Origin: an uncultured Pelagibacteraceae bacterium
GTDB taxonomy: Bacteria > Pseudomonadota > Alphaproteobacteria > Pelagibacterales > Pelagibacteraceae
Reading direction: 5' to 3'
NCBI GenBank assembly: GCA_950068185.1
Contig: CATMHL010000002.1
Coordinates: forward strand, 1 to 38,565
Length of the DNA: 38,565 bases
Shown here: positions 1 through 38,565 of the stretch, in pieces
Position numbering within the stretch: the first letter of the stretch is position 1
How the letters are laid out: the number at the start of each line of letters is the position of its first letter
Notes under the pieces: model-generated
What the model saw: only the letters and a program-made list of their open reading frames with translations
What the model was told of the DNA's origin: nothing
Database searches by the model: none
Translations under genes and position numbers: made by a program

Positions 1-200
1 TGTCATCAATATTTTCTTCTATGACTGTACTAGTAATAACTTTATTTAGAGAAAATGCCGTTAAAGCAATTGACCCAAATTTTGTTTTTGCAGTTGATAT
101 AAAATTAATATTATTTATTTTCTTCATTTTGATAGTATTTACACACAGAAAAAATATTTCTAATCTAAAAAACGGAACTGAGCAGAAAATAAAACTCTAG
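1..200 (+). CDS. plsY: Glycerol-3-phosphate acyltransferase PlsY, C-terminal fragment (5' end outside window)
   Basis: Frame 3 read by eye from nt 3: SSIFSSMTVLVITLFRENAVKAIDPNFVFAVDIKLILFIFFILIVFTHRKNISNLKNGTEQKIKL*. The FTHRKNI.NL..GTE.K end is typical of PlsY. Confidence 0.8.
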   Translation, partial: SSIFSSMTVLVITLFRENAVKAIDPNFVFAVDIKLILFIFFILIVFTHRKNISNLKNGTEQKIKL

Positions 201-285
201 GTTACAAGCCATTTTGTTAACTAATTTAATCTTCAATTTGACAAAACAAATTATATTTGGCAGTAAAGTTTCCTAAAGGCAACAA

Positions 286-2844
286 ATGAACCTAGTAATT
301 GTAGAAAGTCCAGCCAAAGCAAAAACAATCAACAAATATTTAGGTAAAGATTATAAGGTTTTAGCTAGCTATGGACATATTCGAGATCTGCCATCAAAAA
401 ATGGTTCTGTTGATCCAGAAAATAACTTTCATATGTTGTGGGAAATTGATTCATTTTCAAAAAAATACTTAAAAGAAATTACTGATACTGCTGCTGATTC
501 AAATAGAATCATTTTAGCTACTGACCCTGATCGTGAAGGTGAAGCTATAGCTTGGCATGTAAAAGAAGTTCTTGATCAAAAAAAACTGTTGAAAGACAAG
601 AAAATTGAAAGAGTTGTATTTTATGAAATTACAAAAAAAGCTGTTACTAAGGGTATAGAAAATCCAAGAGATATTGAGCCACAACTAGTAGATGCTTATA
701 TGGCTAGAAGAGCTTTAGACTATCTTGTTGGTTTTAACATATCTCCTATATTATGGACTAAACTACCAGGCTCAAAATCTGCTGGCAGGGTTCAGTCGGT
801 AGCCTTAAAACTAATTTCAGAAAGAGAACATGAGATTGAACAATTTGTCCCTAAAGAATACTGGACAATTAGTTTAAATTTTATAAGCAATGATCGTAAA
901 GAAATTCTATCCAAATTGATTTCTTACAATATCAATAAAATTGATAAATTTTCATTTCTTAACAAAGAATCTGTTGATGATGCAATAAATAAAATTAATT
1001 CAAAAGAATATTTTATTTCTGACATTACATCAAAACTATATAAAAAAAATCCTGCTGCGCCCTTTACTACTTCTACATTGCAACAGGTAGCTTCGGGGAA
1101 ATGTGGTTTTGGTGCTTCTAGAACCATGCAGATTGCACAAAGATTATATCAAGGTATTGATATCGAGGGAGAAACCGTCGGATTAATTACTTATATGAGA
1201 ACAGATGGAACACAAATTTCTAATGAATCTATATCATCTTTTAGAGATTACATATCGTCCAACTATGGCAAACAATATTTGCCAGAAACACAAAATAATT
1301 ATAGTGGTAAAAAAGCCAAAAACGCACAAGAAGCTCATGAAGCTATTAGACCCACAGAAATAACAAGATCTCCATCGGAAGTTAAAAAATATGTGAATTC
1401 AGATCAGTTTAAATTATATGAATTAATATGGAAGAGAGCACTTTCGTCTCAAATGCAAAACGCTGAATATGATAGAAATACAATAATTATATCATCAAAA
1501 GATGAAACCATTAAATTTAGAGCTTCAGGGTCTATTTTAAAATTTGATGGTTTTTTAAAATTATATGAAGGTGTAGATAAAAAAGATGATGCTAATAACA
1601 TTTTACCTGAAGTAAAAAATAAAGAAACTGTAAATATAGATAAAATTATAGACGAACAACATTTTACAGAACCCCCACCAAGATATTCTGAAGCTGGTTT
1701 GGTCAAAAAACTTGAAGAATTAGGTATTGGTCGACCTTCAACATATGCAAATATTATTTCAGTTCTATTGACTAGAAATTATGTTGATCTAATCCATAAA
1801 ACATTTCATCCTACCGACAGAGGTAAGTTGCTAGCTGCATTCTTAGAAAAACTATTCGCTAAGTATGTAGACTACAATTTCACGGCGGATCTTGAAGATC
1901 AGTTGGATGAAATTACTTCTGGGAAAGTTAAGTGGATTGGAGTTTTAGAAAAATTCTGGAAAGATTTTAATGAAAATGTTCAATCGGTGAAAAAAAAAAG
2001 AACAAGAGAAGTCCTCGATCTCTTAAATGATAGTTTGTGTGAATTAATCTTTGATACAACCAAAGATGGAAAAACTGATAGAAAATGCCCATCATGCAAA
2101 GGTGGTGAGTTAAGCTTAAAAAATAGTTTTAGAGGTGGAGCTTTTATTGGTTGTTCTAATTATCCTGAATGCAAATTTACAAGACCTTTATCAAAAGCTA
2201 AAGCCGCAGAGCAAAAGGCTTTAGCAAAACCTAAATCTATAGGCTTAAATGATAACGGAAAAGAAATAATGTTAAAAAGCGGAAGGTTTGGTCCATATTT
2301 GCAATATGAACCTGTAGAAGGTGTGAGTGATACAATTAAGAAAAAAAAACCAAAGAAGAAAACCGAAGAGAAAAATGTAAGAAATGTTTCAATACCAAAA
2401 GGAATTTCAATCGACTCTATAAATTTAGAAAGAGCTAATTTTTTATGTTCTTTGCCAAAAGTTCTTGGTCAACACCCAGATTCAGGAAAAGATATTACTT
2501 TAAACTCTGGAAGGTATGGTCCATATTTAAAATGCGAAAACAAATCAGCAAGATTAGAAACATCGGAAGATATTTTTACAATTGGATTAAACAGAGCAGT
2601 GACATTGTTAGCTGAAGCAAAACCCGGTCGAATATCTTCCTCTGAAATAAAACATTTAGGTGAACACCCAGAAGATAAAAAACCAGTAAGAGTTATGAAG
2701 GGAAAATATGGACCTTATATTAAATACAAATCAATAAATGCCACTATTCCTGAGGAAAAAGACCCGAATGAGATAACTATGGAAGATGCTATAATTTTAA
2801 TTGATAAAAGAAAAGAATATGATAAAAAAAAGAAAAAAAAATAA
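286..2844 (+). CDS. topA: DNA topoisomerase I
   Basis: 852 aa; N-terminal Toprim MNLVIVESPAKAKTINKYLG, TDPDREGEAIAWH, active-site region GLITYMRTDGT, C-terminal zinc-ribbon CPSCKGGEL...CSNYPECKFTR. Confidence 0.98.
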   Translation: MNLVIVESPAKAKTINKYLGKDYKVLASYGHIRDLPSKNGSVDPENNFHMLWEIDSFSKKYLKEITDTAADSNRIILATDPDREGEAIAWHVKEVLDQKKLLKDKKIERVVFYEITKKAVTKGIENPRDIEPQLVDAYMARRALDYLVGFNISPILWTKLPGSKSAGRVQSVALKLISEREHEIEQFVPKEYWTISLNFISNDRKEILSKLISYNINKIDKFSFLNKESVDDAINKINSKEYFISDITSKLYKKNPAAPFTTSTLQQVASGKCGFGASRTMQIAQRLYQGIDIEGETVGLITYMRTDGTQISNESISSFRDYISSNYGKQYLPETQNNYSGKKAKNAQEAHEAIRPTEITRSPSEVKKYVNSDQFKLYELIWKRALSSQMQNAEYDRNTIIISSKDETIKFRASGSILKFDGFLKLYEGVDKKDDANNILPEVKNKETVNIDKIIDEQHFTEPPPRYSEAGLVKKLEELGIGRPSTYANIISVLLTRNYVDLIHKTFHPTDRGKLLAAFLEKLFAKYVDYNFTADLEDQLDEITSGKVKWIGVLEKFWKDFNENVQSVKKKRTREVLDLLNDSLCELIFDTTKDGKTDRKCPSCKGGELSLKNSFRGGAFIGCSNYPECKFTRPLSKAKAAEQKALAKPKSIGLNDNGKEIMLKSGRFGPYLQYEPVEGVSDTIKKKKPKKKTEEKNVRNVSIPKGISIDSINLERANFLCSLPKVLGQHPDSGKDITLNSGRYGPYLKCENKSARLETSEDIFTIGLNRAVTLLAEAKPGRISSSEIKHLGEHPEDKKPVRVMKGKYGPYIKYKSINATIPEEKDPNEITMEDAIILIDKRKEYDKKKKKK

Positions 2845-2862
2845 AAGAAAGGATAATAAATA

Positions 2863-3102
2863 ATGAAAACTATAAAAATAATAATACTGTTAGCTACTAT
2901 ATCGTTATTTACATCTGTTCCCTATCATGCAGCAGAGGCAAGAGATTGTTCCGATCCAAAAAAATTCCATGAAAAAATGATGTGTATGGTCACTGGTGAT
3001 TCTGTTTCATCAGACACTTCTGATAAACCTAAAAAAAAAGGCAATGGTTTTTGGCAGAAAATTAAAAATTTTGGTGGAAAGAACATAGGCGAAGCAGGTT
3101 AA
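2863..3102 (+). CDS. Small secreted/periplasmic protein of unknown function
   Basis: 79 aa with Sec-type signal peptide MKTIKIIILLATISLFTSVPYHAAEA, then a DCSDPKKFHEKMMCM segment with two Cys; AAAGGATAATAA precedes the ATG. Confidence 0.75.
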   Translation: MKTIKIIILLATISLFTSVPYHAAEARDCSDPKKFHEKMMCMVTGDSVSSDTSDKPKKKGNGFWQKIKNFGGKNIGEAG

Positions 3103-3116
3103 GCTAAGAAAAAAGA

Positions 3117-3575
3117 GTGATATCGGATAACCTTAAGAAACTAAATATAGATTTACCAAAGGCTCCAGAGCCGGTTGGAGCCTATGTTGCTTACAAAATA
3201 ATTAGTAATCTGCTTTATATATCTGGTCAACTTCCCATAGAGTCTGATGGTAAAATTATAAAAGGTAAGATTGGTAAAAACTTAACTCTTGAAGATGGGC
3301 AAAAAGCTTCAAAATTATGTGTGATAAATATTTTATCACAGGCTAAAAAAGCTATGGGTGGAGATTTAAACAAAATCAAAAATTGTATAAAAATTACAGG
3401 ATTTGTTAATTCTACGGACGATTTTACAGATCAGCCTAAAGTAATAAATCCAGCGTCGGAAACTTTGTCAGCTGTTTTTGGAAATAAGGGAAAGCACGCA
3501 AGAGCTGCGATAAGCACCAATTCACTTCCTTTAGGAGCTGCAGTAGAAATAGATGCTATATTTGAAGTAGATTAA
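3117..3575 (+). CDS. ridA: RidA/YjgF family (reactive intermediate/imine deaminase)
   Basis: 152 aa, GTG start; GAYVAYKIISNLLYISGQLP, ARAAISTNSLPLGAAVEIDAI. Confidence 0.9.
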   Translation: MISDNLKKLNIDLPKAPEPVGAYVAYKIISNLLYISGQLPIESDGKIIKGKIGKNLTLEDGQKASKLCVINILSQAKKAMGGDLNKIKNCIKITGFVNSTDDFTDQPKVINPASETLSAVFGNKGKHARAAISTNSLPLGAAVEIDAIFEVD

Positions 3576-4876
3576 TTTTGTCTGCCAATTGAGTGGTATG
3601 AAAACCCTTGTTTTTTCATATCTCGTGGTGAGTAAAGATTTCTCATATCATAAATTTTAAATTTTCTTTTTCTATATAATTTTTTAAAATCTAGAGATTT
3701 GAATTCGTCCCACTCTGTATGAATTATTACCAAATCAACTTTCTCGCAGGCTTCATTTATATCGTTACAAAAAAAAACGTTTTTAAGTCTAGAAAATTCT
3801 TTTTTTTCTCCCGAGGGATCATAATAATTAATTTTTGCTCCTCTTTCATGTAAGTAAGGTATCATCAATAAACTTGACGATTGTCTCATATCGTCAGTAT
3901 TTGGTTTGAATGTTACACCTAAAAATGTAACTTTTTTATTTTTTATTTTATTTGATAGTATTTTTTTTACTCTTTCAGTTAAAAATATTCTGCGTTTTTC
4001 ATTAGATTTAATAACTGATTTAATTATAGATAAATCTGTTTTAAATAAAGTTCCAGTAAAAGTTAAGGCCTTGGTATCTTTTGGAAAACACGAACCACCG
4101 TAAGCTGGACCGACTCTTAAAAAACGACTACCAATTCTTTTATCTAAACCTATTCCTATAGACACATCCTCAACATTTACTCCAGTTTTTTCGCACAAAT
4201 TTGATATCTCATTCATAAAAGATATTTTTGTAGCTAAAAAAGCATTTGAGGCATATTTAATAAGTTCGGCCCCTCTTCTGTTAGTAGAAAAAAATATAGC
4301 TCCTTTTTTGATTAATGGATCATACAGTGATTTTAATTTTTTTGTGGCTATTTTGCTATTTGCTCCAATTACTATTCTGTCAGGAAATCTAAAATCTCTT
4401 ATTGCTTCACCTTCACGCAAAAATTCGGGATTTGAAACAACCTCAAATAATTTTTTTCTTCTCTTTTTTAAAATAATCTTTTCAATTTTATCTCCAGTGG
4501 TAACCGGAACTGTGGATTTTGTGACTATTATTTTAAATTTATTTATATAAAGGCTTAATTCAGCAACAACATTATAAACATATCGAAGATCAGCAGACCC
4601 TTTTTTATTTGATGTTGGTGTACCTACACAAATAAATATAATATCAGAATTTTTAACTGCAAGATTTAAATTAGTGGTAAATTTTAATCTTCCCGAGGAA
4701 TAATTTTTATTAATCAAATCTTTCAATCCTGGTTCAAAAATTGGAATTTGGTTATTATTTAACATATCAATCTTTTGCTTATCTTTGTCTACACACCAAA
4801 CAAAGTTACCAAGATCAGCAAAACAGGATCCGCTAACAAGACCGACATATCCAGCACCAATCATGCAAATTTTCAT
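3572..4876 (-). CDS. ugd: UDP-glucose 6-dehydrogenase
   Basis: 434 aa; MKICMIGAGYVGLVSGSCFADLGN, NPEFLREGEAI, GGSCFPKDTKAL, FLGVTFKPNTDDMR. Confidence 0.95.
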   Translation of the reverse strand: MKICMIGAGYVGLVSGSCFADLGNFVWCVDKDKQKIDMLNNNQIPIFEPGLKDLINKNYSSGRLKFTTNLNLAVKNSDIIFICVGTPTSNKKGSADLRYVYNVVAELSLYINKFKIIVTKSTVPVTTGDKIEKIILKKRRKKLFEVVSNPEFLREGEAIRDFRFPDRIVIGANSKIATKKLKSLYDPLIKKGAIFFSTNRRGAELIKYASNAFLATKISFMNEISNLCEKTGVNVEDVSIGIGLDKRIGSRFLRVGPAYGGSCFPKDTKALTFTGTLFKTDLSIIKSVIKSNEKRRIFLTERVKKILSNKIKNKKVTFLGVTFKPNTDDMRQSSSLLMIPYLHERGAKINYYDPSGEKKEFSRLKNVFFCNDINEACEKVDLVIIHTEWDEFKSLDFKKLYRKRKFKIYDMRNLYSPRDMKKQGFSYHSIGRQN

Positions 4877-4878
4877 AA

Positions 4879-5694
4879 TTATAATTTAGATATTTCTATT
4901 GAAGAGTTGATATAACCTTTCATGGTGCCACAGTCCAAATATTTTCCGGCAAAAATATGTCCAATAAATTTATTTTTTTTATGTAATAGAAATCGAATGG
5001 CATCGGTAATATGAATTTCACCATTTTGTCCTGGTCTTTGTTTTTTAAGGACTTTAAATATTATTTTAGGTAATACATAGCGTCCGATAACAGCATAATT
5101 AGATGGTGCAGATTTTATGCTTGGTTTTTCAATTACATCTTTGATAATAAAATCCTTTTTATTAATTTTTTTGATATCAAATATTCCCCATCTTGAAACA
5201 TCTTTTTTATTAACCTTTTTTGACGCTATAATAGGTGATTTGTATCTATTATGAAGTTTTACTAATGAAGCTGAACAGTTACTATTAATTATTAAGTCAT
5301 CAGGCATCAACATTAAAAAATATTTTGATTTGATGAGATTTTTACATTTTAAAACAGCGTCACCAGTACCTCGTGGAGAGTTTTGGTAAACAAATTTTAT
5401 CATCTTTTTATATTTTTTAATTTTAGAATATTCAAATTTTAATTTTTTATCATTTTTATTTTTTTTTATTAAATTTTTATAAAAGACATCATTGTAAAAG
5501 TATTTTTTAATAATATTTTTTCTCTTTGATATAATTAAAATAATTTCTTTTATTCCTGATTTAATACATTCATCTAGTATATACTCAATGGCAGGTTTCC
5601 CATTGATGGGCAAAAGTTCTTTTGGGAAAACACTTGTTAATGGCAACAATCTTGTTCCTTGACCAGCTAAAGGAATAATAGCCTGTTTAATCAT
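4879..5694 (-). CDS. galU: UTP--glucose-1-phosphate uridylyltransferase
   Basis: 271 aa; IIPLAGQGTRLLPLTSVFPKELLPINGKPAIEYI, GTGDAVL, GQNGEIHITDAI, GKYLDCGTMKGYI. Confidence 0.93.
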   Translation of the reverse strand: MIKQAIIPLAGQGTRLLPLTSVFPKELLPINGKPAIEYILDECIKSGIKEIILIISKRKNIIKKYFYNDVFYKNLIKKNKNDKKLKFEYSKIKKYKKMIKFVYQNSPRGTGDAVLKCKNLIKSKYFLMLMPDDLIINSNCSASLVKLHNRYKSPIIASKKVNKKDVSRWGIFDIKKINKKDFIIKDVIEKPSIKSAPSNYAVIGRYVLPKIIFKVLKKQRPGQNGEIHITDAIRFLLHKKNKFIGHIFAGKYLDCGTMKGYINSSIEISKL

Positions 5695-5729
5695 TGCTTT
5701 CTTTTACATATAATATTTAAAATTTACAA

Positions 5730-6539
5730 ATGAAAATATTCTTAAACAAAAACAATCTTATAAAATTTATAAAGAATGAAAAAAATTTAGGTTTTGTTCC
5801 AACCATGGGTTCTATCCATTTGGGTCATATTTCTTTATTTAAGAGGTCAATTTCTCAATGTAATAGGACTATTGTATCTATATTTATCAATAAACCACAG
5901 TTTAATAGAAAAATCGATTATCAAAAATATCCTAGAACATTAAAAAAGGACATCTCGATATTAAAAAGATTAAAAGTAGATTATCTTTATATTCCAACCA
6001 ATGATCAAATTTATCCTACAGGTTCAAATAAAAAAATTAAGATAAGTTCTTTTGGAAAAAAATTATGTGGTAAATTTAGACCAGGTCATTTTGAAGCTGT
6101 TGTTGATGTAATTGAAAGATTTATAAAAATAATTAACCCCAAAAAAATTTATTTAGGTGAAAAGGACATGCAACAACTAAAAATAATGGAACATTTTATA
6201 AGTAAAAATTATAATAAAATTAAAATTATTGGATGCAAAACTATTAGAGAAAGAAATGGAATAGCTTGTTCATCAAGAAATTTTTTGCTTTCTGTTTATG
6301 AAAAAAAAATTGCTTCAAAAATTTATAAAATTTTGGTTAATAAAAAAAAACACTTGATAAAAAAAGAAATATCTTTGGATACTATTAAGAATAAAATTCT
6401 TAAATTAGGTGTTCGCAAAATAGATTACATTAAATTGTTAGATGTGAACAATCTTATAAGACCATATAAAAAAAATATAAAATATAGAATCTTTGTGGCT
6501 TACTTTCTTCGAAAAACTAGATTAATTGATAATATTTAA
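5730..6539 (+). CDS. panC: Pantothenate synthetase
   Basis: 269 aa; FVPTMGSIHLGHISL, GKFRPGHFEAVVDVI, LGEKDMQQL, RERNGIACSSRN, RIFVAYFLRKTRLIDN. Confidence 0.92.
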   Translation: MKIFLNKNNLIKFIKNEKNLGFVPTMGSIHLGHISLFKRSISQCNRTIVSIFINKPQFNRKIDYQKYPRTLKKDISILKRLKVDYLYIPTNDQIYPTGSNKKIKISSFGKKLCGKFRPGHFEAVVDVIERFIKIINPKKIYLGEKDMQQLKIMEHFISKNYNKIKIIGCKTIRERNGIACSSRNFLLSVYEKKIASKIYKILVNKKKHLIKKEISLDTIKNKILKLGVRKIDYIKLLDVNNLIRPYKKNIKYRIFVAYFLRKTRLIDNI

Positions 6540-7915
6540 CCATAAAAAAAATAAGCACCCATACCTAAAAAAGATAAGAAACCAATAACATCTGTTATGG
6601 TGGTAACAAATACACTCGAAGCAATTGCTGGATCTATATTAAATTTTTTAAGAGAAACAGGTACTAATATTCCAAACAAACCAGCAGCAATCATATTCAG
6701 TATCATGGACGCAGCAATCAAAATTGATAAATTAATTTCTTTAAACCATAACTGAACTACTATTCCTGTTATAATGGCGAAAATTATTCCATTTAAAATT
6801 CCAATAACAAATTCTTTTGTTACAACCTTTCCAAAGTTGCTTGAGGACAATTCTCTAGTAGCTAAAGCTCTAATAGTTACGGCTAATGTTTGCATCCCAG
6901 CATTTCCTCCCATAGAAGCAACTATTGGCATTAAAAACGCCAAGGCTACCATTTGCTCAATCGTGGCACCAAACTTGCTAATAACCCACGTTGCTAATAA
7001 AGCTGTAATTAAATTCAATAGTAGCCAATTAAACCGTCTCTTTGTTTTTTGAAATATACTATCGGTAATTTCTTCATCTCCTACTCCGGCTAGTCTTAAA
7101 ACATCTTCTTCAGCTTCTTCTTTTAATACAGTAAAAACATCATCACCAGTAATCATTCCAACTAATTTATTATCTTTGTCAACTACGCCAGCCGAAACTA
7201 AATTATAATTTTCAAAAATATGTCCAACTTCCTCTTTGTCCATGTTAACAGGAATTAACACTTGTGTTTCATTCATTATTGAATTCATTTTTGATTCACG
7301 TGATGCTCTCAAAACTTTTGATGAAGGAACTGTGCCAATAGGTTTAAAATTACTATCCACAATAAAGATTTCTAAAAATTCTTCTGGCAACTCTTTGTTT
7401 TCTCTAAGATAATCTATTGTTTGTCCTACAGACCAATTGCTTGGAATTGCGGTAAATTCTCTTTGCATTATTCTGGCTGCAGAATCTTCTGGTGAGCTCA
7501 GGCCTTCACGGAGTAAAAACCTATTTTTGGGAGGAAGTTTATCTAATACTGTATTTTTCTTTTTTTCATCTAAATTTTCTAAAATTTTTAATGCATTATC
7601 AGACTCTAAGCGTTTTAATATATTTGCAATAGATTCTATTGATAAAATTATAAATATTTCAGTCTGTATAGATTCATTTAATTCTATAAAAATCTCCGGA
7701 TCAAGATTAAAACCTTCTAATTCAATAAGTTTTGATCTATTTTCTGGAACTAAATTTTCAATTATGTCAGCAGAATCTGAAGGGTGAAGTTCTTTTAAAG
7801 TTCTATTTAAAAAATTCGTATCATTATCTTTAATTTTTTTACTAAAAAGATTAATGAATTCCTTATTAAACTCAAAATTTACTTTTTTATCTGTTATTTC
7901 TTTTGTTAAACTCAT
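6536..7915 (-). CDS. mgtE: Magnesium transporter MgtE
   Basis: 459 aa; MgtE_N repeats, CBS domains (VGMITGDDVFTVLKEEAEEDVLRLAGV), membrane domain with MPIVASMGGNAGMQTLAVTIRALA. Confidence 0.95.
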   Translation of the reverse strand: MSLTKEITDKKVNFEFNKEFINLFSKKIKDNDTNFLNRTLKELHPSDSADIIENLVPENRSKLIELEGFNLDPEIFIELNESIQTEIFIILSIESIANILKRLESDNALKILENLDEKKKNTVLDKLPPKNRFLLREGLSSPEDSAARIMQREFTAIPSNWSVGQTIDYLRENKELPEEFLEIFIVDSNFKPIGTVPSSKVLRASRESKMNSIMNETQVLIPVNMDKEEVGHIFENYNLVSAGVVDKDNKLVGMITGDDVFTVLKEEAEEDVLRLAGVGDEEITDSIFQKTKRRFNWLLLNLITALLATWVISKFGATIEQMVALAFLMPIVASMGGNAGMQTLAVTIRALATRELSSSNFGKVVTKEFVIGILNGIIFAIITGIVVQLWFKEINLSILIAASMILNMIAAGLFGILVPVSLKKFNIDPAIASSVFVTTITDVIGFLSFLGMGAYFFYG

Positions 7916-7981
7916 AAAAGTACATTATTTATTGAATTTTGAGACTGTTTAGTCGATTTTTTTTAAAACTACAAATTTAAA

Positions 7982-8599
7982 ATGAATATTGAAGTCAAAA
8001 TTAACGTAAAACCAATTGATTACATTAAATCTATGAATATCCTTGAACAACGAGTCCATGATGTTTCTTTGGGCAAAAAAGATGAATTTTTATGGATACT
8101 GGAACACAACCATGTGTATACAGCAGGTACTAGTTCAAAAAATACAGATTTATTGGATAAAAATCTTAGAGTAATTAAAACAGATAGAGGCGGAAAACTC
8201 ACCTATCATGGGCCAGGTCAAAAGGTTGTTTATTTTGTTCTAGATTTAAATAAAAGAGAAAAAGATATAAGAAAATTAGTCAATAAAATTGAAAATTGCA
8301 TTATAGATGTTCTTCGTGAATATAAAGTAACATCATATCCAGATAAAAAAAACATAGGGATATGGGTAGGCGACAAAAATAATTCAATGAAAATTGCCGC
8401 TATAGGTATTAGGGTAAAAAAATGGATTGCATATCATGGGTTTGCTTTGAACATATGCAACGATTTATCTAAATATAATGGGATAGTACCCTGTGGTATT
8501 AAAGATAAAGGCATTACAAACTTTAAAAAACTAGGAATCAATAAATACAATAATATTGATAAAATTATTGCTAAAAAATTTTTAAATATTTTTCTTTAA
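7982..8599 (+). CDS. lipB: Lipoyl(octanoyl) transferase
   Basis: 205 aa; LEHNHVYTAGTSSKNTDLL, DRGGKLTYHGPGQKVVYFVLDL, KIAAIGIRVKKWIAYHGFALNI, IVPCGIKDKGITN. Confidence 0.95.
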   Translation: MNIEVKINVKPIDYIKSMNILEQRVHDVSLGKKDEFLWILEHNHVYTAGTSSKNTDLLDKNLRVIKTDRGGKLTYHGPGQKVVYFVLDLNKREKDIRKLVNKIENCIIDVLREYKVTSYPDKKNIGIWVGDKNNSMKIAAIGIRVKKWIAYHGFALNICNDLSKYNGIVPCGIKDKGITNFKKLGINKYNNIDKIIAKKFLNIFL

Positions 8600-9482
8600 G
8601 AATGTTTTTAAAAGTTAAAGGCGGTTCTGCAGAAAAATTATATTTGGTGCCATTAATTGAAAAATTAATTTTATAGGCATGCAGCATTAAGGTATTTTTT
8701 TTGCTTGGGTAATTTTCCGAAATTCTGTATTTAGTATCTCCTAAAATTGGATTTCCATGGATTAATAATTGTTTCCTTAATTGATGCTTTTTTCCAGTTT
8801 CAGGATTCAGCTTCAATAAGGAATAATTATTATTATTATCTAAAACAGTATAATGAGTAATAGCTGATGTTTTAATTTTTTTTTTATTTTCATAATAAAG
8901 TAAATCATCTTTTAAAGTGCCCTTATTTTTTTCTGGTAGACCTAACACAACTCCCAAATAAGTTTTATGAATTTTTCTTATACGAAACAATGAAGTAAAT
9001 AATTGGGCATACTTTCTGTTTTTAGCAACAATAAAAACACCTGTAGTTTCTTTATCAATTCTATGAACCGCATATGGTAATGATCCTTCAAATTCTTTTG
9101 TACTTCGCAATATATCTAAAATATTTCTTCTTGATTTTGTTCCCGATTGAACTGCAATGCCAGCAGGCTTATTTATTACAACAAAGTTTTCATTATTCTC
9201 AATAAACATACTGGATGATTGTGATAGCTCTTTCTTTGTAGCTATATATTTTTCATTTATTTTTTTATGCTTATTTGCTATAAAGTTTACATTATAAATA
9301 ATAATTTGATCTTTTTCTTTAAGTTTATAGGAACATTTCTCATTTTTATAATTTATCTTTATATTTCCTTTTCTAATATTTTTTTCTATTAATGATTGAG
9401 GTACATCACATACATTTTTTTTAAACCACCTATCTAACCTGGAATTTATATAATCATATTTAACTAAAAAAATTTTTTTCAT
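8571..9482 (-). CDS. rluC: RluA-family 23S rRNA pseudouridine synthase (RluC/RluD-like)
   Basis: 303 aa; N-terminal S4-like domain, VINKPAGIAVQSG, HRIDKETTGVFIVAKN, HQLRKQLLIHGNPILGDTKY. RluC versus RluD not resolved. Confidence 0.85.
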   Translation of the reverse strand: MKKIFLVKYDYINSRLDRWFKKNVCDVPQSLIEKNIRKGNIKINYKNEKCSYKLKEKDQIIIYNVNFIANKHKKINEKYIATKKELSQSSSMFIENNENFVVINKPAGIAVQSGTKSRRNILDILRSTKEFEGSLPYAVHRIDKETTGVFIVAKNRKYAQLFTSLFRIRKIHKTYLGVVLGLPEKNKGTLKDDLLYYENKKKIKTSAITHYTVLDNNNNYSLLKLNPETGKKHQLRKQLLIHGNPILGDTKYRISENYPSKKNTLMLHAYKINFSINGTKYNFSAEPPLTFKNILKEKYLKIF

Positions 9483-9498
9483 AAAAAAACAATTTAAT

Positions 9499-9516
9499 GT
9501 TACTCTTTAAAGCAAC
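9499..9516 (-). terminator. Possible hairpin downstream of rplQ
   Basis: Minus-strand GTTGCTTTAAAGAGTAAC folds imperfectly (with G-U pairs); a T7 run lies ~9 nt further downstream, so it is not a canonical terminator. Confidence 0.3.
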
Positions 9517-9539
9517 ATATAATAACTTACATAATATAT

Positions 9540-10004
9540 TTATTTTTTAGATTTTGTCTTCTTGTCTGAATCTTTCGGTTTGGACGCGAGTGAAGATTTT
9601 TCAGATTCTTGTGGCTTTTTCTTTATATCAACTTTCTTTGCATTAGGATCTCGATCAACTAATTCAATAACTGCCATAGGGGCGTCATCACCGTATCTAA
9701 AGCCAGATCTAATAACTCTGCTATAACCACCTTTTCTTTTTCCATATCTTTGAGATAAAATTTTTGACAATTTATCTACTGAAAGTTTTGATTGCAATTC
9801 GTCAAATAAACTTTTTTTTGATTGTAAACTATTTTTTTTACCTAACGTAATTACCTTATCTATTTTAGCTTTTAATTCTTTAGCTTTAGGTAACGTTGTG
9901 GTAATTTGTTCGTATTTAATAAGAGAATTCAGCATATTCTTAAACAAAGCTTTTCGATGCTCTGAAGTTCTGTTTAACTTTCTGTATCCTAGTATATGTC
10001 TCAT
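9540..10004 (-). CDS. rplQ: 50S ribosomal protein L17
   Basis: MRHILGYRKLNRTSEHRKALFKNMLNSLIKYEQITTTLPKAKELK; low-complexity C-terminal extension. Confidence 0.97.
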   Translation of the reverse strand: MRHILGYRKLNRTSEHRKALFKNMLNSLIKYEQITTTLPKAKELKAKIDKVITLGKKNSLQSKKSLFDELQSKLSVDKLSKILSQRYGKRKGGYSRVIRSGFRYGDDAPMAVIELVDRDPNAKKVDIKKKPQESEKSSLASKPKDSDKKTKSKK

Positions 10005-10013
10005 TTTATATTA

Positions 10014-11039
10014 CTATGTGTTGTCTTCTAACTTTTTAGACAATTCAATAATATTTTCAGGTGGCCAGTTTGGTATTTCCATACCTAAAAAAAGCGACAT
10101 TGAATTCAAAACTTCTTTTATTTCGTTAAGTGATTTTCTACCAAAATTAGGTGTTCTTAACATTTCGGACTCAGATTTCTGAACCAAATCTCCAATGTAA
10201 ATTATATTATCATTTTTAAGGCAATTCATTGATCTCACGGATAGTTCTAGTTCGTCAACTTTCTTAAGTAAATTCTTGTTAAATTCAAGTTCAGTTGTTT
10301 GAGGTTTTTTCTCAATTTCCGCTGGTTCATCAAAATTGACAAATAATGATAATTGATCTTGAAAAATTCTTGCTGCATAAGCCACTGCATCTTCCGCGGA
10401 TATCGACCCATCTGTCTCAACTTTCATTACCAATTTATCATAATCTAATGATTTTCCTTCCCTAGCATTTTCGATAGTATATGAAACTTTTTTTACGGGA
10501 GAAAAAAGTGAATCTATAGCAATAAGACCTAGTGGAGAATCTTCATTTTTGTTTCTGTCTGCAGGACGATATCCCTTTCCTCTACTTGCTATTAACTCCA
10601 TATGAAATACTGTATTTTCATCCAAATTACATAAAACCAAATCTTCATTCAAAATTTTTACATCGGGATTTAATTGAATATCTTTAGCTTTAATTTCTCC
10701 TGGACCTTTTACGTCCAATATCAATTTTTTTGGTACATCTGACATTACCTGAAGTGATAATAATTTAACATTTAAAACTATATCCGTAACATCTTCTCTT
10801 ACACCTTTGATAGAAGAAAATTCATGTAAGACTCCATCAATTTGTATACCGGTAATTGCAGATCCCTGTATTGAAGATAGAAGAATTCTTCTTAATGAAT
10901 TTCCTATGGTTAAAGCATATCCTTTTTCAAGTGGTTCAGCTATAACCGTAGTAATAGATTTATCATCACTGTTTTGAATGTTTAATTTATTTGGTTTAAT
11001 CAAATTTTTCCAATTATCATTTATTATCGTATTTTGCAT
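10014..11039 (-). CDS. rpoA: DNA-directed RNA polymerase subunit alpha
   Basis: 341 aa; [28 protein letters not shown]-terminal domain [17 protein letters not shown]. Confidence 0.98.
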
Positions 11040-11044
11040 GCTTG

Positions 11045-11485
11045 CTATACTCTCCTTTTTTTTGGTGGTCGAGCTCCGTTATGTGGCATAGTAGTAATAT
11101 CTTTTATCGAAAGAATTTTAAATCCTCTAGATTGCAAAGCCCTCAAAGCTGTCTCTCTTCCGGCTCCTGGTCCTTTCAATTTAACTGTTAAAGTTTTTAA
11201 ACCATGTTCTTGAGCTTTAGTAGCGGCTGCATCAGCAGCAATTTGAGCTGCATAAGGTGTTGATTTCCTTGAACCCTTAAAACCTTTGGATCCAGCTGAT
11301 GACCAAGCTATTACATTTCCGCTATCATCGGTAATTGTGACTATAGTGTTATTAAATGTAGCATTCACAAATGCTATTCCTACAGTAATATTTTTTTTAA
11401 TTTTTTTTTTTATAATTTTAACTTTTTTTATTTCATCATCTTTATTATTTAATGATTCTTTTTGTTTTTTTGCACTTTTGTTCAT
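11045..11485 (-). CDS. rpsK: 30S ribosomal protein S11
   Basis: [46 protein letters not shown]; Lys-rich N-terminal extension. Confidence 0.97.
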
Positions 11486-11488
11486 AAA

Positions 11489-11872
11489 TTATTTTTTTAT
11501 GGGAGTTAATTTCTTTCCTGCTATGGCTATAGCCTTACCTTTTCTTGTTCTTGCGTTGCTGTGGGTTCTTTGTCCTCTCACAGGTAATTTCTTTTTGTGT
11601 CTTGAGCCTCTGTAAGTAGCAAGATCTACGAGTCTCTTAATATTCAAAGATACTTCTCTTCGCAAATCACCTTCTACTTTATAATTTTTATCTATAAATT
11701 CTCTAATTTTTAAAATTTCATTTTCTGTTAAACTATTAACTCTTTTGTTTTTTGAAATACTAAGTTTTGTACAAATATCATTTGAAAATTTTTTTCCTAT
11801 ACCATAAATATAAGTTAACGCAACGTGAACTACCTTGGTTTGAGGAATATTTATACCAGCTATACGTGCCAT
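11489..11872 (-). CDS. rpsM: 30S ribosomal protein S13
   Basis: [43 protein letters not shown]. Confidence 0.97.
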
Positions 11873-11929
11873 TATTTCAATGAAAACTATTATCTAAATT
11901 CGCTATTTATATTAATACAGTTTACAAAG

Positions 11930-12580
11930 TCAAGTCTCTAAAGAAGCTATAATAGCACGTATTTCGTCAAATATTTGATCAATTTCTAACATTCCATTAA
12001 TATGGTGAAGTAAATTTTGCTCTTTATAAAAATCTAATATAGGCAAAGTTTTATTTAAATAAGTTTCAAATCTATTTGTAACTGTTTTTTCATTATCATC
12101 AGATCTTTTATTTAAAAATTTTGGATCACAAGAATGATTTTTACTTGTTGCAGGCATAAAATATTCATTAAAGATTAATCCACAATTAATACAAGTTTGT
12201 CTACCTAGAATTCTTTTAAGAATAAGTTTTTTTTCAACATTTAAACATAATACACATGATATTTTCTGTTTATATTTTTTCAGACATGTGTCTAAATTTC
12301 TTGCCTGTTCTAAATTTCTAGGATAGCCATCAAATATTAAACGATTATATAATTTTTTATCAGAAAAGATCTTTATTAATAAATCATTAATAATATTATC
12401 GGATACTAATAAACCCTTATCAATTATAGATTTAATTTTATTGCCTAAATTAATATTTTTTTTTATTTCTTCTCTAAGTAAATCACCTGTAGAAACTTTG
12501 TATAGGTTAAAATTTTTTACGATTTTATCCCCTTGTGTTCCTTTTCCTGCTCCGGGAGGTCCAAACAATATTATATTCAC
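11930..12580 (-). CDS. adk: Adenylate kinase
   Basis: NIILFGPPGAGKGTQ, FDGYPRNLEQA, GRQTCINCG. The track's 12598 start is a TTG; the GTG at 12578-12580 gives the canonical (M)NIILFGPPG start. Confidence 0.93.
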   Translation of the reverse strand: MNIILFGPPGAGKGTQGDKIVKNFNLYKVSTGDLLREEIKKNINLGNKIKSIIDKGLLVSDNIINDLLIKIFSDKKLYNRLIFDGYPRNLEQARNLDTCLKKYKQKISCVLCLNVEKKLILKRILGRQTCINCGLIFNEYFMPATSKNHSCDPKFLNKRSDDNEKTVTNRFETYLNKTLPILDFYKEQNLLHHINGMLEIDQIFDEIRAIIASLET

Positions 12581-12587
12581 CGAATAA

Positions 12588-13889
12588 TTATCTTCCAAAC
12601 TTTGTTTTTTTTATTAATGACTCATATTGCTGACTCATTAATCTTGTTTGCACCTGTGAAACTGTATCCATGGCTACAACAACTACGATTAAAACCGAAG
12701 TTCCACCTAAATAAAAAGGGATTGGATATCTTGATATTAAAAACTCTGGCATTAAACAAACCAAAGTTAGATACAAAGCACCAATCGTAGTTAATTTTGT
12801 TAAAATATCTTCTATAAAATAAGCTGTTCTTTCACCAGGTCTTATTCCAGGAACATATCCTCCATGTTTTCTCAAATTTTCTGCTGTCTCTTTTGGATTA
12901 AAAACAATAGAAGTATAAAAAAATGAAAAAAATATTATACCGGAAGCATATAGTAACATATACAAAGGCTTGCCTTGAGAAAATAAAGAAGAAATGTCCA
13001 AAAATGTTTCGGAATCAGAAAAAGTAAAGTTTGAAAACGTTATCGGAAGTAACAATAAAGCTGATGCAAAAATAGCTGGTATAACTCCTGCTGTGTTTAT
13101 TTTCAATGGTAAATGTGATGACTCTCCACCATAAATTTTAGTCCCCATTTGTCTTTTTGGATAATTTATCAATATTTTTCTTATAGCTCTTTCAATAAAA
13201 ACTATAAAAGCAACCGTTAAAATTAAAAGGGTAAATATGGACAAAATAATAGTTGCTGATAAAGCTCCTGTCCTTCCCAGTTCAAATGTTGTAGCTAAAG
13301 CTCTTGGTATCTCAGCTACAATTCCGGAAAATATAATTAATGATATTCCATTTCCTATCCCTCTTTGTGTAATTTGTTCACCTAACCACATTAAAAAAAT
13401 AGTTCCAGCTACTAAAGTAATTACTGTCGTTAATTTAAAATAAGCACCTGGATCTGTAACAACTATACCTGAGTTTTCGAGTCCAACAGAAACTCCATAT
13501 CCTTGTACAGTTGCAAGTAAAACAGTGCCATACCTTGTGTATTGTGTAATTTTCTTTCTCCCTATTTCTCCTTGATTTTTTAAATTTTTAAATGTTTCTG
13601 AAACTCCAGTAAGTAATTGAATAATAATAGAGGATGAGATATACGGCATAATACCCAATGCAAATATAGCCATTCGTTTAACAGCTCCTCCTGAAAAAAT
13701 ATTAAACATTCCAAGAAGACCCCTTTGATTAGATTGCATTAATGTCTTCAATGATTCTGCATCAATACCGGGCAAAGGGACATACGTGCCCAACCTATAA
13801 ATTGATAAAATTAAAACAGTAAATAAAATTCTATTTCTTAAGTCATTACTTTTTGAAAAAAAACCTGAATCTGTATTATCAATTGCCAT
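12588..13889 (-). CDS. secY: Preprotein translocase subunit SecY
   Basis: 433 aa; RILFTVLILSIYRLGTYVPLPGID, ALGIMPYISSSIIIQLL, GIGNGISLIIFSGIV, GTSVLIVVVVAMDTVSQ. Confidence 0.98.
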   Translation of the reverse strand: MAIDNTDSGFFSKSNDLRNRILFTVLILSIYRLGTYVPLPGIDAESLKTLMQSNQRGLLGMFNIFSGGAVKRMAIFALGIMPYISSSIIIQLLTGVSETFKNLKNQGEIGRKKITQYTRYGTVLLATVQGYGVSVGLENSGIVVTDPGAYFKLTTVITLVAGTIFLMWLGEQITQRGIGNGISLIIFSGIVAEIPRALATTFELGRTGALSATIILSIFTLLILTVAFIVFIERAIRKILINYPKRQMGTKIYGGESSHLPLKINTAGVIPAIFASALLLLPITFSNFTFSDSETFLDISSLFSQGKPLYMLLYASGIIFFSFFYTSIVFNPKETAENLRKHGGYVPGIRPGERTAYFIEDILTKLTTIGALYLTLVCLMPEFLISRYPIPFYLGGTSVLIVVVVAMDTVSQVQTRLMSQQYESLIKKTKFGR

Positions 13890-13907
13890 TTTAATTATAA
13901 TATTAGA

Positions 13908-14363
13908 CTATTTGATTAATGTAACTTTTCCACCTAGTTTTTCTATCTTTTCCTTAGCTGATTTTGAAATAGAATTAACTTCAATATCAAATTTTTGCTT
14001 TAAGTCTCCTGTCCCAAGTAATTTCAATTTTCTATGTTTTTTGCTAAGCAATTTAGATTTTTGCAGATTTGTTAGATTTATTTTATTATTGAGTATATCT
14101 TTTTGCTTGGTAATAATTTCTTGAATCCTTGACAAATTAATTATTGCTATATTTTTTTTATTTACGATGCTTTTAAAACCACGCTTTGGCAATCTTCGAT
14201 ATAAAGGCATTTGCCCTCCCTCAAAGCTTTTTATGGCTACACCTGATCTTGACTTTTGACCCTTATGACCTCTTCCGCATGTTTTTCCTTTGGACGAACC
14301 AATTCCTCTTCCGAGTCTTTTTTTAGATTTGATTGCTTTTGAACTTAATTGATTTAGTTTCAT
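13908..14363 (-). CDS. rplO: 50S ribosomal protein L15
   Basis: KRLGRGIGSSKGKTCGRGHKGQKSRSG, FEGGQMPLYRRLPKRGF. Confidence 0.97.
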   Translation of the reverse strand: MKLNQLSSKAIKSKKRLGRGIGSSKGKTCGRGHKGQKSRSGVAIKSFEGGQMPLYRRLPKRGFKSIVNKKNIAIINLSRIQEIITKQKDILNNKINLTNLQKSKLLSKKHRKLKLLGTGDLKQKFDIEVNSISKSAKEKIEKLGGKVTLIK

Positions 14364-14373
14364 AAATAATGAC

Positions 14374-14871
14374 TTATTGTTTTCCTTTTGTAATTTCGGC
14401 TATTTTTTTTCCTCTTGCAGCAGCTATGTGTTTGGGAGAATTTTGATTTTTCAAACCCTTTAAACATGCTTTTAAAACATTTATAGGATTAGAAGAACCT
14501 AATGATTTTGCAACAACATCTTTAATTCCAACGACTTCACAAGCCGCTCTTATTGGTCCACCCGCAATAATTCCAGTTCCTGAAGGTGCGCTTCTTAATA
14601 AAACCTTACCGGCTCCCTCTTTGGACAACACATCATGATGAAGTGTTCTACCGTCGCGCAAAGGAATTCTAAACAAATTATTTTTAGCTGTTTGCGTAGC
14701 TTTTCTTATTGCATCAGGAACTTGTTTCGCTTTAGCATAGCCAAGGCCAATAGAGCCAGCATAATTACCTACAACAACTAAAGCAGAAAATGCAAATCTT
14801 CTGCCACCTTTTACAACTTTAGTGATTCTATTAATTGAAACTAACTTGTCTTTAAATTCATTATTTTCCAT
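14374..14871 (-). CDS. rpsE: 30S ribosomal protein S5
   Basis: [44 protein letters not shown]. Confidence 0.97.
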
Positions 14872-14879
14872 ATTATTTA

Positions 14880-15224
14880 TTAAAACGTCAAGCCACCTTT
14901 GCGTAAGGCATCAGCAAAAATTTTAATCCTTCCATGATATTTATATCCACTTCTATCAAAATATACTTTTGTAATTTTTTTTTCTAAGGCTTTTTTAGCT
15001 AATATTCCAGCAACATGAAGGGATAAATCAGTTTTTTTTTTACTACTTCTTTTTTCTTTGATAGATGACGCGGAAACTAAAGTTTTATTATTTTTATCAT
15101 CAATAATTTGTGCTGATATATTTCGGGATGATCTAAATACGGTTAATCTAAACCTTTCCGAGTTAATTTTCTTAAGTTTTTTTCTTATTCTTGCAGCTCT
15201 TTTTTGATATAAAATATTGGTCAT
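14880..15224 (-). CDS. rplR: 50S ribosomal protein L18
   Basis: [42 protein letters not shown]. Start set at [16 protein letters not shown] (15224), just after the rplF stop. Confidence 0.95.
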
Positions 15225-15225
15225 T

Positions 15226-15765
15226 TTATTTCTTTTTACCTTCTTTTCTAAATACATATTGACCTCTTTCTTTTATTCCTTTTCCTTTATAAGGTTCAAC
15301 AGGTTTTAGCATTTTAATTTCTGACGATACTTTACCTACTAATTCTTTATCTATACCGTTAATTTTTATAATAGTACTTTTCTCTACGGCAGCTTTTATT
15401 CCTTCAGGTATTTTGTAAGAAATAGTATGACTAAATCCAATCTGTAAAATTAAAATATTTCCTTTTAAAATTGCACGAAATCCAACTCCATTTAACTCAA
15501 GTATTTTTTCAAAACCTTCAGACACGCCAATTATAGCACTATTAATAATACTTCTGGTAGTTCCCCACAACATGCTTGAAGTTTCATTTTTTTTAATTAA
15601 CTTTATAATTAAACTTTTATCATCAACAATTGTAGCTGCAAAAATTTTATCATTTAGCGTTAATTCTTTTGACCCTTTCGGCCCAGTCAAGAATATTCTG
15701 CCACTTTCAAGTTTGACCTTTGTGTCTTTAGGTATAATTATTGGTTTTTTTCCAAGTTTAGACAT
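15226..15765 (-). CDS. rplF: 50S ribosomal protein L6
   Basis: MSKLGKKPIIIPKDTKV, GPKGSKEL, PEPYKGKG-type motif PVEPYKGKGIKERGQYVFRKEGKKK. Confidence 0.96.
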   Translation of the reverse strand: MSKLGKKPIIIPKDTKVKLESGRIFLTGPKGSKELTLNDKIFAATIVDDKSLIIKLIKKNETSSMLWGTTRSIINSAIIGVSEGFEKILELNGVGFRAILKGNILILQIGFSHTISYKIPEGIKAAVEKSTIIKINGIDKELVGKVSSEIKMLKPVEPYKGKGIKERGQYVFRKEGKKK

Positions 15766-15771
15766 AAAAAT

Positions 15772-16173
15772 TTAGAATACTCTACAAATTATTTCGCCAC
15801 CGATATTTTTTGTTTTCGCATCATTGTCGGACATAATTCCCATAGATGTTGATATTATGGCTAATCCCAATCCGTTTTGAATTTTTGCGATACTATCAGC
15901 TTTTGCATAAATTCTTCTTCCTGGCTTTGATACTCTTTTTATTTCTTTTATAACGGGCAATCCATTACTGTACTTTAGATCTACCAACAAAGATTCTTTT
16001 TTATTTTTATTATTTGATAAAATTCTATAATTTGCTATGTAGCCTTCCTGTTTTAGTACATCCAAAATTCTTGTTCTAAACTTAGAACTTGGAATTGTAA
16101 CATTATTCAATGCTCTTAGTTGAGCATTTCGAATTCTAGTAATCATATCACCTACAGGATCTACAAAACTCAT
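15772..16173 (-). CDS. rpsH: 30S ribosomal protein S8
   Basis: DPVGDMITRIRNAQ, SKPGRRIYA, GLGLAIISTSMGIMSDNDAKTKNIGGEIICRVF. Confidence 0.97.
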   Translation of the reverse strand: MSFVDPVGDMITRIRNAQLRALNNVTIPSSKFRTRILDVLKQEGYIANYRILSNNKNKKESLLVDLKYSNGLPVIKEIKRVSKPGRRIYAKADSIAKIQNGLGLAIISTSMGIMSDNDAKTKNIGGEIICRVF

Positions 16174-16188
16174 TTTACCTCCATTAAT

Positions 16189-16494
16189 TTACCAACTTGA
16201 TTTAGTCATACCTGGTATTTTACCCTTTGAAGCCAAATCTCTAAGAGCAATCCTAGAAATTTTAAGTTTTCTATAAACTCCATGTGGTCTACCTGTTATT
16301 TCACATCTATTTCTAATTCTTACTTTTGATGAATTTCTTGGTATCTTTGCAAGCTTCAATTGCGCAGCAAATCTTTCTTCTAAAGGTAATTTTTTATTTT
16401 TAATTATCTTTTTAAGACTTTCTCTTTTCTTTAAAAATTTTTTTACAAGTTTAATTCTCTTTAAATTTCTTTGTATCATACTAGTTTTTGCCAT
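16189..16494 (-). CDS. rpsN: 30S ribosomal protein S14 (no zinc-ribbon Cys motif)
   Basis: [41 protein letters not shown]. Confidence 0.97.
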
Positions 16495-16500
16495 ATTTCC

Positions 16501-17067
16501 TCAATTTATTCCCTTTTTTTTAATTTTTTTACTGAATGGAAAATTCATTGCTTCTAATAATGCAAATGTAGTTTTTCTATCTTTTCCAGTAGTAACAAGA
16601 GTGATATCCATCCCTCTAATTCGATCTACTTTATCAAAGTTTATTTCTGGAAATATTATATGTTCTTTGATTCCAAAACTGTAATTGCCGAAATTATCAA
16701 ATCCATACATACTTAAACCTTGAAAGTCCTTAACTCTGGGTAAAGCAATATTTACTAATCTATCTATAAATTCATACATCTTATTACTTCGTAAAGTAAC
16801 TTTTATACCAGCTGTGGTTCCTTTTCTTGTTTTGAAGTTTGATATAGATTTTTTAAATTTTGTTATAATTGGCTTTTGACCACTAATTAATGAAATATCT
16901 TCAATAGAGTTTTGAACTATTTTTTTATCATTTGCATCAGCCCCAAGACCCATATTTAAAACTACTTTTGTGATTCTGGGGACCATAAGTTTGTTTTTCA
17001 TTGAAAATTTTTTTTGTAAATCAATTATAATTCTCTTATCATACTGCTCTTTTAATCTCGGTATCAT
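16501..17067 (-). CDS. rplE: 50S ribosomal protein L5
   Basis: PRITKVVLNMGLG, GQKPIITKFKKSISNFK, GNYSFGIKEHIIFPEI. Confidence 0.97.
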   Translation of the reverse strand: MIPRLKEQYDKRIIIDLQKKFSMKNKLMVPRITKVVLNMGLGADANDKKIVQNSIEDISLISGQKPIITKFKKSISNFKTRKGTTAGIKVTLRSNKMYEFIDRLVNIALPRVKDFQGLSMYGFDNFGNYSFGIKEHIIFPEINFDKVDRIRGMDITLVTTGKDRKTTFALLEAMNFPFSKKIKKKGIN

Positions 17068-17315
17068 TATTTTTTATGTATAAGTTTAGTTTTTTTATCT
17101 AGTGAATCTAAAATTTTTATATTAGAAATATCAATAAAATTTTCCTTAGTAATAATTCCTCCTTTTTTTTCTTTTGTTGTTTTCTCGTGTTTTTTAATAA
17201 AATTTATTCCTTTAACTTTAACTTTGTTACTTTTTCTTAAAATTTCTATTACTTCACCTTTTTTTCCTTTATCTTTTCCACAAATTATTTCCACTTGTGT
17301 TCCTTTATTTAGCAT
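17067..17315 (-). CDS. rplX: 50S ribosomal protein L24 (short)
   Basis: KGTQVEIICGKDKGKKGEVIEIL, GINFIKKHEK, GGIITKENFIDISNIKILD; only 82 aa. Confidence 0.93.
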   Translation of the reverse strand: MLNKGTQVEIICGKDKGKKGEVIEILRKSNKVKVKGINFIKKHEKTTKEKKGGIITKENFIDISNIKILDSLDKKTKLIHKK

Positions 17316-17317
17316 AA

Positions 17318-17686
17318 TTATAAAACCTCCGGTGCTAATGATATTATTTTTGTTTGTCCTTTTAATCTTAGCTCTCTAGTAACAGGACCAAAAATTCTAG
17401 TTCCAATAGGTTCACCCTTTTCATCAGTAAGCGCTACTGCGTTATCGTCAAATTTGACAGTGCTTCCGTCATTTCTAAAAATTGAATATTTAGTTCTTAC
17501 TACAACAGCTTTATGTACTGAACCTTTTTTAACTTTTCCATTAGGAATTGCATCCTTAACACTAACTACAATACTATCACCGATGGAAGCGTATCTTCGC
17601 TTAGACCCTCCTAGAACTTTAATACACTCAACTCTTCGTGCTCCAGTATTATCAGCAACATTTAATTCTGTTTGTACTTGTATCAT
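17318..17686 (-). CDS. rplN: 50S ribosomal protein L14
   Basis: [50 protein letters not shown]. Confidence 0.98.
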
Positions 17687-17917
17687 TTACTTATTTATTA
17701 CCTCCCATCTTTTTTTTTTTGAAAAAGGTCTAGATTCAATAATTTTTACATTATCCCCTATTTTAAATTTATTCTTTTCATCGTGTACATGGTATTTTTT
17801 TGAAGAAGTTATTACTTTTATAAAAAAAGGATGTGAATATTTTCTTTTCACCAAAACAACTACTGTTTTATTATTTTTGTCTCTTATAACTTTACCCTTT
17901 AATGTTTTTTTACTCAT
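17687..17917 (-). CDS. rpsQ: 30S ribosomal protein S17
   Basis: LKGKVIRDKNNKTVVVLVKRKYSHPFFIKVITSSKKYHVHDE, GDNVKIIESRPFSKKKRW. Confidence 0.96.
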   Translation of the reverse strand: MSKKTLKGKVIRDKNNKTVVVLVKRKYSHPFFIKVITSSKKYHVHDEKNKFKIGDNVKIIESRPFSKKKRWEVINK

Positions 17918-17918
17918 A

Positions 17919-18104
17919 TTAATTTTTTTTGTGTAATTTGGTTAATAATTTTGCCACATCATTTTTTAATTGTGAAACTTTTGATGTATCTTCTAATTGT
18001 CCATTAACCTTTCTAAATCTAAAATTAAACAAATCTTTTTTTAATGAATTAATTTTGCTTTTTAATTCATCAACACTCAATTTTTCAATCTGTTTATTTT
18101 TCAT
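17919..18104 (-). CDS. rpmC: 50S ribosomal protein L29
   Basis: LSVDELKSKINSLKKDLFNFRFRKVNGQLEDTSKV. Confidence 0.95.
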   Translation of the reverse strand: MKNKQIEKLSVDELKSKINSLKKDLFNFRFRKVNGQLEDTSKVSQLKNDVAKLLTKLHKKN

Positions 18105-18107
18105 GTT

Positions 18108-18515
18108 CTAATGTCTTTTTATAAACTTAGTTTTTATTGGTAATTTAGTCGAAGCCTTGTACAATGCTATTTTAGCAACAGACTCACTGACACCATCAAC
18201 TTCAAATATTATCCTTCCTGGTTTAACTCGACATACCCAATATTCTGGTGAACCCTTCCCTTTACCCATTCTTACTTCGGTAGGTTTTTTAGAAACAGGT
18301 ATGTTAGGAAAAATTCTTAGCCAAACTTTTCCTGTTCTTTTCATATACCTTGTTAAAGATACTCTGGCAGCTTCAATTTGCTTTGAAATAATTCTTTCTG
18401 GCTCAAGTGCTTTTAGCCCGTAAGTTCCATAATTTAGAAACTCTCCTCTACTGGCGCGCCCGTGAATTCTGCCTTTATGTGCTTTTCTATACTTTGTTCT
18501 TGCCGGTTGTAACAT
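18108..18515 (-). CDS. rplP: 50S ribosomal protein L16
   Basis: [64 protein letters not shown]. Confidence 0.98.
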
Positions 18516-19176
18516 TTTTTGTTTCCTTATTATTTATTTTTACATGTTTTAAAAAGATTTCTCCTTTATATATCCAAACTTTAACTCCAATCATTCCATA
18601 CGTGGTCAATGCTTCTGCTTCGGCGTAATCAACATCGGCTCTAAATGTATGAAGCGGAACACTTCCCTCTCTTAACCACTCTGTTCTTGCTATTTCATTT
18701 CCAGCTAATCTTCCGCTTAAACAAACCCTAATTCCTTTAGCCCCCAATCGTAATGCTGATTGTATAGCTCTTTTCATTGTTTTTCTAAAACCTATTCTTT
18801 TCACTAATTGTTGTGCTATGTTTTCAGCAACAAGATAGGCATTTAGTTCGGGTTTTTTAATTTCCTTTATATTTAAACTTACTTCGGTGCTTGATATTTT
18901 AGATAAATTTTTTTTTATCTTTTCAATATCCGAACCTTTCTTTCCAATAACAAATCCAGGTCTTGATGTATAAATGGAAATAATGCATTTCTTAGATGTT
19001 CTTTCAATTATAATTTGTGAAACTCCAGAATTAACAACATTTTTCTTGATGTATTCTCTTATTTTAAAGTCTTCTATTAAAAATTTACCGTATTCTCGTT
19101 TTTTAGCAAACCAAATAGAATCCCAACCTCTATTAATTCCTAATCTTAAACTTATAGGATTAACTTTTTGTCCCAT
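18487..19176 (-). CDS. rpsC: 30S ribosomal protein S3
   Basis: [54 protein letters not shown]. Confidence 0.98.
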
Positions 19177-19543
19177 GTAATTCCTTTTTTTGGTTGATAT
19201 TTTCAGATAAAATAATTGTAAGATTGCTATATGGTTTTTTTATAGGGCTTGCCCTACCTTTAGCTCTAGGTCTAAATCTCTTTAATACTATTGACTTTCC
19301 AACGTAAGCTTCTTTGATGTATAAATTATCAATATCGTACTGATTATTATTTTCAGCATTAGCTATTGCCGATTGAAGTGTTTTTTTTATTTCGAAAGCA
19401 ATCCTTTGTCTTGCAAAGGATAAATCTCTAATAGCAATATCAGCTTTTTTTCCTCTAATATTTTTTAGTAAAATATTTATTTTTCTTGGACTCGATCTGA
19501 CGTTTTTATTAACAGCCCTTACTATATTTTTATTTTTTGGCAT
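19160..19543 (-). CDS. rplV: 50S ribosomal protein L22
   Basis: [65 protein letters not shown]. The track's upstream extension to 19723 overlaps rpsS and is unlikely; true start ATGATG at 19541-19546. Confidence 0.93.
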
Positions 19544-19880
19544 CATTGAGTATCTCTTTAGGTTTTGTTGCAGTTGATGGTGACGATTTGGAATCATGTA
19601 CAATTTGAGCGGCTTTTTTATCAGCTGATGTATGACTAGAAAATTGTCTAGTAGGAGAAAACTCTCCCAACTTATGGCCAACCATCTCTTCTGATATTTT
19701 AATTGGAATAAATTTTTTTCCATTATGAATTAAAAAACTAATCCCAACAAACTCTGGAATTATTGTTGATTTTCTTGACCAAGTTTTTATTGGTGTAGGG
19801 TTGATTTGAGTTTTTAGTTTTTCAACTTTTTTTATTAAACTTGGATCTACAAAAGGTCCTTTCCAAACTGATCTAGACAT
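19530..19880 (-). CDS. rpsS: 30S ribosomal protein S19 (extended C-terminus)
   Basis: [63 protein letters not shown]. Confidence 0.97.
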
Positions 19881-19883
19881 AAA

Positions 19884-20714
19884 TTATTTACCTTTTTTTC
19901 TCCTTGAAATTATATATTTGTCTGTAGATTTATTTTTACGTGTTTTTAATCCCTTAGCAGATTGACTCCATGGCGATACTGGGTTTCTTCCTCCTGAAGT
20001 TTTACCTTCTCCTCCACCATGAGGATGATCTACAGGGTTCATGGCCACTCCTCTGACAGATGGTCTTCTTCCTTTCCATCTATTTCTTCCAGCTTTTCCA
20101 ATTTTAATATTTTGATGATCAGTATTTGATACGGATCCAATTGTTGCTCTAGCAGTGTTAATAACTTTTCTTATCTCACCTGAACTTAATTTAATAATAC
20201 AGTAATTTTCGTCGGTTCCCGAAATTTGTGCCGAAGAACCTGCGGATCGAACTAACTTACCTCCTCCATTTGGGGACAATTCAATGTTATGTATATCTGT
20301 CCCTATGGGAATATCGGATAGTTGCATACAATTACCCACTTTAATTTCTTTATTTCTTCCAGAAACAATTTCATCACCGATATTGATTTTATTTGGTGCA
20401 AGTATATAACTCATTACTCCATCTTCGTATTTGAGCAACGCAACATGAGCAGATCTGTTTGGGTCATATTCAATTCTTTCCACAATAGCTTTAAGATTGT
20501 CTTTTTTTCTACGAAAATCTATTTCTCTATATTTGTGTTTTTGTCCTGCCCCTCTACTTCTTGAAGTAATCCTTCCTAAATTATTTCTTCCGCCAGTTGA
20601 ATGTTGTCCAATTGTTAAAGATTTTAATGATTTACCTTTCCATAAATTTTTTCTATCAACTAGAATGGTTCCTCTTGTAGATTTTGTATAAGATTTAAAA
20701 ATTTTTAGTGACAT
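19884..20714 (-). CDS. rplB: 50S ribosomal protein L2
   Basis: GRNNLGRITSRSRGAGQKHKYREIDF, MNPVDHPHGGGEGKTSGGRNPVSPWS. Confidence 0.98.
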   Translation of the reverse strand: MSLKIFKSYTKSTRGTILVDRKNLWKGKSLKSLTIGQHSTGGRNNLGRITSRSRGAGQKHKYREIDFRRKKDNLKAIVERIEYDPNRSAHVALLKYEDGVMSYILAPNKINIGDEIVSGRNKEIKVGNCMQLSDIPIGTDIHNIELSPNGGGKLVRSAGSSAQISGTDENYCIIKLSSGEIRKVINTARATIGSVSNTDHQNIKIGKAGRNRWKGRRPSVRGVAMNPVDHPHGGGEGKTSGGRNPVSPWSQSAKGLKTRKNKSTDKYIISRRKKGK

Positions 20715-20718
20715 AAAA

Positions 20719-21012
20719 TTATATTCCAGTTGCTAAATCAATACTTTGGCCCTTTTTAAGAGTTACAATTGCTTTCTTATAACCCGATTTATATGTTTTT
20801 TTGTTTTTAATTATCTTAGTTTTCCCTTTTAAATTTATCGTATTAATTTTAATTACGTTAACCTTAAATATCTTTTCTATACTTTTTTTAATTGAATTTT
20901 TACTAGCGCCTTTGTGTACTTTAAAAACAACTTTATTAAACTCTGATAAGGCAGTAGATTTTTCGGTAACATTTGGCGAAATTATTGTATCTAAGTAATG
21001 AAATTTGCTCAT
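20719..21012 (-). CDS. rplW: 50S ribosomal protein L23
   Basis: ISPNVTEKSTALSEFNKVVFKVHKGASKNSIKKSIEKIFKVNV. Confidence 0.95.
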   Translation of the reverse strand: MSKFHYLDTIISPNVTEKSTALSEFNKVVFKVHKGASKNSIKKSIEKIFKVNVIKINTINLKGKTKIIKNKKTYKSGYKKAIVTLKKGQSIDLATGI

Positions 21013-21635
21013 TTTGAAAGCCTATCTTGAAACGACTTAATTGATGAAGTCGTAAATACTACATTTTTATATTTTAAGAGATCATATACATTGGTTCCTT
21101 CTTGATCAATAATTTTTAGATCAGGAATATTTCTAGCTGATTTAATTATTTTAGATTTAGAATTTTTATCTGAAATTATAAGAGAGTTACTTAATTTATT
21201 TTTTTCTAAAAATTTATTGAACAATTTGGTTTTTTTTATTTCATATTTAAAATCTTCCACAACAAAAAGTGAATTAACTTTATTTTTTTGAGATAAAACG
21301 TAAAATAATCCAAATTTTCTCACTTTTTTATTTATCTTTTTTATCTTATAAACTGCACCTTTAGGTCCATGCGCAACACCTCCACCAACAAATATAGGAG
21401 CCTTTCTACTACTATGTCTAGCTCTGCCAGTACCTTTTTGGGCATATATTTTTGCAGTTGAACCTTTAATTTCGTTTCGCTGCTTTGTCTTCGCTGTTCT
21501 TGATTTAAAATGACTTAATTGCCAATCTACTAAAGATTGGATTACATACTTATTTGGTGTTAATGAAAAAATCTTATCAGATAGTTCAATATCGTTAGGT
21601 TTTTTTCCATCCATATTAATTACTTTTAGTATCAT
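21009..21635 (-). CDS. rplD: 50S ribosomal protein L4
   Basis: TAKTKQRNEIKGSTAKIYAQKGTGRARHSSRKAPIFVGGGVAHGPK. Confidence 0.97.
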   Translation of the reverse strand: MILKVINMDGKKPNDIELSDKIFSLTPNKYVIQSLVDWQLSHFKSRTAKTKQRNEIKGSTAKIYAQKGTGRARHSSRKAPIFVGGGVAHGPKGAVYKIKKINKKVRKFGLFYVLSQKNKVNSLFVVEDFKYEIKKTKLFNKFLEKNKLSNSLIISDKNSKSKIIKSARNIPDLKIIDQEGTNVYDLLKYKNVVFTTSSIKSFQDRLSK

Positions 21636-21637
21636 AG

Positions 21638-22402
21638 TTATTTCTTTACCTCTTTTTTTTCTACTTTTGTTGTAGAAGATACTTTTTTATCATAAGTTTT
21701 TGTTGTAGCAGCGGAGGTTATGGTTTCAGTTTGTAATTTTGCAATCTTTTCTGCAGTTGTCTTTTTATTAGTTTTTTTTGATTTCTTTTGTATTAAAACT
21801 AATGAATTTTTTGATCCTGGAACAGAACCTTTTATAAAAATAAGATTATTTTCAAGATCTGATTTTATTATTTCAAGATTTTGAATAGTTCTAAATTTAT
21901 CACCCATGTGGCCAGCCATTTTTTTTCCTTTGAAAACTTTCCCGGGATCTTGATTTTGTCCTGTAGATCCCATAGCTCTGTGCGACACTGAAACTCCGTG
22001 AGAAGCTCCAAGACCAGAAAAGTTATGTCTTTTAATAACTCCGGCAAAACCTTTTCCTATAGTTTTTGATGTAACATCTACAAATTTTTGATCTTTAAAA
22101 AGTTCTAAGCCTATTTCGTTACCTTCTTTAAATTCAGAAATGTTATCTACTCTAAATTCTTTTAGAATTTTTTTTGGTTCTGTGGATTTTTTTGCAAAAA
22201 AGCCTTTCATTTGTTTAGTCAATTTTGAGCTTTTAAGTCTACCAAAACCTACTTTGATAGCATCATAACCTCTTTTTTCTTTGGTAATAATGTCTATGAT
22301 TCTTCCTTTTTCAATAGACAAGACTGTGACTGGCACAGATATACCTGAATCAAAAAATTCCCTAGTCATTCCAATTTTTTTTCCGATTAGTCCAATGCTC
22401 AT
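21638..22402 (-). CDS. rplC: 50S ribosomal protein L3 (extended C-terminus)
   Basis: [75 protein letters not shown]. Confidence 0.97.
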
Positions 22403-22410
22403 ATAGTTCT

Positions 22411-22719
22411 TTATAATTTTATTTCTATGTCCACTCCTGAAGCTAGATCTAATTTCATAAGCGCCTCTACAGTTTGTGGTGTTGGTTCTAAAATATCAAT
22501 CAGTCTCTTATGTGTTCTTGTTTCAAATTGTTCTCTGCTTTTTTTATCAATATGTGGTGATCTTAATACCGTAAAAACTTCTTTTTTTGTCGGTAAAGGA
22601 ATTGGCCCCCTAACTTGGGCTCCGGTTCTTTTGGCAGTATTAACTATCTCGATAGTCGATAAGTCTAGAATCTTATTATCGTACGCTCTCAAATGTATTC
22701 TTATGTTTTGTTTATCCAT
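22411..22719 (-). CDS. rpsJ: 30S ribosomal protein S10
   Basis: [56 protein letters not shown]. Confidence 0.98.
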
Positions 22720-22723
22720 AAAT

Positions 22724-24799
22724 TTATGCCAGTTTTTTCGTTACTTCGTCTTGAACGTTCTGAGGAACTTTTTCATAGTGACCAAAAAACATTGAATAAG
22801 ATGCTCTTCCTTGAGACATTGATCTAAGATTATTAATGTAACCGAACATGTTAGCTAAAGGTACCATTGCACTAATCACTGTAGCATTACCTCTTTTATC
22901 TGATGTTGAAACTTGACCACGTCTACTATTTAAATCACCAATAACATCTCCCATGTAATTTTCTGGCGTAACCACCTCTATTCTCATTATTGGTTCAAGG
23001 AGTTTAAGAACTGCTTTAGTGCATGCTTCTTTAAAACAATATCTTGATGCAATTTCAAATGCTAAAACACTTGAGTCTACATCATGATGTAAACCATCTA
23101 GAATAGTAACTTTGTAATCTATTAAAGGAAATCCAGCTAATATTCCACTGTCTGCTACACTTTCAATTCCTTTTTCAACTCCTGGAATAAATTCTTTTGG
23201 AATAGATCCACCTTTGACTTTATTTTCAACTTCTCTTCCTTTTCCTGGCGGTAAAGGTTCAACACTCAATTCAACTTTTGCAAACTGTCCTGCTCCACCA
23301 CTTTGTTTTTTGTGTATATATGTATTTTCTACTGATTTTAAAATTGTTTCTCTGTAAGCAACTTGCGGAGCACCAATATTTGCTTCAACTTTGAATTCTC
23401 TTTTCATTCTATCAACAATAATATCTAAGTGTAGTTCACCCATACCTTTTATTATTGTTTGACCAGATTCCTCATCAGACGTTACTCTGAAAGACGGATC
23501 TTCCCTTGCCAATCTTCCTAAAGCTTCTCCCATTTTTTCTTGGTCGCCTTTGGTTTTAGGTTCAACTGCAATTTCAAGAACTGGATCGGGAAATTCCATG
23601 GGTTCTAAAACAATAGGATTATTTTCATCAGATAAAGTGTGTCCTGTTATTGTATATTTAAGACCAGCTAAAGCTACTATATCTCCAGTATTAGCTTCTT
23701 TTACATCTTCTCTACTATTCGCGTGCATTAATAACATTCTGCCAACTCTCTCCTCTTTATCTTTGGTAGTATTATAAATTCCAGTGCCTGATTTTAATGT
23801 GCCTGAATATATTCTTATAAAAGTTAAAGTTCCAACAAAAGGATCGGTTGCAACTTTAAAAGCTAATGCTGAAAAAGATTCATTATCATTAAATTTTCTT
23901 TCAATCTCATCTTTGGAATCTGGTTTAGTTCCTTTAATTAATCCAATATCAATTGGGCTTGGCAAAAAATCCACAACTGCATCTAATAATGGTTGAACCC
24001 CTTTATTTTTAAATGCTGCTCCAGTGAATATCGGCACAAAATCAAATTTTAAACATCCTTTTCTAACACAAGATATTAAATCAGTTTCTGATATTTCTTT
24101 TCCATTTAAATAATCATCCATCAGTTTTTCATCTTGTTCTACAGCCGTTTCCATTAATTCTTTTCTATATTTTTTAGCTTGTTCTTGTAGCTCATTTGGT
24201 ATCTCTACATATTCATATTCAGCACCTAGCTTTTCTTCTTTCCATAAAACTGCCTTCATTTTAATTAAATCAACTATGCCCTTAAAAGAAGCTTCTATAC
24301 CAACTGGTAACTGCATTACCAAAGGTTTTACTCCAAGTCGGTCTTTAATCATGTCAACACACATAAAAAAATCTGCACCAGTTCTATCCAATTTATTTAC
24401 AAAACAAATTCGTGGAACTTTATATTTATCTGCTTGTCTCCAAACTGTTTCTGACTGAGGTTCTACTCCAGCAACACTATCAAATACAGCAACAGCACCA
24501 TCTAAAACCTTTAAAGATCTTTCTACTTCAATAGTAAAATCAACATGACCCGGTGTATCAATAATATTAATTCTATGTTCCCGCCAAAAACATGTAGTTG
24601 CAGCTGACGTAATTGTAATACCTCGTTCTTGTTCCTGTTCCATCCAATCCATTATTGCTGCTCCATCATGGACCTCACCTATCTTATGACTCTTTCCTGT
24701 ATAATATAATATTCTTTCAGTAGTCGTTGTTTTTCCTGCATCAATGTGTGCCATGATCCCAATATTTCTATATTTTTCTAAATTGTGTGTTCTAGGCAT
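22724..24799 (-). CDS. fusA: Elongation factor G
   Basis: [54 protein letters not shown] at 24797-24799 preferred over the upstream GTG at 24808. Confidence 0.98.
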
Positions 24800-24801
24800 C
24801 G

Positions 24802-25272
24802 TTACCACCTGTAATGTGCAAAAGCTTTATTTGACTCCGCCATCCTGTGTGTATTTTCTCGTTTTTTCATAGCTGCTCCTTTTTTTTGTGAAGCATCCAT
24901 AAGTTCACTAAATAATTTATCAGACATCGATTTATTTTTTCTTTTTCTCGTAGCTTCTAAAAGCCAACGCAAGGCTAAAGTTTGAGATCTTTTTGCCTTC
25001 ACCTCCTGTGGAACTTGATATGTTGCTCCACCAACTCTTCTAGATCTTACTTCAAGATTTGGACGAATATTGGCTATTGCTTCATTAAAAATTTTTATTG
25101 GATCATCTTTGGTTTTATTTCTTATTTTTTCCAGAGCATCATAAATTATCTTTTCAGATGTTGTCTTTTTTCCGTCATACATGACAAAATTGATAAACTT
25201 CGCTAAAACTAATGAACTGTATTTAGTGTCAGGATAAAAAATTCGTTTTGGTGCTTGTTTTTTTCTAGACAT
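24802..25272 (-). CDS. rpsG: 30S ribosomal protein S7
   Basis: [47 protein letters not shown]. Confidence 0.98.
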
Positions 25273-25276
25273 AAAA

Positions 25277-25648
25277 TTATTTTGGTTTTTTAGCGCCGTA
25301 TTTAGATCTTTGTTGTTTTCTCGATGTAACTCCTTGAGTATCTAAATTACCTCTCAGTATATGATAGCGCACTCCTGGTAAATCTTTCACCCGTCCACCT
25401 CTTATTAAAACAACGGAGTGCTCCTGCAAATTGTGTCCTTCTCCAGGTATATAACAGGTAACTTCCTGACCGTTTGATAATCTGACTCTAGCCACCTTTC
25501 TAAGAGCAGAATTTGGTTTTTTTGGTGTGGTCGTATATACCTTTGTACAAACACCTCTTTTTTGCGGTGATCTATCTAGGGCAGGAACCTTACTTCTATA
25601 CTTAGGTTTTATCCTGGGTCTTTTAATCAACTGATTAATAGTCGGCAT
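25277..25648 (-). CDS. rpsL: 30S ribosomal protein S12
   Basis: [65 protein letters not shown]. Confidence 0.99.
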
Positions 25649-25763
25649 AATTTAACTCTTATATTTATGTTTGGAAAAGATACTACTATCTGAATTATTT
25701 CAGACAAATTTAGTTAGCGTTTAAGGCAAATAAAACCCCACTTCCAACCATCAAAATTGCGCT

Positions 25764-25792
25764 AAACTACTAACTGACATATTAAAAGTCAA
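25764..25792 (-). promoter_or_regulatory. Predicted promoter of the rpsL-rpsG-fusA-S10/spc/alpha cluster
   Basis: Minus strand -35 TTGACT (25787-25792), 17-nt spacer, weak -10 TAGTTT (25764-25769); about 110 nt upstream of the rpsL ATG. Confidence 0.5.
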
Positions 25793-25830
25793 CACTCAAT
25801 TATTTAACTTTGTCTTATAATTAAAAGGTT

Positions 25831-28800
25831 TTAAGTGATTGGAATTTGTTTTTCCTTAGATTCCTCGGAAGATTGTTTAGTTAATAAGGAATCTCTCTCG
25901 TCAGCTACTTTTTGCCACTTCATTTTTGTAGCTCCTGTGCCCGCTGGTATTAGACGACCAACAATAACATTTTCTTTTAATCCTAAGAGTTTATCAACTT
26001 TTCCTTTTATTGCTGCATCGGTAAGAACTCTTGTAGTTTCCTGAAATGAAGCAGCGGATATAAATGAATTTGTTTGTAGTGAAGCTTTTGTAATTCCTAA
26101 TAGTATTCTTTCTGCTAAGGCAGGTTTTTTTCCTTCTTTCTTTAAGATTTCATTTTCACGATCAAATTCATTCTTATCAATTATTTCACTCGGTAAGTAT
26201 TTGGAATCTCCTGATGATTTAATTTCCACCTTTTTTAACATTTGTCTCAATATAGTTTCGATATGTTTATCATTTATTACAACCCCTTGAAGACGATATA
26301 CTTCTTGAACTTCATTAACGAAGTACTCTGTTAAATATTTTATACCTAAAATTCTTAAAATATCATGTGGCGCCGGACTACCATCTAAAAGATACTCTCC
26401 TTTTTTTATTTTTTCACCCTGATTAAAATTTATATGTTTTCCTTTGGGAATTAAATAAGATGATGATGTACCATCTACTTTTACAATAGAAACTTTTTGT
26501 TTTCCTCTAAGTTCTTTTCCAAATTCAATTGAACCATCGTTTTCAGCAATAATTGCACTATCTTTAGGTCTTCTTGCCTCAAATAATTCAGCGACTCTAG
26601 GCAAACCGCCTGTAATATCTCTAGTTTTAGAAGTTTCTTTTGGCAACCTTGCTAAAACATCACCAGCATAAACTTTTTGACCATCATTTACTGAAAGAAT
26701 TGAGTCGGGAACTAAATAATATCTTGCTTCATTATCGTCGGCTTTTTTAACGACATTTCCTTTTTCATCTCTTAGTGTAATTCTTGGTTTCAATTCAGTA
26801 TTTTTAGATTGAGATCTCCAATCTAAAACTGATTTAGAAGATATTCCTGTCGCGTCATCCATTATTTCAGCTAACGAAACTCCATCTACTAAATCCATAT
26901 AACTTGCTACTCCGCTTTTTTCCGCAATAACTGGTAGTGTATAAGGATCCCACTCACATATTTTCTTACCTTTTTTAACATCTTCGTCATTATCACAATA
27001 AAGTTTAGCTCCGTAAGGTATCTTATAAATAGCAAGTTGACGTCCATTTTGATCCTCTATGGACACTTGAGTATTCCTACCCATAATAATTTTATTTTTT
27101 TTAGAATCTTCAATAATGTTTCTGTTTGTAATCTTAATTTTACCCGATGAATGAGCAACTACTTGTGACTCCTCTTTAACTTGTGCGGTACCCCCCACGT
27201 GAAAAGTTCTCATAGTTAATTGCGTTCCTGGTTCACCAATAGATTGTGCTGCGATCATTCCAATCGCTTCTCCTTCAGCAACTATTTTTCCACGTGACAA
27301 ATCTCTTCCATATGATTCAGCACAAACACCTTTTTTCGAACCACATGTTATCACAGAGTAAACATTTACTGATTTTACACCAGCAGCTTCAATTTTTTCA
27401 CACGCTTCTTCATCCATGATTTCCTTCTTTTTTAAAACTATCTCTCCTGTGATTGGGTTTTTAACATTATCAAATGCTGTTCTTCCAAGTATCCTATCAG
27501 ATAAACTTACAATTATATTTCCACCTTCAATAATTTCAGACATTGTTAAACTATCTTTTGTTTTACAATCGCATTGAGTTTTGGTAATCGATATATCCTG
27601 GGCAACATCACAAAGTCTTCTTGTTAAATATCCAGAATTTGCCGTTTTCAGAGCGGTATCAGCTAAACCTTTTCGAGCACCATGAGTAGAATTGAAATAT
27701 TCTAAAGCTGTTAGCCCTTCTTTAAAATTCGCCGTTATTGGTGTCTCGATAATTTCACCTGATGGTTTGGCAATTAATCCTCTCATGCCTGCTAATTGTT
27801 TCATTTGTGCAGCAGAACCTCTTGCGCCAGAGTTTGCCATCATAAAAACTGAATTTGTTTCAATTCTATCATTTGGCATTATTTTTGTTGCTGATGAAAT
27901 CTCCTTCATCATCTCATTAGCTACTAAATCAGTACATTTGGACCAAACATCAACAACTTTATTATATTTTTCTCCCCTTGTTATCAATCCTTCTGAGTAT
28001 TGGCTTTCGTAATTCTCGATTTGCTTTTTAGCATCGTTAACAACTTTTTCTTTAGTTTTTGGAATAATTAAATCATCTTTTCCGAAAGAAATTGCAGCCT
28101 TAAATGCATGTTTAAAACCTAAGGCTTTTATTTTGTCACAAAAAATTACGGTTTCCTTTGGTCCACAATAACGATAAATGAGCTCAATTATTTCTGAGAC
28201 ATGTTTTTTAGACAAAAGTTTATCAATTAAAGCAAATTTAATCTTATGATGTTTTGGTAGAATGCTGGATAAAATAAATCTACCTGCTGTGCTTCTGTAT
28301 TTTTCTAAGATTCTATTCCCTTTTTCATCGACTGTCTCGTATCTACAAATTATATTTGAATGTAAGCTAATGCTTTTTGCCTCTATAGCCTGTTCTATCT
28401 CTGTAATATTTGTAAAATATCCTTTTGACTTATTATCTTTAGTATTTTTTTCTACAGATTGAGATAAGTAGTAGATTCCCAATACCATGTCTTGACTTGG
28501 AACAATAATAGGTTTTCCATTAGATGGACTTAATATGTTATTTGTTGACATCATCAACACCCTAGCTTCTAATTGTGCTTCTATACTTAAAGGAATATGA
28601 ACAGCCATTTGATCTCCATCAAAATCAGCATTAAAAGCTGCACATACTAAAGGGTGTAATTCTATTGCTTTTCCTTCGATTAATTTAGCTTCAAAAGCTT
28701 GGATGCCCAGTCTATGTAAAGTGGGTGCCCTATTAAGTAGAACCGGATGTTCTCTTATAATAGTTTCTAGTGCATCCCAAACTTCTGGTTTTTCTTTTTC

Positions 28801-30012
28801 AACCAGTTTCTTTGCTTGTTTTATTGTTGTTGCTAAACCAAGTTTATCTAATCTTGCGTATAAAAAAGGTTTAAATAATTCAACAGCCATTTTTTTAGGA
28901 AGTCCACACTGATGAAGTTTTAATTCAGGACCAGCTACAATTACCGATCTACCGGAATAATCCACTCTTTTACCTAATAAATTTTGTCTAAATCTTCCTT
29001 GTTTTCCTTTTAACATTTCAGCTAATGATTTTAGAGGACGTTTACCTGTGCCAGTTATGACCCTACCTCTTCTTCCATTATCAAATAATGCATCAACGGA
29101 TTCTTGCAACATTCTTTTTTCATTCCTTACAATTATATCTGGCGCTTTTAAATCAATTAATCTTTTCAATCTATTATTTCTATTAATTACCCTTCTATAT
29201 AAATCATTTAAATCAGAAGTAGCAAACCTTCCACCATCTAGAGGTACTAATGGTCTAAGTTCTGGAGGAATAACAGGAATACATGTTAAAATCATCCATT
29301 CAGGTTTATTTCCTGATTGAATAAATGATTCCATTAATTTTAATCTTTTAATAGTTTTTTCTTCTGTAACTTTTGATTTAATTCCTTTTAATAATAATTT
29401 TAATTTATCTCTCTCAGCTTTTAGATCTAAATTTATTAATATTTTTCTTATAGCTTCAGCTCCAATACTTACTTCAAATGAGCCCTCTTCGTATTGTTCT
29501 TGAATCTTGATATATTCTTCTTCGGAAAGAAGCTGATTTTTTTTAAGTTTAGTAAGACCGGGTTCTATAACCAAAAAACTCTCAAAATATAAAACTTTCT
29601 CAACATCCTTAAGTTTCATATCAACAGCAGCCGCGATTCTACTTGGAAGAGATTTCAAAAACCAAATGTGAGCAACTGGAGATGCTAGTTCTATGTGGCC
29701 CATTCTATCTCTTCTTACATTGGATTTAGTAATTTCAACTCCACATTTTTCACATATAATGCCTCTAAATTTCATTCTTTTATATTTTCCACACAAGCAT
29801 TCATAATCCTTTATAGGACCAAAAATCCTTGCACAAAAAAGTCCATCTTTTTCTGGCTTGAAAGTTCTATAATTTATTGTTTCTGGTTTTTTAATTTCAC
29901 CAAATGACCAGGATTTAATTTTATCTGAACTGGCCAATGAAATTCTTATTTTACTAAAACTTGGTGCAGCAATAGTTTCTGACTTAAATAATTTAGTTAT
30001 ACCTTTATCCAT
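25831..30012 (-). CDS. rpoC: DNA-directed RNA polymerase subunit beta'
   Basis: 1393 aa; [56 protein letters not shown]. Confidence 0.99.
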
Positions 30013-30018
30013 AAATAC

Positions 30019-33000
30019 CTAATTTAATTCAATATTTAAGGCTAGAGATTTAACTTCATTAATTAAAACATTAAAAGATTCTGGAACTCCTGACTCAAAT
30101 TTATCATCACCTTTGACAATAGTCTCATAAACTTTTGTTCGACCCGCTACATCATCAGATTTTACAGTTAAAATCTCTTGTAAAGTATACGATGCTCCAT
30201 AAGCTTCTAATGCCCAAACTTCCATCTCTCCAAATCTTTGGCCACCAAGTTGAGCCTTTCCTCCTAGAGGTTGTTGTGTCACTAAGCTGTAAGGTCCTGT
30301 AGATCTAGCGTGAATTTTATCCTCTACTAAATGGTGAAGTTTGAGCATATAGATGATTCCAACAGTTACCTTTCTGTCAAATTGCTCACCTGTACGGCCA
30401 TCCCATAAAGTAGTTTGTCCAGACGAGGGCAATTCAGCCAATTTCAATAATTCAGTTACATCTTCAACGGATGCACCATCAAAAACAGGTGTAGATACAG
30501 GTATCCCTGGTAATAAATTTACAATTAAATCATCAAATTCTTTATCCTTTAAAGGTTTAATCTTTTTTTCGTAAATATTGTCACCATAAACTTTCTTAAG
30601 AATGTTATGAATTAGTTCATCTCTCTTTCTTATATTATTATGTTGTTTTATTATTTGGTTAATTTTTTCACCCAATTCAGCACAAGCCCAGCCTAAGTGT
30701 GTTTCTAAAATTTGACCTACATTCATTCTACTAGGTACGCCTAATGGATTCAGAACTACATCTACTGGTTTTCCATTTTTCATATAAGGCATATCTTCAA
30801 CTGGTACAATTTTGCTTATAACACCCTTGTTGCCATGTCTTCCTGCCATCTTATCTCCTGGTTTTAAACTTCTTTTAACAGCCACAAAAACTTTTACCAT
30901 TTTTAAAACATTGGGCAAAAGATCATCTCCTTGTTGAATTTTTTCAACTTTATCTTCAAATCTATCTTTTATATCTTTTTTAACATTTGTATATTGTTCT
31001 TTAAGAATTTTAAGATCATCATTTGTTTTTTGATCAACAAACTGTAATTTCCAAAAGTCATTCAAATTTGCATCATCTAAATTTTTTGGAGTTAATTTAG
31101 TTAGATCTTTAAGTTTTTTAATATCATCGCTTAATTTTTTACTCTTAATCATTTCTTGAACTCTAATTTTAATATTCCTTTCAAGAATTTCTTCCTCTGC
31201 TAACTTATCTTCTTGAACAGATTCTATTTCAGATCTTTCTATAGCTGTTGATCTTTCGTCTTTTTCAATCCCATGTCTGTTAAAAACTCTAACATCAATA
31301 ACTGTTCCGTTACTACCTGGTGGCATTTTTAGTGAAGAATCTCTTACATCGGTGGCTTTTTCACCAAAAATTGATCTAAGTAATTTTTCCTCTGGATTAG
31401 ATATGCTGTCTCCTTTAGGAGTAACCTTACCAACTAATATATCTGCCGATTTAACTTCTGCTCCTATATATACTATGCCTGATTCATCTAAATTTCTTAA
31501 AGATTCCTCGCTAATGTTAGGTATATCTCTTGTTATTTCTTCAGTTCCTAATTTTGTATCTCTGGTCATTAATTCATATTCTTCTATATGAATTGAAGTA
31601 AAAACATCATCTGTCACACATCTCTCGGAAATTAAAATTGAATCTTCAAAGTTATAACCAAGCCAAGGCATAAATGCTACTGTAATATTCCTACCTAAAG
31701 CCAACTCACCTAATTTTGTTGCAGGACCATCAGCAATAATATCTCCTTTTTTAATTACGTCTCCAACTTTTACTAAAGGTTTTTGATTTATGGTAGTATT
31801 CTGATTTGATTTTTGAAATTTTAATAAATTATAAATATTTACCCCTGATTTAGAAAGATCTTTTTCAAATGCTTTAACAACTATTCTCTTACCATCAATT
31901 TTATCAACAACACCATCCTTTCTAGCTATAATTGTCACTCCAGAATCAAGTGCAACGTCCCTTTCAATTCCAGTTCCAACCAATGGTGATTCGGGTTTTA
32001 TTAATGGAACGGCCTGTCTCATCATATTTGATCCCATTAAAGCTCTATTAGCATCATCATTTTCTAAAAATGGTATCAATGAAGATGCAACTGACACTAA
32101 TTGTTTTGGCGAAACGTCTACATAATCAACTGAATCTGGTTTTGATAAAATAAAATTAAGTGATTTTCTACATGCTACTAATTCATCTGTGATACGGCCA
32201 TCTTTATCAATCTGTATATTAGCTTGTGCTATCGTAAATTTTTCTTCTTCTATTGCGGATAAATATTCTATTTTATCAGTAACTATACCTTTTATAAATT
32301 TTCTATATGGACTTTCTAGAAATCCATATTTGTTCACTCGAGAAAATGTTGCTAAGCTACTGATTAATCCAATATTTGGACCTTCTGGTGTTTCTATTGG
32401 ACATATTCGTCCATAGTGTGTTGGATGTACATCTCGCACTTCGAAACCGGCCCTTTCTCTGGTAAGACCACCGGGGCCTAAAGCAGAAACTCTTCTTTTA
32501 TGTGTTATCTCTGCTAATGGATTGGTCTGATCCATAAATTGTGATAACTGGGACGTTGCAAAAAAATCTTTGAGAGCTGCAGTAATTGGTCTGGGATTTA
32601 TTAAATCCTGGGGCATAGCTGATTCTATTTCTACAAGTATTGACATTTTTTCTTTTATAGCTCTTTCCATTCTTAAAACACCAATTCTAAATTGATTTTC
32701 AACGAGTTCACCCACCGATCTAACTCTACGATTTCCCAAATGATCTATATCATCAACTTCTCCCTTGCCGTCTTTTAGATCAAGCATATGTTTAATTATT
32801 GCAATAATATCATCATTACGTAAAATCGTTATATCGTCATTACATTTTAACTGTAGTTTATTATTTAATTTAACCCTACCAACGTCGGAAAGATCATAAC
32901 GCTCAGACGTGAAAAATAATTTATTAAAAATTTCATTTGCAACTTCAAAAGATGGAGGCTCCCCTGGTCTTAAAACTCTATAAATATCATTTATTGCTTC

Positions 33001-34113
33001 CATTTTTGAATCATTCTTATCTATATTTAATGTATCTATCAAATATGAACCTTTTGTAATTGGGTCAACATCAGCAATCTCAAGTGTAGAAATATTATAT
33101 TCTGAAATATTATTTAAATTCTCTTGATCTATTGCTGAGCCTGATTTTAGAAAGATTTCATTATTTATTGGATTTGATATATTATTCTTAATATATTTTC
33201 CTAAAAAATAATCAGATGTAAATAAAACATTTTTTAATCCTTCATCAAATAATTTTTTTGCAATAGCAAAATTTATCTTTGATCCCTTTTTTAATATTCT
33301 TTTATCATTATTCGTATCAACTAAATCGGTTCTTAGTTTAACTGGACGTTTATATTCATTAGGATTGAATTTTGTTTTCCACTTTTTTTTTTCTTTGTCG
33401 AAAATAAAAATTTTAAAATCATAAAATAAATCTAGTATTTCACTTCTCTTATACCCCAAAGCATATAGCAAAGTTGTAATGGGTAGTTTTCTTTTTCTAT
33501 CGATTCTAAAATATAAAAGATCTTTAGCATCATATTCAAAATCTAGCCAAGAACCTCTATTTGGTATTATTCTACAATTAAAAAGAAACTTACCACTTGC
33601 GTGCGTTTTACCTTTATCATGATCGAAAAAAACTCCTGGGCTTCTATGCATTTGGTTAACCACAACTCTTTCAACACCATTAATCACAAAAGTACCACTT
33701 GGAGTCATTAAAGGAATGTCTCCCATATAAACTTCTTGTTCCTTTGCTGACAAAACTTGTTTTGTATTACTTTCAGTATCTATATCATAGACAACTAAAC
33801 GCAATGTAGGTTTTAAAGATGCTGAATAAGTTAAATCTCTTTGGCGGCATTCGTCAACATTGAATTTTGGCTTCTCTAAACGAAAAGAAAGAAACTCCAA
33901 AGTAGCTTTTTCTGATATTTCTTCTATAGGAAAAGTATTTCTAAAAACTCTATGAAGACCCTTTTGTAAATTTATTTCACTTACATTTCCGATATTTAAA
34001 AATTGTTGATAGGATTTCTTTTGGACATCAATTAGATTCGGAATAGACAAAATTTCTTTTAACTTTCCAAAATTCTTTCTTATACTTTTTTTCTCAGTAA
34101 AAGATAAATCCAT
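30019..34113 (-). CDS. rpoB: DNA-directed RNA polymerase subunit beta
   Basis: [68 protein letters not shown]; start set at ATG 34111-34113 (the track's 34119 is a GTG). Confidence 0.98.
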
Positions 34114-34120
34114 GAACACC

Positions 34121-34140
34121 TTTACATCCTAGGATGTAAA
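34121..34140. promoter_or_regulatory. Perfect 20-bp palindrome in the rplL-rpoB intergenic gap
   Basis: TTTACATCCTAGGATGTAAA equals its own reverse complement; 7 nt upstream of the rpoB ATG. Confidence 0.6.
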
Positions 34141-34164
34141 TAAAAATTTAATATTAAAAAAATA

Positions 34165-34533
34165 CTACTTTAATTCTACTTTAGCTCCAGCAGCTTCAAG
34201 CTTTTTCTTGACTTCCTCAGCTTCTTTTTTCGGAACACCTTTTTTAACTTCTTTTGGTGCTGCTTCAACTAAATCTTTTGCTTCCTTTAAACCTAAACCT
34301 GTAATTGCTCTAACTTCCTTTATAACATTAATTTTTTTATCACCGACTGCAGCAAGAAAAATAACAAAATCTGTCTTTTCTTCTTTCGGTGCTTCTACCA
34401 CGCCAGCTACAGCTGCTGCTACAGGAACTGCTGCTGAAACACCCCATTTTTCTTCTAATTTTTTTGAAAGATCAGCTGCTTCGACAACTGTAAGTTTTGA
34501 CAACACATCTATAATTTTATTTAAATCTGACAT
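34165..34533 (-). CDS. rplL: 50S ribosomal protein L7/L12
   Basis: [69 protein letters not shown]. Confidence 0.98.
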
Positions 34534-34554
34534 TGAAAATCTCTCTTAAATATT

Positions 34555-35067
34555 TTACGCTTTTTTACTCTTAGCGAGCGCCAAAATAGCAATTTTTGAG
34601 CCTGGCGCAAGTAAAATACTCATAATTTTCTGGGCTGGAGTAGCTAAAATACCAACAATTTTAGCCCTAGCCTCGTTTAATGTAGGAAGTGTCGCAATTT
34701 TTTCCACATCTTTCACAGAAAGTGGTTCTTCTTCCATAATTCCACCAATAATTTTTAAGTTGGAATTACTTTTTGCAAACTTTGTCAATATTTTTGCTGA
34801 GGTTATAGCATCCTCAGAAAAAGCAACTGCGGTAGGCCCGGAAAATAAATTCTCCAATTTTTTAAATTTACTTCCTTGTAAAGCGAGCTTTGTAACTCTG
34901 TTCTTTGTTATTTTAAACAGTATTCCATGTTTTCTCATTTCAGATCTCAATCGGTCAATCTCTTTTACTGTTAAACCTTGATAATGAGTGACAAAAACTG
35001 AGCTAGTTTTATTAAAAAAAGCTTTCATTTCCTCTATATAATTCTTTTTTTTATTTTTGTTCATCAT
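34555..35067 (-). CDS. rplJ: 50S ribosomal protein L10
   Basis: VFVTHYQGLTVKEIDRLRSEMRKHGILFKITKNRVTKLAL, FSGPTAVAFSED. Confidence 0.97.
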   Translation of the reverse strand: MMNKNKKKNYIEEMKAFFNKTSSVFVTHYQGLTVKEIDRLRSEMRKHGILFKITKNRVTKLALQGSKFKKLENLFSGPTAVAFSEDAITSAKILTKFAKSNSNLKIIGGIMEEEPLSVKDVEKIATLPTLNEARAKIVGILATPAQKIMSILLAPGSKIAILALAKSKKA

Positions 35068-35077
35068 AATATTACTC

Positions 35078-35761
35078 TTATAATTTCAATTGATAAGAAA
35101 CACCCATTGTTGATGTTAAATAAGCAGATAAAATAAAATTACCTTTTATTCCAGTAGGTTTTTCTTTTAATAAAGTGTTCATAAAAGCATCATAATTTTC
35201 TTTAAGCTTTGCATCAGAAAAACTTTTTTTTCCTATAGAGACAGCAATATTTCCGTCCTTATCATTTTTGATTTCAATCTGACCATTTTTTATTGCTTTT
35301 ACTGAAGTTTTAATATCATTTGTTACAGTTCCAAATTTTGGATTAGGCATTAAACCTTTTGGTCCTAAAATTTTACCAAGTTTTCCCATTTTTGACATAG
35401 TCGCTGGTGTGGCTATAAGTTTATCAAAATTTATTTTTCCGTTTGTTATATCGTTAACTAAGTTATCAAATCCTGCTATTTCAGCACCAGAATCTTTTGC
35501 TTCTTTAATTTTATTTTCTTCACAAAGAACGGCCACCTTTACTTTTTTCCCGTTCCCATTTGGTAAATTTACCAAAGTTCTTAAACTAATTTCCTCTTTT
35601 TTCTGTTTTAAATTTAATAAACAAGAAACATCAATTGACTCGTTAAATTTAGCTGTGCAATTTCTTTTAACTTTTTTAATTACATCATCTATAATTTCTG
35701 GCTTATTTTCATTAGATGCTTCAAGTAACTTTTTATATCTTTTTGATAGATTCGACCTCAT
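35078..35761 (-). CDS. rplA: 50S ribosomal protein L1
   Basis: LGKILGPKGLMPNPKFGTVTNDI, GQIEIKNDKDGNIAVSIGKKSF. Confidence 0.97.
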   Translation of the reverse strand: MRSNLSKRYKKLLEASNENKPEIIDDVIKKVKRNCTAKFNESIDVSCLLNLKQKKEEISLRTLVNLPNGNGKKVKVAVLCEENKIKEAKDSGAEIAGFDNLVNDITNGKINFDKLIATPATMSKMGKLGKILGPKGLMPNPKFGTVTNDIKTSVKAIKNGQIEIKNDKDGNIAVSIGKKSFSDAKLKENYDAFMNTLLKEKPTGIKGNFILSAYLTSTMGVSYQLKL

Positions 35762-36186
35762 TAATCTTTTACCTCAATACCCATAGATCTAGCTGATCCA
35801 CTAATTATCTTGACTGCTTCTTTAATAGAATGTGCGTTTAAATCTTTCATTTTTTCCTGAGCTATTTTTTCTGCTTGTTTTTTTGTAATTGTCCCTACTA
35901 TAACTCTTCCTGGTTCTCGTGAGCCTCCTTTTAATTTGGCTGCCTCTTTTATAAAATGAGAAGCTGGCGGAGATTTAATTACAAAATCAAATTTTTTATC
36001 TTTATATACAGTAATTACCACAGGGATAGGTTTACCCATAAAACTTTTAGTTTTTTCATTAAAGGTCTTACAAAATTCCATAATATTAATTCCGCGTTGA
36101 CCCAAAGCTGGTCCTACAGGAGGAGCCGGATTTGCCTGACCACCTTTTATTTGTAGTTTAACGTATCCACTAATTTCTTTTGCCAT
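35761..36186 (-). CDS. rplK: 50S ribosomal protein L11
   Basis: [36 protein letters not shown]. Confidence 0.98.
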
Positions 36187-36188
36187 AT

Positions 36189-36716
36189 CTAAGATTTTTC
36201 TACTTGATTATAATCTAACTCTATTGGAGTTGGTCTACCAAAAATTGCGACTGATACTTTAAGTCTCGATTTTTCTTCATCAACTTCTTCGACTAAACCA
36301 GTAAAAGAAGAAAAAGGACCTTCACAAACCTTTACTTGTTCACCGATATCAAAACTAACAACGGGTGGTGGTATTAATGAACCTTCTTTAATATTTCCTA
36401 AGATTTTCTCAATTTCTTTATCCGAAACAGGAACAGGTTTTCCCGTTGTCCCTAAAAAACCTGTCACTTTTTGAATATTCCTAATCATATGATAAAGTTC
36501 TTTGTTCATTTCCATTTTTACCAAAACATAACTTGGAAAATATTTTTTTTTTCTTTGAACCCTTTTTCCTCTTTTTACTTCCGTAACTTCATGTATTGGT
36601 ACTAAAACCTCATTAATTTTCTCATTTAATTCCTTAGCTTTTATAGTCTCTTTTATTGTTTTGGCTACTTTATGTTCAAAACCAGAAAAAGTTTGAACTA
36701 TATACCAATTTTTCAT
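36189..36716 (-). CDS. nusG: Transcription termination/antitermination protein NusG
   Basis: [84 protein letters not shown]. Confidence 0.98.
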
Positions 36717-36717
36717 A

Positions 36718-36909
36718 TTAAAAGTTAATAGTTAAAATTATATCTAGTAAAAATCTATAAATTTGATCTAGTAACAAGAAAAATATTGCTGCAATAGTTG
36801 CTAATACAAAAACCATGGACGCTCCAATCAAAACCTCTTTTGTTGTTGGCCACGTCACTTTATATGCTTCCTGTTTTACACCTTGAACAAATTTAAATGG
36901 ATTAATCAT
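36718..36909 (-). CDS. secE: Preprotein translocase subunit SecE
   Basis: 63 aa; FKFVQGVKQEAYKVTWPTTKEVLIGASMVFVLATIAAIFFLLLDQIYRFLL. Confidence 0.96.
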   Translation of the reverse strand: MINPFKFVQGVKQEAYKVTWPTTKEVLIGASMVFVLATIAAIFFLLLDQIYRFLLDIILTINF

Positions 36910-36925
36910 TTTTTTTATTCATCTC

Positions 36926-37001
36926 TGGCAGGAGCGGAGGGAATCGAACCCCCAACCTCCGGTTTTGGAGACCGGCGCTCTACCAATTGAGCTACACTCC
37001 C
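36926..37001 (-). tRNA. trnW: tRNA-Trp (CCA anticodon), CCA tail encoded
   Basis: Minus strand GGGAGTGTAGCTCAATTGGTAGAGCGCCGGTCTCCAAAACCGGAGGTTGGGGGTTCGATTCCCTCCGCTCCTGCCA; cloverleaf foldable, anticodon loop CTCCAAA, 76 nt. Confidence 0.96.
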
Positions 37002-37078
37002 ATTTAACCGGATGGTTCCAAATTGGTTCCCATCATGATTGAAAACAAAAAAGCTTCCACAACTGCCTATAAGCTATG

Positions 37079-37108
37079 CTTATATAAAGGATAATATAAT
37101 AATTTCAA
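37079..37108 (-). promoter_or_regulatory. Predicted promoter of tRNA-Trp-secE-nusG-rpl-rpoBC
   Basis: Minus strand -35 TTGAAA (37103-37108), 18-nt spacer, -10 TATAAG (37079-37084); the -10 lies within inverted repeat TATAAGCATAGCTTATA (37068-37084). Confidence 0.5.
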
Positions 37109-37168
37109 CTTATAATAAAGAGTGAAAACTGTAGGTTTTAGAGTCTGTTTTAAAGGTAAGTATTTATT

Positions 37169-37246
37169 TTAGGTAGGATATTTTGAACGTCTATTGAACT
37201 CTCTTTGTTTGAGTTCGGCAAGAAAATCATCAGCAAGTTTTGTCAT
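37169..37246 (-). CDS. Possible 25-aa micro-ORF, or -1 frameshift extension of the upstream poly-Lys ORF
   Basis: Minus strand ATG..TAA: MTKLADDFLAELKQREFNRRSKYPT. No evident Shine-Dalgarno; the frame is open back into the poly-Lys tract of the upstream ORF. Confidence 0.3.
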   Translation of the reverse strand: MTKLADDFLAELKQREFNRRSKYPT

Positions 37247-37260
37247 ACGAGGAGCTGAAG

Positions 37261-37398
37261 CTAGCCTCGTTTCTTTTTTTTCTTTTTCTTTTTAGTTTTC
37301 TTTTTCTTCATACTTTTCTTTTTAGCCATAGTTTTCTCCTTTAGTCTTTTGTACTCTTCCTCACTAATATCGTTAACACCGAACTCCGCTTCATCCAT
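37261..37398 (-). CDS. Bipartite acidic/poly-Lys micro-protein, copy 1 (45 aa; alternative in-frame start at 37329 gives 22 aa)
   Basis: Read by eye: MDEAEFGVNDISEEEYKRLKEKTMAKKKSMKKKKTKKKKKKKKRG. Internal ATG preceded by AAAGGAGAAAACT; homologous to the ORF at 38132-38272. Confidence 0.6.
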   Translation of the reverse strand: MDEAEFGVNDISEEEYKRLKEKTMAKKKSMKKKKTKKKKKKKKRG

Positions 37399-37408
37399 TT
37401 TTTATTTC

Positions 37409-37501
37409 TTATCCATATACTAATAATAGCCAGATACAACATACTATAAGTATCATAACTATTGAACCGCTTATACACCAACGCCAAAAAAGTTTATACA
37501 T
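37409..37501 (-). CDS. Possible 30-aa single-TM micro-protein
   Basis: Minus strand ATG..TAA: MYKLFWRWCISGSIVMILIVCCIWLLLVYG; stop lies 10 nt before the copy 1 start. Confidence 0.4.
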   Translation of the reverse strand: MYKLFWRWCISGSIVMILIVCCIWLLLVYG

Positions 37502-37534
37502 AAGTATAGAATATATAAAAATGAAAATAAATAA

Positions 37535-37756
37535 ATGAAAAATGTATCAAGTGGGAAAACTAGAGGAAGCCGTCCTCATCATCGAAGAAAAAAGAAAAAG
37601 AAAAGTTACGTAAAATTTCTAAAGCGTAAAAGAATGAAAAGAAATACGAAAGGTATATTGAAGATTTTAAAAGAAAAAAAAACGGCATCAGAGCAATCAC
37701 AGGACAAATTAGAACCTATTGCTAGTCCTATGTCAGACTGGAACTGGAAAAAATGA
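37535..37756 (+). CDS. Small Lys/Arg-rich protein of unknown function
   Basis: 73 aa, RPHHRRKKKKKSYVKFLKRKRMKRNTKG... with acidic/polar C-terminus ending DWNWKK; followed directly by a terminator-like hairpin. Confidence 0.5.
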   Translation: MKNVSSGKTRGSRPHHRRKKKKKSYVKFLKRKRMKRNTKGILKILKEKKTASEQSQDKLEPIASPMSDWNWKK

Positions 37757-37758
37757 AT

Positions 37759-37791
37759 GTGAAGCGTGCCAATAGCTGGTCACTTTTTTTT
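37759..37791 (+). terminator. Predicted intrinsic terminator of the 73-aa ORF
   Basis: GTGA-AGC / GCT-(GG bulge)-TCAC stem (37759-37783) followed by T8; begins 2 nt after the TGA stop at 37754-37756. Confidence 0.6.
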
Positions 37792-38061
37792 ATATTTTTG
37801 AATAATATTATCTATCTCTTGTTCAGATAGACGTATTGGAACAAAAGGTATTCTTTTCAAGACAGACCTTGCTTTTTTTATATTGCCATCTAATAAATAA
37901 AAAGAAATTTTCTCACATGCTTGGTTAAACATTTTTTCATCCTTACTTCTTTTTTCATATCCTGGATGTTTTTCACTTAATATTTTTTTAATTTCCTTTG
38001 TTGTATCGTTCTTGGAATCTAAGATTACAAGCCTAGAATAACGTCTTTTCTTCTTTTTCAT
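37780..38061 (-). CDS. Small Lys-rich protein of unknown function
   Basis: 93 aa MKKKKRRYSRLVILDSKNDTTKEIKKILSEKHPGYEKRSKDEKMFNQACEKISFYLLDGNIKKARSVLKRIPFVPIRLSEQEIDNIIQKYKKK; non-low-complexity core supports a real gene. Confidence 0.65.
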   Translation of the reverse strand: MKKKKRRYSRLVILDSKNDTTKEIKKILSEKHPGYEKRSKDEKMFNQACEKISFYLLDGNIKKARSVLKRIPFVPIRLSEQEIDNIIQKYKKK

Positions 38062-38131
38062 TCAACTTATAATAACATGATTTTTGGTGTGAGGTGTAGG
38101 TCGGAAAAGTTTACAGGATTCCACATTTTAA

Positions 38132-38272
38132 TTATTCTTCTCTTCTCTTTTTTCGACTTTTTTTCTTCTTGTTTTGTTTTTTCTTTTTCTTTTTTTTAGC
38201 CATTATTACCTCCTTTTTTAATTGATTATAATCATCTTCATTGCGAATAACAGGAAATTCAGATTCATCCAT
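38132..38272 (-). CDS. Bipartite acidic/poly-Lys micro-protein, copy 2 (46 aa; alternative in-frame start at 38203 gives 23 aa)
   Basis: MDESEFPVIRNEDDYNQLKKEVIMAKKKKKKKQNKKKKSRKKRREE. Internal ATG preceded by AAAAAAGGAGGTAATA. The track's 38350 start (MNLLETL...) overlaps another ORF and is less likely. Confidence 0.6.
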   Translation of the reverse strand: MDESEFPVIRNEDDYNQLKKEVIMAKKKKKKKQNKKKKSRKKRREE

Positions 38273-38285
38273 TTCAATAGAGTCT

Positions 38286-38441
38286 TTATTTTTTCCGATT
38301 TTTTGGATCTTTCCACCATTCGTATATTGTAGTGTTTCTAATAAATTCATAAATTGATCTGTGATTTTTTATTATTGTATAAATTAATAAAATGACAAGC
38401 AGCCATCCAGATAATCCAAAGAATAAATCTTGACCACCCAT
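38286..38441 (-). CDS. Possible 51-aa single-TM micro-protein
   Basis: Minus strand ATG..TAA: MGGQDLFFGLSGWLLVILLIYTIIKNHRSIYEFIRNTTIYEWWKDPKNRKK; start overlaps the upstream stop (TAATG). Confidence 0.5.
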   Translation of the reverse strand: MGGQDLFFGLSGWLLVILLIYTIIKNHRSIYEFIRNTTIYEWWKDPKNRKK

Positions 38442-38565
38442 TAATAGCTAAGCCACAAGAGGTAGATCATTCCTGCAATTAATAAATAAGTTAATATCCT
38501 TACAATCTGTTCTCGATTTTCCGTTTTGGTTGACCAACTATTGTCATTTTTGGTTGATGATTTCT
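38441..38565 (-). CDS. Small membrane protein, C-terminal part (5' end outside window)
   Basis: Minus strand open from the window edge: KSSTKNDNSWSTKTENREQIVRILTYLLIAGMIYLLWLSY*; hydrophobic C-terminal segment. Confidence 0.45.
   Translation of the reverse strand, partial: KSSTKNDNSWSTKTENREQIVRILTYLLIAGMIYLLWLSY

Follow-up and report, generated by a model that had tools for sequence, protein, structure and literature searches.

The MDEAEF/polylysine genes are a previously unlisted family of marine phage micro-proteins consisting almost purely of lysine. The constant part is a predicted peptide of 20-24 residues, nearly all lysine, with its own strong putative Shine-Dalgarno sequence and ATG. 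In a subset of the phages, and in both copies found in the window (the whole stretch of 38,565 nucleotides analysed here), a predicted acidic block (MDEAEF.. or DESEF..) is added upstream of this peptide in frame. A preliminary description had placed two micro-ORFs at 37261-37398 and 38132-38272 on the reverse strand, and both proved to be exact in coordinates and strand. As a complete explanation, including start usage and function, we regard both copies as phage-derived two-start micro-genes with slightly better than even confidence.

Distribution and types of the polylysine micro-genes

When 398 SAR11 genomes were scanned with the DNA pattern MDExEF-x(10-20)-MAKKK, only the two window copies matched. 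The family is absent by pattern from the 397 other SAR11 genomes of this even sample, a result with which a profile search agrees, and it was not found in the other 22 genomes of the genus. The same pattern matches six IMG/VR contigs, all in frame. Two looser patterns, one restricted to the N-terminus and one to the YxxLK/MAKKK junction, bring the total to 33 uncultured marine viral loci, with the lysine tail in frame in all of them; the 19 loci that were found via the N-terminus alone all have an in-frame methionine, a Shine-Dalgarno sequence and KKK. Exact DNA patterns were the basis of these family scans; a few viral loci beyond the 33 came from a profile search. According to the preliminary description, a lack of homologues in related genomes would have counted against the family. 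Such homologues are indeed lacking in the close bacterial relatives, but the family is real despite this absence because its home is in phages. Its members lie in contigs identified from sequence as uncultured marine viruses, several of them related to Pelagibacter phages, and gene similarity to pelagiphages suggests the probable hosts of these contigs. One of the contigs that carry an MDEAEF gene (L147) also contains a 519-aa ORF (8322-9881(+)) resembling, by eye, a flavin-dependent tryptophan halogenase.

Neither Pfam nor PHROG profiles gave a significant match for the family, it was not found in the records and stretches of named phages that were examined, and no description of such a gene was found in the literature searched. 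No match in named phages was obtained, either when the island that holds the window copies was compared at the DNA level or when the long form was used in tblastn. A peptide of phage HTVC010P (MLSQQTGKKKKKKKYKKKK) was considered as a member and rejected, as it has neither a Shine-Dalgarno sequence nor MAKKK.

Two types can be distinguished. The type A consensus is MDEAEFGVDDISEEEYN[RK]LK.., while that of type B is (M)xDE[AS]EFPVI[RK]NED.YN.LKKE.. (DESEFPVIRNED.YNQ..) or a shorter MIPVIRNEDHYNQLKKE... form. In trees, copy 1 is placed beside type A phage genes (L115) and copy 2 beside type B phage genes. Because each copy has its own phage relatives, the two represent two phage-derived lineages and not, as had been supposed, a gene that was duplicated locally.

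The lysine peptide also occurs without the acidic block. A scan for a Shine-Dalgarno sequence followed by MAKKKKK matched at least 120 viral stretches. Among the matches listed, ORFs of 60 residues or fewer are present at 48 of the 76 new loci read, 31 of the 34 loci with a short ORF of more than 60% K/R have no acidic block ahead of it, and 28 of those 31 have an in-frame stop within 12 codons upstream. The peptide is therefore a free-standing gene in at least about 30 further viral contigs among the matches listed, some of which are near-identical to each other. Orthologous sites with and without the block can be compared directly. For example, L150 and L152 have the same lysine gene as L229, L247 and L267, behind a near-identical upstream gene, and differ from them by an insert of approximately 72 nt. 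The block is similarly present in L111 and L144 and absent from L219, L222 and L245 in a second, unrelated gp28-like context. As the lysine peptide can stand free, and does so at orthologous sites with or without MDEAEF, the unit is the polylysine micro-protein of 20-24 residues. MDEAEF is an optional acidic in-frame extension that is predicted to start, in most cases, at the stop of the upstream gene, and by which the same gene could also yield a longer acidic-plus-basic protein.

Two further arrangements were observed near free-standing genes. In L235 and L258, an acidic SEEQYNKLRL stretch is followed by a different lysine-tailed ORF (MTPYGPGTYGSKKGRPPKKKKK..) and then by a free-standing MAKKK gene, suggesting that the acidic block might be combined with basic modules of more than one kind. 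In L244, L252, L214 and L272, a cysteine-rich ORF of 49-50 aa (CxxCNCNCHC..CPCxNCKCK..CLSCQ) ends directly ahead of the free-standing lysine gene.

Coding sequence and the two starts

For 19 distinct type A N-termini, pairwise counting gave a pS of 0.49, a pN of 0.08 and a dN/dS of 0.11. Because the search patterns had fixed some residues, dN/dS was repeated on residues outside them, and was 0.16 on residues 11-18 of the loci found from the N-terminus only. The N-terminal half, for which a dN/dS analysis had been proposed in the preliminary description, is under purifying selection. In 30 distinct tails, 77% of the residues are lysine and glutamate is almost absent. Codon position 3 of the tails has 194 G, as compared with 47 at position 1 and 45 at position 2. 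Codon order avoids A runs, the longest of which averages 7.0 bases per tail versus 10.9 when the lysine codons are shuffled. These codon features together would not be expected from unselected A-rich DNA; the tail is selected for lysine.

The internal start has a marked signal of its own. The MAKKK methionine (or that of MTKKK or MPKKK) is preceded by a 6-8 nt match to the anti-Shine-Dalgarno sequence in all 32 distinct members (mean 6.9). With synonymous resampling, which drew on the codon use of these phages themselves, the match was 4.0 +/- 0.23 and never exceeded 5.0 in 5000 runs. AAG GAG (once CAG GAG) is fixed at this position even though AAA and GAA are the common codons. The internal Shine-Dalgarno sequence is, on this evidence, enforced through codon choice, and the MAKKK methionine is a predicted independent start codon. 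The first ATG, in comparison, has a Shine-Dalgarno match of only 0-5 nt. In most phages it overlaps or directly adjoins the upstream stop codon, as TAATG or ATGA with gaps of -1, -4 or -8, and several different genes occur at this upstream position. The reading frame is preserved over the 18-29 residues of the acidic block, and in L161 and L162 the upstream gene is fused in frame through the DEAEF block, with the internal start retained. Each gene probably yields two products, one short and one long. On completing the upstream gene, ribosomes might restart at the first ATG and give some long form, while the internal Shine-Dalgarno sequence would drive a larger share of the short polylysine form.

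Two other explanations of these sequences bear on whether they are genes and on which product is made. The copies might be gene-like stretches of A-rich low-complexity DNA, alike by chance or through a shared simple repeat. In favour of this, the tails consist of simple repeats that match many A-rich stretches, and Pfam and PHROG hold no matching family. However, a non-repetitive N-terminus that is conserved across many viral loci, its dN/dS of 0.11-0.16, the codon-position bias and avoided A runs of the tail and the internal Shine-Dalgarno sequence have already refuted this explanation. The earlier proposal of a real translated family, as opposed to A-rich DNA, is borne out by the low N-terminal dN/dS values and by the codon usage of the tails. 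It is also unlikely that only the short lysine peptide is made and that the MDEAEF block, as a leader or an untranslated region, tunes access to the internal Shine-Dalgarno sequence. The short form does stand free in many phages and the first ATG has a match of at most 5 nt, but an untranslated leader would not account for a frame kept throughout the block, for amino acids conserved beyond synonymous change, for fusion of the block to the upstream protein in L161 and L162, or for a first start that overlaps the upstream stop in most phages.

The window copies and the island beside tRNA-Trp

Copy 1, a type A member, has a long form of 45 aa at 37261-37398(-) (MDEAEFGVNDISEEEYKRLKEKT followed by MAKKKSMKKKKTKKKKKKKKRG; ORF product MDEAEFGVNDISEEEYKRLKEKTMAKKKSMKKKKTKKKKKKKKRG), which is supported by the ORF and the 33 viral homologues. 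Its nearest viral loci are L115 and L142 (83-86% nucleotide identity). The predicted short form (MAKKKSMKKKKTKKKKKKKKRG, 22 aa, 37261-37329(-)) starts at an internal ATG with a Shine-Dalgarno sequence, AAAGGAG (37336-37342(-)), a signal conserved in all 32 distinct members as judged by synonymous resampling; the short form has free-standing homologues in other phages. Copy 2, a type B member, has a long form of 46 aa at 38132-38272(-) (MDESEFPVIRNEDDYNQLKKEVI followed by MAKKKKKKKQNKKKKSRKKRREE; product MDESEFPVIRNEDDYNQLKKEVIMAKKKKKKKQNKKKKSRKKRREE), lies within a mechanical ORF extending to 38350 and groups with L129, L131, L136 and the short PVIRNED type. Its predicted short form (MAKKKKKKKQNKKKKSRKKRREE, 23 aa, 38132-38203(-)) likewise begins at an internal ATG, and its Shine-Dalgarno sequence, AAGGAGGT (38208-38215(-)), is conserved as in copy 1. 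The copies can be aligned at the DNA level, with the block ATGGATGAA at the first start and AAGGAG plus ATGGCTAAAAA common to both at the second.

Both copies have an acidic block (DE[AS]EF or PVI[RK]NE..) followed in frame by M[ATP]KKK, with a Shine-Dalgarno sequence 5-9 nt ahead of the internal ATG; as in other dual-start phage genes, a second in-frame AUG has its own ribosome site. MAKKK is 23 residues from the start in both, as had been noted, but this exact distance is not a rule of the family, in which the spacing is 18-29 residues and always in frame. A first ATG that overlaps or abuts the upstream stop, which is typical of the family and not required for membership, is not found in the window copies. 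Their first ATGs are separated from the preceding ORF by +10 nt (copy 1) and +13 nt (copy 2) and have no clear Shine-Dalgarno sequence, making synthesis of the long form less well supported here than in the phages.

The two genes lie in a region that has no synteny with any relative (37001-38565, reaching the contig end). The window corresponds to all of contig C2. The SAR11 genome to which it belongs is incomplete, at 75% in 109 contigs, and NusG places it nearest to uncultured single-cell genomes of Pelagibacteraceae. In the relatives, the ribosomal-protein/nusG/secE/tRNA-Trp segment is followed on its upstream side by tuf and then by tRNA-Gly and tRNA-Tyr; in the nearest relative, tuf ends approximately 7 bases before tRNA-Trp. 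The homology of the window with these relatives ends at base 2 of tRNA-Trp(CCA) (36926-37001(-)), which confirms, as a break in synteny, the island upstream of this tRNA that had been recognized previously. Base 1 of the tRNA, at 37001, is G, where A is present in 79 of 79 relatives read; it makes the first acceptor-stem pair G-U and marks the island edge. The 1.56 kb lying between the tRNA and the end of the contig is without counterpart in the genus. No tuf gene was found in the rest of the assembly, and Rfam matched only the tRNA.

The island contains several other ORFs. A small hydrophobic ORF precedes each copy: MYKLFWRWCISGSIVMILIVCCIWLLLVYG (37409-37501(-)) ends 10 nt before copy 1 and had no homologue in the loci compared, and MGGQDLFFGLSGWLLVILLIYTIIKNHRSIYEF.. 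(38286-38441(-)) ends 13 nt before copy 2 and had weak family matches only. Downstream of copy 2, a 93-aa ORF (MKKKKRRYSRLVILDSKNDTTKEIKK.., 37780-38061(-)) had no close homologue in the viral contigs and no convincing SAR11 relative. An exact 15-base direct repeat, TTCAACTTATAATAA, is found at 37104-37118 and 38061-38075, the latter directly before the start of the 93-aa ORF. A 73-aa ORF (MKNVSSGKTRGSRPHHRRKKKKKSYVKF.., 37535-37756(+)), for which no viral relatives were found, is part of a separate small, apparently mobile element in SAR11 with approximately 90% DNA identity between the window and contig C75. The rest of the island, beyond the two genes and this element, had no match in the loci compared.

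The 73-aa ORF belongs to a small lysine-rich type, MK[NS]VSSGKTRGS.PHHRRKKKKK..SEQSQDELEPI..PMSD, that recurs in different SAR11 gene neighbourhoods (window 37535-37756(+); L126 3059-3355(-); L181 8137-8331(-)). The two upstream genes in L126 and L181 are unrelated but have the same tail (FKLN.NEFNQKEESGVTSRIKKIK) at their 3' ends, and the ORF looks like a mobile mini-element that replaces gene ends. Like members of the polylysine family, it is short and lysine-rich and starts at the end of an upstream gene; it differs from them in sequence, in being host-borne and in recurring at other SAR11 loci. Its tail, SE[KQ].QDELEPI..PM.[DE], also ends phage proteins of L150 (5063-5470(-)) and L152 (2878-3273(-)), which resemble a SET-domain protein of L110. 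A QDELEPI tail common to the SAR11 element and phage proteins suggests that phage and host genes have exchanged tails.

The window copies probably reached the SAR11 genome with phage DNA that became joined to the chromosome at tRNA-Trp. As would be expected for a prophage at a tRNA, a junction at the tRNA gene is present. The tRNA-Trp sequence had no exact match in the viral contigs as a phage attachment site. Two tyrosine-integrase matches are on contigs C61 and C45, unlinked to the island, and the window contig ends at 38565. The match on C61 (L186, 472-1866(-)) is a 464-aa tyrosine-integrase-like protein beside a carbamoyltransferase-like ORF of the same single-cell genome. No terminase large subunit was found in the whole assembly, so a complete prophage is not evident. 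With the integrase matches on other contigs, this is compatible with a prophage remnant, a small insertion or a chimera. The last of these would be an artefact of amplification or assembly that linked phage DNA present in the sorted cell to the host contig at tRNA-Trp, in which case the genes would not be chromosomal; this concerns the island and not the reality of the family. We give it a considerable probability, somewhat short of even. It would account for a homology break exactly at the 5' end of the tRNA, a contig end 1.56 kb beyond the break, an island present in no relative and a tuf gene that is not assembled elsewhere in this genome. However, no tailed-phage genes were found in the 23 smaller contigs sampled of the same single-cell genome, so that, together with the lack of a terminase large subunit, little free phage DNA is evident. 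Furthermore, the island carries a 73-aa element with a homologue elsewhere in the same genome, and integration of a pelagiphage at a tRNA, namely tRNA-Cys, is known (PMC12753301).

Gene context, comparison with known systems and putative function

The lysine gene occurs in several contexts. In some viral contigs it adjoins the gene for the terminase small subunit, in L275 it lies upstream of a portal gene, and in others it follows a gene whose HTVC041P homologue directly precedes DNA maturase A; an exonuclease gene and late small genes provide further contexts in different phages. HTVC023P-type pelagiphages (HTVC027P and HTVC023P) are relatives of these contigs, with a related terminase small subunit, VRR-type nuclease ORF, exonuclease and portal. 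In the cultured relative HTVC027P, the whole unit is absent at the corresponding junction of gp28 and the terminase small subunit gene, and a lysine-rich two-start gene was not found in the stretches of HTVC023P-type pelagiphages examined.

Small basic DNA-binding virion proteins, such as protein J of phiX174, are tiny and very basic phage proteins. Protein J belongs to icosahedral phages with single-stranded DNA, whereas the contigs described here are tailed double-stranded DNA phages; the likeness is one of size and charge, with no sequence similarity claimed. In SPP1 24.1/24.1* and 26/26* and in the lambda S holin, one gene in one frame has an internal AUG with a correctly spaced ribosome site and gives a shorter second protein (PMC6316719), an arrangement that the polylysine family is predicted to share. 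Those dual-start genes are lysis genes, with starts 2-9 residues apart in SPP1, while the polylysine family has starts separated by 18-29 residues, an acidic extension and a polylysine core that is also found alone. Both dual in-frame starts (SPP1, PMC6316719) and small basic phage proteins are thus kinds that are already known.

The polylysine peptide has approximately 15-20 positive charges and no other recognisable feature. Its charge, considered with the terminase, exonuclease, portal and late-gene contexts, favours putative nucleic-acid binding, perhaps to phage DNA before or during packaging. The peptide may act as a nucleic-acid-binding counter-ion, or "peptide polyamine", for phage DNA late in infection or, possibly, for RNA or ribosomes. 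The acidic block might then neutralise or redirect the peptide, with the long form as a modulator. Activity on membranes, either as a lysis aid or as a cationic peptide acting on lipids, is quite unlikely. Although a strong positive charge would suit such a role, and small hydrophobic ORFs or genes precede both window copies and lie nearby in L230-type contigs, the sequence has no hydrophobic or amphipathic face and the other contexts are terminase, exonuclease and portal genes rather than lysis genes. Extending the nucleic-acid-binding reading, we tentatively propose, with confidence well below even, that near-pure polylysine peptides of 20-24 residues are a widespread, unlisted class in marine phages that would act as gene-encoded polyamines on phage DNA or host RNA, and that an exchangeable acidic in-frame extension could switch or temper their activity.

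During pelagiphage infection, some cells reportedly end up with no detectable ribosomes, by a route as yet unexplained (PMC11066056), and nothing in this analysis ties the polylysine peptide to that report. Binding to DNA or ribosomes, if it occurs, would make the peptide a candidate for a role in DNA packaging or host takeover. Few biological entities in the ocean are as abundant as SAR11 and its phages, whose small genes mostly lack a known function and fall below the cut-offs used in annotation. The genes described here add a micro-gene family in which a predicted polylysine peptide occurs alone or with an acidic in-frame partner, with two putative initiation signals of which the internal one is visibly selected.

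Follow-up and report, generated by a model that had tools for sequence, protein, structure and literature searches.

We describe a family of very short phage genes in which a single reading frame is likely to carry two translation starts. In our preferred reading, each copy is one tailed-phage reading frame with an outer start coupled to the stop codon of the preceding gene and an internal start driven by its own Shine-Dalgarno (SD) sequence. We consider this probable since it is the simplest account of the conserved SD-ATG, the conserved frame, the selection on the head and the outer start adjacent to a stop. Two copies are found in the window, by which we mean the whole stretch of DNA analysed (38,565 nt), which is the whole of one contig (C2) of a 965-kb assembly comprising 109 contigs. 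Their features are as follows.

37261..37398, minus strand: copy 1 long form, 45 aa, acidic head and poly-Lys tail; outer ATG at 37398
37336..37342, minus strand: copy 1 internal SD, AAAGGAG
37261..37329, minus strand: copy 1 short form, MAKKK..., 22 aa; internal ATG at 37329
37409..37501, minus strand: small hydrophobic ORF MYKLFWRWCISGSIVMILIVCCIWLLLVYG; its stop is 10 nt upstream of copy 1's outer ATG, which makes it a candidate partner for coupling
38132..38272, minus strand: long form of copy 2, 46 aa; homology to M(x)DE[AS]EF supports its outer ATG at 38272
38209..38215, minus strand: copy 2 internal SD, AAGGAGG
38132..38203, minus strand: copy 2 short form, MAKKKKKKK..., 23 aa; internal ATG at 38203
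38286..38441, minus strand: small hydrophobic ORF MGGQDLFFGLSGWLLVILLIY...; its stop is 13 nt upstream of copy 2's outer ATG

The internal start and its conservation

The long form of copy 1 is MDEAEFGVNDISEEEYKRLKEKTMAKKKSMKKKKTKKKKKKKKRG, which splits at the internal Met into head and tail as MDEAEFGVNDISEEEYKRLKEKT|MAKKKSMKKKKTKKKKKKKKRG; that of copy 2 is MDESEFPVIRNEDDYNQLKKEVIMAKKKKKKKQNKKKKSRKKRREE, which splits as MDESEFPVIRNEDDYNQLKKEVI|MAKKKKKKKQNKKKKSRKKRREE. An earlier note on this DNA had described AAAGGAG-AAAACT-ATG-GCT-AAA inside the MDEAEF frame of copy 1, with a second start at 37329 and a 22-aa product, and the sequence at 37342-37321 (minus strand) is as described, its ATG being in frame with the 45-aa ORF. 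The note's claim of the same arrangement in copy 2 also holds (AAGGAG-GTAATA-ATG, with the in-frame ATG at 38203); both copies have AAGGAG 6 nt ahead of an in-frame internal ATG. The frame of copy 2 stays open upstream of 38272 to another ATG at 38350. The exact 22-mer of the copy 1 short form occurs once in the assembly.

Relatives were found with degenerate DNA patterns, a four-sequence profile search having been nearly useless because its conserved windows were poly-Lys. Pattern scans of IMG/VR yielded 38 further copies on short marine viral contigs, giving a total of 40 with the window (32 distinct 54-mers, 13 clusters at 90%). The heads are of two types, type I MIPVIRNEDHYNQLKKEVT and type II M(x)DEAEFGVDDISEEEYN(K/R)LKEKT, bridged by hybrid heads of the form DE[AS]EFPVI[RK]NED[HD]YN, of which window copy 2 is one; copy 1 has type II homologues, e.g., L078 and L111, at 83-86% DNA identity. 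A head is always followed by M[A/P/T/V]KKK. Three of the pattern scans covered only the sequence upstream of the SD, without the internal ATG or the tail, and every complete phage-type match to them still has the internal ATG and a poly-Lys tail; heads therefore never occur without the internal start in the IMG/VR collection searched. Homologues lacking the internal SD-ATG, which would have spoken against the earlier note, were not found among the 38 viral-contig relatives.

Judged from sequence, the internal SD-ATG is beyond chance, because GGAG precedes the internal ATG in 40/40 copies (beginning at -10 in 39 and at -13 in one), compared with 5 of 138 internal in-frame ATGs with GGAG 4-9 nt upstream in the 38 host genes of the window. 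The mean energy of pairing with the anti-SD is -10.9 kcal/mol for the inner SD and -4.0 kcal/mol for the outer one (copy 1, -8.8 and -3.1; copy 2, -13.2 and -1.0), and predicted RNA folds leave most of the SD unpaired (0.82 vs. 0.71 for the surrounding 150 nt).

The region is rich in Lys and Glu, and the outer start has a plausible coupling arrangement, so that AAGGAG could be imagined as a by-product of Lys-Glu codons, or as a pause signal, within a single acidic-basic protein made from the outer start. We regard this as quite improbable. The chance rate in host genes is low, the distance from SD to ATG is 6 nt in 39/40 copies although the linker varies, and the codons forming the SD are fixed, unlike Glu and Lys codons elsewhere. 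Among 14 representatives, the SD codons are GAG in all 14, preceded by AAG in 13 and CAG in one, whereas the other Glu codons of the same segment are split 36 GAA : 14 GAG and the other Lys codons are mixed, mostly AAA (Fisher P 8e-7 for Glu and 1e-5 for Lys, values that are descriptive, as kinship among copies overstates their independence). The element is kept as CAGGAGG in L072 and L074 despite different residues (QEES), and as AAGGAG across a multi-codon insertion in L091-type copies.

An SD-like sequence about 12 nt before AAAAAG could also recall dnaX, where such an element stimulates ribosomal frameshifting on an A-rich run and not internal initiation. This explanation is scarcely credible here and was rejected: in most representatives the -1 frame meets a stop codon immediately, a conserved +1 product is absent, and the internal ATG is kept, though frameshifting has no need of one.

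The acidic head and the outer start

The acidic head is, by comparison of the copies, translated and under protein-level selection, because its variation is synonymous. Head differences within a type are largely of the kind GTT/GTC/GTG, AGA/CGT/CGC, GAA/GAG, and GAT/GAC. The heads were compared by anchoring on the conserved core, since alignment from the internal ATG is misleading where linker length varies. From the conserved Tyr to the internal Met there are four linker lengths (8, 9, 12, and 14 codons), always in frame; a fifth value of 1 was left aside, from L119, in which the Tyr adjoins the internal Met. Synonymous head variation, fixed SD codons, and a frame kept over four linkers together indicate selection on both the head and the internal start.

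Synonymous variation also bears on whether the acidic segment is instead a conserved DNA or RNA element, such as a promoter, a packaging site or a recombination hot spot. In favour of such an element, the DNA of type II heads is unusually conserved relative to neighbouring genes, and the cassette is found behind different upstream genes. However, types I and II have residues in common but little DNA, differences within type I are for the most part synonymous, and the frame is open in every copy, so we consider it very unlikely that the segment is not protein-coding. A candidate embedded promoter seen by eye in type II (TTGACG-17-TACAAC) was dropped, as type I is without it and the -10-like codons vary. 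As a separate observation, diverged pairs of type II cassettes (L060-L126) have the same codon at a rate of 0.80 in the head and 0.42 in the adjacent terS, which suggests recent spread or cassette exchange, or an extra constraint at the DNA level.

The outer start codon stays at the stop of the preceding gene in all 37 testable copies, at positions from 13 nt past the end of that stop to 8 nt short of it (-13 to +8 nt), with junctions that are ATGA, ATGNNTGA or TAATG overlaps, or short gaps. At least six unrelated kinds of gene precede the cassette, encoding a DITGDAGHAT protein or the related DILSDSGWAT protein, a 163-aa protein with IKKLEK at its C-terminus, HNH-like proteins, small membrane proteins (as in the window), an MIEVVTALM protein, and an HVMHLLNDHQK protein. 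The window ORF MYKLFWRWCISGSIVMILIVCCIWLLLVYG (37409..37501), taken directly from sequence, has no confident homologue. The earlier note had found no clear SD at the outer start. That SD is indeed weak in both copies (-3.1 and -1.0 kcal/mol), but a candidate mechanism for starting there does exist, namely coupling to a stop 10 or 13 nt upstream.

The much stronger internal SD could also mean that only the internal start matters, the gene being a poly-Lys peptide with the acidic head as an incidental translated leader. In L080 and L088, the outer start and the upstream stop have been lost and the internal SD-ATG kept, the head being fused in frame to the upstream gene. The free acidic-headed form is thus not universal, because of these two fusions. 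Against an incidental leader stand the protein-level conservation of the head, whose codons change synonymously and which stays in frame with the tail over several linker lengths, and the constant placement of the outer start at the upstream stop. We consider a gene with only the internal start unlikely. The dual-start reading, with the two isoforms that the earlier note had suggested, is strongly supported by comparison: the SD-ATG is present throughout, the frame is kept, and the head appears to be under protein-level selection.

Genomic setting and probable source phage

By its gene content and its links to pelagiphages, the assembly looks SAR11-related. The cassettes lie at the end of the contig, where the last 1.56 kb contain only short ORFs, on both strands.

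36926-37001: tRNA-Trp, abutting the phage-like segment at its 5′ end
37002..38565, no strand assigned: phage-like segment, starting exactly at the 5′ end of tRNA-Trp and running to the contig end

The match to relatives of the host breaks off exactly at the 5′ end of tRNA-Trp (36926-37010 region). In 11/11 relatives read at this locus, tuf follows directly after tRNA-Trp; it was not found elsewhere in the assembly. The copy 1 cassette shares up to 86% DNA identity with viral contigs, and the window ORF at 37535-37756 (plus strand) has a C-terminal motif in common with viral ORFs. The 1.56-kb segment thus has the cassette and the C-terminal motif in common with viral contigs; a hallmark phage gene is absent there, and a terminase was not found in a search of the whole assembly. 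From these comparisons the segment appears to be phage-derived, because the match to relatives ends at tRNA-Trp and both the cassette and the C-terminal motif match viral contigs. The phage origin and the stop-coupled outer start go beyond the earlier note. The junction at tRNA-Trp may be that of a prophage or of a mis-joined contig (assembly chimera), both being admissible given that no tuf was found in the assembly and that the contig breaks off within the segment. A host origin of the cassette was rejected: it has no counterpart at the locus in the 11 relatives, where tuf is found instead, and no match in two pattern scans of genome contigs.

Several other features of the segment and its surroundings were observed. 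A perfect 15-nt repeat, TTCAACTTATAATAA, occurs at 37104-37118 and 38061-38075, 957 nt apart; it includes a -10-like TATAAT, and its copy at 38061-38075 lies directly before the minus-strand ORF 38061-37780. This Lys-rich 93-aa ORF (37780-38061, minus strand), which lies between cassette copies 1 and 2, has no convincing match in viral loci or PHROGs. The motif S-x-x-x-Q[DE]xLEPI is shared, often near the C-terminus, by phage proteins that are otherwise unrelated; its carriers are the window's Lys-rich ORF 37535-37756 (plus strand) and proteins of L080, L088, L097, L119, and L121, one of which is a SET-domain protein. In the host relative G012 (L003, 1498-1596, minus strand), an unrelated-looking MAKRRKKKKGKKKAKKRRRRRR microprotein without an acidic head, preceded by KRELIM, is found beside a CarD-like gene.

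The cassette contigs carry a terminase small subunit (phrog_51), an exonuclease (phrog_298), and 2OG-oxygenase-like proteins identified by eye. On these viral contigs, the terminase small subunit is 56% identical to that of HTVC027P, and the exonuclease is 42-48% identical to those of HTVC027P, HTVC023P and 023Pt_psg01, which are the nearest cultured or complete relatives by these two genes. The two genes are also close together in 023Pt_psg01 and HTVC027P, so that the viral contigs, not the window, have them in a placement similar to that of the HTVC023P/HTVC027P type. The HTVC023P type has been treated previously (PMC9599517). The source of the cassette is probably a relative of these pelagiphages, judging by the two genes. 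The cassette was not found in the genome parts fetched for HTVC027P, HTVC023P, Kolga, 023Pt_psg01, and AG-345-P14, and tblastn gave no cassette match in cultured phages.

A SET-domain protein is encoded on 12/38 cassette contigs (PF00856 for three tested, the rest by motif). This small protein is found in L064 (about 876-1214), L074, L097, L119 and others, and has relatives in Pelagibacter phage Kolga, P-SSM7, and P-RSM6. The poly-Lys peptides of the same phages are a candidate substrate for it. Literature on lysine-rich or SET-domain proteins in pelagiphages was searched for, and nothing was found.

Neither copy 2 nor a type II member had a Pfam profile match at E 0.01, the long ORF of copy 2 had no PHROGs profile match at E 0.01, and tblastn of the cassette against a phage collection gave no match at E up to 10. 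The cassette family thus appears to be a previously undescribed phage gene family, without match in Pfam, PHROGs or the phage collection.

Proposed mechanism and comparison with known systems

In the proposed mechanism, ribosomes terminating on the upstream gene would reinitiate at the outer ATG, a codon that either overlaps the stop of that gene or lies almost next to it; the product would be an acidic-headed protein of 40-55 aa that ends in the poly-Lys tail. Free ribosomes would instead be recruited by the strong internal AAGGAG(G) and initiate at the internal ATG 6 nt downstream, yielding a poly-Lys peptide of 20-31 aa. Comparison of the copies shows that both starts, the SD and the frame are conserved and that the head is under coding selection; we infer that both starts are in use, with a certain ratio of long to short form, that the poly-Lys part binds nucleic acid, and that the head adds a separate binding or regulatory function. 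Nucleic-acid binding is the most likely biochemical role of the tail, as inferred from its composition only.

The mean charge is -4.5 for the acidic part (-4 in both W1 and W2) and +16.6 for the Lys part (W1, +16; W2, +14). AlphaFold predicts one continuous helix from residue 13 to 44 without fold-back (mean pLDDT 80, pTM 0.39). The speculation in the earlier note that the acidic part neutralises the cationic part is not borne out, with about -4 set against +16 and a single predicted helix that does not fold back. A bolder proposal sees in the cassette a transferable unit with two starts, able to insert behind unrelated genes and to couple to their stop, its poly-Lys lysines being modified by the SET-domain protein of the same phages in the manner of histone tails; we hold this to be a long shot.

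Annotation usually overlooks or masks genes of such short length and low complexity. Comparison by itself argues strongly that, at 40 places, a single frame of ~45 codons gives two overlapping products, in a tidy arrangement of one start coupled to a stop and one driven by an SD. The family could serve as a ready test case for start-site prediction and for microprotein proteomics in abundant marine phages, with the head N-terminus MDEAEFGVDDISEEEYNK and its variants as targets.

In-frame internal starts are already established in phages, as in T7 4A/4B (the primase-helicase), lambda S, and lambda C/Nu3. What appears to be new is the family itself, with its unusual layout and strong comparative support, which would extend the short list of such phage genes by one family. 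The HTVC023P/HTVC027P type resembles the source phage in its related terminase small subunit and exonuclease, and differs in that the dual-start cassette is absent from the genome parts fetched. T7 4A/4B and lambda C/Nu3 resemble the proposed arrangement of the cassette in that a single frame serves two proteins with a common C-terminal part, the second being started internally from an SD of its own; their hallmark, an internal in-frame start with its own SD, is present in 40/40 copies. Unlike in those genes, the two parts of the cassette are only ~20 residues each, the split sets an acidic head apart from a poly-Lys tail, and the upstream gene at whose stop the outer start lies varies. The lambda S holin (S107/S105) is likewise a very small phage gene with two in-frame starts, whose longer and shorter products differ in charge. 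The cassette's products, in contrast, are acidic/poly-Lys with no hydrophobic stretch, Pfam match or transmembrane segment of the kind found in lambda S holins, and its starts are ~19-30 codons apart instead of two, the outer one being coupled, in our reading, to an upstream stop.
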